Below are positions 1-64,000 of a stretch of DNA of 64,000 bases, one piece after another. Position numbers and translations under genes: made by a program. How positions within the stretch are numbered: position 1 is the stretch's first letter; each line of letters starts with the position of its first letter. The notes under the pieces are model-generated. The model saw only the letters and a program-made list of their open reading frames with translations. It ran no database searches and was not told where the DNA came from. The stretch is from Artemia franciscana (taxonomy: Eukaryota > Arthropoda > Branchiopoda > Anostraca > Artemiidae): NCBI RefSeq assembly GCF_032884065.1, contig NC_088867.1:1240001-1304000 (forward strand), read 5' to 3'.

Positions 1-240
1 TAAATAGTTTGCAACATCATTTGGGGTAGTCAAATTCCCCCTCTCTGTTTGTAATTTATTAATAAATTCTATTTTACCCTTTTGACCCAGGAGTGAATTT
101 ACTGTTTTCCATGTTTTTTTCATATCACATTTATGCTTCATAAATTCATTTTGTATATACATTTTTTCAGCTTTCCGTTTTAATCTGTTTAAAGTATTCC
201 AGTAATTTTTAAACTGCTGAAATTTTAATTTCAGCATTCC
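1..240 (-). pseudogene. Non-LTR retrotransposon fragment (endonuclease-RT linker)
   Basis: Read on the minus strand, about 80 codons stay open and give the linker between the endonuclease and reverse-transcriptase domains of LINEs: an arginine/lysine-rich stretch ending in KRKAEKMYIQNEF, then KKTWKTVNSLLGQKGK, then LTTPNDVANYL. The W-K-x-V/I-N-x-L-L signature followed by a 'd/neiAnxf/l' stretch is typical of CR1/Jockey-group elements. The frame runs off the left edge, so the RT would lie outside the window. Upstream endonuclease sequence is not visible, so this is probably a 5'-truncated copy. No stop is seen within the fragment, so it may be fairly young. Confidence 0.75.
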
Positions 241-1374
241 AGTAATTTTAAGACTTAGATCATGATTAAATTTGTAGTTGGCTATGTAATTTAGCCCAGA
301 CTGGCTGGGCTCAGCAAACCCAGGCCTGTTATACTTTTCAAAAGCTTCAGAAAGTCTTCAGAGAGAGACTAGGGTAGATCATGATTAAATTTTTAGTTGG
401 CTATGTAATTTAGCTAGTTTGAAAGTGAAAACATCATTTGATGCCTTTTCATATGCTCTTTCATAATTCAATAATTATTTTTGGGGCTAATTGCATTTTG
501 AGCCCTTAAAGAGGCCCCAAAGGTATTTTATATGAATTATGACATTTAAACTAAATGACATTTTCACTTGCATACTAGCCAAGCTAAATTATATAGCCCA
601 CAGCAAATTTATCATTAACTTTACCCCCCCCCCCCCCTAATGTGTAAGAAGATACCCTAAATTGTTAATGGCAAAGTTTCAAGTTGCAAAATTCAGCACT
701 ATTTTTAGTCAACAGCTTTAAAAAAATACACACTTAAAATTGAAATGGTAGGGAAATAGCTTATATTTGAGTTCCCTAATAAACAAGATTTGATTTGTTA
801 TAATTAAGTACTTTTGGAATATATTACTCTTGAACAACTTACTTATGTGCTAGTGACATTTTTTACCACTTCCCAATCGGCTACTTTAACTAGCATTGAT
901 AACTTCTCCATGAGGATAAAAAGATGAAATACTTTTAGGACCCCTTTAAGGGCTCAAGATGAAACACCCCAGAAACATTCACTGAGTAATAAAAGAGCAT
1001 AAAAAAATAATTAAATGGCATTTTCACTTTGATTATAACTAAATAATATGGCCTAGCAGATAAAGCACGTTACTTACTAGTTTGAATTCTCGCGCTCATG
1101 AGCTCTGAAGTTACCTATACTGTCATCTATTTTTAGAAGTTAAGAGTAAACATTTGCTACCTTTTCCGTACAGTGACAATAATTTCAGTGATGATAAGTC
1201 ATTTCGCGGTATAATTGCGATGTGCGGTACCATAAGAAATTGTGCTGTATATTTGCAAAAGCTGCAGTATCATACCTCCAAATGTGATATAAGTGGCAAC
1301 ATAGATTGTGCTGTTCAATGCTTTCTTTTCTGTCGAATTAGTTATGTCGATCCATGATCACGAGAACATATTTG
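241..1374. repeat. Foldback-like AT-rich repeat region
   Basis: No gene seen. A roughly 37-bp sequence (atcatgattaaattt..gttggctatg) occurs at 258-294 and again at 376-413. The segment 376-440 recurs in inverted, diverged form at about 551-617, so the two can fold back on each other. A third related piece lies near 1005-1060. A C-tract sits at 623-637. This looks like a decayed foldback/MITE-type element, but no clean terminal repeats or target duplication could be defined. Confidence 0.4.
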
Positions 1375-2230
1375 TCAAACAGTTCGTGGTAACGAACTGT
1401 AGTAAGTAGCGACCCGGCTTAATAGTAACCGAAACTTTAAAAAATGGAATATTGATACAAATAGTTACATCAAAAGAATTGCATTTTAATTCTGATTTTA
1501 AATATATAAATTTCGTCAAGATTAGTCTTACCATCAAAAATTACGAGCCTGAGAAAATGTGCCTCATTTTAGAAAATAGGGAAAACACCCCTTAAAAGTC
1601 ATACAATCGTAAAGAAAATTACACCATCAGATTCAGCATATCAGAGAACCCTACTGCAGAAGTTTTTAAGCTCTTAGCTACAAAAATGTGGAATTTCGCA
1701 TTTTTTGCCAGGGGACAGATCACGGATGCGTGTTTATTTGTTTTTTTTCCGAAGGGTGATCGTATCAACTCAGTGGTCCTAGAATATTCGCGAGAAGGAT
1801 CATTCTAAGGGATATTAAAGGTTCTAGTGCCCTTTTTTAAGCGACCAAAAATACTGATTTCACCTTGGCCCCTTCCTACGCTCATTTTTCCCCAAAGTCA
1901 CCACATCAAAATTCTGAGATAGCCATTTTATTCACCATAGTCGAAACATCTAATAACTATATCATTGGGGACGACTTACTCCGTCACAGTCCCCATGGGA
2001 GGGGCTGAAAGTTACATACTTTGACCTCTGTTTGCATATAGTAATGGTTATTTGGAAGTGTACAGACACTTTCATTTTTTTTTTTTTTTTTTTTGCATTA
2101 AAACTTAAAACAAACAAAAATTATTACGCATATGAGGGGTTTACCTCCCCGTAACACCTCGCACTTTAAGCTAAAGTGTTTTAAGTAATTTCAACTATTT
2201 ATCAGAACAAGTAATTTTCAAAACAAGTAG
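1375..2230 (+). mobile_element. Family A dispersed element, copy 1 (3'-truncated)
   Basis: Begins with the family A head TCAAACAGTTCGTGGTAACG, which contains an 8-bp hairpin (CAGTTCGT / ACGAACTG, loop GGTA). It then follows the order of copies at 24906 and 41151: 'gacccggct', 'ttacgagcctgagaaaatgtg', 'gggtgatcgtatc', a satellite-like block near 1830-2030, a T-tract, and 'aaaacttaaaacaaac'. The long 3' foldback is incomplete here. No coding capacity is seen, so it looks non-autonomous. Confidence 0.75.
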
Positions 2231-2660
2231 TTAATAAAACCTTGTTCGTCTTGGAAGAAATTTGGAATCCAAGGCAGTGCTTATCGTTGCCTTGGTAAAG
2301 AGCCATATGCCTTCAATGTACTGTTTTTCCTTTTTTTCTCCCCCCGCGAGTTTGCAATAAAGGGGTAAGTCGGAAAGTGATTCAAAAACTTTCATGCCAG
2401 TTTTCTAAGAAAATTTCAAGAATCATTGTCTGAGCTAAATGGAAAAGCATTTCATTGAGTGAGAGAAGGATGTAATGTGCCATAAAATGGGCCAAAAACT
2501 TTTTGTCTATGATCAGTCTGAAACTTACAGCCATTATAGCGCGGGCTTTGGGGAAACTAATATATTTTTAAAAAATCCGTAGGGACAAGTTGGGAATCAA
2601 AAAGATCAAAACACTCTTTGCATGTAGGTGTAGATTTTAAAAATTATAGATTAGTATTCT

Positions 2661-3105
2661 CAATCGGACTTAAGGTTGCATATAGAAACGGAATAAACAA
2701 GCTTAATAAAGACAAATATTTTAAAAAAAGGTTGTATTGAGTCGTCCCATCAGCAAACAGGCACAAACTTTTCCCCACCTATCCTATATTTTATCATGAT
2801 CTTAATTTCCCCCCTCATAGCAGCTCCAGCCCTCAATCGTTGAATCATGATCAGACGAATGTTGTTATTTCAAAAGTCCCATCAATCGGAGTTAAGGTTG
2901 CATATAGAAACGGAATAAACACGCTTGATGAAGACAAATATAAAAAAAAAAAGGTTGTACTGAGTCGTCCCATCAGCAAACAGGCACAAACTTTTCTGCA
3001 CCTATCCTATATTATATCATGATCTTAATTTCCCCCCTCTTAGCAGCCCCGGCCCTCAATCATTAAATCATGATCAGGCGAATGTTGTTATTTCAAAAGT
3101 CCCAT
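2661..3105. repeat. Tandem duplication, two 222-bp units
   Basis: The unit starting with caatcgga at 2661 restarts at 2883 and runs to about 3105. The units agree closely through 'aaggttgcatatagaaacgg', 'gagtcgtcccatcagcaaac' and 'aatgttgttatttcaaaagt'. They differ by scattered substitutions and by the length of an A-tract. Non-coding; no family recognised. Confidence 0.9.
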
Positions 3106-3397
3106 CACAATCAAACAATCCTGCGAAGCGTCACGAAATGAAAAAACTGTTTTCCAGGTCATGAGTGCCTTCATAGCATTAAGCCTTCTGGCGATAAGCT
3201 TGTGGTAAGAATTGATAAGATTTCTGTTGCGCTCATTAATGCACTTCGGCTTGGTATAAAGATTGGGTATGACATGTATAGAGTTTACAAATTTGAACGC
3301 CAACCCAAATGCTGTTATAATTGCCGGGTTATAAATGTGATAAAGAAAAACGCTGCTCCCCTTGCGCAGGGCTAAATGAATCCTTACTTGATTCTCC

Positions 3398-4200
3398 TTG
3401 CCAGGCTACACCAAATTATGCAAACTTTCAAGGAAATCACGTGTCATTTTCATTGAAATGCCGAATCCTTCGTTAACTTTTGTTGAAACGGTCATCTTAT
3501 ACAAGAAAATGAATACTGAGACTAACATCACTATATACTCGTTCAATGTTAATGGTACGAAGAATAAAGACGTTGCTTTAGATCAGAAATTGGACTATTT
3601 TGATATATCAATTCTTCAGGAACATTTACTACCTTTAATGATTTTAAACTCCCTACACAGAAGCAACAAACATTTAGTTGTTTCTACAATTGGCCACACA
3701 ATCTCTGGAACACCATCAGGTGGCCTAGCATGTTTAATAAAAAAGACGTTGTTTTCGCCACCCCCTTTACGTTATCACGAGAGTAATTTTTGTATTGGTA
3801 TTCGTTTTACCAACCTTGCCCTCATTAATGTTTAGCTCCCCTGCGAATAGAAATCCCTCCGAAATTTTATAAAATTTACAAAATCTCGCACATTCGTAAA
3901 AAGTCTTCTGAATGGCATTGAGAATAATGGACTGGACGGGTTATTAATTGGTGATATGAAGCGTGATATTAACTATTCATGAGTGTGGACCAAGCTTCTT
4001 TTAGATTCACTACCAAGTAGTTACAGAATTTTGTGGAAAGATGCCTCCCATTTATGTATCAATTATAGTGGCTCACTTTCGGACATTGAACATTATGTTG
4101 CTTCCTCTGGTCTCATCTGCGGTGATGTCCATGTTGATCATTATAAGCGTGATTATGACCATCTCTCCAAGATGGTCATAAGAGACAGGAAAGGAACCAT
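3398..4200 (+). pseudogene. LINE apurinic endonuclease domain remnant
   Basis: The frame at 3398-3835 contains ITIYSFNVNGTKNKD, ILQEHLLP and TPSGGLACLIKK, which are the first blocks of an exonuclease/endonuclease/phosphatase (APE) domain of a non-LTR retrotransposon. Just after the stop the same domain continues in other frames as GIENNGLDGLLIGDM (from the GDxN block) and then, at 3983-4207, DASHLCINYSGSLSDIEHYV. Frameshifts, stops and loss of the Asn in the GDxN block mark it as dead. No RT follows, so it is a fragment. It ends about 280 bp before the VPS25 start codon. Confidence 0.7.
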
Positions 4201-4483
4201 TTTTTAGTAAAAAACATGAGAAGTTTGCCAATTCACTGTTTGTTAAATAAATTTGACATCATTCCTTAATAAAACATACAGAGTGAGGAATGAACGGGAA
4301 TGAGTTTATCTTGGTAAAGCAGGCCTTAAGGGCTTGCTAGAGTAGAAAGTTCTTATTGACTTCAAAATCATTCTTCAACTTGATAGACAGGGAACGAATA
4401 ATTCCGTAGCGAAAAAAAATTCGACTATTCCTACTAATTCTCAACACTGACTTTTTCTAGCGCTAAATGCAAATCTTAGAAGC

Positions 4484-4524
4484 ATGGAATGGCCTTGGCA
4501 GTACAATTTTCCACCTTTTTTCAC
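4484..4524 (+). CDS. VPS25: VPS25 exon 1 (start codon)
   Basis: ATG at 4484 in the context agcATGg opens MEWPWQYNFPPFF plus two bases of a Thr codon. The donor is ac|gttagt at 4525. This is the family's conserved N-terminal block; the vertebrate proteins have only a few extra residues before the EWPW. A possible acceptor-like 'ctttttctag' lies 24 bp upstream, so a 5'-UTR intron is conceivable but unproven. Confidence 0.93.
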
Positions 4525-7500
4525 GTTAGTAATGCCAAATCTTTAAGATAAGTTGTGTTCTTGAAATAAAGAGTAAATTAACTTGCAGCACTAAAACTAG
4601 ATATAGCCTATAAAATATAGCCAAAGTAAACTCCAGTTCTGGACAATCCCAAATAGCCTATTCTAATTAGGCTAAAGTTTATGTCTCCTATGCTATGCAC
4701 GGATAGCAGGTGCCTAAAATTTGGCGTAATTTAGATGCTACTTAAGTAATTGAGATTTGCTGATAGTCTGGTTGAGAATAGGTTTGGGTTGTTGGAATTG
4801 GCTGGCTACAATTTTGCAAAACTTATTTCTCAACATTTAAGCCTATGCAAAGCCAACCAACATCAAAGCCTACATTGATATAACTTTAGTAAAACCAAAG
4901 AGATACATCTTGTCTAAAGGAAACTATGGAACTAAACAAAAGTATTGGCAGTAAACTCATTTGGCTATTTTATGTTTTATTTTTCCAATATAGCTGTTAT
5001 TACCCTAAAAATGCACCCCACCTCTTGAAGTTTTTAGATATATGTAAATCCAGAATAATCTTTTTCTGTGTTTTGTATCATTACCATATAGCCTACATCA
5101 TTTTTTTTGTGTTAAAATGGGTTTGGTCTATTCTTAACCTATGAAAGCTGCTCTGTTTAAGTGATTTTGTCAAAATAGCCTATACAAGATTGCATGACAG
5201 TCATTAAGACAAGATGAACACACTGCTCAATTCCTTTTTTTATACTCTTTCTAAACAAAATAGGCCTAATCAATTCTGTTAGAAATATGCCACTCAGCCT
5301 AATGGTCCCAACTATAGCCCAGTGCATACAGAAAAAACAAAACACTTAAATAGTGAAATTCTTACCTTATTATATGCAGCATGTATTTATTTACTTTTTA
5401 AATTATTTCAATTAATATTTTGGTTAATTAAAGACTCAGTCACATTATTAAGGCTATATATAGGATCATCAGGCAGGCACATCTGCAAGTGAAGTGATTA
5501 TTATATTCAGAAAGAGCATACAAGCAGTATGTTCACCTTGTTTCTATGTCAGTTATGAAATTCTGTTTGTATTAACCAGGATTTTAATAGAATTGTTAAA
5601 TAAAATACTATTTAAATATGCAGATAACACAGCAAAAAACATGACAATGTGGTTAATAGTAACATACTACATATTATTAAGTAAGAATTTCCCTGTTATA
5701 GAGTTTTCTTTTAGTTTTGTTTAGCTTACATACTAGGGCAATATATAGGACCATCACAAGAGGGGATGCAATATGAAGGTAATGACTTTTATATTGAGGA
5801 ATAGCATTAAATAAGGAATCTAGGAATACTAAATTTATTATGTTGACACATTTCCTTTAGAAGAGTCAGGATTCTTCAGTATTGCCATAGTTCACAATAC
5901 TTATCTATTATTTACTCTGTCTTTGATTGACATGCTTTATTCCAGCTTTGAGACCCTATGTCAAAGATTAGGCAGCATGGTAGTTTTCTAGACAAAGGGC
6001 TTTTTGATATCTTAGAAAGTAGTTGAGCTGGAAAGTTTACTATCTGAACCATACACTATATGCATTTTTTCAGTCTTTTCCCTTACTTTAAGGCTTAGAT
6101 AATGTGGGCTTTTATTAGGTGTTTTAATGTAATAGGACTTTTCTGATATTCTTAATTAATTTCTGTTTCTACATATATTGATAATTCTCTTTTAAGTAAC
6201 CTTAGAAGTGATATACAATCAACCTTGTTTTCTTTATTTGTGCATCCTATTAACCTACTTCTGAAATAATGTTTGAAAGTTCATATATTAAATTAAAGAA
6301 TGCTGAGTAGTTATATTTAAAAAAAGGTTTTGTAGTTGTTTTGGCATATGCTGTGTGCTGTATGCCTGCATAAAGGCTGAAATTCAATGAATCTAGGCAA
6401 TTATAAACACAGGAGTAATATTTGGTAGGCAGTTGTGTGGACTTAGCTGGAGATTTTTCAAGGATTGGGGGGAGGGGGGCAAATTTATGGTACTTTTTCA
6501 GAATTAAGCTTTAATCTTGAGGAGTTTTCTAGGGGCAACATGGACCTATTTGCTGCACCTATGGGCAGGTAGCAAGAATAGACATTTTCTGAAAGAATCA
6601 TCACACAATGTTTAGTATAAAATTAAGTTATTAGAATGTATAGACTAAGATTAAGAAAATAATTGGGTAATCAATAGAATGTTGACACTATTTTCATATA
6701 ATGTTCAATGAATCTCTCACATCACAAACCAAAGGCAAGAAATAGAAAAAAAAAACTAAGAATATACTCCTCAGCACATTGAAATAGTGTAATTTTTATT
6801 GACAAGACTTTGCTAAAAGTTAGACCACTATTTACACTAACAGTGTTTGACAATTCAGTTAACAACTTCTTTGGATACTGCAAGAACTCATTATTCTTTT
6901 GTTTGACATGTGGTTGGATCTTTCAAAAATATTCTTGTAAATAAAGTTTTGGCTCCCATGCATGAAGTATGGCTATGCCCAAAAAGCAATTGACTACAGT
7001 GTCATTTATGGCTGCAAAGTTTTTAATTATTTTTTAGAGTGCTTGTGCTTTTCAGATTGAGCTTCATTTGATTCTAGTGTACTAGAAATGATCAATTGTG
7101 GGCTATTTAAGATTCTTTCAAACTTCTTTTGTGAGAGCTCAGGCCTCCAAGGAACATTCCATGAGCAAGTATGGCTGAAAGTTTTGTTAATGTTTTCACT
7201 AGTTTTCCTGGATCAATTTCCAAAGAAATATACATGTGACTATAGAGTAAAATAGTATGGCCTTAAAACCAACTGAAAATGTGCCTTATCCATATATTTA
7301 AAGATAAGAATGACAATTGGGTTCATTGTTTGAGCTCATGTCTTGGCTTACTTTATTAAGGAAAAATATTTTTGGGAATATTGTGTTGCTGCTTCTAGAG
7401 GTTTTGAAGAGCATGCTACCATAATCCATTTATAGAATAGCAAGGTATGTAGACTATATGCTAATTTAAAGAAAGTTTTAGTTTAAAAATTATAATTAAA

Positions 7501-10500
7501 TTATTGTAATAATAAAAGAGTTTAAAAAAACTATTAAAATTTTGGTCTGGTGAAGAATGGTGATATTTGTTGATTTCATTTCTAATGTTCTAAGAGTAGG
7601 CTTACATGAACTCTTTTTGTTGGTTTCAATCCATATTATTTTATATTTTATCATAAATGTTTTCTAGTTGTTGGTTTCAAGTTGTATCTTGCATGGGGCC
7701 TAAAATGTTAGCTAATCAATGCTTTTTTTTTATATTTTGACCATAATTTGTGGAAAAAGACAGTAGATCTAAATCCTTGAACCTTGCAAATACTTTAAAG
7801 AACCTAAATATGTATAAACTTGTATAATTGGAACTTGGAATGTTATGATGTTAAAAAATGACTATTGTCATTTTGACTGACAAATTTAGATGCTTTGAAC
7901 TGGATTTTTCAGGATTTTCAGAAACTCATATCCCAGGGGTAGGAAGCTTGAAACTAGGTGACATAGAATTTGTTTACTCAGGCAGGAAGGATGGGGTACA
8001 TAGGCAGGGAGTAGGGTTCATGATGAATAAGGAAGCTGCTAAGTCTTGTTTAGGCTGGGAAGGTGTTAATAATAGAATACTAATTGCTCATTTTATGATA
8101 AAAAGTTCAGGGTATCAGTTATGGTAGTATATGTCCCTGTTAAACCAACTGATGGAGATACTAGTGACTCAGATGAATTTTACTTATAGTTACAGGAGCA
8201 AATAGACAGGGTACCATGTAGAAATATGGTGTTTTTACTAGGAGATTTTAACACCCATGTTGGTAGAAATAGGGACAGATGGTGCCCTAGCCTAGGTAAA
8301 TTTGGTGTAGGAAAAGAAAACAGTAATGGCTATAGACTTTTGCAATTTTGTAGGTATAACAACCTAGTTATAACCAATATGGTGTTTGGTCATAAAATGG
8401 CCCATAAGTTGACATGGTATTCACGTGATGATAAGACAGCAAACCTTATTGATTATGCTATTGTAAATCAAAGACTAGCAGGATCAATACAAGATACTAG
8501 GGTATATAGGAGTGCTGTTATTGATGTTAAAAGTAAAGATCACCATCTAGTAGTGTCTAAGGTTGATTCAAAGCTGAAATTTTGGAAGGGTAACTACCTC
8601 CCAGAAAGTTATGATGTTGGTAGACTCCAGGATAAAAATTTGAGAGAAACCTTCCAGGAACAGTTGAATACTAAGCTTGAGAGTTTAAAATTTGACAATG
8701 TGGAAGATGGATGGAATAATTAAAAAAAACAAAAAATTGTGAAGTTACTGATGGTGTCTTAGGGAAGACTTTCAAGACTACAACTAGGAATATTAGTGAA
8801 AAAGCTTGATGTTTAACAGAGAGCAGAAGGGGTTTGTACAAGAATTATCTGAGTGAGAGGTCGTATGAAAACAAAAAGAATGTAAAGAAAGTGGAGAAAG
8901 CATTAAAACATGAACTAAGGAGATATGAAGTGGACACCATGGATAAAATTGCTGAGGATCTGGAAGATGCAGCTAGACAGCATAATAGTAAAATATTATA
9001 CTGGCATGTTAATAAATTGAGAGGGAGTAGTCAATTCAGACTAGTCCCACTTAAAGATAAGAATGGGGCCACAATTGGTGATAAGGAGAGAGTTAAAGAG
9101 AGATGGGCAGAACATTTTGAGAATGTGCTACACTGTGATACAGTTGCAGGAAAAGATATAGATGAAAATGAAAAAGTTTGTGATACCTTGGATGTGAAGG
9201 AAGATTTGTTTTGTGAGGAAGAATTAGCAACAGTACTAAAAGGATAAAAAAATGAGAAGACCCTGGTGCTGATAGTCTGATAAATGAGTTTCTTAAATAT
9301 GGTCGCTCTGAGGTAAGAAATAAGCTACTGAAGATTGTGAATATGAATTTTGAAAAAGGGGAAGTACCTAATCATTTTAGGAAAATCTTAATTAAACCAC
9401 TGTGTAAGAAAGGTGATAAGAGTGAGTGTTGTAATTATTGAGGCATTAGTCTGGTCTCTGTAGGTAGCAAATTACTTTGTAATATGATACTTTTAGACCA
9501 AGAGATGCTGTAGACGAAGTTTTAAGAGAAGAACAGTGCAGTTTTAGAAAAGGAAGAGGATGTGGTGACCAAGTTTTCACTCTTAGATTAATAATTGAGA
9601 AGTCCCTTTGTTGTAAGACATCTTTGGTCCTCAATTTTTATCAATTATGAGCAAGAATTCTATTCTGTTGATAGAAGAGCTTTAGCAAAGGGGGTTGTGT
9701 TCTATTCCCCTTTATATGGAGACCACAGAATCAAATGGGGAGGAAAACTCTTCTGGACTTAGATTATGCTGATGATTTAAGCATGTTAGATGAAAGTGTG
9801 AGCAAAATAAATGAATGCTTAGAGATTTTGTGAATTCAGGGTGCTAGAATAGGTTTGAAAATTAATGTCAAGAAGACTAAGTCACTAAGGCTAGGAATAA
9901 GTGAAAAGGTGATGTTGGGTAACGAAAAGATTGATTAGATGGGCAGATTCACTTACCTTGGTGGTATTATTAGTAAAGATGGTGGGAGCAGTGAAGATGT
10001 TAAAAGTAGAATATCTAAGGCTCAGGGTGTTTTTTCACAGTTAAAAAAGGTTTGGAAGAATAGCAAGATAAGTCTGCAACCCAAGAGTAGAATGTTGGAA
10101 GCAACAGTGATGACAGTGGTCAAATATGGCTCTGAAGCATGGGCACTCCAAAAAGCGGACAAAAATTTACTAGATGTTTTCCAGAGATATTGCCTACGGA
10201 TTGTTCTGGGTACCTGGCTGACTGACCATATTTCAAACAGTAGACTATACAAAAAATGTGGTTCAATCCCGCTTTCTATGGCTATAATGAAAGAAAAGTT
10301 GAGATGGCTAGGCCACATTCTGTGTTCTGTAAAGGATGTTAGATTGCCAAAGATTGTCCTTTTTGGCCAACCGTCTGGGGCTACACGGAAAGCAGATCGT
10401 CTCCGTCTAGGGTGGGGGGATGTCATAAATAAAGATTTAAAGGAAGTGGGAACTTTCTGGGAAGGTGCAAAGAGGGAGGCCTTGAATAGATTAGGTTGGA

Positions 10501-13500
10501 GGAGGAGTGTGCGTAGCTGTATTGGCCTCAGGCGGCTTGGTGCTGCAGTGAGTTATTATTATTATTAGTAGTAGCATAATAAAGACAACCATAGTATAAA
10601 ATATTTTATTAGAAGTCCCACCCACCCATGGAAAATAGTTATCCATGAAATTCTAACTTGATCCCTTAGAAAAAACAGGGTATGCTCACGAAACTACTGA
10701 TAAAACTTGTCAAATTCAAAACTTGGCAAGTTGCTTGCCCTAAGGGAAAAAGAATAGTGTGATGTCTTATGGGTATTCAAAAGCCAATTGACCCATACAA
10801 TCTACACTAGCCAGGAAAACTGTTTTATTAAACTTACAGGATCATATCATAGTTTTCAGGTTAAATCTTACCAGTATTTGTCTTTTGTTCAGATTGTCAA
10901 TTCAGAAAACTAAATGGTGTTTTACTATCTGTTTGTGTACTATCTGTAAAAAAAAGATATGATACTATAACAGTATATTAATGCTAATAATCAATGTTCT
11001 TAATTGACTGTCATGATTTGTTTTACCTTTCAGGCTCCTATGCTTTGGCCTACTTTATCACGTTCTAGGAAAATGTGAACCTTTAAACCCCTCCTTCGCT
11101 ATAACCCTCAAGATCGAACTTATTTTCAGTCAAATTTTTTGAACTTGATGAAATCAATTTTTCTTTTATCAACGTCCCCACACTAGCCATTTTATGTTAA
11201 ATTAAGCATGGAATTTAAGGGGTTTTCAAAGTGACAACTATTGCTGGAGATATTCACATATAATACTTTCAAATAATGAAGACCCAAAACCCAAGGATCA
11301 AAAAGAGCTATGCCCATAAGTGAACTTAATTATGCAGGTCTTTTCCAGCTTATCATGGGCATATTTTTCCTGCACTGACAAAACAAGAGGGTTCAAAAGT
11401 AATGGCAGGAAACAACTTGTCCTTCTCTCTTTATTTACAGTCGGTCAAGTTGTTTGACAAAACTTTGTGCGTTTTGTCTGTCTCATACCCAATTCATCCA
11501 CTTAGCTCAGCCTTTTGATGTAGCCTATTTCATGCTTATGAAATTTAAGAGGAAAGAAGGCTTAGTTTGATGGAGACATAAAGCTGTTTTCCCAGCTTGG
11601 GCCAACGTTGAGTGGAAGCTCAATTAGAATTCAGTTACATCACCACCAGTGAGAAATCTACAGGATCCATCACCACCTTACCTCGCTGGCAATTGTGATT
11701 TAAGGTAAATGAGGGGCTGTTGATGTTTCTTCAATTTGTTCAAGCAATGTTCTTCCTTCAATCAAATAAAGAAATAAAACATAGGCAATTAAAAGCATAT
11801 AGAAACTTAACTCTTGCATGCTGTAATCCATGTAGAATATCTACTGTTTTCAGTATGCTCATGATTTTATGATTCTATAAGGGCTAAAACAGGCGTGTCT
11901 AACGTTAGGCTAAACATTAAAAGTGTATCTATAATAATTATATGTATTCTCAATTGAATATTGGTTTTCTATTCTCTTGAGGCTTCTGTGCTTTACTCTG
12001 TACTAATACTGATATTTTCGGGTTTTTGGGAAGGAGTACACTCATCCTCCTCACATCCTGTCCACACACTCATCCTCCTTTAAGTGTCAAAAAGTGTGCA
12101 CCCATGCTATGGATGAAAACAAGCTATCCATATTAATGTGCTTAATCATCTAGGTGTATTCCAGCCTATAAAAAGTGCATCTTTGTCAATGTTTTAGTTA
12201 AAGACATGTTCTTTTTCAGGCTCCAACCAAATGAAGATACAAGAAATAAGCAATTAGAAGCATGGAGAAACTTAGCACTCGAATATTGTAAAGCAAACAA
12301 ACAATTTATTTTAGATATTAATGAAGCCTATTCATGTCCACTGTTTAACAATAAGTCAATAAACAGTGAGTTTGTTTTTAATCTTTTTTTTCTTCTCGGA
12401 ATATGCTTCACTGTAAATCAGTAATAGAAGTATCCTTACTACTGCAAGCTAATATCAGCACTACTACTAGAGCTTACTATTGCAGCTTTTAATCTTTTTT
12501 ATTCTTCCTTTTACACTTAGGTTGTATTAAATTAATGTTGCATAAAGTACCAAGGACATCAAAATAAAACATATAATTCTCCCTGGACCTATCTCAGGAC
12601 TATTCATAACTGAACCCACAACTTTCTAAGATTTTTCTTTTGGATGTCTAAAAATTATGAGGCTAATAGAATAGTACCATAGTATCGTCAGTGTTGCCAC
12701 ATTGAAAATAAGTAAGCACTGCAAATCTAAACAGTTAAAATTGAGAATGTGTTATGTCCATAAAAATTTGTACATTAAAGTCTATAGGTTCCCAATGACA
12801 ACTCCACCTTAAAAAGAATGCTATATCTTCTTAAACTGTTTGAAGGCGTCAGTTTTAACTTATTTTTGTTGATTTTTCACCCATTTCTTTTTGCTAAATT
12901 TGATGTCTGTTGCTCCCAAAAAAATGTGGTTCAATCCCGCTTTCTTGGGCTATAATGAAAGAAAGGTTGACATGGCTAGGCCATGTTCTACGGATGAAGG
13001 ATGACAGATTACCAAAGATTGTCCTTTTTGGCCAACCGTCTGGGGCTACACGGAAAGCAGGTCGTCCTTGTCTGGGTTGGGAGGATGCCATAAATAAAGA
13101 TTTAAAGGAAATGGGAACTTGCTGGGAGGGTGTAAATAGGGAGGCTTTAAATAGATTAGGTTGGAGGAGGAGCTTGCGTAGCTGTGTTGGCCTCAGGCGG
13201 CTTGGTGCTGCAGTGATTTATTAGTAGTAGTAGTAGTAGTGCTGAGTGGGATGAAAATTGTCTCAGAATTATCCTGCAACGCAAAGGGATCTGCCAAGGA
13301 GCATTCCTGTTCTTTGCTGTTTTTTTTTTACAATGAAAGTATTGTTGAAGTTAAGCATGTGGTTGAATTTGGTTTTCTGCACCTTGGTCTTGATTTAACA
13401 GTGCTTAATTATGCTGACAATTAAGTCGCTCTTTTTCATATTTCGAAAAGGTTTTTGCGGCGTTTAAAAATTCATATGAAAAAATGCTGTTTAACCATAA

Positions 13501-16500
13501 TGGAAGCGATCTTGCCCCCAAAGTATAACTCGGTGACAACGTTATAAGACGTATATAGGTCCGTCAAGATACGCAATACCTATCTTGACCCACCTATTGG
13601 TTGTTATGTTAAATCAACATGTTCCTCATTAATAGACGATTGAAATGTACAAAAAGCCTTTTGTGTTCAAAGGGCATTTTGGGGCAACAGGTTTGAGCTG
13701 TAATAGGAGTGATCCTACCTCCAGAGTAATACTCGAAAATGTTGTAAGCCTGTCATTCAACTAAACGTATGTTTTCCTGCCTATTGGTTGTAATGTTAAA
13801 TCCTATTCGTTAGTTGTTTTCCTAAAAATGCCCGAAAAGTTTACAGTATGCAACTTTATTCTCGAAGAAGTCTTTGGGTTGGTAGACTCAAGTCTACTTG
13901 TTCGTGGCAACGGCAGCACCATATGTGTTAACGCTTTCTCCTTTTTAGGCTTTTTAGGCTCTTCTGTCAGATAAAAATAAATTTATGATGTGCTCTTCAT
14001 TCTGCTGATTTCACAGATTTCTGCTGCCATAACTCCCTGGAAGCGTAGCTCAGTTAACAGTCATCATTACAATATCCCTGCTCCGTGCATGATTAAGGAG
14101 AAGAGAACTCAAAGACTCTGTAAAAATTCAATAGGAAACAAATGTTACATCGCTTTCTTGTATCAGTTGTCTAGTTGTTGTTTTATTCCTTGTTATTTGT
14201 TTGTCTCTCCTTTGTCTTCTCTTGTGTTTATTTTAGTCTTGCTTTTTTAGTCTTGATTTGTTCGTTTAAATTTATACACTCATCTGTTTTTATTTCTGTT
14301 TGTTTTTGTTCTTAATTTTCACTTCGCTAGGGACAAGTCTTTTTTTTAGACGGAAATACATTCACTCGTACATACTTTTCTGGTTAAAATTATGTATTAA
14401 ATTTGAGAATGTATTCTCAAGTTCTGTGCTATAGCTTCCTGAATTTTTTTAGAAATTCACGAATACTTTATTTGAAACATTCTCGCATAAACCTTTCTTT
14501 GTTTAATACCTACTGACGATCAGTATCTTGCTGTGCTACTAGTTATTACACCAAGTCAAAAGGCATTTCATAAATTAATGATTTATTTCTTATCCACATA
14601 CAAAAGGGAAAAAGTGGAGTACAAAAGGAAAGAAACCGAAAAACTAAAATTAACACAAAACTCAAACAATCAAACACAAAAATGCTCCTAATCATCACTC
14701 AGCTGATTCTTATTTGAGTTAGGACTGAACTAATTTGCACCGAGTCGAGACATAGCTTGTGTTTTAAACGAATCAAGATTTAATTCATTTTCTCCCTGAA
14801 TTAGTCTACAACCCTGCTGTAAGGTCCATCGAAACCTGGGATGAGGCGTGAGTTTGAGTTGGGATGGGAAGAAAGTCTCCCTCCCCCTACACTCCAGTCT
14901 ATTTTTACTTGCATAAAAGCAAGCATTTGTTGGTATTTTTGAATCTTTGCAATGCTGATGTCTTGTAGAAAGAAAAAAAAAGTTTATTTGAGCCCTAAGG
15001 CCATACACAACGTAATTTAATGATACAACACTGCATAGAACACACACTCAATATAAAACAATACTTATTTTCATTCACTCGGGCTCGATTGAACCTCTCC
15101 CGCCTTTTCCACATATCGTGACATTTTGCATATGGTTCCAGGCTTCGAAGACCTCAGGATATTAGAAAGTAGCACCAATCGATGGTCCCCCCAAATTTCA
15201 TCTCTAAGACATTCAATATATTTGGTGTGTCTTCAGTAACTTTCTTTTACAAGTACATCCACTAATCTCCTTCTGAGGGCTTTTGTGCCCTTCTGTCACC
15301 AATTGTCAATATGAGAGGACGAACACGCAGGAACACAGCTACTACTTATTACTAATTACTTATTTCTAATTACTTAAAGAAAGAAATACAAAGTCGAAAG
15401 TATTTGCAATAAGCTTTGTCAGGTAGCAGACGTAGACCTAGTGATACACAAAGATCTATCTGTAGGTGGAAAAAACCTAGACATATGAATACCAGCTCTG
15501 CATAACTGGGTCCATTATAAATAAAATGTACAATGAAGTCTTGTCAAGGTAGTAGGCCTAATTGTATATTTTATTTCTTCTGGGCTCATTTGGCCTTACG
15601 AAAGTGGTAGTGCTGAGCTATAGTATATCATTGTGTATAGTGAAAGCATATTGTCACTGTATGCAATCCTTGAACTCTTTGGATGGTAGGAAATGCTTGA
15701 GGGTTGTAGTTTAGGTACCTATTTCAAGGAAATTTTATTTTTCTTACTTATTTTTTATATGGCCTTTGCTTTTCTTTTGAAAACTTCTTTTCGGAAAGTT
15801 TTTTAAAAATTAATTTCAGTTCGTTTTTGATTGCCAAAGTTTCTAGTTTTTCAAAATTCCATATTCAAAATTTTTTTTTTATTCCAAAGTAAATTGATAA
15901 TTTTGGTAAGAACTAGTAAATTGAATTGAATATTTTGTTTCACCCTGGCCGGATTTAAAATTTTCACGCCTCTACGCTCAAGCGTTTTTGCCGCTAGTGA
16001 AAGCCTCAAGGCCTAGTGGACCTATTAGTAAATCCTGGTCTGGTTTCACTGCAATTATCACTTTATTTCCAATGTTGTAATAAAAGAAAAGAAAATATTT
16101 GTAATATAAATACTTTTATTAAAGCGCCAAATACACAGTAGACCTTATACTTTTACCGTTAGAGAAACGGGCAATAACCATACTCTTGTTCTTAGTGAAG
16201 ACACCATTCCGTAGAAGTACATAACCCCTGACCGTAGCTTAGCAACCAATCCTTGAATTGAAATGGATGGTTCCTCCTCTCTTCCTGCAATGCCTCAGGA
16301 GGCATACTATAATTATACTATAATCACTATACCACACACAACCAGCCCTTAATCCAATTCTCACTTGTGTTCGAATTCTGTTCTCCTAATTATTATAAAA
16401 AAAGGTAAACTAATTTTGCAGAACTTTGTAGCCAGTAAAGTAAGAGAATGATAATTCTAAGTAAGAGAAGTCGTTATTTAAGTAAGAGAAGGATATTTTT

Positions 16501-19500
16501 ACCGTTTGGGAAACGGACAGTAGCCATACTCTTGTTTGTAATGAAGACACCATTCATTAGAAGTAGATAACTCCTATTCTCGGAAGACAACCGCGGTCTA
16601 ACAACCATTCACTAATCCAATTCTCACTTATCTTTGAATTCTGTTCTCCCAATTATTATAATAAAAAAAACCTAAACTAATTTTGCAGAACTTAGTAGTC
16701 ACTTAAGATAGAGAAGGATAATTCTAAGTAAGAGAATTCGTTATTTAAGTAAGAGAATGATAATTTTACCGTTTGAGAAATGGGCAGTAACCAACTCTTG
16801 TTTGTTGTGAAGACACCATTCATTAGAAGTACACAACTCCAATTCTTTCGGAAAGAATTGGGAAAAAAAACTTTCGGAAAGTTTTTAATTAATTTTTGTT
16901 TGTTTTTTTATTGCAAAACTTTCAAGTTTAAAAAAACTCATTATTTCAAAATAAGATTTTTTTTTTCAACATCAAACTTTCACCAGAGTATCAAAACTAG
17001 TATCTAAGTAATAATATCAAAGTACCAAAGTATCAAAGTAAAGAGAGAATCAAAGTTAACAAGGTATTAAATTAATCAAAGTAACAATAAACAACTTGCA
17101 AAACTTACAGCCCTTGCTCAATAAATCGAGGTTACCACGTAAATCATTAAATCCAAGTATCAAAGTAAACAAATTATTAAAGTAACTATAATTAAGTTCC
17201 GTAACTCAGAGCCATTTCCCCAGGCCCTGGAGACAGAGTTATTTGGCCTTTGAGCTATTTTGAACAAAATGGCTATCTCCAAATTTTGACCGGATGTCCT
17301 TGGGGAAAGTGGGACGTGGGCTAATTGGCCATTGATCACTTTTGGCTCTTAAAAGAGAGCTAGAACTTTCAATTTCAGATGGAATGAGCCCCCTCCAAAG
17401 TTAATACGACCGCCCCTTCCACAGAACGTTATGTTGTAATAACAGGGTACTTACACAAGTTACAATCCTTGCCCCGGGGCACAGGGAAGATTTCTCAACC
17501 CCTAGGTTATAGCAATTTGAATTTTGGACTATTTTGAACGAAATGGCTATTTAAAAATTTTATTTCAATGTGTTTGGAGAAAAACTCACAAGGGGAGGGG
17601 GATAATTTTTGACTACTTTCGATTCTTAAGGTTATAATTCCTATCCCGGGTGGTATGAAGGATTTCTCAGCCCCTAATTTACAGTAATCAAATTTTAGAC
17701 CATTTTGAACGAAATGGCTATCTCAAAATTTTTATTGGTTGTATTTGGGGTAAAAGACGTGGGGGGGGGGTAGATACCCCCTGATCACGTTTGATGACTC
17801 TTAAAAAGGTAACAAAAACTTTAAATTTCCAATCATACGAGTCATCTCTGAAATTTGTACAACTACCACTTACATATAACCGTATATACCCTTGCCCGGG
17901 CTCCGGGGGGATGTGTCGACCCGGAGTTTTCGTTATTTGATCTTTAAACTATTAGAACGAAATAGCTATCTCAAAATTTTGATTGGATGCATTTGGGAAA
18001 AAGGGCCTTGGATGGGGACTAGTTGCCCTCCAATCACTTTCGACTCTTTAGAAGGGCACTAGAAATTTATGATTTACAATCGAATAAGCCCCCTCCGTAG
18101 TCTAACGACCATCCCTTCCATAAAAATCTCATATGCCCGCCTGGGCACATTTTACAACACTCGCCCCCGGATTCTGTGGGGGGGGGGGGCTGTTTCGTCC
18201 CCGGAGTTTTTGTTATATTATCTTTCATCAATTTTCAACAAAATTACTGTATAAAAAATTCGATTGGATGCGTTTGGGGAAGGGAGTTTAGGGAAGGTTG
18301 GAAGGGAGGGAGGACTAGTCGCCATCGGGTCACTTTTGACTCCTAAAAAGTAAATTAAATAAAAAAAATTTTTTTTAAACTGCAAATAAGGATCAACACT
18401 AAAACTTAAAAGGAACAGAAAGTATTCCGTATAAGAAAGGGGTTGTCCCCTCCTCAACGTCCCGCTCTCTACGCTAAAGCTTGACTCTTTGTCACAACTC
18501 TACTTTTTAAAACAATAAAAATCTATAATACCACCCCTCATGTGACCACTTATATGAAGTTCATTTGACCACCCCTTACATAAAAGCCTCATATGCCTCC
18601 GGGGCATAACTTAAGACACTTTCCCCGGGATCTGGAGGGCTGTTTTGACCCCGGAATTTTGTTATCTGATGCATGAACTATTAAAAAAACTAGCTATCTC
18701 AAAATAGGATGGATTTGGGGAAAAAGGGCTAGGGGGGGGGGCTAGTTACGCTCGGATCTCTTTTTACTCTTAAAAAGCCACCTTCGAAGTTTATATGACC
18801 ATCCTTTACATAAAAACCTAATACGCCTCTGGGGCATAACTTTGGAGTTTTAGGTATCTGATGTTTGAGCTACTTTAAAAAAAAATGGCTCAATTTCCAA
18901 TCAAATGAACCCTCTCCAAAGTTTATACAAGCACCTCTTCCATAAGAACCATATATGCCCCCAAAGCATAACTTACAACGCCTGTCCCCGGGCCTTGGGG
19001 GGTTGCGTCGACACGAGTTTTTTTCTTATCTAACCTTTGAACTACTTTTAACAAAATGGCGATCTCAAAATTTTATCGGATTGGTTTTGGGCAAAAAGGG
19101 TGTGGAGTTGCTAGTTGCCCTCGGATCTCTTTTGACTCTTAATAAGTGAACTAGAACTTTCAGTTTGCAATCAAATGAGCCCTCTATGAAGTTTATGCGA
19201 GCATCCCTTTCACAAGAACCATATATGTCCCATGGACATAACTTACAACACCTGCAACCGAACCCTGGGGGGTTGTGTCGATACCGGAGTTTTCGTAATC
19301 TGAACTTTGTATTATTTAAAAAAAATGTCTATCTCAAAATTTGTGTCTGATGGGTTTGGGGAAAAAATGGCATGGGGGGACTAGTTGCCCACCGATCTCT
19401 TTTGACTCTTAAAAAGTGAACTAGAACTTTCAATTTCCATTCAAATGAGCTCTATGTGAAATTTATACGAGCATCCCTTCCATAAGAACCATATATGTCC

Positions 19501-20995
19501 CTAGAGCATGACTTACAACGCTCCAGGCCATGGGGGCTGTATCTATATCGGAGTTGTTCTTATCTAATCTTTGAACTATTTTAAAAATAGCTATCTCGAA
19601 AATTTTTACCGGATGGGTTTGGAGAAAAAAGGAGGATAGTTGCCATTGGATCTCTTTTGACTCTTAAAAAGTGAACTAGAATTTTCAGTTTATAATCAAA
19701 TGAGCCCTCTCTGAAGTTTATACGAGCTTCCTTTCCATAAAAACCATATATGCCCCCAGGGCATAATAGAATGCCTGTCCCCGGGCCTTGGGGGTGTCGA
19801 CACTGGAGTTTTTGTTATCTGACCTTTGAACTATTTTTTAACAAACTGGCTATCTTAAAACCTTTTTCGGATGCATTTGGGGAAAAGGAGCGTAGAGGGG
19901 GCTAGTTGCCCTCCGATCTCTTTTGACTCTCAAAAACTGCACTAGAACTTTCAATTTCAAATCAAATGAACCCTCTCTGAAGTTTGTACGAGCATCCCTT
20001 CCATGAGAACCATAAATGCCCCTAGGGCATAACTAGCAACGCCTGCCCCCTGGCCCTGGGGGTCGTTTTGACCCCGGAGGTTTCTTTATATGATCTCTGA
20101 ACTATTTTTAAAAAAATAGTTATCTCCAAGTTCTGGTTTCAGGAAAAAGGGCGTGGAGTGGGGGGACTAGTCGCCTTCCGATCTCTTTTGACTCTTGAAA
20201 AGTGAACTATAACTTTCAATTTCCAATCAAATGAGGCCCTCTCTGAAGTGTATACGAGCATCCATTCCATAAAAACCATACATGCTACCTGGGCATAACT
20301 TACAATGCCTGCGCCTGGGCCCTGGGGGGTTTTGTTGATACCGGAGTTTTTTTATATGATCTTTGAACTATTTTTAGCAAAAAGGGCGTGGCAAAAAAGC
20401 AAAAATCAAAATTTTTGTCAGATGTATTTGGGAAAAAGGGCGTGGAAGGGGGGCTAGTTGCCCTCCAATCACTTTTAACTCTTAAAAAGGGCACTAGAAC
20501 TTCCGATTTCCAATCCAATGAGCCCTTACCGAAGTTCATGCGACGACACCTTCCATATGAAGTGCTTCTGGAGAAAAAATAAATAACAGATAAATAAATA
20601 ATAAAACATTGGAGCAGTATGGCCTTTACTATAGGCAATGCTATAGGGTTGCCTCTGATAAAACCTGACCTAGTTTCTTCTTTCAGGGAAACTTTCAGAA
20701 GAAGGCATTAGAACTGTAGTAGAAAGTCTTAGAGATAGAAAAGCAGCGAATTGGGTTGACACACAAAAGAGTAAGTAAGTAATTTCTTCATTACATCCTA
20801 AAACTGAAGACGTTTTTCTAATTACAACATAAAAACATGAAGAAAACCAGCGAAATTGACTAAACTGGAGAACTAGCTTGTAAAAGTTAATCTACATTCA
20901 GAATCTCCACCTATCTGATGGCGTGGGTCTCCTGGAAACTGTTAGTTTCCACTGTTCTATTTTCAGCTGTGCTGAAGGAAACCAACGTGTTTCGT

Positions 20996-21043
<48 letters not shown>

Positions 21044-24000
21044 CATACCAATCTGCAAATTGGATAGGTATAAACAATCTCCATTTGCCATATTCCACAA
21101 AACCAGAAAGGAAAAAGGCTAATTTTGGGTAAATTGGAGCTCAAAACTAAGGTTTTAGTTTGAAGGATTGACAGAAACAGCGACCAAAGAATTTGCTGTT
21201 TCTGGATCATTGGAGAATATGGAACAGAGGTTCTAGAAAATGCATATTTTCGAAATTGTGCAAAACGCCAAATTGAGAATGCTGATTAGCAGAAATAAGA
21301 TTGGCCTTAAGGGTTCCATTTGACCTTATTTTACGTTCGTCAAATTATCGACACATAGTAACCATTGACATTGGTCTGTCTAAGACTTTCAACTATAGAC
21401 ATATAACAATTCTACCACAAAGATGTAAGAAATTTCAGGTTAAGGCTACTAGTCTGTATAAAATTATATATCTCTTAATTCTCTGAAAACAATAATCTGT
21501 CTTGATCTACCCCCACCCCCGTTATATAGCTGTAATTATGTTCTCCTCTGTCCTCCTTTTGTGAAACCTCAAGCATTTTGGTATTTTAACATTTAAAAAA
21601 AAGTTTTATATAGTTAGACTGCTTCTTGCTCTTTTTTGATGATTTGGTTGAAGTTACTAATGGAATGATGGGTAGATAGGAATGATGGGTGTTGTCAAGA
21701 CCATAGCTTACAAAGTCTCATGTATTTTACAGTTTTATCCTAAGGCTCAGTAGCATATAAACTATTTCAATTTTGCCTATACGATGAGACAAAGACGCAC
21801 GACAGGAGAGATGCCTCTATTCGATATGACTCCTGTAAATCCCTTCTTTGCTAATCTTGAATTTTTTCGAGTTCATTATTCTATTCTGGCGCTTGGGATC
21901 AAGACTGACAGTAAAAATTATCTAATTGCTAAGCAAATTGGAGCTTAATCATTGCTGATATGATGGGTAGAAAGGAATGATGGGTGCATGTCAAGACCAT
22001 AGGTCACAAAGTCTCATGTATTTTACTGTTTGATCCTAGGGATCCGTAACACATAAAATATTTCAATTTCGAAGAGATGCCTCTATTCGATACGACTCCT
22101 ATAAATCCCTTCTTTCCTAATCTCGAATTTTTTCGAGTTTACTGTTCTATTCCGGCGCTTGGGATCAAGACTGACAATAAAAATTATCTAATTGCTAAAC
22201 AAATTGGAGCTTAATCATCGCTCCACTGATTTTCAGACAGCTGTTCCCGAATGAAAAAATGAACTTCTGAACTAGGAGCCTAGAGTTTTGTCATTGTAGA
22301 GTTAACAGCTTCAGTCTCAGTATACACATAAAAGACGGGGCTTGTTGCACCAGTACAGCAGTGATGGGTGAGGAAGGGAATATATTTTAGGATAAAGTTT
22401 TTTATGACTAACTTTTTTTGAAATGAATTTAGAAAAAATTAAATACAAAGAGTAACTAATTTTACATGCAAAATGAAACGAAATTCAGCCAAATCTTGTC
22501 AGTAGCTTGCCCCTTATATCCAGCGGTTTTTTTTTCTGTTTTTGTAACAATTTTTCGAGAGATTCTATCGTTTTCTTGCTGGATAAAGGATCAGTTAGAA
22601 TTTGCTTTTCTTTTTCTGTAACCTTCCTTGCAGAAAAAAGGGTGAACAAAAGCGAAAGACTTGAAAATACTAGTGGGCTGTAGAACCAAACCAAGATCAT
22701 CTTAGTTGCTATGTGTTCTGCGGCTTCTACTTGTTGTACTACTTATTGTTGATATGATATATACTCAAGGTAAAATAAAAATGATTTCCGTCTCCATGAT
22801 AGAGAGTCTTTTTTAAGGATGAATTGTACACTCTGATCTTCAGGGGACGAGGGGTTAGATACTTTTGCAAAGTATTTATTGTTAGTTTCTGATGTGCACC
22901 TGAGGCTGAGGAAAATTTGTTTCTAGAGCTAGATTGTCTTTACCATTAACAAAATCGAAAGTAAATAATAGATTTAATTTTTTCGGATATTAATCGGTCG
23001 CTAGACCACGGTCATCTTAAGTGAATACGGGTTTGCAAATTTTTCTAGTTGATGTACTTTTTAGTTTAGCTGTTTTAACGAATTTACTCTCCATCTAAAA
23101 TAAATTTTACTAGTTGGTACACCTTTTATTGGTGTCTTATATGCATTTGAGGCTAGGAAAAATTTGTTTTCATCTCTATCATCGAGAGTAATTCATAAGC
23201 AAGGATTGCGCAGCATGTTGAAACCCAGAGGAGAGGGCTAGTTGCTTGTGCTAATTAAACGCCACTGCTTTCTAACTTTTATTTGAGATTAAGAATAATT
23301 TGTTTCTAGAAGCAAATTGTCCTTACCGTCCATTGAATCCTAAATAAATGATAAGTTTAATGTTTTGGGGCAAAGTAACAAAGTGTTGAGCCCCAATAAA
23401 CAAACCATTTTAATGCCAACTACATTGATTGGGTGTTTGGGAATAATAAATAGAGTCAGTTTTAAGCAGAAACAGCGTATTTTGAAACCGTCTTTAAGGA
23501 GCGTGTCATTGTTTTGAAGAGCAAATATTTCTTAAGACGTCTTGTTTCAAAAGTTTCGACGTGTTGACGATAAAGTGTTTAATCAATGACGAAGATACCC
23601 AACCTAGTTGTTGCTTCTGCAACAATTAATCAATTCATGCTTAAATCGATCACAAAAACTTCTACACCATCAGAAATAAAGGACGCTCATGGTCATATAA
23701 TTGAAAGGGAGCTAGAAATAGCTAACTACATGAATTTGCATTTCGCGTCAATTGGACAATCGGTAGCCAACAAGCTCCAACGTAACCTGCCCCATGGTCA
23801 ATGTGATTATCGTACATACCTCGTAAAGTCTTAAGTCTTCTGTAAAATCTATGTTTTTAACACCGGTAACAGAGGAAGAGCTTGCCAATATTGGTAAGCT
23901 TTTGAAAAATGGGAATTCCCCGGGGATTGATGAATCGTCTACGAACATTGTGAAAGTTATTTTACCGAGTATTAATAAAATGATGTGTCATTTAATAAAT

Positions 24001-27000
24001 CTGTCATTTAGATCGGGAACTTTTCCGGATTCATTTAAGAAAGCAAAGGTGATACCACTGTATAAAAGCTCTGACCGGAGTAATTGCACGAATCACAGAC
24101 CGATATCTATTCTTTCAGGTTTTTCTAAATTAATGGAGCGATTTTTTTATAATCAATTTATTCACGAATGTCTTGATAAAAAATGATTCCGGCAAGTATT
24201 TTTTTGGATCTTGAGAAGGCATTTGACACGATTTGTCACGAAATATTGTCGTTTAAATTAAGCCATGGTGGGATACGAGGACCAGCGCACGATTTTATCG
24301 CATCTTACCTAACAGGTCGATCCCAAGTAACAACTATCAATAAAACAGTTTCGGATCCATGCTTATTGCCCAATATTGGTGTTCCTCAGGGTTCAATTCT
24401 GGGACCACTGCTCTTCCTAATATACATAAATGACCTTCCATCAACAACAGAAACCAACAGCCTGAATGTCCTTTTCGCCGATGATACCGGATCAACACTT
24501 GCAGGGAAGTCGGAAGATGATGTCAAAGAGAAGCTGCAAATCGTGTTTTCCCAGCTGATTGTATGGCTAAAAGCTAATCTTTTGTCATTGAATGCCGCCA
24601 AAACGAAATTCATCATTTATAGTAGACTTGGACACAAAGCAAAAGGAATTTCAGCTATAATTGATCAGGCTACAGATATTCGAATTCAAAGGGTAACTTC
24701 ACTCCGGTATCTTGGTATAACTATTGATGAAAATCCATCTTATAAAGAACATTGTAATAGATCACGCGTTAAAATCGCCCAAGGAGTTAGTGTAATGAGG
24801 AGGCTTCAGCATTTTTTCCCCTATGAAGTTCTACGACTCATTTATTTTGCCTTGGTGCATTCCCATCTTACGTATTGTCCCCTGATTTATTTAGCAACTT
24901 TCAAATCAAACAGTTCGTGGTAACGAACTGTAGTAAGGAGCGACCCGGCTCAATAGTAAACGGAACTCTAAAAAACGGAATTTTGATGCTAAAAGATATA
25001 TCAAAAGAATAGGATTTTTATGCTGATTTTAAATATATAAGGTTCATCAAATTTAGTCTTTGTCATCAAAAGTTACGAGCCTGAGAAAATTCGCCTTATT
25101 TTGGAAAATAGGGGGTAACACCCCCTAAAAGTCATAGGATCTTAACGAAAATTACACCATCGCATTTAGCGTATCAGAGAACCCTATAAAAAAATTTCAA
25201 GGTCCAATCTACAAAAATGTGGAATTTCGTATTTTTTGCCAGAAGACAAATCACGGGTGCGTGTTTATTTGTTTTTTTGTTTTTTTGTTTTTTTTTGTTT
25301 TTTTTTTGTTTTTTTTTCCCAGGGGTCATCGTATCGACCAAGTGGTCCTAGAGTGTTGCAAAAGGGCTCATTATAACGGAAATGAAAAGTTCTAGTGCCC
25401 TTTTTAAGTGACCAAAAATATTGGAGGGCACCTAGGCCCCCTCCCACGCTCATTTTTTCCCCAAAGTCAACGGATCAAAATTTTGAGATAGCCATTTTGT
25501 TCCGCATAGTCGAAAACCATAATAACTATGTCTTTGGGGATGACTTACCCCCCACAGTCCCCGGGGGAGGGGCTGCAAGTTACAAACTTTGACCAATGTT
25601 TACATACAGTAATGGTTACTGGGAAGTGTACCGACGTTATCAGGGGGATTTTTTTGGTTTGGGTGTGGGGTTCAGGGGAGGGGGCTATATGGGAGGATCT
25701 TTCCTTGGAGGAATATTTCATGGGGGAAGAGAAATTCAATGAAAAGGGCGCAGGACTTTCTAGCATTACTATAAAAAAAAAAACAATGAAAATGTAAACA
25801 TGAAAAAGTTTTTTCAATTGAAAGTAAGGAGAAGCATTAAAACTTAAAACGAACAGAGATTAACACGCATATGAGGGGTTCTAAAAATACTCTAGCATAA
25901 AGAGCGAGGTATTTAGGAGGAGATAAATACTTCGCTCTTTATGCTAAATATTTTTAAAATAATTTCAACTATTTATTCTACGGCCTTTCTGATTCAGGGG
26001 TCATCCTTAAAGAATTGGGATAAAACAAGATTTAGTGTGAAGAGCGAGGTATTAACGAGGGGACCAACCCCCTCATATATATAATCAAAAATATAAGAAT
26101 ATAAAAGTTTGTTACGTAAGTTAATTCTTAAGTTACGTATTTTTTTTTACTAATAAAAACGTTCGTTAAAAATAAAAGATCTAGTTGCCTTTTTAAGTAA
26201 CCGAAAAATTGGAGGGCAACTAGACCTCCTTCCCCACCCCTTATTTCTCAAAATCGTCTGATCAAAACTAAGAGAAAGCCATTTAGCCAAAAAAAAGAAT
26301 TAATATGCAAATTTCATTTTTATAATTTATGTACGGAGAGCCAAAATCAGAAATGCATTAATTCAAAAACTTTCAGAAATTAAATAAAAAACAAGTTTTT
26401 TTAAATGAAAGTAAGGAGTGACATTAAAACTTAAAACGAACAGAAATTACTCCGTATATAAAAGGGGCTTTTCCTCCTCGACACCCCACTCCTTGCGCTA
26501 AAGTTTGATTCTTTCTCGCAACTCTACTTTTTAAAACAATAAAAAACTTTAGCGTAAAGAGAGGGGTGTCGAGGAGGAAAAGCTCCTTTCATATACGGAG
26601 TAATTTCTGTTCGTTTTAAGTTTTAATGTCGCTCCTTACTTTCATTTAAAAAAAACTTCTTTTTTTATTTAATATCATATAAAACCGATACAGACTCTTC
26701 AAAACCGGGCTCTTCGAATTTTGCAAAGATATTTACCGTCGCCTTCTTCCTATCCAAATAAATCTAAAACTGAAACTATATATTTATTAACTAATATTTT
26801 GCCTGTTTCAGAATTATTCACTCTTCATTCTTTTTTATTCAAGGTAAAATATAACCGCTCAGAACTGCCTTCGTACTTTCGTACGAGAAATTCTTTCCCT
26901 GAGCAACCTGACCATGTTTATGAAACCCGTAATAAATGGAGAATGCAGCACCTGAAATTAACCACTGAGAGATCACGGTTCTCGCCATATTTCTCGATCA

Positions 27001-30000
27001 TGGGTTCATGGCATCTTTATCTACCATATATTGACTACAGTAAATCTCTCCCACATATTAAAAAGCAACTTCATTCTATCCTTATAAATAAATTCAAGAA
27101 TCAGTGATAAAAAAAAATCTTAAAGTGAATAGTTGTTTGTTTGATATTGATAAAGTGGGCTCTTTTTTTTTTTCAAATAAGTTGCCGGTCATCGGTCACC
27201 CTCGCTTGCACACTGTTTTTGTTTTGTTTTTCGGATTGATATTTGCCGAGTGTAAGTTGTTTTGTGGGTGGGTTCCCGTCTAGTGGTGAGTCGTGGATTT
27301 ATTTATATTTATTTTATGCATTTGTTTTTGTTTCTTTTTTCTGTCAAATAGGTGTGCTATATTGTTATACCGGGTCTTTGTCAATCGACCTTGTGTCTCC
27401 GGCTTGACCCTTTTTTTATATTGTGTGTGTTGTACAGAAGTTTAAATAAAAATCTTGAATCTTAAAAATCTTGAAATCTTGAATCCAAGTGACTAGAGGA
27501 TCTTAGATGTTTTATGGCCCATAGGGGCTCATAGAACAAAGAAAATATCGGAAAATAGTGTAATTTAGTTTTTAATTGGGTCAGTGTTAATGTAATGATA
27601 AACAGTGTTTAAACGCTTAAGGAACCAGGTTCAGCAAAGTCTAATGATCCGTACGGTTTTTTAATTTTTCCAAAAATTGTCACGTAATTCAGTTATTTTA
27701 AAGATTCGTCTAAGGCGTTTTGACTTTTTAGTGTTAGTGTCACAATGGTCAGCTTTTATGCGTGCAGACTTAGGCTCAGCTAAGTCTTATAACTGTACAC
27801 TTTAATATCTAGGGCTTTTTTGATGTTGTCCTTTCTCCCATAGTTCCCGCATTTTTTGACTGTTTTCATATTTTTGTCCACAACTGAGAATTATGGCCAA
27901 AAATGAGGCCATGTCTTGCATGCGTTTCTGGAGAATTTTAGACCATGTATATACCCGCGGAAACTCGCAACAGAGGAAGATTTGTATATATCCATGAAAA
28001 GCATGAGATAATCTAATATATAATATAACTGGCCCATTGGTAACAAAGTGATGAGGAGCGTTTGGTTATGTCTAGGTTGGTGTTCCATTAAGTTAAATGA
28101 TTTTATGTTTTTTTTCTTTTTGTAATTTCGAAAAATTTTCGTATAATTCACCTTTTGCTTGCGTGACAATTTCGTTTAAGTCTTTTTGACATTCTAGCGC
28201 TTGAACGTATCAACGTCTTCATATTTTCAAAACGTTTTCACAACGTTCACCTGTTTTTACTGCTTTGCCCATTTCCAATGATAAGGTTCGATTGTAAAAT
28301 TATGGCAACTTTACAATTGGAATTATTTGAAAATGCCAAACAATTTCTGCATAACTTAGTTTGGTATATTGTAATTTCAAAATGTTTGAAAATCAAACAA
28401 ACTAAATAATATGGAAATACAGGAAATGATGGGAGAGGTCTAAAAATCTTGACCACTTCATGGGTACATGACAAATATTATTGCTAAAGTGAATAAATGC
28501 AACATGGCCTATATTGTGGCGGCAGGCGTAAAAATGACGTTCTGCCGCTGTTTTTCGACCTATGCAACTTGTCGGTAATAGTGCAGGTTTTTTGGCAAAA
28601 AAAAAGGTATCCGGTAAAATTGACGAAGGCCATCGCCGTAGTTTGGGATGTTCTTGATCCAACATTTGCTCATGGAGATTAATTACAAAAGTTGTTGGTG
28701 TTAATGAATTTCTATTAATTAATGCTTTTGTTTTAGATTTTATGTCTTTTGGCATACACCGGAAGAATGGGGTAATTTGATATACAATTGGGCCAATGCA
28801 AATGGAATGATGAACAGTGTTTGCACTTTCTTTGAGCTCTCACAAGGGGAAGATACTGCCAATGAAGGTAATAACGAAAATTGTAGTGCAATTCAGAAGC
28901 AAGGCCGTATCCAGGAGGGGTAGGGGGTTTAAACCCCCCTTTTTCCGAAATGTTTGTCTGACGCTTGAAAATGGGAAAAAAGGCACGTGTTACCGTAAAT
29001 GTCCGAAATCTGGTTAATGTCAACAGTCACCGGGGAATATCCGAAATTCTTTGATCTCTATTTGGATTCAATTAGCATTGCGATTCAGCTTTTTCATTCT
29101 TATGCAAGCTATGATGGTAAAAGTTAAAGTTTGGTTATATTACGGCAATTTAGGTTGAATTAGATTAGGTTAGGTTAAATTTGATTATAAATATTTGAAA
29201 TGGGTTAAAAATTTAACAAAAGCTAACCTAATCTAACCTAACCTGTCATCATCAAACCTTGCATTAAATTGAAAAAGTTGACTAGCAACGCTGACTAAAT
29301 CCAAGGAGAAAAACGGTATTTTGGATATTCACCGGTGAATGTCGACATTCACGAATTTCGGACACTCACAGTAATACATATAAACACATTTATGATGCTT
29401 TTTTAAAAGTTTTTTATCCACCCTCTCGGAAAAAATAGCCCCTCCCCGAAGAAAAATCCTGGATACGGCCTTTATCAGAAACCAAATTGATCCACTCTGC
29501 TTTACAATTACCATTCGGTTTTTAGGATCACAGCACTTAATTAACTCACAGCATTATGTACATTCACAATTCACAGCATTACATTCACAGCATTATGTAC
29601 ATTCACAATTCACAGCATTATGTACATTCACAATTAATGCTAAATTCTAAACAAAACACATTTTGTGATAAAACACAAAAATCAGAGCCCAAAGAAAAAA
29701 AACACAGATTGTCGAGAAATCATTTTGACTATCAAGAAACCAGTTAGACAGTCCTTTTTTAATTAGTCTGGTAGTATTACGAGATATTTGATATAGAGTG
29801 AAACAGGTATTGATTTAAAATTAGTGTGTGAGTTACGCTCCTGCGCTCTATTGGCATATAGTGGTAGTTCGTAGGGTCATACTTTCCCGTATAAGAGATA
29901 TTGGTATAATAAAATGTTCAAGTTGCTTCGGAGCATTTGTTTGTCTTAATGCTTCATTCCCTAGCCCACTTACTCAGGAGCGGCCTGGTGTAGATTATAA

Positions 30001-32850
30001 CAAAAATAAGTATTAAAAGCCACAAAGTCACCAAACTCACTTAGGCCATTGACTTAATTACTTGACTAAAATCATGGACTTCTTCTGGTTGCAGCTCAAG
30101 GGCCATCTTCTTCAATCTGCTGCGGATGACTATTTGAAATTTCTGCCTGTTTTCTGCTTCTTTTTGGAATTTGATTAATCCTTTTCTGAATTTTTTTTAT
30201 CTCTTTTTTGGTCTCCCTGGTTCCTCAGTGCAGTGCTATGTGTCTTTTTTACCTGGCGGAGGCCAGGTAAAAAACCCAGGTAAAAAACCTGGTAAAAACC
30301 TGGTTTTACCAGGTTTTATACAGTTTTATACTGGGTTTCCTTAGCTGTTGCAGTCATATAATTTTTGCTGAAACACATTTCCCAAATTCTATATTAAAAT
30401 TGTCTTACATAAATGTTACATGCTTAATCACACAAGTATATACAATATACTAATCTCCTAAACACAGTACCTGGATTTACTCCTGATTTGAAAATTAAGC
30501 GGGGAGAGGGGTGGCTTCGGGGATTGATTCCTCCCTATTTAGAGCTTACGATTTTTGTCGTAGTGTTTTTTTTTGTCCTGGTAGTATTTTTTTATTAAGT
30601 CAGTTGCTTTTTGGGCTTATAAAAATCTACCACCCCCCCCCCCTTACTCACAAGCACAAAATTTGTAAGTTTGGTCCTCTTTCTGATGCTAAGATTTCTA
30701 ATGGTGTCTAGTAGATTTGATTCATTGGTAGTTACTGCTTTTTTTAGTTTCTTGTTTATCAGAGACATTTTTATAACCTCCCCAGGCTGGGTGGTCGTAG
30801 AACTCTGGAGGGACTTATTTGAGTGGAAATTGAAAGCTCTAGACCCCTTTTTAAGAGTCAAAGTTATTGAAAGACAATCTATCGTGTCCTTTTTAGATTT
30901 CTGGGCCTCCTAAAGCCTCCAAGATTTCTGCTCAAAGTTTTGAGAAGACTGCTCAGAGTTTGTGAGAAGGGGAGATTCTTTATAGACCTAAAAAATGGGC
31001 AAAGAAACTTGTTTTACCTGATGAGGTTGAAACTTACAGCTCTCAGTCCTGAAGCTAAGAAGATTATTATTATTATTTTAAAAAAAAGTGAGGCAATGGG
31101 CCCAAAAAAGTGCATTTTTTTTCATCCGGGTAAAAATTATATCCTCATGGCCTTATGCCAAGAGGACCCAGGTGCTGGAAGAAAAATAGAAAAAAACTTT
31201 AGTACTCCTGAGAACAAAGCCTGGTTACTACCTCCTAGACATTTTAAAGGCCAGAAGGTCTGGCTTTCAGAATTTCTGGAATAGGGGTGAGTAACAGCCG
31301 TATAACTCGTATTCTAGTTTAAATATAAGACATAATTGTACATGTTGTAGGAAGTTCTTTGGAGGGTGTAAAGAGGAGGCTTTGAATGAGTGGGAATGGA
31401 AGAATAGCACACGGTGTCGTGTTGGCCTCAAGCGGCTTGGTGAAGCAGTGAGTGACTAGTAGTAGTTGTTGTATCCATTGAAATGCTTAGTTATTGCTCT
31501 ATTAATTATTTTTGTTTTTACATTACATTCTAATATGATAATAGTCGTAATATAATTAAAATTAAACACCAATAATTTAACGTAATTTCCACAGTGATAA
31601 TATCAAAATAGTTATAGTTTTAATGGGAGGACGTGCCTGACAGTTGTTCGAAATTCTTTCGATATTTTCTAAGCTAGGCTAGAAAACACAGACATCCTCC
31701 AAAATCTTGCAACGGAAGAACACACTTGGATTTGAAAGTGTGATGTAAAGAAGTAAAGATAGACAACACTGTTTTCCATTTATAATTATATGTTTGTGAC
31801 ATGAGAGTTTCTTTCGTTTTCCCTTTTTTTGTATACCTTTTTTTTGTCCTGTATCCTTGTATTTGTTTACATTGTTTTCAATCTCGCCTTAATGCAACGA
31901 TGCCGATTTTGGATATGTTGATAGGCGTCCTTTTCTGGTGGAAAAAGGAATAACGAAATGGAATAAGAAATTTTGAAAAATGGAATAAGAATAACGAAAT
32001 GGAATAAGAAATTTGATCACGGCATCATAACTTGAGTAATTTCTTAGACCACACTGCTATTTATAACTATATAGTCTACTAAACGGGAGTTTCTTTCGTT
32101 TTTCCTTTTGTTGATTTCTTTTCTTTTATCTCTCTTTGCTTTACTCGTGTATTGGTTAACTGTTAAGTGATACTTTTTCCGCTGGCGAAGGCTTCTGGAC
32201 ATGAAGCCGAAATATTCTCACTTTCATTGCTACATACGTATATTTGAAAAAATGTTTTTCATTTTGTTAGTTAAAATTTCTACCCGTTACTATATATTTT
32301 AATTTCATTTTAATTACGACATCATAAATCTTCTTTCTGTCGCCAGAAAGAAATCTGTTTCCTGTCGTCACAGTAGAAAACTCACTCGAACTTTGCTGTC
32401 AGACGTTGTATTTTTTATCTTTTCATTCTCGTGCATATCAGGAATTTCTCAGGAACAGCTAAGAGTTTTAAGTTGAAACTTTTAGGGTATGTTGAAGGGG
32501 ATGCTGAACTAACCAAAAGACACTATGTACAATACTGCTACGACTAGAAATCTTCTTTCTGTCGCCAGAAAGAAATCTGTTTTCTGTCGCCACAGTAGAA
32601 AACTCACTCGAACTTTGCTGTCAGACGTTGTATTTTTTACCTTTTCATTCTCGTTTATATTTTTTACTTTACACATATTTTAAAATCTTTCTCATTTTAT
32701 ATTGTAATCTGTAAATATTTGCACTTTTTTTTAGAATTCCATAATTTAGATGAAGGATTACTGTTGCTAGCATTGAAGTCACTGGAATCGAAACGCAAAG
32801 CGGAAATAATTCAGCTAGATGAAGAAACCCAGGGTGTGAAATTCTTTTAA
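4484..32850 (+). CDS. VPS25: VPS25, ESCRT-II subunit (5 coding exons, complete)
   Basis: Joining 4484-4524, 12220-12365, 20687-20774, 28737-28867 and 32735-32850 gives 522 nt, encoding 173 residues plus TAA. VPS25 is the small ESCRT-II subunit; with VPS22 and VPS36 it helps sort ubiquitinated cargo into multivesicular bodies and recruits ESCRT-III through its second winged helix. Seen here: the N-terminal WPWQYNFPPFFTLQPNEDTR block (the PPxF-type anchor to ESCRT-II partners), SCPLFNN, the WHTPEEWGNLIYNWA block that begins winged helix 2, SQGEDTANEEFHNLDE, and the invariant C-terminal GVKFF. Animal family members are about 174-176 residues, so nothing is missing. Intron phases are 2, 1, 2, 1; intron lengths 7695, 8321, 7962 and 3867 bp. 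There are no stops or frameshifts, so it is probably functional. UTR ends and a promoter were not identified. Confidence 0.96.
4525..7815. other. VPS25 intron 1, 5' part: no recognised feature
   Basis: AT-rich sequence with only short chance open frames (for example 4926-5144 and 5494-5724), none resembling a known family. No coherent repeats or domains were seen apart from simple T/A runs and a G-rich tract near 6467-6479. Confidence 0.6.
7820..10566 (+). mobile_element. RTE-type non-LTR retrotransposon (degenerate, near full length)
   Basis: Coding blocks in order: endonuclease start (TWNVMML near 7835, then SGFSETHIPG), LLGDFNTHVGRNRD at 8238-8279 (the GDFN catalytic block), KLTWYSRDDKTANLIDYAIV and VKSKDHHLVVSK, then a linker (8834-9247) with ILYWHVNKLRGSS and RWAEHFENVL. 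RT blocks follow: LIKPLCKKGDKSEC (9390), FRKGRGCGDQ (9543), DYADDLSML (near 9761), FTYLGGIISKDGG (9945), then the C-terminal tail ending GLRRLGAAVS at about 10550. Frameshifts and in-frame stops occur near 8130, 8723, 9247 and 9440. About 60 codons around RT motif B are missing near 9690. It ends in a short TTA/TAG microsatellite, as RTE elements do. It sits in VPS25 intron 1 in the gene's orientation. Confidence 0.9.
10570..12219. other. VPS25 intron 1, 3' part: no recognised feature
   Basis: AT-rich non-coding sequence up to the exon 2 acceptor (ctttttcag at 12211-12219). No repeat or domain recognised. Confidence 0.6.
12220..12365 (+). CDS. VPS25: VPS25 exon 2
   Basis: Acceptor ctttttcag|g; donor aaaca|gtgagt at 12366. 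Encodes residues 14-63 (part): LQPNEDTRNKQLEAWRNLAL and SCPLFNNKSIN, matching the first winged-helix region of VPS25. The phase-2 entry completes the Thr started in exon 1 and the exit is phase 1. Confidence 0.96.
12366..12900. other. VPS25 intron 2, 5' end: no recognised feature
   Basis: No repeat or coding signal recognised between the exon 2 donor and the RTE fragment. Confidence 0.6.
12908..13232 (+). mobile_element. 5'-truncated RTE retrotransposon, C-terminal tail
   Basis: Starts abruptly at KKCGSIPLSWAIMKERLTWL and reads through LPKIVLFGQPSGATRKAGRP to GLRRLGAAV, then a (TAG)n tail at 13220-13240. It is highly similar to the 3' end of the element at 7820-10566, with the frame intact across the fragment. 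The 5' truncation is typical of LINE integration. Same strand as VPS25. Confidence 0.9.
13240..14560. other. VPS25 intron 2: no recognised feature
   Basis: Two stretches share a phrase (cctattggttgta.tgttaaatc) near 13590 and 13788, suggesting an old internal duplication. Open frames such as 13990-14250 match nothing I know. Confidence 0.4.
14715..15330 (-). pseudogene. Coding-like minus-strand remnant, unassigned
   Basis: Read on the minus strand, 15330-15080 gives protein-like pieces (PLILTIGDRRAQKP, then TEDTPNILNVLEMKFGG) with stops between them. At 15047-14730 an open frame ends in RWTLQQGCRLIQGENELNLD followed by SFKTQAMSRLG. Near 14985 a 'gggctcaaataaac' segment resembles a retrotransposon or gene 3' UTR. 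These could be pieces of an unfamiliar LINE or other transposon. I do not recognise the family. Confidence 0.3.
15340..16147. other. VPS25 intron 2: no recognised feature
   Basis: AT-rich; the only small repeat is 'attacttatttctaattactta' type low-complexity near 15345-15375. Confidence 0.5.
16148..16850. repeat. Tandem repeat, 2.3 units of about 350/265 bp
   Basis: Units start at ttttaccgtt (about 16150), 16498 and 16763 and share 'gaagacaccattc.ttagaagta', 'ccaattctcact' and 'aactaattttgcagaact'. Within a unit, 'taagtaagagaa' is repeated several times. The first unit carries an extra stretch of about 80 bp, including 'actataattatactataat'. The third unit is partial. Confidence 0.8.
17200..20565. 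repeat. Satellite-like array, monomers of about 265 bp
   Basis: Roughly a dozen diverged head-to-tail monomers. The landmark 'actagaactttcaatttc' recurs at about 17361, 19151, 19420, 19676, 19943, 20207 and 20493, with spacings of 256-286 bp. Each unit carries 'aaaatggctatctcaaaatttt', 'ggggaaaaagggcgtgg', 'ctagttgccctccgatc', 'cttttgactcttaaaaa' and a G/C-rich 'ccccgggcc.tggggg' box. Near 18365-18540 the array includes sequence from the 3' foldback arm of family A. It lies in VPS25 intron 2 and ends about 120 bp before exon 3. Reverse complements of its monomer occur inside every family A copy. Confidence 0.9.
20687..20774 (+). CDS. VPS25: VPS25 exon 3
   Basis: Acceptor cttctttcag|gg; encodes residues 63-92 (part): KLSEEGIRTVVESLRDRKAA, NWVDTQKS. 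Two overlapping donors are present (gtaagtaagt at 20771-20780). Only the second, at 20775, joins exon 4 in frame and preserves the family spacing between the W/L-x-D block and the following F. Residues 63 and 92 are split codons. Confidence 0.94.
20998..21043. repeat. Poly-T tract (about 46 nt)
   Basis: An uninterrupted T run following 'ttcgtg'. It may be the tail of a minus-strand retroposed sequence, but no body was recognised. Open frames through it are artefacts. Confidence 0.9.
21044..21659. other. VPS25 intron 3: no recognised feature
   Basis: No repeats or domains recognised in this stretch. Confidence 0.5.
21660..22222. repeat. Tandem duplication, two units of about 300/262 bp
   Basis: The unit beginning 'aatgatgggtaga.aggaatg' at 21660 restarts at about 21959. 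Shared blocks include 'acaaagtctcatgtatttta', 'gagatgcctctattcgata', 'gcgcttgggatcaagactga' and 'aaattggagcttaatcat'. The second copy lacks about 35 bp ('tgcctatacgatgagac..'). Confidence 0.9.
22223..23585. repeat. Diverged repeat cluster ('gatgtgcacctgaggctgagg')
   Basis: Three weakly similar passages near 22890-22990, 23110-23180 and 23260-23370 share 'tgaggct.agga.aaatttgtttc', two of them also 'ttgtc.ttaccat.' and 'gataa.tttaat'. A fourth relative occurs near 58857-58920. Family unknown and no coding capacity seen. Confidence 0.4.
23586..27485 (+). mobile_element. Jockey/CR1-like LINE, RT domain, split by a nested insertion
   Basis: Coding blocks: the linker at 23586-23834 (ELEIANYMNLHFASIGQSVA), RT start at 23851-24186 (NGNSPGIDESSTNIVK, VIPLYKSSDRSNCTNHRPIS), motif A FLDLEKAFDTI (near 24205), motif B GVPQGSILGPLLFLIYINDL (about 24380), motif C FADDT (about 24473), thumb YLGITIDENPSYKEH. 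The frame stops at 24905 (LATFK) and resumes at 26676 (HIKPIQTLQNRALRILQR), running to a stop at 27105-27107. Between them lies family A copy 2. About 40-50 codons are missing between RT motif 1 and motif A, and there are two frame changes, so it was already dead. The 3' end has a tail of aatcttga-type repeats near 27445-27485. Lies in VPS25 intron 3, sense strand. Confidence 0.88.
24906..26673 (+). mobile_element. Family A element, copy 2 (full length, nested in a LINE)
   Basis: Because it splits a LINE reading frame, both ends are defined. Left end TCAAACAGTTCGTGG with the 8-bp CAGTTCGT/ACGAACTG hairpin; right end in a T-rich stretch ending near 26671. The 13-bp sequence AGTAAGGAGCGAC at 24932-24944 recurs exactly inverted at 26628-26640. 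The last 290 bp form a foldback with arms of about 125-130 bp (26381-26510 and 26545-26671). Internal blocks include one satellite-like monomer in reverse (about 25390-25600). No coding capacity and no terminal inverted repeats, so it is a non-autonomous element of unknown class. Confidence 0.85.
27486..28736. other. VPS25 intron 3, 3' end: no recognised feature
   Basis: AT-rich non-coding sequence before the exon 4 acceptor (tgttttag at 28729-28736). No family recognised. Confidence 0.5.
28737..28867 (+). CDS. VPS25: VPS25 exon 4
   Basis: Acceptor ttttgttttag|a; donor aatgaag|gtaata at 28868. Encodes residues 92 (part)-136: FYVFWHTPEEWGNLIYNWA, then NSVCTFFELSQGEDTANE. This is the highly conserved junction into the second winged helix (human counterpart: W-R-R-P-E-E-W-G-K-L-I-Y). 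Phase 2 in, phase 1 out. Confidence 0.97.
28901..29472. mobile_element. MITE with 16-bp perfect terminal inverted repeats
   Basis: AAGGCCGTATCCAGGA at 28901-28916 is exactly inverted at 29457-29472, giving a 572-bp non-coding element. Inside it, 'aatgtccgaaat' and 'atttcggacac' are also inverted, as are two TTAGG-rich stretches (near 29165-29185 and 29223-29247), so much of the element can fold on itself. It begins 34 bp after the exon 4 donor. A related end occurs at 40449-40466. A target duplication could not be settled. Confidence 0.85.
29530..29640. repeat. Minisatellite, about 26-bp unit
   Basis: The unit cacagcattatgtacattcacaatt is repeated about 3.5 times; one copy lacks the 'atgt'. 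Short array in VPS25 intron 4. Confidence 0.9.
29641..31340. other. VPS25 intron 4, middle: hairpin and unassigned sequence
   Basis: Near 30283-30317 an AAAACCTGGTAAAA / TTTTACCAGGTTTT hairpin (14-bp stem) lies in a run of 'caggtaaaaaac' repeats. 30800-30870 carries a faint relative of the satellite monomer ('agctctagacccctttttaagagtca'). The open frame 30940-31284 matches nothing I know. Confidence 0.5.
31348..31645 (+). mobile_element. 5'-truncated RTE tail plus about 180 bp of shared flank
   Basis: Codes for the last part of an RTE ORF (ending GLKRLGEAVSD at about 31455), followed by 'agtagtagttgttgtatcc' and then about 180 bp that match the sequence following the RTE copy at 39905-40097 almost base for base. 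The shared segment stops at 'gacgtgcctga'. So this copy carries downstream flank with it. Confidence 0.85.
31646..32327. other. VPS25 intron 4: diverged repeat pair
   Basis: Passages at about 31765-31830 and 32047-32130 share 'actg...tttataa.tatat', 'gagtttctttcgtttt.cctttt'. Another phrase, 'gaaggcttctggacatgaagccgaaatattc' in part, has a diverged relative near 38207-38240. Probably remnants of one unnamed repeat. Confidence 0.4.
32328..32655. repeat. Direct repeat of about 107 bp, 220 bp apart
   Basis: 32328-32434 and 32548-32655 share 'aatcttctttctgtcgccag', 'aactcactcgaactttgctg' and 'cagacgttgtatttttta' nearly identically. The second copy ends about 80 bp before the exon 5 acceptor. Confidence 0.9.
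32735..32850 (+). CDS. VPS25: VPS25 exon 5 (stop codon)
   Basis: Acceptor ctttttttttag|aa; encodes residues 136 (part)-173: EFHNLDEGLLLLALKSLES, RKAEIIQLDEETQGVKFF, then TAA at 32848-32850. The terminal G-V-K-F-F is diagnostic of VPS25. No clear AATAAA follows within 300 bp; the first is near 33795. Confidence 0.97.
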
Positions 32851-35800
32851 AAACCAACGTTCTTCCGATTTGCTTTTATGATTTTTACCTTTACTTCCAA
32901 GAATACATTTTCTTTTAAAATTTCGGACAGATGTTTTACAAGAATATAATTTACCTGAGGAAGAATTAAATAGACGGATTTGCCCTGCAAAATGTTTTTG
33001 TTTTCACTGTTCAATTGAGGTACATCTTACGTTAAGGTACCCTTCACTACTGCGTCTACTACACATCCGCAGAGTATTGGCAACTTATAGGAGTGAAAAC
33101 TGACACATGTAAAAAAAAAACACTAACGCCATCTAGCTTTTTTCTTTTCTTAGCATTTTTTCAAGCCTTGCAATTCTTTTCCAGAAACTGAGATTATACA
33201 CTTAATATTAGGCCAATTTTGCCAATTCCACTAATTTGCAATATTATTACACTGAAAAAATACCCAGAAGCGCCAAATGCTAGTCTGCTGAGACTTTTTT
33301 GTCGCCCTTAGCGGTAGTTTCTACTATTTTAAGTTACCCATACTCTTTGTACACGCCATTTAAGCTTCCCTAGACCGGCAAAATAGGAAACATGATTCTT
33401 CCATCCCAGCCTAAGAATACCCAAAGATTTAAGGTCATTTAGTTAAAATTGTCCCAGCCAAGCCTGATTTGTGACGGGGTTCTTTTCTTATTCCCGTGTT
33501 TTAAGGATTCCATTTTCGCGCATCAAAGTCGCTCTATCATGATATATTGAATGGTCTCAAACCAGATCCTTGCCTAGAAGAGCCTACTTTTTTGTCTATG
33601 TGGCCAATAACGAATATAGAGTCATGGGTAGCCGGACTGTTAAAAGAAAAATCCTGTTTAGCCAAGACGAGGGGGGTTGGGGTAATCAACCCATCCGCCC
33701 TTCTGTGAATAGCACTGTGTATATAAAACCGATAAATTTTGCTTTCCTGTGAGTTGACAATTGAGGACCTTACTGCAAATTCAGTTTTCCGGTAATAAAT
33801 AGGATATGCAGGGATAAATTCGTGAAAGAAGAAGACATTTTGTCAAAAATGGTAAATCGAGTTATGTCTATTATTTACGCTAGATTTTCAATGCGAATTG
33901 ATTGGCAAAATCCATTTGTCTAATTCCTTAAATGAAATAAGTTATGATAGATACAAATTCAGCCTAAGTTAAATTAGGAATAAACCGATTTTTAAAATAG
34001 AAAAATGCAAAGAATAGGCGAATTATTAAAGAAAATATTTATTGGGGACAGTAAAAATCTCGACATATCGGAAGAACTAGCATCCGTAACAAAAAAGTAT
34101 TGAGCCGGATTGATTTTCTCTGAAATGCCAGTAAAAATAAAAATTCAGTTGGCTCTTTCTTCAACATTGTTGAATACGCATTTTCCACTGAATGTGTAAA
34201 GGGGAAATTAATAAAAATTTACATACAGGCATGCAGTAGCACCGCCTTTGGGATGGCAAGCGGGTACACTCGTCCCCAGGCGCAGCGCCTGTTGTGATGC
34301 CATTTGGATATATTTTACGTTGTTACAAAGCTCTTTACGGTGTTAGCAAGGAGGAACCAGAAACTGAATTTCCCCTTGGCGCTGAAAAACCAACCTATGT
34401 CTCTGAAAACGCGGAGAATTATACTAACGGTATTACTTATATTTATCAAACCTACTAAAATGAAAGTAATCTTACGAGAAAGAATCTCCTCAATGACCTA
34501 CTTGATTTTCAGTCGGAATATTTTGTTTAGTGTATGAAATTTACACCTTAATTCTCAAAAATAGTCAAAACTGAGAAATTTTAAATTCCGCCATCTATTT
34601 CTGCGACAAATCCGAATGTAAAGAAGACAGAAGGTAGAAAAGTATTTTGTGAGCAAAATATAAAAAATCTTTGGGCAATACTGGGCTTAGTTCTATACAA
34701 CGTATTAGTTGAAATTGGCCCTATACAACCTGGGTTTTAGTTCCAAAGATCTAAATAATTCTTTGCCAAAATCGTTTTTATATAAAATTAAACTTTTCAG
34801 TTTGACCAAAAAGAATTTTAAAAGCTATCAGTTACTACTGTCACAGAGGTGTGATTTCCTCGGTTGGTATTCCCATTGAAGATGTGATTGTGTTTGGTCT
34901 GCTGACATCCATGACCCAGAATTTGTCTGTTCAGTTGTTTAGCAAGCTTTTTTCAGTTCCTCGGATCAGGTAAAAACATTTAATGTAATTAATAAGATTT
35001 TGCGGTTCAAATTGATGCTGAAGTCATTTAGCAAGGTGGTTTTTTTCACCCCAATCAAGCAACGCAGGAATATTATGGTAAAAACCGATTCCTGAAACCT
35101 TTTGCCTTAGCTGCTTCTCCAGAATTGGCTGACTGCTCAAAAAGCAAATCGAGACTTAGTTTTGATCGGGGTTTGGTTTCATTCAAAGTGGTGTCAGTGG
35201 TCCAATCTAGTGTCTACCAACCTCTCTAGCGCAAGAGCTTCATGTTCAAGTTCTTTTTTAGGTCTAAGAAAATACTTGTGACGTGTAACACAAAGGGACT
35301 GCATCATTCGAAAAAATTTAATAATATGCTGCTTTCCCTTGATTGTTTGGGTCAGGACAAAATAAAATCAATGTGCGTGGCAACGGATGTTGACTGGTTG
35401 TTGTGACTCTTGTACCTGGTTTTAGCTTGTCCTCTATTGAATGTCCCACTAATCATTGGCACGCCATTATAACAATAAGCATCGCACCATGGCTATGGTT
35501 AATAAATGGTAGATTTTCTGTTACACATCGGTCAATAGCTTAACTTAATTAAACTGCGTTATAATAATAATAATCTCTGTACACAACAAAAATGCACTTA
35601 TAAGTATAAGAAAACGGAAAAAAAAGGACACAGACAAAAATTACGCACAATTCTTGACAACTTTCAACTTTTAAACACTCATTGAGCATCGAGTTCTAGT
35701 TCTAAAATTTGTATAACAGTATATGGGACTACCGATTAGTATTTTAACCCCTTTGACTCCAAAAACGTATCTTCAGACTTAAATAAAAATATCCTCCAAT

Positions 35801-37140
35801 CGGCTAACAACGGGTTCTCCTATAAAATTACTTAATTTTAGCGATGTGTTGTGGGAAGTGTGGGTACTTGCGCTGCCTGTCTCCAGCAGTTTAAGGCCTA
35901 TAGGCTGGCCAGTGCCTATACGGCTCTTCCCACTCACTCCCGCTCTTTTCTGTATTACATAACTATTACTGAATCAGCCCCTTTTCCATTGTTTTCTTCA
36001 TGCTTTAGTACATGGATCAAACATTATAGGATTTCACAACTAGCGACACTAGGCACTTGATAGAAGGCAAGTCAGTGGAGAATTGACAATTCTGTTGCAG
36101 CGGTCAGCAAACCTACGTGACAGTTCATACATTTTTTGACAAATATCAAAAACACCGTACCCTCGGAAAATGTAACTATTACGAGTCCAAATGGGGACAC
36201 TAAAAATACTTGCAGAACCTAAAGAATAGCGATCGGATTTGCTTTTTATCTGAGGCAGAGATAGATTGCAAAAGAAGTTTCAAAAACAACACACGTGGTG
36301 CAAAATGCATTATATAGCCAACCAAGGGTTCTCTTATCATTTTGAATTTTTACCCTTTCGAGAAGACCGCTAGATTTTCTTATTTTTTCTTTCAAAGAAT
36401 AATTATATGAATATTATAATTATAATAATAAAGAATAATGAACATTTTATGAGTGGCAAATCCAACAAAAGTCAACATCTAGTGAAAGGAAGACATATTT
36501 CAATCCTTCCCCGACCCCTAATCCCCTGAAAAATGGAACAAAAGAAAGAAAGAGCCACGACCTCATAAAAAAACGCACAGAAACCAACCTTAATGTTGGA
36601 GTTGCCAATTTCTTTTGTTCAAGCTACTTGGGTCTAAAATTACGTTTTTCCTGTTTTCGCGACTGTACTAATTAGGCAGTATTTATTTATCTACTACAAT
36701 TCAATTCTCATTCAGATCGAAAAGTACGACTTTACCAAGTTTTCAACAAATGCAGAAAGTTCCGACATACTAATCTAGACTATATCATTTGCCCAATAAA
36801 GTCCTGCTCTAGACTAAAGAAAAGATTCGCGCTCCCTTAGAAAAAACGCACGCATCATTTTGGGAACAATAGCTTCTATTAATTATACTACTCTCTTTTA
36901 CTTCTTCTGCTACTAAAAATTGAAGATCTTATATACTCATGAAACTCACTAATCCAATTCCTTTAAGGGGAAAGGGGGGAAGGGAGGTAATGGAATCCCA
37001 TGAGAATCGCAGTAACGCCAACGACAAACAAAAACTGGAGTAACTTGTAATTTCACTGGAGTAGTGAAAATGTCCATTGTAAAGCAAGCTAGGCAGTTTT
37101 TATGGCACTTGGTATTTATCAAGTGACACATAGCGATCGA
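32851..37140. other. Intergenic, no recognised gene
   Basis: The first part should include the VPS25 3' UTR. Otherwise AT-rich with short chance frames (33570-33752, 34304-34537, 35851-36060), none recognised. A GC-rich spot near 34240-34300 contains the palindrome CAGGCGC-A-GCGCCTG. Confidence 0.5.
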
Positions 37141-37169
37141 AATTTCTGTCTGTCGGTCCCGGTTTTGCT

Positions 37170-37530
37170 AGTTCAGGCACTTCCAGATAAGCTAGGATTA
37201 TGAAACTTGGCAGGCGTATCAGGGACAAGACCAGATTAAATAAGAAATAATCTCTTCCCTGATTTGACCATCTGGGGGGGGGGGGGAGCGAGCGAACAAA
37301 ATAGTTGAGATGAATTTTATTTGCCGATACAAAAAAAAATATTGTTCTTCTTAATTGTGGCTTGCTGGTCTAGGGTAGGATTCTCACTTAGGATGCGAGT
37401 GGTTTTAGGTTCGAATCCCGGACCACCCCAATTTTTACATAAAAAATCCAAAACTAGATACGTGATTAGTATAGCGATTACTGAAAGCTGGCAGGCGTAT
37501 CAGGGACCAGGCCTAAATTAGAAATAGCAA
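37170..37530 (+). repeat. Family B fragments flanking a tRNA-Pro-like unit
   Basis: 37170-37290 ('gcacttccagataagctagg', 'ttggcaggcgtatcaggga', 'gatttgaccatctgggg') and 37485-37525 ('gctggcaggcgtatcaggga') match the leading block of family B at 47110-47225. Between them lies the tRNA-like segment described separately. Confidence 0.7.
37359..37429 (+). repeat. tRNA-Pro(AGG)-derived pseudogene or SINE head
   Basis: Resembles tRNA-Pro: ggcttgctggtctaggg (A box) then gattctcacttAGGatgcgag (anticodon arm, AGG) and GGTTCGAATCC (B box, 37408-37418). The acceptor stem pairs at only 4 of 7 positions, the T stem is mismatched and the D loop is one base short. It is therefore unlikely to be a working tRNA and is better read as the head of a SINE-like repeat. 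Confidence 0.7.
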
Positions 37531-38439
37531 TTTTGCAAAGTTTCAGAGAAATTATAGAAATAGATAGATTATCAATTAAATCTGTTGAAAAGATACCTTA
37601 GTGTTAGTATTAATAGAGATGAGGGGATTTTAGGATAAACTCAGTTTATAATAGTTGAATTAAGGAGCAGTTAAATTCTTCAACCAGTAGTGATTCTGGA
37701 ACAATTCCAGCGATTCCAGGAACTGTCCTGGAACAAGTGATAACCTTGCGAACAAAAGTCAGAATGAGGTCAAAGCTGGGAAAAGTCAACAGACTGCAGC
37801 TACACTAGCAGACAAAAATACATTTCATTTATAATTCATGAATTTGTTGATTAACCTGTGAAATTTAGTTAGGGCTGTTGGAACTGGGGTTTAGTGACCT
37901 TTTTGTTTGTTCAAGTAAATATAGTCTTCACTTTTAATTGATTCCTATTTATACATAGATTGTTGAGAGGAGAGTGACCCATGGTTTCACTATAGACATT
38001 CGCTTTGGTTGATGTTATAACATCAGTACTGGAAGTTTGTTTATAATGTGAGTTGTTCTTATTCATTTACCTTTTTTTTTTCTTCTTCGTCTGTTTAATT
38101 GCTGTGTTTTTTTTAGTATGATGTCTTAAAAACGTTTTTTTTTTAGTGTGATGTCTTAAAAACGTTTTTTTTTTTGTTTCTTATTTCGTTTTTTTTTTCG
38201 TTGAGAAAGGCTCCCAGACGCGGGGCCAGAATATTCGGAATATTTTTTAAACTAAAGTGTTGCTTTGTTGTTATTTTTTGTTCACTGCTTTATTGAAATT
38301 AAAACCCGTTTTTTCTTGCTTAATTTTTCGTACTTTTTTTTATATCTACTCATAGCCCAAGAAACCAATCAATTCTCACTTACCTAATTTAGAAAAGTCT
38401 CTACTCGATGAGGAAAAATAAATATAGTATGGAAGAATT

Positions 38440-39915
38440 ATAAACATTCAAATAATCCCCTTCACAAGAAAGGTGAAAAAAAGTCCATTTTATAATTATA
38501 GAGGAATTAGCTTGGTTTCTGTAGGAAGCAAATTACTTAGCACGATGATACTAGGAGAAGAGATACAATAGATAAGGTTTTAAGTGAAGAACAGTGTGGT
38601 ATTGGGAAGGGGAGAGTATGTATCGACCATATTTTCACTCTTATGATTAATGATTGACAAGTGCCTAAGTAATCAGACCCGTTAAGTCTTCAGTTTGATA
38701 TATTATTAAAAAGCGTTTGGTTCAACTGTTAGAAGAGATTTAATGAAGTTCCCATGCTTGCATGGGATACCAAATAAATACATTAAAGTCGTTAGTGCTA
38801 TGTAATAGAATAACATTGCTGCGGTTAAGGTAGGAAATGACATTTGTAGCTGGTTTCGCATTGAATCAGGAATTAAACAGGGCTAGGTTCTATCCCCGAT
38901 TATATAGATCATTTTGCTTAAATTTGTCTCAAGAAGCATAGCAAAGGCTATGGAAGAGCAGACAATACAAAGAGGAAGTAAAACTCTTCTAGACTTTACA
39001 TAAGCTGATGATTTGAGTATCTTAGACGAAAATATTAGCAAGAAGAATGAATTTTTGGATGTTTTAAGAATTCAGGGCTCAAGAACAGGTACAAAAAATT
39101 GATGTCAAGAAGACTTAAGTAGCTATAACTGGGAATAAGAGAAGTTGAAGAGGTAATGATGGGTAACAAGAAAGATCCATCAAGTGGACTCCTTCACTCA
39201 TCTAGGTAGCATTTTTAGTAAAGACGGTGGGCGCAGTGAAGATCTTAAAAGTAGAATAAGCGATGCCCGGGGCGTTTCTTCACAACTGAAAAAGATTTGG
39301 AAGAATAGGATGTACCAATCAAACCAAGATTAGAATGATGGAAGCAAGTGAGAAAGTCTGGAAGTCTGGTAGAATAGGATGGACCACTCAAACCAAGATT
39401 AGAATGTTGGAAGCAAGTGATCAAAGTCCGGAAGTGCGGAAGAATAGGATGAACCAATAAAACCAAGATTAGAATGTTGGAAGCTAGTGATCACAGTAGT
39501 CAAATATGAATCTGAAACGTGGGCGCTTCAAAAGATGGAGGAGGATTTGTTAGATGTTTTCGAGAGAAAATGTATACGTATTATATAGGTACCCGTCTGA
39601 CTGGCCGTATTTCAAACAGTAAACTCTACAAAAAATATGGTTCAATCCCACTTTCTAGGGCTATAAGGAGAGAAAGATGAGATGGCTGCGACTGTTCTGC
39701 GGTTGACAGGTTATGAAAGATCGCCTTTGTTGGCTAACCATCGAGGGCCAGACGAAAAGTAGGTCGTCCATGAAAGAGGTTTGGAAGGATGTTGTAAGGA
39801 GAGATTTAAAAGATATTGGAAGTTGCTTGGAGGGTGGCTTTGAATGAGTCGGGATGGAAGAATAGCACGGGCAGTCGTGTTTGCCTCAAGCGGCTTGGTG
39901 AAGCAGTGAGTGACT
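38440..39915 (+). mobile_element. Degenerate RTE retrotransposon (RT domain to 3' end)
   Basis: Recognisable by alignment with 7820-10566: NYRGISLVSVGSKLL (38495), the 'gaacagtgtggtattgggaagggg' FRKG block (38590), 'gctgatgatttgagtat' ADDLSI (39005), and the C-terminal block to GEAVSD (39905). Stops and indels are everywhere. A 70-bp segment is triplicated at 39292-39505. The 3' end shows the variant GEAVSD plus 'ctattagtagttattg', matching the short copy at 31348. Confidence 0.85.
39292..39505. repeat. Three tandem 70-bp units inside the RTE remnant
   Basis: 'gaataggatg.acca.tcaaac' plus 'caagattagaatg.tggaagc' recurs starting at about 39303, 39373 and 39443. The intact RTE has this segment once, so it was amplified after insertion. 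Confidence 0.9.
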
Positions 39916-40424
39916 ATTAGTAGTTATTGTATCCATTGAAATGCTTAGTTATTGCTCTATTAATTATTTTTGTTTTTACATTACATTCTAATATGATAAT
40001 AGCCGTAATATAATTAAAATTAAACACCGATAATTTAACGTAATTTCTACAGTGATAATAACAAAATAGTTATAGTTTAATGGGAGAACGTGCCTGATTG
40101 GTTGACAGCAAATTATCAATATTTGGCTTCAGCTTTCCTAGGAAGGACCGCAAATCTCGTCGTTCTGTGATTTTCAAACTGCTTTACTTGTTATATCGAA
40201 AGCTCTATCGCAATTCCCTACAGTCCAGGATATTTTTTAGGTATTTTTGCCAGCAAGCCAAAATATTTTATAATCTTCTGAAAATGTTGAAATATTTGAT
40301 ATAAATTCCAACTTCAGCGCCTCATTAGTGAGAAGTATTTTTTCGGCGGAAGGGGGAAAACACATCAAAATTTCTTTATATGCATTTTCGTTACGTTTTC
40401 GCGAGTTGGATAAAAAACTCGAGG

Positions 40425-40466
40425 GAGGGGGGTTCAAGCCTCATAACCTTTCCCCCCTGGATACGG
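40425..40466. mobile_element. MITE end (solo terminus)
   Basis: CTGGATACGGCCTT at 40453-40466 is one terminus of the MITE seen at 28901-29472, with a G-rich subterminal stretch like that copy. The opposite end was not found. It abuts the hAT remnant and seems to have truncated it. Confidence 0.6.
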
Positions 40467-40472
40467 CCTTGC

Positions 40473-40870
40473 TCCTCTTGTAGTATCACATTCCGTTATA
40501 TCACTTGGATTTATGGTCCTCAGTGGTATTTCCATCAACAGGATATCTTCGAACGTGATTTTGGAGTCGTCATGTAGGGCATTCAAATGTTGCACATATG
40601 TCTGAATATCCTCATCAAGGCCTGTGACAAGTTTGAAAACTGGGAAAATTCATGCTGAGTAATATTTTGCTTTCCAGAAATGCTGAAATTACAACCTTTG
40701 ATATTTTAAAATGAGGTTGCCCTCTGGTAACAGTAAATTAATGCCTTTTTTGAACAAATCTGTCAAATACGCGGTGTCTGCTTTTAAGGTGATTCTCCGA
40801 GGTTTGAAGCAAATTCTATTTCCTATAGCATTGAAATACGCAACGAGATTTTCTCCTTTCTCATTGGCTT
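40473..40870 (-). pseudogene. hAT transposase remnant (ZBED5/FAM200-like)
   Basis: Minus-strand translation gives, in order, NAIGNRICFKPRRITLKADT, AYLTDLFKKGINLLLPEGN, then GLDEDIQTYVQHLNAL and ITFEDILLMEIPLRTINPSD. The 'L-N-x-x-L-x-G-x-N' and 'F-x-D-I-L-x-x-x-I-P-x-x-x-I-N-P' blocks belong to the middle-to-late part of hAT transposases related to ZBED5/FAM200/SCAND3. Stops interrupt the frame. The dimerisation region that should follow is missing where the MITE end begins. Confidence 0.65.
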
Positions 40871-41150
40871 AATTGCTCTCTTGAGGGTTGTACCAGAATA
40901 TTTAAATACTGTTGTTTATTACGATCGGATTTAAAGGGAATTTAAATTTTTTTCACATGTCTAATTGGTAACAGCTGACCATTGAAATTTGGTTGGTTAC
41001 AAGTCAGATAACAGTTTAGCATTTGAATTTTCACAATGGGCAGAAAAAAAATAAGAACAAATAAAGGATGGGAAAACCTGAGACATCGGTAAGTTCTATT
41101 CCAACGTTATTGTAGATTATATTACTTTTATTCATGTACAAGTTACATTT

Positions 41151-42490
41151 TCAAACAGTTCGTGGTAACGAACTGTAGTAAGGAGCGAAGGGGCTCAATA
41201 GTAACCAAAACACTAAAAAACGAAGTTTTGATACAAATAGTTACATCAAAAGAATTGCATTTTAATGCTGATTTTAAATATATAAGTTTCATCAAGTTTA
41301 GTCTTACCGGTCAAAAGTTACGAGCCTGAGAAAATGTGCCTTATTTTAGAAAATAGGCGGAAATACCCTCTAAAAGTCACATAATCTTAACAAAATCACA
41401 CCATCAGATTCAGCGTATCCGAGAACCCTACTGTAGAAGTTTCAAGCCCCTATCATAAAAAAGGTGGAATTTTGTATTTTTGCCAGAAGACAGATAACGG
41501 GTGCGTATTTTTTGTTTTTTCTTTGTTGTTTTTTTCCTCAGGGGTGATTGTATCGACCTAGTTGTCCTAGAATGTCGCAAGAGGGTTCATTCTAACGTAA
41601 ATTAAAAGTTCTAGTGTCCTTTTTAAGTGACCGAAAAACTGGAGGGCACCGAGGCCCCCTCCAACGCACAGTTTTCTCCAAGGTCACCGGATCAAAATTT
41701 TGAGATAACCATTCTGTTTAACTCAGTCAAAAATCTAATAAATATGTCTTTGGGGATGACTAAATCCACCTCAGTTCCCGGGGGAGGGGCGGCAACTTAT
41801 AAACTTAGACCATTGTTTACACATAGTAGTTGTTAATTATGAAGTGTACAGAGGTTTTCAGGGGGACTTTTTTGTGTTGGGGTTAGGGTGGGTCGGGGGG
41901 GCAGGTTACGTGGGAGGATCTTTCCATGGAGGAATTTTTCATGAGGGAAGAGAATTTCCATGAAGGGGTCGCAGGATTTTCTAGCATCATTTATAAAAAG
42001 ACAATGAGAAAATATTTTTTTTCAAATGGAAGTAATGATCAACATTAAAACTTAAAACGAGCATAAAATATTACTTAAATAAGGGGGTTTGTCTCTTCCA
42101 CAATACCTTGCTCTTTACGCTAAAGTATTTTTAGTAACTTCAATTAGTTATTCTACGGCCTTTGTGATTCAAGGGTCATTCTGAAGGATTTGGGACAAAA
42201 TTCAAGCTTTAGTGTAAAGAACGAGGTATTGACGAGGGGGCAAACTCCCTCACATACGTAATAAAAATACACACATATATAAGTTCGTTACATAAGCTAA
42301 TTCGTAAGGTACGTATGTTTATTACTAACAAAAACGTTTGTAAAAATATAATAAAAAAAAATCTAGTTATATTTTTAAGTAACCAAACATTTGGAGGTAA
42401 CTAGGCCTCCTTTCCCCCCCCCCCTTTTTTTTTTAGCGAAATCGTCCGATCAAAACTATGAGAAAGCCATTTAGCTTGTAATTAACATAA
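41151..42490 (+). mobile_element. Family A element, copy 3 (lacks 3' foldback)
   Basis: Starts TCAAACAGTTCGTGGTAACG and follows copy 2 closely through 'ctttggggatgactaa', a G-rich box and 'aaaacttaaaacgagca'. A shorter inverted pair (about 42030-42130 and 42185-42265, around 'ctctttacgctaaagt' / 'ctttagtgtaaagaac') is retained. Homology stops at 'gaaagccatttagc' near 42472, short of the terminal hairpin. Non-coding. Confidence 0.85.
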
Positions 42491-42505
42491 AATTGCTTCT
42501 CCAAA

Positions 42506-43140
42506 CTAAACATCCGTATGATATATGGGTAGATTATAGCAAAATATATCGTGCAGAGTACATTCCGGCAGAATATGCTTCAATCTTTTGAGGATGCCAA
42601 CTCCACGTGCAACTTTGGTGGAGATAATGTCGCTATGATGCTTCCACGATAGATTTGAATCAATATGGAAGCCGAGGTACCGCAGCTTTTCACCTAATAG
42701 AACTTTACTACTTATATCAACAGAATCACCCACTCTACAAAATGTCAGTAAGAATTTTTCTTTACATTCACACACAGCAAACTTAAACTTGTAAACATCT
42801 CTAATCTTTTGAGAGTAATATGAGCTTTTACTATTAAATCATCTGCGGATTTTGCAAATACTGTTAGCAATATATGTATCCTTTAGATAAACGCGCGTCT
42901 TGTTCACATAAACTGAATAAAGTAAAGGGCCCAGCACAGACATTTTGCTATTTATAATGTTAGATATTGTCGTATGAGTGTCTACACCAGGTAACTACTT
43001 TACCCCATGAAATACAAGGCTATCAAGCATGGACTCCTGATCATAATTATCAAGCTTTTTTTCTATTCTACTAATCCTCTCCTCCAAATTTTCAATTTGA
43101 AATCTCAGACTAACAAGAGCCTGCTCGATTTTGCAAACTT
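42506..43140 (-). pseudogene. LINE remnant with ORF1 and RT pieces joined
   Basis: On the minus strand from 43138 down: an ORF1-type coiled coil (RFQIENLEERISRIEKKLDN, YDQESMLDSLVFHGVK), then directly RT motif B (SVLGPLLYSVYVNK near 42955), ADDLIVKAHITL (motif C with FADD-type core disrupted) and the thumb YLGFHIDSNLSWKHHSDIIS through VARGVGILKRLKHILPE. The endonuclease and the first half of the RT are missing, so a large internal deletion joined ORF1 to RT. Frameshifts and stops are present. Confidence 0.75.
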
Positions 43141-43209
43141 TGGATTAAACTTGAGCGTGATTGAATCATAAACCTGGCTGATTATCAGTTCAATACCTTC
43201 TTTGTTCAA

Positions 43210-44190
43210 TGAATTTGGGTCATTGGGTCATTGGACGGTTAATTCGAAAAAATGAGGTATTTTTAAGTTACGAAGGAGTGATCGAATCTTAATGAAATCT
43301 CATATTTAGAAGGATCTTGCAACTCAGATCTTTTATTTTAGATCTGGCTGAATCCAGTTTCATTGGGAGGAATTGTGGGGGGGACCGGAAATCTTGGAAA
43401 CGCTTAGAGTGGAAAGGTCACGATGAAATTTGGTGGGAAGAATAAGCACACATCCAAGATACGTGACTGACATAACTGGACCGGATCCTCACTCTTTGGG
43501 AGAGTTGGGGGGGGGGTAATTCTGAAAAATTTGAAATATGAGGTATTTGTAATTTATGAACTGGTGATCAGATCTTAATGAAACTTGATATTTAGAAGGA
43601 TCTTGTGCTTCAGCACTCTTATTACGAATACCGACCAGATCCGGTGACAGTAGGCGGAGTTGGATGGGGAAACCGAAAATCTTGGAAAATGATTAGAGTG
43701 AAGAGATCGGGATGAAACTTGGTGGGTAGAATAAACAAATATCGTAGATACGTGATTGACGTAACCGGACTGGATCCGCTCTCTTTGGGGGAGTTAGGGG
43801 GGTCTAGTGCTTTGGCGATTTCGGTGCTTCTGGACGTGCTAGGACAATAAAGATTGGCAGGCATGTCAGGGACCTGCACAAACTGACTTGATAAAGTCGT
43901 TTTCCCCGATTTGACCATCTGAGGGGGGCTGAAGGGAGAGGAAAAATTAAAAAAATGAGGTATGTTTAACTTACCAGTGGGTGATCAGATCTTAAGGAAA
44001 TTTGATATTTAGAAGGACCTGGTGTCTTAGAGCTCTTATTTTAAACCCCGACCGGCATTAATTATCTGATTTTCCTTTTCAATCAATCCATTGATTCTTA
44101 GAATTTTGCTAGAGCTCATACCATATGAGCTCTTGGTTCTTCCGACCTCGTCATAAGTGCCATATGAGCTCTTAGCTCTTGTTTTTTTTT
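43210..44190 (+). repeat. Family B repeat array, 5' of the transposase ORF
   Basis: Three diverged units of about 290-420 bp, marked by 'gatc.gatcttaatgaaa' at about 43268, 43566 and 43984, with 'gctcttattttaaa.cccgacc', 'aatcttggaaaa.gctt' and 'ctctttgggggagttgggggg'. It ends with a 190-bp tail holding the hairpin GAGCTCATA-CCA-TATGAGCTC (44113-44133) and 'gagctcttagctcttg', then T10. The same tail ends the array at 48975. Confidence 0.9.
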
Positions 44191-44193
44191 CAG

Positions 44194-46861
44194 GAAGAAA
44201 AACTTGCCCGAACAAGAAAGTTTACCAGAACAAGAAAAATTTCCAGTGTCTCCAAATTGTTCCAGGCTTTCCGAAACTCCGAATCCGGCTTTAACTATTA
44301 TAGATGATTCTACGGTTAGTAAAAATGCGCCATCTGGTAGCTCTTGCGATTTTGGTTCGCCAGGAGAACACTTTGGAATCGATTTGTCTGGAATTCCAGA
44401 TGTAAATTGTATAGTCAACTTGCGTCATCTGCTTAGTGAGTTTATAGAAGCAATAAAACATCAGTTCAATTGCAAGGACGGGAAATCAAAGCTTTGCGTG
44501 AAAGAAATTAAAAACACTGGACTCCAAACAAAGCTCGTCGTTATCTGCCAAGACTGTGGCTGGAAAAAGCGAGTAGAAGGTGAGCCGGAAGCCCCCCTCA
44601 CTACTGTAAAAGAATACCTAACAAATTTCAGTGAACAGATATTAGGTAACAAAAAAGAGAAGATCAGCAATTTACGAGGCAACGTGAACGTGAAAGCTGT
44701 ATGGGGTATCATGGGGACCGGAGGAGGCTACGCATCTTTGAACGAATTATTAAGTGTATTGGGAATAAAAAATATGAATCCGAAAACGTTTATGAATTTA
44801 GAACGCTTAGTTGGTAACGCATGGATGGATGCACTATCAGATGTCTTAGAAGAAAATGGTCGTGAGTCCTTGAAATTAGCCATTCATGAGGACAGGTTTA
44901 TCAACGATTTTTTCTGGACTAAGGTCATCTGTGATGGTGGCTGGAATAAACGCAGCAAAGGACACGATTATACTGCAAAAGGTTGTGTTGGGGTAATCAT
45001 TGATGCCTTTACGAAAAAATTATTATATGTAAGAATAAGAAATAAATATTGTTACCTCTGCTTCAGCTCAAAGAAGGCAAACCAGAAAGTGAAAGATCAT
45101 GTTTGCTTTATGAACTACAATGGTCCCTCGAAGAGCATGGAAACCGACATTCTTGTTGAAGGTTTTCGCCAAAGTGAAGCCATGCATAACCTTCAGTATT
45201 TACAATACATCGGAGACGGCGATTCTAGTGTTTTTTACAAGCTAAGACAAAGTGTTTCATACGGATCATATATCCAAAAAGAAGAATGTGCCAATCACGT
45301 GACCAAGAACTATACAAAATACCTCCATAATGTTGTGAAGACAAAAAAAGGGATGCACAGCAAATTTCTTTCAAATGACATAATTCTAAAGCTAACCAAA
45401 AATCTACGAGGTGCAATAAAAAAGAACTCGGCTGATGGTGGGTCTGCCGAAAATCTAAGACAACTCTTACGAAGAGGCCCAGAGCATGTGTTTGGTAATC
45501 ATAAAGAGTGTGATTCTGGCTGTGCCAAAAAGAATGGGGTCTTAGAAACTGTGGAGAACCGCTATAATAACCTTCCGAAAACTATTTTGGAGGATGTAAA
45601 AGCTGGCGTGGAAAATATTTGTAAAAAAGCGGACTTATTAAGAAACGATGCAACGACCAATCTTGCCGAGAATTATATGTCTGTTGCAGTGAAATTCGTA
45701 GGCGGAAAACAAATAAGCCGCTCGAAACGATGGTCATACCATGCTAGGATAAGTGGAGCAAGCCTATCCTACTCCTTGGGCCCGAAATGGCAATCTTCTA
45801 CATGGAAAAAAACATTTGGCTACAGTCCTTGCAAAATAACAAAAGAATACACGGTGAAAACTTCTAATCTTCGGAAACGGACAAAAACAAATCAGAAAAG
45901 ATATTACGCAACCATGGGTGGGAGATATATGGCCAAAAAGAAAGAGAATCGGAGTTTGCCTAAAGGCGATCAAAATTACGGACCAAATTGCAACAAGCCT
46001 GATATGAATCCAGAGGAATTTGAAATCGCAAAAGCTGATTATGTTGCAAAAAATATGAATCTGGATGGAGCCAAACTGCAGGAGATCTACGTAAACACAA
46101 TGGGGCAAAATGATAACTGGATATTTGAGAGGAGCAAAAGGATTACTGCCACTTATTTTCATAGAATAGCTTCTCGCAAAAAAAATACTCCAACCGCACC
46201 CATAGTCAAGAATATCCGAATTAATTCTAATTTCAAATCTATTCCAATGCTTAGGGGAATTCAACTGGAGGCTATTGCACTGACGGCGTACGAGCAGAGA
46301 GAGGGAGTATCATTAATAAAAGGAGATCAAATGGGACTACTCATTCATCCAAATATCCAGTTTCTTGGAGCTTCTCTTGATGGTCGCTTAGAAAACGGCA
46401 CACCAGTTGAAGTGAAGACTGTCCATAATATTCCCAGAGGAATGACCATAAGGGAAGTGGCATCCCAAAAAGGATTGGTAAAGAATTTTTTCCTATGGTC
46501 ACACAATTCAAAATTGGAGTTAAAGAAAAATCACAAATACTATGCTCAAATTCAAGGTCAGCTAGAAATCACCAATCATGAAGAATGTCACTTGGTGGTA
46601 TATCACCATGAGCATGATGTGGAAATTTTAACTATTCCGAGATCAAAAGAATATTTTTTGTCCATATTACCAAAGCTTCAGGAGTTTTGGAGCGATTGTT
46701 TACTTCCGGAGATATTAGACTCGCGATTGATTAGGAACATGCCACTTAGAGAGCCTGCCTTAGTCCGGGCTGCAGCAAATCGCGGAATGAAACGGACTTT
46801 GGAGCCAGAAGACAGTGGATGTGAGAAAATTACTTGGTCCGACACTGAAAGTGAATATTGA
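44194..46861 (+). CDS. Mutator-like DDE transposase fused to YqaJ-type nuclease
   Basis: One uninterrupted frame (open from 44168, numbered here from the TTG at 44204 as residue 1; stop TGA). Residues about 60-240 form an N-terminal region with a possible CQDCGWKK zinc site. Residues 244-365 look like the RNase H-fold transposase: D244-G-x-W-x-K-R, a C-x-x-C knuckle (YCYLCF), G-D338-G-D340-S and K-E-E361-C-x-N-H, a DDE triad as in Mutator-like transposases, then a His/Cys cluster (H428, H433, C436, C440). Residues about 639-850 match YqaJ/lambda-exonuclease nucleases: RITA, G-x-x-x-E689, S-x-D726-G, E736-x-K738, Q782-x-Q-G-Q. Both active sites look intact. The first in-frame ATG is at about residue 169, inside conserved sequence; a polypyrimidine tract and cag|g at 44191-44194 suggest this is a 3' exon. 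A Kolobok-type assignment is the main alternative. Confidence 0.85.
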
Positions 46862-47100
46862 AAGTGGATTTTTCATTGACATGCGAATAGTATAGAGATT
46901 GTTTAGGGGTCATAATGTATTAGTAGCAGTATTGTTAACCTTAACCTATTAGGGTTGTTTGAATAGTAGACTATTATAGGTTAACTATTAGTGTTGGTGA
47001 ATAGCATATAAATATTAGTAAGTAAATTCTATTTGAAAAATTTCAGCATTCTGTCGAAGTCCAAACCATGTTGATAAGTAAACTCTAATTACGTTGAGAT
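46862..47100. other. Sequence after the transposase ORF
   Basis: Short non-coding stretch. It contains 'gtgaatagcatataaatatta' at 47001, closely repeated as 'gatgaatagtatataaatat' at 48974, on the two sides of the downstream family B array. It may be the element's own 3' UTR, split by that array. Confidence 0.5.
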
Positions 47101-47104
47101 TTAG

Positions 47105-48975
47105 TTGCTACTTTAGGCACTTCCAGGTAAGCTAGGACAGCTAAATTTGGCAGGCGTATCAGGGAGCGGACCAGATTAAATTGGAAATAGTCATTTTCCA
47201 GATCTGACCATCTGGAGGGGGTAGGGGCTGGTTAATTCGGAAAAATAATATTTTTTCGGGGGCCGGTAATATTTCAGAAAAATTTCGGTTAATAGAAAAA
47301 TGAAATATTTTTAACTGACGAACGGGTGACGGGATCTTAACGAAATTTGATGTTTGGAAAAATGTTGCGTCTCAGAGCTCTTATTTCAAATCCCAACTGA
47401 ATCCGGTGATATTGGGGGAATTGAGGGGGGAACCTAAAATCTTGGAAAACGCTTAGAGTCGAGAGATCAGGATGAAACCTGATGGGAAAAGTAAGCAAAA
47501 GTCATAGATACGCAATTGACATAACTAGAACGGATCCGCTCTCTTTGGGGGAGTTGGGGGGTTAATTCTGAAAAATAGAAAAAATGAGGTATTTTTAACT
47601 TAGGAAAGAGTCATCAGACCCCGATGAAATTTGATGTTTGGAAGGATATCGTGTCTCATAGCTCTTATTTTAAATTCCGACCGGATTCGGTGACATTGGG
47701 GGAGAGATGGGAGGGGGAACCTAAAATCATGGAAAAGGCTTAGAGTGGAGGGATCGGGATGAAACCTGGTGGTAAAAATAATCGTAAGTCCTAGATATGA
47801 GATTGACATAACTGGAACGGATCTGCTCTCTTCGGGGGAGTTGGGAGGAGGATTGTTAATTCTGAAAAATTAAAAAAAAAGGTATTTTCGAGTGACGAAG
47901 GAGAGATTGGATCTTATAGAAATTTGATATTTGGAAGGATATCACGTCTCAGAGCTCTTATTTTAAATCCCGACCGGATCCGGTGAAGAGGAAGTTGGGG
48001 GGGGGCCTAAAATCTTGGAAAATGCTTAGAGTACAGGGGTCGGGATGAAACTTGGTGGTAAAACTAAGTACAAGTCCTAGAAACGGGATTGACATAACTG
48101 GAACAGATCTGTTCTGTTTGGGGGAGTTGGGGAGGGAGGGTTAATGCTAAAAAATAGAAAAAATTAGGTATTTTAACTTATGAAAGAGTGATCGTACCTT
48201 TATGAAATTTCATATTTAGAAGGACCTCGAAACTCAGATCTCTCATTTTAAATCCCTACCAGATTCAGTGTCATTAGGAGGGGGGACCGGCATTACTGGT
48301 ACGGATCCGTTCTCTTTGAGGGAGCTAGAAGTTGTTAATTTGGGAAAATTAGAAAAATTGAGGTTTTTTTAACTTAAGAATGGATGACCAGACCTTAATA
48401 AAATTTTATAATTAGAAGAAACTCAGGTCTCAGAGCTCTTCTTTCAAATCCCGACCAGATCTTTTGACATTGAGGGGGAATTGGAGGGGGAAACTGGAAA
48501 TCTTGGAAAACGCTTATAAACGGCGTAGATACGTAATTGACGTAACTGGACTGGATCCGTTTTCTTTGGGGGAGTTAGGTGGTGTGGTTCAGTGTTTTGG
48601 TGAGTTTAGTGCTTCTGGACGTGCTAGGACGATAAAAATTGGTAGGCATGTCAGGTAGCTGCACTAATTGACTTGTTACAGTTGTTTTCCCCGATTCGAC
48701 CATCTTGAGGGCTGAAGGGAGAGGAAAAATTTGAAAAATTGAGGTATTTTTAACTTACGAGTGGGCGATCGGATCTGAATGAATTCTGATATTTAGAAGT
48801 ACCTTGTATCTCAAAGCTCTTATTTTAAATCCCGACCAGCATTAAGCCTCTGATTTTCCTTTTAAAGCAATCTATTGATTCTTAGAATTTTGCTAGAGCT
48901 CATATCATATGAGCTCTTGGCTCTTCTTGACCTTGTCACAAGTGCCGTTTGAGCTCTTAGCTCTTGTTTTTGATG
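47105..48975 (+). repeat. Family B repeat array, 3' of the transposase ORF
   Basis: Leading block 'cacttccaggtaagctagg', 'ttggcaggcgtatcaggga', then six units of about 280-300 bp marked near 47330, 47610, 47905, 48188, 48387 and 48768. It ends in the same tail as the upstream array: 'cattgattcttagaattttg', hairpin GAGCTCATA-TCA-TATGAGCTC, 'gagctcttagctcttgtttt'. Same orientation as the upstream array. Non-coding. Confidence 0.9.
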
Positions 48976-49164
48976 AATAGTATATAAATATAAGTAGTTT
49001 CAAAAATTTATTAAATACTCCTAAGGGGTTTCCTTCCTCCCTTACCTGTATTTATGACCCCAGGGCAAGGGTGCCTAATGTTTATTATGTACCTTCAGGA
49101 GCATATCACTTTAAATGACATTAATTTAGTAAGTATATGCATTACTCCGTAAAGCTAAGTTTAC

Positions 49165-49193
49165 GATTACCCCGGTTCCAAACCGGGGTAATC
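49165..49193. other. Perfect GC-rich hairpin
   Basis: GATTACCCCGGTT-CCA-AACCGGGGTAATC: a 13-bp perfect stem with a 3-nt loop, isolated in AT-rich DNA just after the family B array. Function unknown; it could be a transposon terminus. Confidence 0.85.
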
Positions 49194-49334
49194 AGTCATT
49201 TATGAACGAGCCTATAAATCATCAACTATATGAGATGATGGGGAAAAACCAAAATATTCTAAGATACGGCACTATTAGGAATAAAATGAGATCCCGTGGA
49301 ACTAAAATGGACGAATATCCTACAACTTTAGATT

Positions 49335-49830
49335 AAAAAAAATAATGTTCGTATATTTTATAGGCCTACAATCGGCGTTTCTTTACTTTTAAGAGCCAAT
49401 AATGTTTAAAATAATGTGTTTTAAAGAATAACGTTCTTTTTAAAAATAATATTCATACATTTTATAGGCCTACAATCGATGTTTCTTTACTTTTAAAGGC
49501 CAATATTGTTTAAAATAATGTGTTTTTAAGACTAATGTTCTTTTTAAAAATAATGTTCATACATTTTATAGGCCTACAATCAGTGTTTCTTTACTTTTAA
49601 AGGCCAATAATGTTTAAAATAATGTGTTTTTAAGAATAATGTTCTTTTTTTAAAAAAATGTTCATACATTTTATAGGTCTACAATCAGTGTTTCTTTACT
49701 TTTAAAGGCCAATAATGTTTAAAATGATGTGTTTTTAAGAATAATATTCTTTTTAAAAATAATGTTCATACATTTTATAGGCCTACAATCGGTGTTTCTT
49801 TACTTGTAAAGCCAAACTGTTATCTGCTTT
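49335..49830. repeat. Tandem repeat, five units of about 104 bp
   Basis: 'ttttataggcctacaatc.gtgtttctttactttt' recurs at about 49367, 49471, 49575, 49680 and 49785 (spacing 104-105 bp) with 'aataatgtttaaaataatgtg' and 'aatgttctttttaaaaata'. The last unit runs directly into the open frame described next. Confidence 0.92.
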
Positions 49831-50039
49831 GTAACCTAACAAATTCCAATTCGTATGGTGTTAAAATGATATTGCCTCAAGGTGTTGTTGCCAATTATAC
49901 ATGTTTTCAGCTTCCTTTTAAATCTGGTCTTAATGCTAAGGAGATGTCAACATTCTTAATGACATTCTGGCAAACCCCTCAAGGAGTGCTTAAGCCAATG
50001 AGAAAGGAGGAAATCTTGAATACTAAGAATTATTGCTAA
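49781..50039 (+). pseudogene. Unassigned open frame downstream of the 104-bp array
   Basis: An 85-codon frame without an early ATG: PNCYLLCNLTNSNSYG, MILPQGVVANYTCFQLPF, MSTFLMTFWQTPQGVLKP, ending at a TAA. Its first codons come from the last 104-bp repeat unit. The composition is protein-like, but I recognise no family. It could be an exon fragment or an old transposon piece. Confidence 0.3.
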
Positions 50040-50449
50040 AAATCATCTGTTATAACTACAAAATTAACAATCTTTGGGATTATTTGTCGGTATAAGATCT
50101 ACAAAACGACACAAAAATCAAGGCTATATGATTAGTAAAACCCTTTTAAACAGTAAAGGAAGAATATCTTAAATGGCAAATTTTAAAGGAAACTGATGAT
50201 AATAAAAAAAAAAATTCACGGCTAAAATTTTTGAAATCTTGTGGCAAATGGAGAGGCTACTTTACAATTCTCTACGTCTTCTAAAAGTAATTTTATTGCT
50301 ACTTTTAAAAATTAGAGGTGTCCCCACTAATTAATTTTTTATGAAGCTCTAAAGAAAAAAAAATGCAAATTTGTTCGGCCTATTCATGTCAAAGCTTTCA
50401 ATGAAGCCACAGTAATTTTTTCATCAAAGAATCTGCTCGTGTCTGTTGT

Positions 50450-50665
50450 TAATACGCATTACACTGCTATAGGAAAATAGCATTGGCTTCAAACCTCGGA
50501 GAATCGCCTTAAATTGTTCTGGTTTTCATTAAATCTGAATCTTTACTTCCCAGAAACTCTAAAACCGTTTCAAAAATTGAATAAAATATTTCCAAAGTTG
50601 CACCTTTTGACAACCAGTGTGCTTCAGTATGTATGGCCAATTGTTTATCCATCATTTTCATCGTA
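50450..50665 (-). pseudogene. hAT transposase remnant, rearranged
   Basis: Minus-strand 50660-50530 reads KQLAIHTEAHWLSKGATLEI followed by ETVLEFLGSKDSD, the 'H-T/A-E-x-R/H-W-L-S-x-G' block of hAT transposases. Adjacent 50450-50520 matches the hAT piece at 40795-40860 ('ctccgaggtttgaagc') but in the opposite orientation to that block. So two parts of the same gene lie head to head. Stops are present. Confidence 0.6.
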
Positions 50666-50699
50666 GAATTGTGCAAATATACGTACATTCAATGAATTG

Positions 50700-51050
50700 A
50701 TTCGTATTCAATACATTGAATGTACCAGTTGTTGATGGATGACACAGCGAATTACGGTTACCATTTTTACGAGGAAAAATCGCTAAACTTCTTAAAATAT
50801 TATCTGTCTCCATTGGTAGTTGAATTTTTCAACTTTTTGTGGCCAACTTTGTGTGGCCAAAAGAAGTTTAGCAAACGTTTATGTTTTTCACTATCTAAAC
50901 ACGATAAATTTTGGTGGACCACCGTTTAACAATTGTGAACTCCTATCTGTTTGTCACGCCAACGTAGACCCCGTCAAGTCTCCTGTGGGTCCACCTGGAC
51001 CACTTTAGGGATCAGGGAATTAGACCAACGACCAAAAGATTAACTGTGTA
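50700..51050. other. No recognised feature
   Basis: Short overlapping frames only (50720-50929, 50820-51008); no family recognised. Confidence 0.5.
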
Positions 51051-51054
51051 ACAG

Positions 51055-51385
51055 TTTTCTTAGCCAAACATTATGAGAGGAAAAGAAAACGGCATTAGAC
51101 TTTACAGTCCCTACCGGCGGTGCTGATCTCTGTTTCTTGGCCCTTCAGTAATGGCGGGTTAGAGGCCAATCATCCTGTGCTTTCGCACACCCTTCCTGTT
51201 TACCTTTCCCAGATTTCTCCAGTGCCCATTTAGAGCTGGGTCGACTCTGGCTGAGCTTACAGAGTGACAACACTGACCCCCGTCCCAAACCAAATAATTA
51301 ATTACACCAGGATTCGAACCCTCGCCCTCTCAGACAAAGGATCCTGAATCCAGCGCACCGATCCACTCGGCTAGAACGGGTTGCT
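51055..51385 (-). mobile_element. tRNA-Leu-derived SINE
   Basis: On the minus strand, from 51384: a tRNA-like head with A box TAGCCGAGTGG (51363-51373), an anticodon-arm-like ctggattCAGgatcc, and B box GGTTCGAATCC (51310-51320), with Pol III promoter spacing lengthened as in tRNA-Leu. A GC-rich body follows ('gtaagctcagccagagtcga', 'gggtgtgcgaaagcacagg'), quite unlike the surrounding AT-rich DNA. Ends and tail were not fixed. Whether the body holds a named conserved SINE domain is untested. Confidence 0.75.
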
Positions 51386-51389
51386 GATA

Positions 51390-52140
51390 GACGATTCAAT
51401 GACAACAACTACTTCCGGACAAGTAAAACTGTATGGTAATGATATTGTAAATTTTCAAAATCTGAAGTGCATACACTTCACAATGTTTGTCCCTCTTAAA
51501 TTGTAGTACTCTTCAATTCAAACTGCTTTTTAGCATTTTTAGCTTGTGCATTACCTTAGTTACACGATTTTATCTTCGAGCTCAACATTTCCCCAATGAA
51601 CCCAATTAATAAAGAAATTCCCCCAATTAATAAAGAAATTAAGACTCCATTCTCCTGCTTTCTATTATTTATCCCATTTATCTACTTTAAAGATTTCATT
51701 GTTAGTATGACTCAAGACTGCGGCGAAATTTGACCTTGAAACTTAGCGAATTCTAGCTTCTTTTGCATTTTCTATCTACATGCCTAGCAACCACCCCTAC
51801 TACCTATCAATATTCTAGTAGCTGCATAGAGTAAAACACACGTAAACACGAGTTGCGCTGCAATACCTAACCGTGCAACACCTAAACCGTAGTTGCATTG
51901 CAATGCCAGACACAAACTATTGCTCTCAAGGATTAGTAAATACAAAGTTTTATTTACAATAATGAATAAATAATAAAAGAATGAATTTCGAATAATCCAG
52001 TTCCGATTAAGTTCAAACCCAAATCATCCTCAAGGTCCAAAAGCGTGAATTTAATTCATGAATTTTATTCATATTCATGCAACAGAAAGGAAAAAAATGT
52101 ATTTGGAAATATCAAACCCAAACAAACAATGGAATGTAAA
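51390..52140. other. No recognised gene
   Basis: Only a tiny duplication 'cccaattaataaagaaatt' near 51602-51640 is notable. Confidence 0.5.
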
Positions 52141-52144
52141 TCTT

Positions 52145-52344
52145 CAAAATCACTTAAGCAGGGACCATTTAAGCTGTTCTTTCGCTGTTTGAAGAACCTG
52201 TAAAAAATAATTTAAAATTAATCTTTAATCTTAACTAATCTTAATCAATTAATATTAATCATAATTTTAAAAATTAATCACTTAAGCAGGGACCATTTAA
52301 GCTGTTCTGTTGCAGTTTGAAGAACCTGTAAAAAATAATTTTGG
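52145..52344. repeat. Direct repeat of about 70 bp
   Basis: 'cacttaagcagggaccattt', 'aagctgttct' and 'gtttgaagaacctgtaaaaa' occur at about 52150-52212 and 52277-52341. Between them is an AT-rich 'aatcttaa.' low-complexity stretch. Confidence 0.85.
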
Positions 52345-53240
52345 TATAAATTGAAAAAAAAAAATGAAAATCCCGAATTTACCAGGGCTTCAAAACAGCC
52401 AAATTATGTTCAAAAAAGAAGGAAAATGTTACAATCGCTGCATTTGCCCTCCAACACACCGCCATCATCAACGAAAAATAAAAAAACACAAATTTCTATG
52501 GCACTCCGATAAAAAAAAACTTGACACCTTTCTGGAATAAAATCTTTTTCTTTACGTTCGATGCTACAATTAAATAAGTGTCATAATCAGATTTTACGTT
52601 ACCACCAAAACTTTCTTCTAAAAACACGAGCTAGAATGACAATCTGTGAGAACATACTTTTGACACAAAAAAAACATTGTTTTTGCCCAACTACGCGAAA
52701 AAAAAATACTAACAATTTATTTTGCACCCACTATAAAATACAAAGCGAAAGCGAAGTAATATACTATTAAGAAGAAAAACAACATTAAAACCAAAACTAA
52801 ACTATAAGAACGACATGAGATAGGACTGTGAAACAGTACAAACTGAGAAAATGCAGATTGGATCGCCACCCTTGTAGCATGGCCAATTTTGCTATTTTTA
52901 TGCCACGGAGGCAGATACAAACAAATAGAAAATCAAAAAGCCAGTACATCTTTTTAGAGGAAAAAAAACGGATAAAAAACGAAGACTGGTTTCAGGAGGA
53001 CGAATAGAGTTCAAAAGTACCATACGATTTACTCCAATTAGCAACAATTTTTGAATAACCATGCTGGAGCATGTCAAACGTCCAAAATTACGTGTGAACA
53101 AAATGACCGTAAATTATTTGTAATTAAGATTCCCAACCAACTGACAGATTTAACTAGAGATATTGAAAAAATTATGAGAGTTAAATGGCGATCTAGACAG
53201 AAGATGCAACAAAATTAACAGACAGAAAGCTTCTTCTTAG
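52345..53240. other. No recognised gene
   Basis: AT-rich; open frames 52561-52770 and 52717-53101 (minus) resemble nothing known. Confidence 0.5.
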
Positions 53241-53243
53241 TAT

Positions 53244-54613
53244 GATTAAATAAAAAAAAAAAAAAAAAAAACAACTAGTTTTTTCAACAGAAAGTAAGGA
53301 GCAACATTAAAACTTAAAACGAACAGAAATAATTAAGTGTATGAGGGGATTTGCCCCCTTCTTAATGCTTCGCTCTTCACGCTAAAGTTTTGAGTACGTT
53401 TAAAAAATCTTCTTATTGTTCTAATTAAATGACCCTTTTGTTTCAAGAGCCGTTCATAAAGAAGTGTGACAAAATGTCAAACTTTAGCGTAAAGAGCGAG
53501 GTATTAAGAAAGGGGAAAGTCCCCTCATACACAATAATTTCTGATCATTTTAAGTTTCAATGTTGCTCCTTAATTTCAGTTGAAAAAAACTTGTTTTTTT
53601 CTTATTTAATTTTTGGTCATTTTTTGAATAATGGTGGGAAATCGGGCTCGGCCTCCACGGAAAGATACTCTAGACAATTCAATACCCATGAAAATTTACC
53701 CCAGAGAATTAGCATCAAAACCTAAATGTAAAATTGAGTTCTCAAAGGGAAAGTAAGTCAAATGAAAGAATTTTGTATAGGAATTCTGGGAAACACCCTC
53801 AGTGTAAAATTTTGCCTGAAAAGTTTAACCTCCTGGAAACTTCCTTCCTCATGGAAATTCTCCCCGTGGAAAATCCTCTCAAAAAATACCGTCCCCTCCC
53901 CAGACCAAAAAATATTTGCATACTTCCCAATAACAAAGAGTGTAGCCTATATAAACAATCGACAAATTACCTAGCTTAAAAGACCTTTCCCCAGGGGCTG
54001 TTGGGGGTTATGTTATCACCAAATATATAGATATTGGGCATTTCAACTATGCTGAACAATATGGCTATCGCAAAATTGTTATCAAACGACTTTGGTAAAA
54101 AAAGAGCGCGGGAGGGGGTTCTTTTCCCACCAAACTTTTTGGTCACTTAAGAGGGTCACTAGAACCTTTAATTTACATGCAAGTGAGACCTTTCCAGATA
54201 TCATAGGACTGTAGGTTCGATACAATCATCCCTAGGTAAATAAAAACAAACAACAACAACAAATAAACGCATCTGTGATCTTTCTTTTGGCCAAAAATGC
54301 AAAACTGCGCATTTTTGAAGATGGGAGTTTGAAAGCTTTACACTCGGGTTCTCAGATATGCTGGATCTTATGGTATGATTTCATGAGAATTTTTTGAATT
54401 TTACAGGTTTTCCCCCTCACTTTTCAAAAATCAGGCAAATTTTCTCAAGATAGTAACCTTTGATTGGTAAAACTAAAATTAACGAGTCTCATATATTTAG
54501 AATCAGAATATTAAGCCAATTGCTTGACTTATATACTGATATCAAAATTCCTTTTTTTAGACTTTCAGATACTATTGATACGGGTCGCTCCTTACTTACT
54601 GTAACTGTTTGAC
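53244..54613 (-). mobile_element. Family A element, copy 4 (full length, inverted)
   Basis: In reverse orientation: head GTCAAACAGTTACAGTAAGT at 54613 downward (its 5' hairpin is degraded), 'agtaaggagcgac' at 54584-54596, satellite-like block near 54050-54200, and terminal foldback at 53250-53600 (arms about 53283-53395 and 53482-53595). The subterminal AGTAAGGAGCAAC at 53293-53305 differs by one base from the inverted counterpart. Ends agree with copy 2, so the family's termini are seen twice. Confidence 0.85.
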
Positions 54614-55180
54614 TAATTAAAGAATGTCATCCACATAAGCCAAATATGAGACATTAGAATTTTCAAAAATTTGAAGTTTCCGGAATATTATTCCATATTT
54701 TATTTAATTATTTAATGTGGCTAAATATATAATTAGCCACATTTAATTTCAAATAGGAAGGGATTAGACTCCCACCGTCACGCCTTATTTGATTTGCAGA
54801 TATGTGATTTTTTTTTCCCTTTTATAGCGTATCTTAAGCTATTAGCTTTTCTACTTTTAATAAGCTTACCTGAGATACAGACTGCTCTCCTATTGGGATA
54901 TCTTCACTCCTTATTGATACCTTATGGGCAATAGCTTCTGGATCGGCTTCAAGAATTATTCTAGAAAAGAAAACCCTGTGGGATCACAATGAAACCAAAA
55001 ACTATCTGCCTCAGTAAATCCTTATTACTGAAAAAGTGAAAAAAGAAAGGGGAGGAAACAAGTAAGAGGAAGATGTTGGAGCTATAACTAAGAAAAAGCT
55101 ACACATTACTGGTCCTTGGATAGACTAATAAGAATGAACATAAAATGCCATAAGTCAAGTTTATTGATAAAACTTAACAA
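54614..55180. other. Hairpin and unassigned sequence
   Basis: AATGTGGCTAA / TTAGCCACATT (near 54714-54743) forms an 11-bp hairpin. Nothing else recognised. Confidence 0.6.
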
Positions 55181-55182
55181 AA

Positions 55183-55295
<113 letters not shown>

Positions 55296-55299
55296 ACAA

Positions 55300-56270
55300 A
55301 TAAAAATACATAATTCCTTGGTGAGTTGCTACTGGAGTCACCGTAAATACCAAAAAAAAAGAGAAAAAAAAACTATCCAAATTATCCACTATACTCCTTC
55401 AAACGCCTTAAACAACAAAAGAAGAAAAAATGACGAATTAATAGCTTAGGATATGTTAAAATACCTATTAATTTCCAATAGAGTCTAGTAAGACAATATT
55501 TTGGTATAATAGGTTATTTTAGGTCGGGTTTTGTGACTAAGTGAACGAGCAGGAAGATGGACCATCCCTAAGAATAAAAAAAATTCACGCATCATGCTAC
55601 TGATATCTTACAAAGCATTTAGCAAATTTACAATCTTAGTGTAGCAGATTTTGGAATAAACTATGCACTTTTATTTAATCCTATGGTTTAGGTCCACAAC
55701 CTGAAAGATATCTAGTAGCCTTTAAGAATGTGTGTTATGAAGACAAAATCCTACAATATGAAGGCTTTTTTAATCTCCTTTTTAATATTTTACTCAATTT
55801 GTTTCCCTCATTAGAAACATCCTTGTTCTGCTAAGATGCGATTTTATGAACGATTAGTCTCCGTGCAAGCTATCACTGTTAAAACTGCAAAATTAATTAT
55901 GATTTCAACTAATCTTAAATTTATTGGGTTTATTTTAATTAGTTTGACGTTTTATTTTATCTTTTTTGAGTTTAATTTGACTTAATTTTTTTTATTCCTC
56001 GATTCGTGGCCCCATACACAATCAAATATCTAATTTGCCACTAGTTTTTATTGAGGTTTTAGATGACTGTTGAAAATTCTTTTGGAAGAGTCGATAGAAA
56101 AACTTTCAGGGATTACTTCCCCAGGAAGATTATTCTAGATTTAAGTGCAATGTCAAATGAAGCTGTTCTTCAAATACCCTGTTCTGGGCGTGCCAACCTC
56201 AACCAAATGTGACCGAGTTGCGTGCCTTCATGCCTGTCTTGTCGGTTGGACAAAGGAGGCACAATACGTG
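55300..56270. other. No recognised gene
   Basis: AT-rich, no repeat or domain recognised. Confidence 0.5.
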
Positions 56271-56279
56271 AAAGCTCTA

Positions 56280-56580
56280 CAGAAGGTGAATTTATGTACT
56301 TGTAGAAAATAGTCATCGACGCTACATCAAAACTCTCACTAGCAGACTGGAGAGGTCATGGAGAACGACTAAACCTGCCCTATTTTGGATTTTTGGAGTG
56401 GTGCCAACATCGTTTTCAGAGCATACAGCGGTTGTCCATACTTGCCGATGGGTCTGATGCAAGACTTGTAGATTTGGATGGTTGAGCTAAGCGGTACAAG
56501 GTTTTTTCAGCGGAGGGTGATCCCCAGCTTTCTTACACAGGACATCCTCACCCAATCTAGGTTTTTTCCAAGAGATATCC
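56280..56580 (-). pseudogene. LINE reverse transcriptase thumb remnant
   Basis: Minus-strand translation from about 56575 gives WVRMSCVRKLGITLR, a stop, then STIQIYKSCIRPIGKYGQPL and YALKTMLAPLQKSKIG. The 'Y-K-x-C-I-R-P-x-x-x-Y-G' block and the following 'L-x-x-L-Q-x-x-x' are typical of the end of the RT domain of Jockey/CR1-group LINEs. Interrupted by stops. Confidence 0.5.
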
Positions 56581-56589
56581 ATGGAGAAA

Positions 56590-57550
56590 TATAGTTTCAA
56601 TTTAGTTCAATATTTAAAATAGTTTTATTTATTTTATGTCGACAGGACTACAGAAGGTAATTATTTTGAGCGTCCCAATGAGTGGACAGAGTAAGTGCAC
56701 TTGATTTTTAGACAGAATTCTTTACAGCAGCGTCCAAAACTAGCGTCATTTTAAGGCAAAACGAAAGTATCGAGGACGCGGTGCGTTGGTAGCAGATGTT
56801 CAATGGATAAAAATGGTTGATCAAACATTCATGCATTTACTGATTGTCTTGATCAGATTCCTTGTCATTTCTTACAAAAAAGAAGAGAGAAAAATAAATG
56901 GCCTAAATGACTGATAACAATACTGAAAAGTTTCAGAATACCGTAACAAGTTGTCCAAAATCTAAAAAATAGCTGAAATTAACGGTAATGCACTTTTTTT
57001 CAAGAAGAAAGTGCAAGTCATATTTGTAGAATATGGCTAGTCTGTCACATTCATTTAGCAGGTGGGAAAGTAGACAGAGGTAATATCGATACTAAATAAA
57101 TCATCTGGTCGGTGCGACGTCTATATATATTTATGAGGGGGTGAATGCCCCATGCATGAGAAAAACCTTAAAAATTGTTTTTAGTATTCTCCTAAATTGT
57201 AATCTTTCGGGCGAATATTCCCTCACACTATTTTTTGCCATAAAATGTAGACGTTATACATTTCCTTTTTTTGGAGGAAAAGGGCATAAGGTTACCCTTG
57301 AAAAATGGCTCTATATTGTGCGTATTTAACCTTACAGTATGAAGTGAAATGTCACATTGACTTCTGTTTTTATTCATAGTGCTATAGAATCGGATCTTTT
57401 AAATGAATTTGGAATTCTACAGCTCGATCCTTTACATATGTCTATTGAATCCAAACATGGAGGATGTGCGGAGAGACCCTGGAAGAATCATGTTTTCATT
57501 CAAAAGCAGGGGGGGAGTTCATATTCAGTATTTGTGTTAATCAACCATTA
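56590..57550. other. No recognised gene
   Basis: Short frames at 57141-57329 and 57357-57632; the latter runs into the inverted-repeat end at 57553. Not recognised. Confidence 0.4.
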
Positions 57551-57552
57551 TT

Positions 57553-58782
57553 GTGTTGCGAGAGCAACACTTTGGTTTTGTCGTGGGTTTTTTTTTTTTG
57601 TTCCTAGCACCCCGATTTCAGCTTATTCCTAGAAAGTGGTAAGGGTCTAACCTCTGTGGTTTTTACGGAAAGTGTGGACCTTAGGCCGGATTGATGAATA
57701 TGACTTTACATTTTGGAAAGCTTCGTAGAACTCTTGCCTGGGGCCAAAAAGGATGGTTTTTGCTTGTCCTTGAGCCAGAGCCTATAGTGTGTGAAGTGAA
57801 GAGGAGTTGTATAGCCTATGTCAGAGAGGACTATCTGAAGTTATGCAGCCAAGCTTTCGTTTCATCAAACCATGTTTCTGCTTTCGAGCGGAAAGCTCCG
57901 TTCTAGCAGGCAAGCAGGCAGGCACCAGTTTCAAATTGAAGATGGACTAAAATCTATAAGTGTTAAATATATGCGACAGTTACCCTGCCCCACAGCCAAT
58001 ATATCTTCTTTGAGTGATAAATAGAAAAATTTAGAGAAGCAAAAAAGCGGCATTTTCCCACGGGTCCGAAAGTGCTGCCGTGATTTCGGCTGAGTTTATC
58101 ATTCGGTTTTTCGCACTTGGGATTGCGGTAGAGAAATGGTATCAGATGTGCCTCTTAAACTTTAAAAGTCCTCTCATTGCTAAAGAAATTAGAGTTTATC
58201 CTTTGCTCCTTTCTAAGTGATGACGTTAGAAAGTTGGCCTACGGCAAAAAAGTCAACTTTTGAACTAAGACAGATAGATTTTTTTTTTCGACGGCAGTCG
58301 ATAGCTTTTGATGAGCTGATTAAAGTTTATGTCATCCATTTTTTTGTACAAAAATTCCTTCATGAGATATACCAGTTTGAAAGTTTAAAGGGGTTGACAA
58401 CTTCAGTAGTAAGGTACACACTGAAACCAAAAATAGGCCGATACCAATTGTGAGACATATAGGGGAGTTGTAAGCAACAGTCGGCTGCTAGCTCATAATC
58501 ATCCTCGGCAATGAGGGGTTCGCAACTCTTACTAGTTGGTGTACCTATTTTTGTTTCCGTTGTATTTGATGGTAAGACCAATTTGGTTCCAGTGGTAAGA
58601 CATGTAGGGGACTTGTAAGTAATAATCGGCTGTAAGGCTACAATCATCTTTAGCAATGAGGAGTTTGCAACTTTTGCGAGTTGGTGTACCTAGTATGTAT
58701 TTTAGCATCCTTACAGATTAACAACTTCAGCGTTTAGTCGCAGCGAGGAAACAAAACCAAAGTGTTGCTCTCGCAACACTTT
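57553..58782. mobile_element. Possible element with 29-bp inverted ends
   Basis: 57553-57581 is exactly inverted at 58751-58779. Each copy itself contains the hairpin GTGTTGC-GAGA-GCAACAC. The right end continues into further hairpins. Between the ends lie a T-tract, the unrecognised frames 57691-57906 and 58217-58453, and a 145-bp-spaced duplication at 58450-58690. It could be a foldback transposon or two independently inserted copies of one hairpin repeat. Confidence 0.5.
58450..58690. repeat. Duplicated segment of about 97 bp, 145 bp apart
   Basis: 'agacatataggggagttgta' to 'agttggtgtacctat' at 58450-58547 is repeated, diverged, at 58595-58690 ('agacatgtaggggacttgta'). Confidence 0.85.
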
Positions 58783-58837
58783 ACTCGGCGAAGCCGAGCA
58801 AAGGTTGCCGCAACACCTCACGTTGCCCATGCAACGT
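58759..58837. other. Cluster of perfect hairpins
   Basis: AAAGTGTTGC-TCTC-GCAACACTTT (58759-58782), CTCGGC-GAA-GCCGAG (58784... to 58798), GTTGC-C-GCAAC (58804-58814) and ACGTTGC-CCAT-GCAACGT (58820-58837) follow one another within 80 bp. Three share a GTTGC/GCAAC core. A relative occurs at about 59180-59210. Confidence 0.85.
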
Positions 58838-58859
58838 AGATCTAATTAAACTCTGATGA

Positions 58860-59370
58860 GCGCCTGAGGCTAAGGAATTTAATTTCCGGGACCAAGTGGT
58901 TCTTGCTATCAAATAAATTAGAAACAAATCATATTTTCATGCTCAACGACAAAGCAATATGCAATTAGCTTATATATGTAGTGTATTTTTAAAAGTTTCG
59001 CTGATTTGGTTTCAGGAAAGAAGAGAAAAAACTGGTGTCATGAAGAAACAGCGGATGTAGAGACAATTCTGGGGAAAAATGTCATTTTTATTCTTGAAGA
59101 AATATTTCTTGGGATATAACATTTTCAAAGTTTCAAGGGGTAGCCAACAAAGGATTTAACCCTAGCGGATAGAAAAAACCAACGTGTTGCACCCACAACA
59201 CTTGTCAGGAAGGCCAACCTAACGTTCCTACAGTGGTTAGGTTTCTAGGCAGCTTAGAACGTGTCCAAGATTAATTAGTACGTGGTCAAAATACAAAAAA
59301 TAAAGTTGTATATTTTGATCCTTTTTTATTTACTGGGGCATCAAAAACCCCAATCTAGACCTTTATTTCT
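58860..59370. other. No recognised gene
   Basis: Begins with a relative of the 22.9-kb repeat ('gagcgcctgaggctaagga'). Otherwise unassigned. Confidence 0.4.
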
Positions 59371-59372
59371 GG

Positions 59373-59729
59373 ATGACGGTGCTCTTTCGTTTCAAACCCG
59401 AAAATGTAAGCTTAAAATGGTGCTTTTTATCATGGACATATGCAGGGGATGGGGGTAAGGTAAAAAGTGACCACGCTTTTGTAGCTCCGAAAGTAGAGCA
59501 TGGCTACTGTGACTATAATCTGTATTTTGCTTTGCGTCAACCCGTTTTATTGCAAGTTGATTCGAATACTTTTTTCGGTTCTAATAAAAATTTCCGCCTA
59601 AGTCAATTGGCTTCTTTCGGAAAAATTATTTTTAATGAAGTTCCAAATAAGTATTACTTAAGTGGCTGGAATGTAGCTGCTTATTTTTGGGCAATTAGTA
59701 AAGGCTTATTTTCATCGATAATTACGTAA
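59373..59729 (+). CDS. Unrecognised 118-codon open frame
   Basis: Reads DHAFVAPKVEHGYCDYNLYF, LLQVDSNTFFGSNKNFRLS, GKIIFNEVPNKYYLSGWNVA and ends FSSIIT. The amino-acid mix is ordinary for a soluble protein and unlike AT-rich noise. No family, signal peptide or membrane span is recognised. No good acceptor/donor pair was identified, so it may be an exon, a single-exon gene or a chance frame. Confidence 0.25.
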   Translation: MTVLFRFKPENVSLKWCFLSWTYAGDGGKVKSDHAFVAPKVEHGYCDYNLYFALRQPVLLQVDSNTFFGSNKNFRLSQLASFGKIIFNEVPNKYYLSGWNVAAYFWAISKGLFSSIIT

Positions 59730-60870
59730 ATAATTTTCCATCTACTTCACTTCAGGGCTGTCCGGTGAACGTGCAAATATTTAACCATATTTATTCCTTC
59801 TCTTTAATGCAGAACATGATCATGATAATTCGATCCAGATAACATGATAACATGGCTCAATTATCTGTCTCAGAAAGAAACTTTTTTAAACGTTTCATCA
59901 AAGTGCGTCTATTGAGGCATGCTTGGCAAAGAAAACAACGACGGGAACTCCTATATTAATTTTTTCCCAATGGGTCGTACAAATTTGGGAGAGGGCTCTA
60001 GTGTCATGTGCTCTTTTTAAGACCCATAAGGGATTGGATTAAAAACACAATACTTCACAAAAATTACATTTTTTTGTGTTTACGAACTTTAAAAGGGCGA
60101 GCCCCAATCTGGAAAAAAGTACTTTTTTTTGCAAATATCTAAACATAACGTCATGACATCATACTAACACAAGAAGAGCCAATCCTAGGGTTGTGGTTGC
60201 CCTAGCTCTACAAAAGAATATACGACATCATCACGGGTCAGACGTTATCGGGCACAGAAAAATCGATTTTTCATAATCTACCCTTGAATTGACAAATTCT
60301 AAAAAATCAAAACAACTTGAGCAAGCCAACAAACATAAGCAAAAATGGTAGCAAGTCACTTGGGAATAAATTGCGATAAGTAAAATTAGAAATATTGTCT
60401 CATTTTCGAAATAAGTTACTTTTAAAACAATTTTTTCACAGAAATATACTTTATTTTAAACCATTGTTTCAAATAAAAATCTTTTAAGACATAAAACGAA
60501 GATTCAGAGCAGAGCTGAACAGAAATCTCTCAGCAAAAGAAGAGAAGCACATATATGTGCATGATAGGCAAATGATATGCAAAATAGGCAAATGACTATC
60601 TCGTTTTGTCGAGAATTTGAGGGGGGGGGGAGCACCACCCTTGTTACAGTGATTTCTGTTGGTTTCAGTTTTGAATTCATTTCTTGTTGTAAGTATCATG
60701 GCTTTTTTTTTTCATGGTAATTCCTATTTATAAATTTTACATCAGTTAATTTAATTAAAAAAAAAGTATTTAATTAATTTAAGAGCATGATCTTTAAGTT
60801 TTTTAAGAATTTTTTTTTCATGTAATCATCACATGGTTTTTTTTTAAAAAACTCTACAGACATATCTAGA
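59730..60870. other. No recognised gene
   Basis: AT-rich sequence with a G-tract near 60621. The 'gcatgataggcaaatgatatgcaaaataggcaaatg' stretch near 60560 is related to the palindrome at 60876-60930. Confidence 0.5.
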
Positions 60871-60875
60871 CTATT

Positions 60876-60930
60876 TTGCCTATCATAGGCATGATAGGCA
60901 AAGAACCGGTGAACCGGTTCTTTGCCTATC
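60876..60930. other. Compound long palindrome
   Basis: GATAGGCAAAGAACCGGT-GA-ACCGGTTCTTTGCCTATC at 60893-60930 is an 18-bp perfect stem with a 2-nt loop. It overlaps a second palindrome, TTTGCCTATCAT/ATGATAGGCAAA, at about 60877-60902, so the left arm can pair either way. Confidence 0.92.
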
Positions 60931-62120
60931 TTTGGGCAAGGTTCTTTGGCTAGTTCTTTGGCTAGTGGTGGAAATAGATCAGAATTTTTTTTATCCCAGA
61001 TCAGTTTGAAACTTACAACCGTGATCCCCAAGGCCGAACGAACCTAGCACACAAAAACAAAACAAAAAAATTCTCGGGCACGCCCACAGCTGTAAATGCC
61101 AAAAACTGTTTTCTTAATGCGTTTTGATTGCGACTACTAGAGGAACTCTAGTTTATCTTATAACTTTCAATTAAAGCTCCCATGGTACTTGCCAAATAAC
61201 ATTTGTTAGGTTCTAGGGAAAATAAACTACTACTAATAGTTGGATTGGTTTTACATTAAAAGTATGACTTACACTGGTAAGTCATACATTGACGGAGAGA
61301 TGAAAAAAGAAATGGAGTTTTCTTGTATGTAGGTTCTAGGCTTATTCTCATCTCCCCCAGCCCTTGCGGAACTTTACACACAAAGGCATGATTAAGCAGC
61401 CAAAGGGAAAGCATGAGAAACGAGAAAAAAAGAAGAAAAGAAGAGGTTTTGCAATATTCTACCTACATTCTAAAATAAAGGGTGTTAAACATCCTACAGT
61501 ATTTACTTTTATTTTGACCCCCCATCATTCACATAACATGATATGGCGGAGTAGAGAAAACGAAACACAAAGAAAACAGAAACACATGAACAAGGAACCA
61601 ATTACTGCACTAACGCTTGTCATAGAAACGACATTTAGCCATAATAATAAAAAAAAAATTAGAATCAAGTATAAGTAATAGGCCTACTGCACTAAATATG
61701 GTCATGACAGATATACAAAAAGAAGAATCAAGTTTTCAGTCATACTTGGTAATTGATTGAGAAATTGCAAAATCAGGGTCAGTGAGTTTAAAAATCTTCT
61801 AATCAATGGAGAATTCCGATGTCAAGGTGGCAACCTCAGTGAATACTTAGCGAACCGAAAAGAATAGACCTGATTTTCAGGCAATAAGTTTTAGTAAACA
61901 ACTCTCAAAACGGAGCAACATAAAATATACGAGGGAGGGCTACAGCATTGAAAAGGCTAGCTAATAATAGGCGGTTGAATCGAAATTTTGCAGCAACAAT
62001 CAATGTATAAGAAGCATATGCGAGATGGTCTAGGAGCAGGGATTAGGTGTTGCGTATCGAGGAACCCATGGGTAGACCTAGATAAAAGAGGTGACCAAAG
62101 GCTCTAAAATCGGCATCGCC
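60931..62120. other. No recognised gene
   Basis: The lysine-rich frame 61364-61678 is A-rich low complexity and matches nothing known. Confidence 0.5.
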
Positions 62121-62125
62121 AAGCG

Positions 62126-63800
62126 CTATAACGGTGGCTCACTTTTCAAGTTAAAAAGCACTATTTTTGGATTATCAGTATTTAAGCGAAGGCCAAGTTT
62201 AAGATACTCCTGTTTACGCGTGACAAAACTCTCATTCATTCTTTTGAAGGTACGGATGAGATTTAAAACGCTATCTGTATAACAAACTACAGACAGATTC
62301 AATGACGACCAGAGATGTGAGACACTGGTCTTGAGCATTCAATGGGAGAAGAAACTGCTCCTTGACGTGTACCTTTCAAGACAGGAATGAGTTTTCTACC
62401 GGAAATAGGGGACATACTTTGATCCCGAGATGGTTCCAGGCGAAAGCATAATCGAGAGTACGTATCTTGAAGACAGGGTCCATGGAGCAATTCCGTGGAC
62501 GGAAGCAGCTTTGAGGAGTATAACTGGATGGATGAGGGAATCAAAGGCGTGTCTGATATCGTAACTGGCGAGAACTAGGCATTCCCCTGAGTATTTGGCA
62601 TCAATTAGTGCACTGGCTACAAGTGTGAGGGCAATAACATAGCCTATTCCCCGCTTGAAACCCGAACTAGTGAGGTGGAGTGTAACATGTCTGTTTAAGG
62701 TCTAATCGGAAAAGAAGCTTGATGACTCCGCAAAAGGAAGTCACAATCGTAACAGGTCGAAATGTTGAACATTCTGGGTTCGATCTTTCTTTTCTGAGAA
62801 TTCAGATAAGGTCCCCGTACATTTTACTGGGTAAAAATCGTCTGCATTAAAAGTTCCAAGTGTAGTACTAATACCTCTCCAACAAACTTCACATATATAG
62901 CACATATATGGTTATTACCATTGGTTGATTTAGGCTTTAAATGCCTAATGATATTTTCAATTCACGATGTGCTAACAACGAACTCTCTGTTGAGACTGAT
63001 AGCAAGGAAATTATGACTCACTTTGACAAACGAGTTCAAAGTGCTGATCAGGAGCAGCAAATTATGATTCATACTAGATACACCATTCCTCATCAGGAAT
63101 GTCAGCCGCAGAGACAGATGAGGGAGACCTACTTTTGCAAGAGATAATTCTAAAATGGATGTTTCCAACATTTTGGTGTATCATACTAGATACACCATTC
63201 CTCATCAGGAATGTCAGCCGCAGAGACAGATGAGGGAGACCTACTTTTGCAAGAGATAATTCTAAAATGAATGTTTCCATCATTTTTAGCACGTGCCGAA
63301 TTGGCGTTTAATAGTTCGGCACATATCCAGGAAAAATCTTGCGTCATTTTTTGAAAATTTGGTTGATCTTTCAAAAGGTGGAAAGGAGTCTGAACTCTAA
63401 TCAGAATAAAACCTAGTTCAGCCTAGGAGGAATCACATAATTATTCTGTTCTTTAAAACCATGGAGTTGGAAAGAGTATGTAATAGGAAGAAGGTCAGAT
63501 AATTGATAGTCAGAAATAACCATCAATAGTTCGCCGAAAAGTTTGTCGAATGCAACGGCATGATCTAGGTTAGAACTATATAAAATTGCTATCTTTCACG
63601 AGTACACTTAAATAATCGCTAAACATAACCACTATCATTGACGTACGAGCTGATTGATGATTCCCTTTTTCCGAGATGTTGCAATTAAAATCACCAACAA
63701 TTATGCAGGGGAGACCAATTCACTTTAGTTTATCAAAACATGAACCAAGCTATTGAACAAAATCCGCATTAATGAAGATACAACTCTCAACCCTATTACA
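62126..63800 (-). mobile_element. Non-LTR retrotransposon, endonuclease to RT (degenerate)
   Basis: Minus strand, in order: endonuclease block CIIVGDFNCNISEKG (about 63710-63670); linker sequence around 63380; RT blocks GTLSEFSEKKDRTQN (62820), SSGFKRGIGYVIALTLVAS (62670-62610), ASYDIRHAFDSLIHPVILL (about 62575-62520, motif A), LIPVLKGTRQGAVSSP (62390-62350, motif B), VVCYTDSVLNLIRTFKR (62285-62235, motif C with YADD changed to YTDS) and EYLKLGLRLNTDNPKIVLFN. Several frame changes and stops, and a 112-bp duplication, show it is inactive. Clade not determined; the GTRQGAVSSP form differs from the Jockey-like GVPQGSILGP element at 24.4 kb. Confidence 0.8.
63070..63290. repeat. Tandem duplication, two 112-bp units
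   Basis: 'catactagatacaccattcc' through 'gagataattctaaaatg.atg' at 63070-63181 is repeated almost perfectly from 63182. Near-identity implies a recent event, inside the old LINE. Confidence 0.95.
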
Positions 63801-64000
63801 AGAAAACAATCATCCATCTCAAATAAACTAGAACATACATCTGAAACAGATGCTAGACTTCCCGATGGTCTACCCCTCCTACTTAAAATCTTAGCAGTCA
63901 CACAGGTTGATGAAGCACCTTTTAAGTTAATTAAATTCACACTATGATTAGTAATAAAATGCTCTTAAACAAAAATAACAGAATATAAGGAAATAAGGTA
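63801..64000. other. Right edge, probably LINE 5' part
   Basis: Minus-strand frame 63940-63725 may belong to the N-terminal endonuclease region of the LINE at 62126-63800, but no diagnostic block is seen. Confidence 0.3.

Follow-up and report, generated by a model that had tools for sequence, protein, structure and literature searches.

A single open reading frame of Artemia franciscana joins a Mutator-like transposase domain to a lambda/RecE-type (YqaJ) exonuclease domain

What kind of gene is a long, unbroken reading frame that carries a transposase and a nuclease among repeats, and what might the nuclease do for a transposon? We addressed this question in a window of Artemia franciscana DNA, the whole 64-kb stretch that was analyzed. 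The frame runs on the + strand from stop to stop at 44168..46861 (897 codons plus the stop; predicted protein P0001). Counted from a putative exon start at 44194 it holds 888 full codons, in agreement with the single frame of nearly 890 codons that a preliminary description had reported. No other stop-free run in the window is as long. In 100 first-order Markov versions of the window, read on both strands, the longest run averaged 142 codons and never exceeded 222, which rules out a chance origin of the frame. A second copy of the P0001 protein was not found in the window.

The transposase half of P0001 matches the Pfam Mutator-like transposase domain PF20700 over residues 80-450 (44405..45517, + strand), with an E value of 1e-70 and 238.9 bits against a cut-off of 26.5, and covers positions 2-351 of the 357 in the profile. 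PF20700 was the only transposase family matched by P0001. Within this match, motif reading places a putative first catalytic aspartate at D256 (motif CDGGW, 44933..44935, + strand) and a putative second at D350 or D352 (motif GDGDSS, 45215..45223, + strand). The sequence C374-x-x-H377 comes after D350/D352 and adjoins E373; a C-x-x-H following the second aspartate is presumably a MULE trait. The aspartates are those of the DDE triad originally proposed (there D244 and D338 or D340), and we keep them as putative catalytic residues, whereas the glutamate proposed with them, E361 (E373 in P0001), is mis-spaced. A passage on arthropod MULEs gives 120-214 between the second aspartate and the glutamate and 60-84 between the two aspartates, in "amino acids and gaps" (PMC13359780). 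At just 21-23 residues past the second aspartate, E373 is thus badly placed as the catalytic glutamate. The likely candidate, judged by spacing, is E501 (motif NLAENY, 45668..45670, + strand), outside the Pfam match. It stands 149-151 residues after D352 or D350, inside the published range; the 94-96 residues from D256 to D350/D352 lie above the published D-D range, whose figures count gaps. Because the single-sequence model of residues 80-897 was unusable (mean pLDDT, 31.7), E501 stays a spacing-based assignment. Compared with phages, the transposase had a best E value of 1 among 20 of 58 records listed, and no plasmid relative was found at E 0.01.

The nuclease half matches PF09588, the YqaJ/RecE-lambda-type exonuclease domain, over residues 651-804 (46118..46579, + strand; E 1.8e-12, 48.2 bits against a cut-off of 22). 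Both Pfam domains that the preliminary description had named from motifs are therefore present above their curated cut-offs. In PHROGs, it matched phrog_434, a RecE-like exonuclease (E 1.7e-14). The NCBIfam lambda-exonuclease model TIGR03033 matched at 1.1e-9 with 38.6 bits, under its curated cut-off of 68.05, and a viral alkaline exonuclease model in Pfam matched weakly, also under its cut-off. We aligned P0001 with six exonucleases of named phages, hand-picked from 50 records with a match. Residues E701, D738, E748-x-K750, and Q794 (46268..46549, + strand) are identical in all seven rows. These are the nuclease residues first listed as E689, D726, E736-x-K738, and Q782, with 12 added for P0001 numbering, and the set is invariant in this alignment. 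Against the PDB, a profile of the alignment, six of whose seven rows are phage sequences, reached 8e-85 for LHK-Exo and 3e-32 to 8e-31 for lambda exonuclease. When P0001 was searched by itself, LHK-Exo ranked below an unrelated protease (E 0.75 against 0.34); its alignment to P0001 paired the correct residues.

We also modeled residues 646-873, with 17 phage exonucleases in the alignment input. The model had a mean pLDDT of 53.7, with 115 of its 228 residues under 50, and its ten-residue blocks at pLDDT 60-83 fell at model residues 51-110 and 141-200. The best nine Foldseek matches in the PDB were all chains of LHK-Exo and lambda exonuclease, with LHK-Exo 3syy at the top (3e-7) and the lambda exonuclease entries at 7e-7 to 8e-6 (overall range, 3e-7 to 8e-6). 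All nine had a probability of 1.00, with TM values of 0.42-0.51 and rmsd values of 8.7-17.3. Given these TM and rmsd values, the mean pLDDT, and the 17 phage rows in the input, we take the evidence for a lambda-exonuclease fold to be moderate. Structure prediction had been proposed as a check on both folds; it favored the lambda type for the nuclease at this level, and it yielded no usable model of the transposase. Profiles, alignment, and model together identify the predicted domain as one of the lambda/RecE type whose active-site residues are all present, and the nuclease is probably catalytically active.

The frame opens in a manner that suggests splicing. It has its earliest ATG at residue 182 (44711), some 100 residues into the transposase domain, and every catalytic residue named above, in transposase and nuclease alike, falls C-terminal to it. 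With no ATG before residue 182, either an exon farther upstream supplies the start codon or the gene lacks its 5' end. A splice-acceptor-like sequence, a polypyrimidine tract with CAG (TTTTTTTTTCAG, followed by G), is located at 44182..44193 on the + strand and ends 26 bases downstream of the frame opening, placing the putative exon start at 44194. The + strand of the window has four separate sites with a tract of this kind and CAG/G. The frame thus resembles an exon, and the N terminus of the protein would be supplied by splicing. The TTG start assumed earlier follows a bacterial convention and is not credible, given this acceptor-like site and the position of the first ATG. We likewise rejected a bacterial gene, based on the acceptor-like site, the repeats, and the lack of a transposase relative among phages or plasmids. 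The splice-like signal, the repeats, and a reverse transcriptase remnant (see below) point to a eukaryotic genome, probably that of an invertebrate animal. A first-exon pattern search over about 5 kb upstream (ATG to GTRAGT, in the right phase) returned two candidates of 20 and 17 codons, neither of them convincing.

The frame is flanked by related repeats. The left flank, R1 (43224..44186), comprises diverged direct units of about 286 bp and a terminal segment ending in GCTCTTGTTTTT, and the right flank, R2 (47105..48971), has units of about 286 bp and a terminal segment, both as in R1. Aligned with each other, the terminal segments of R1 and R2 show 354 matches, 48 mismatches, and 6 gaps (12% diverged). 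Sequence following the ORF (46981..47020) matches 48957-48996, at and past the end of R2, with a local alignment score of 40. Shuffled sequences (n = 500) scored at most 31, and up to 500 random window segments at most 28, for a pair that was chosen from the repeat list before the significance test. Based on this match, the ORF module sits between two pieces that adjoin in R2. R2 reads as R1 minus the ORF module, so the module would have been inserted in such a repeat, or R2 would be a deletion derivative. R1 and R2 may belong to the element.

Elements of the Mutator superfamily have terminal inverted repeats (TIRs) and target duplications of 8-11 bp. We searched 40001-44193 and 46862-51000 for TIRs with an exact duplication of 7-11 bp, an approach that can miss diverged or distant ends, and obtained 37 candidates, none with a combined score above 19. 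This was nothing beyond the controls, four stretches of the window that gave 22, 25, 27, and 40 candidates and best scores of 20, 21, 19, and 21. Two other repeats were observed near the ORF. A 23-base near-palindrome (AGAGCTCAT...ATGAGCTCT) is found at 44111-44133 and 48895-48917, near the ends of R1 and R2, and could be the terminal hairpin of a non-autonomous element. A short repeat (AGGCACTTCCAG...GGCAGGCGTATCAGGGAC) is common to the ORF flanks and a distant site (37165-37281, 37489-37537, 43838-43928, and 47105-47221).

To describe the surroundings, ten other open frames of the window were compared with Pfam. One scored above cut-off, a reverse transcriptase match without the first third of the profile; three were sub-threshold and six had no match. 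The claim that the frame lies among otherwise dead transposons is covered in part by these ten frames. No clear host gene and no annealing protein were matched among these ten frames, a scan that covered the smaller part of the window. Elsewhere, a dispersed repeat has four copies, at most 1.4 kb long, that are 70-80% alike (41148-42475, 24906-26287, 1372-2074, and, reversed, 53922-54596), and tandem arrays lie at 18890-20561 (270-bp unit, 6.2 copies) and 49338-49815 (104-bp unit, 4.6 copies). A tRNA-Pro-like sequence with an AGG anticodon, spotted by eye inside repeats at 37359-37429, is possibly a SINE-like remnant; an ARAGORN tRNA scan of the window and an Rfam search at gathering scores both returned nothing.

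We looked for relatives of P0001 beyond the window. With a method that detects close relatives only, neither the full P0001 nor its nuclease half nor its transposase core had a relative among viral contigs, and P0001 had none among prokaryotic genome contigs. DNA patterns for two motifs returned one locus (L007), no locus, and three loci (L008-L010) in separate runs; we rejected these four as chance matches, as tblastn gave at best an E value of 0.05 across 40 residues. Arthropods and other animals presumably have similar predicted proteins in public databases, with a common motif past E501, YGPNC-x-KPD in the linker, and a like C terminus of the nuclease. If these proteins are truly alike, the fusion represents a widespread family, one for which we found no description.

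The intact frame itself bears on age. In this frame, 3.8% of random substitutions (transition-weighted) would create a stop, and the probability of no stop at 1% divergence is 0.37, or 0.013 with gaps as frequent as those between the repeat ends. By this neutral arithmetic, about 1% divergence would probably suffice to break a frame of 888 codons; thus, the frame is young or constrained. An intact frame fits recent mobility and domestication alike. We consider P0001 most likely to be a transposase that is young, encoded by a transposon, and equipped with a nuclease of its own for end resection. The transposon reading draws on the intact frame, the setting of diverged repeats, the reverse transcriptase remnant, and the precedent of ISL2EU (see below), as well as on the ORF module lying between pieces that adjoin in R2, as expected of an insertion or a deletion derivative. 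Counted against it are the lack of TIRs beyond controls, of a second copy in the window, and of an ATG before the transposase domain, together with the lack of close relatives in viral or prokaryotic contigs and of a transposase relative in plasmids, the poor transposase model, and the low confidence of half the nuclease model. Weighing both sides, we judge that the protein is probably encoded by a transposon and not by the host.

The locus might instead be a fragment of a recently active element, 5' truncated or otherwise dead and intact only through its youth. Such a fragment would explain an exon without an ATG before residue 182, an upstream exon that was not recognized (just the two short candidates in about 5 kb), and the failure to find terminal repeats. 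The acceptor-like site 26 bases past the frame opening suggests a spliced gene, not a random truncation, and we regard a dead fragment as possible but rather improbable. Less probable again is a domesticated host gene, in which an immobile protein of Mutator-YqaJ origin has been retained for DNA repair or recombination. The intact frame and nuclease site are consistent with such retention, as is the absence of recognizable terminal repeats with a target duplication, and the repeat ends, 12% diverged with 6 gaps, are at a distance that would leave an unselected frame of this length broken, provided that frame and repeats are of equal age. However, the repeat flanks may already have been diverged when the module arrived, which weakens the age argument, and the frame sits in repeats, with no clear host gene among the ten other frames scanned, the smaller part of the window. 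That two distinct genes were joined by the assembly or the gene model, the collapse feared in the preliminary description, is very improbable because the frame continues unbroken through transposase, linker, and nuclease in a window that contains no N.

Returning to the young transposon-encoded protein, we lean, if narrowly, toward the frame being the main exon of a Mutator-superfamily DNA transposon whose protein carries a lambda/RecE-type (YqaJ) 5'-3' exonuclease C-terminal to the transposase. Lambda-type exonucleases degrade the 5' strand at duplex ends. In the mechanism we propose, the transposase part would excise the element via D256, D350 or D352, and E501, and the tethered exonuclease, placed on the excision breaks, would resect 5' strands to give 3' single-stranded tails. 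These tails would channel the donor gap into repair by homologous recombination, through which the element would be restored or duplicated; alternatively, the resected ends might be made ready for insertion. Other options are processing of the element ends and a structural, oligomerizing role for the nuclease. Resection of donor ends by the nuclease is a tentative assignment. More tentative still is the complete scheme, in which a Mutator transposon holds an end-resection enzyme inside its transposase polypeptide and couples excision to homology-directed repair of the donor gap. If true, P0001 would be a one-protein counterpart, in another superfamily, of the ISL2EU pairing of transposase and YqaJ. 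Such a pairing could let a jumping gene trim breaks of its own making and, if resection is coupled to cutting, would be relevant to homology-directed genome engineering.

Among known systems, lambda exonuclease, LHK-Exo, and RecE share their active-site residues with P0001 and, on a partly confident model, their fold. They work alongside an annealing protein. They are stand-alone or phage recombination proteins, whereas the P0001 nuclease is C-terminal to a transposase. Animal MULEs (Phantom/Muta, Ghost, and Spectre) and the related Rehavkus resemble P0001 in the Mutator-type transposase and, if E501 is the catalytic glutamate, in the long spacing from the second aspartate to the glutamate, according to passages in two studies (PMC13359780, PMC6446971). 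The minisatellite described ahead of the 3' TIR of Rehavkus loosely resembles the tandem units here (PMC6446971). The extra domains named in those passages (PMC13359780, PMC6446971) are zinc, RING, or PHD fingers, whereas P0001 carries YqaJ; around P0001, moreover, the search returned no TIR beyond the controls. The main text of PMC6446971 contains no word starting with "nuclease" and that of PMC13359780 none starting with "exonuclease"; neither mentions YqaJ, transposase, and Mutator together. In the open-licence literature, judged mostly by titles, a basis that does not prove absence, we found no description of a Mutator-YqaJ fusion, no mention of PF20700, and no co-mention of "Mutator-like transposase" and YqaJ.

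The closest precedent is ISL2EU, a PHIS/Harbinger-like element that the preliminary description left out. As passages in two papers describe, a single animal DNA transposon of this kind encodes a DDE transposase and a YqaJ exonuclease (PMC4482050, PMC9179366), the same pairing as in P0001. ISL2EU mostly has two ORFs, with a PHIS-type transposase (HTH/THAP) and YqaJ in the second ORF, whereas P0001 has both domains in one frame and a Mutator-type PF20700 transposase. A passage in PMC7826175 makes the general point that fusions between YqaJ-type elements and transposase genes can arise, and one in PMC4482050 calls the role of the extra ORFs in the PHIS superfamily, including ISL2EU, an open question. 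What is new here relative to ISL2EU is the different superfamily and a real fusion in one frame. A second superfamily with a YqaJ nuclease, in frame with the transposase, argues for a direct role of the nuclease in transposition, and the single polypeptide offers a test object for the role of YqaJ in transposons.
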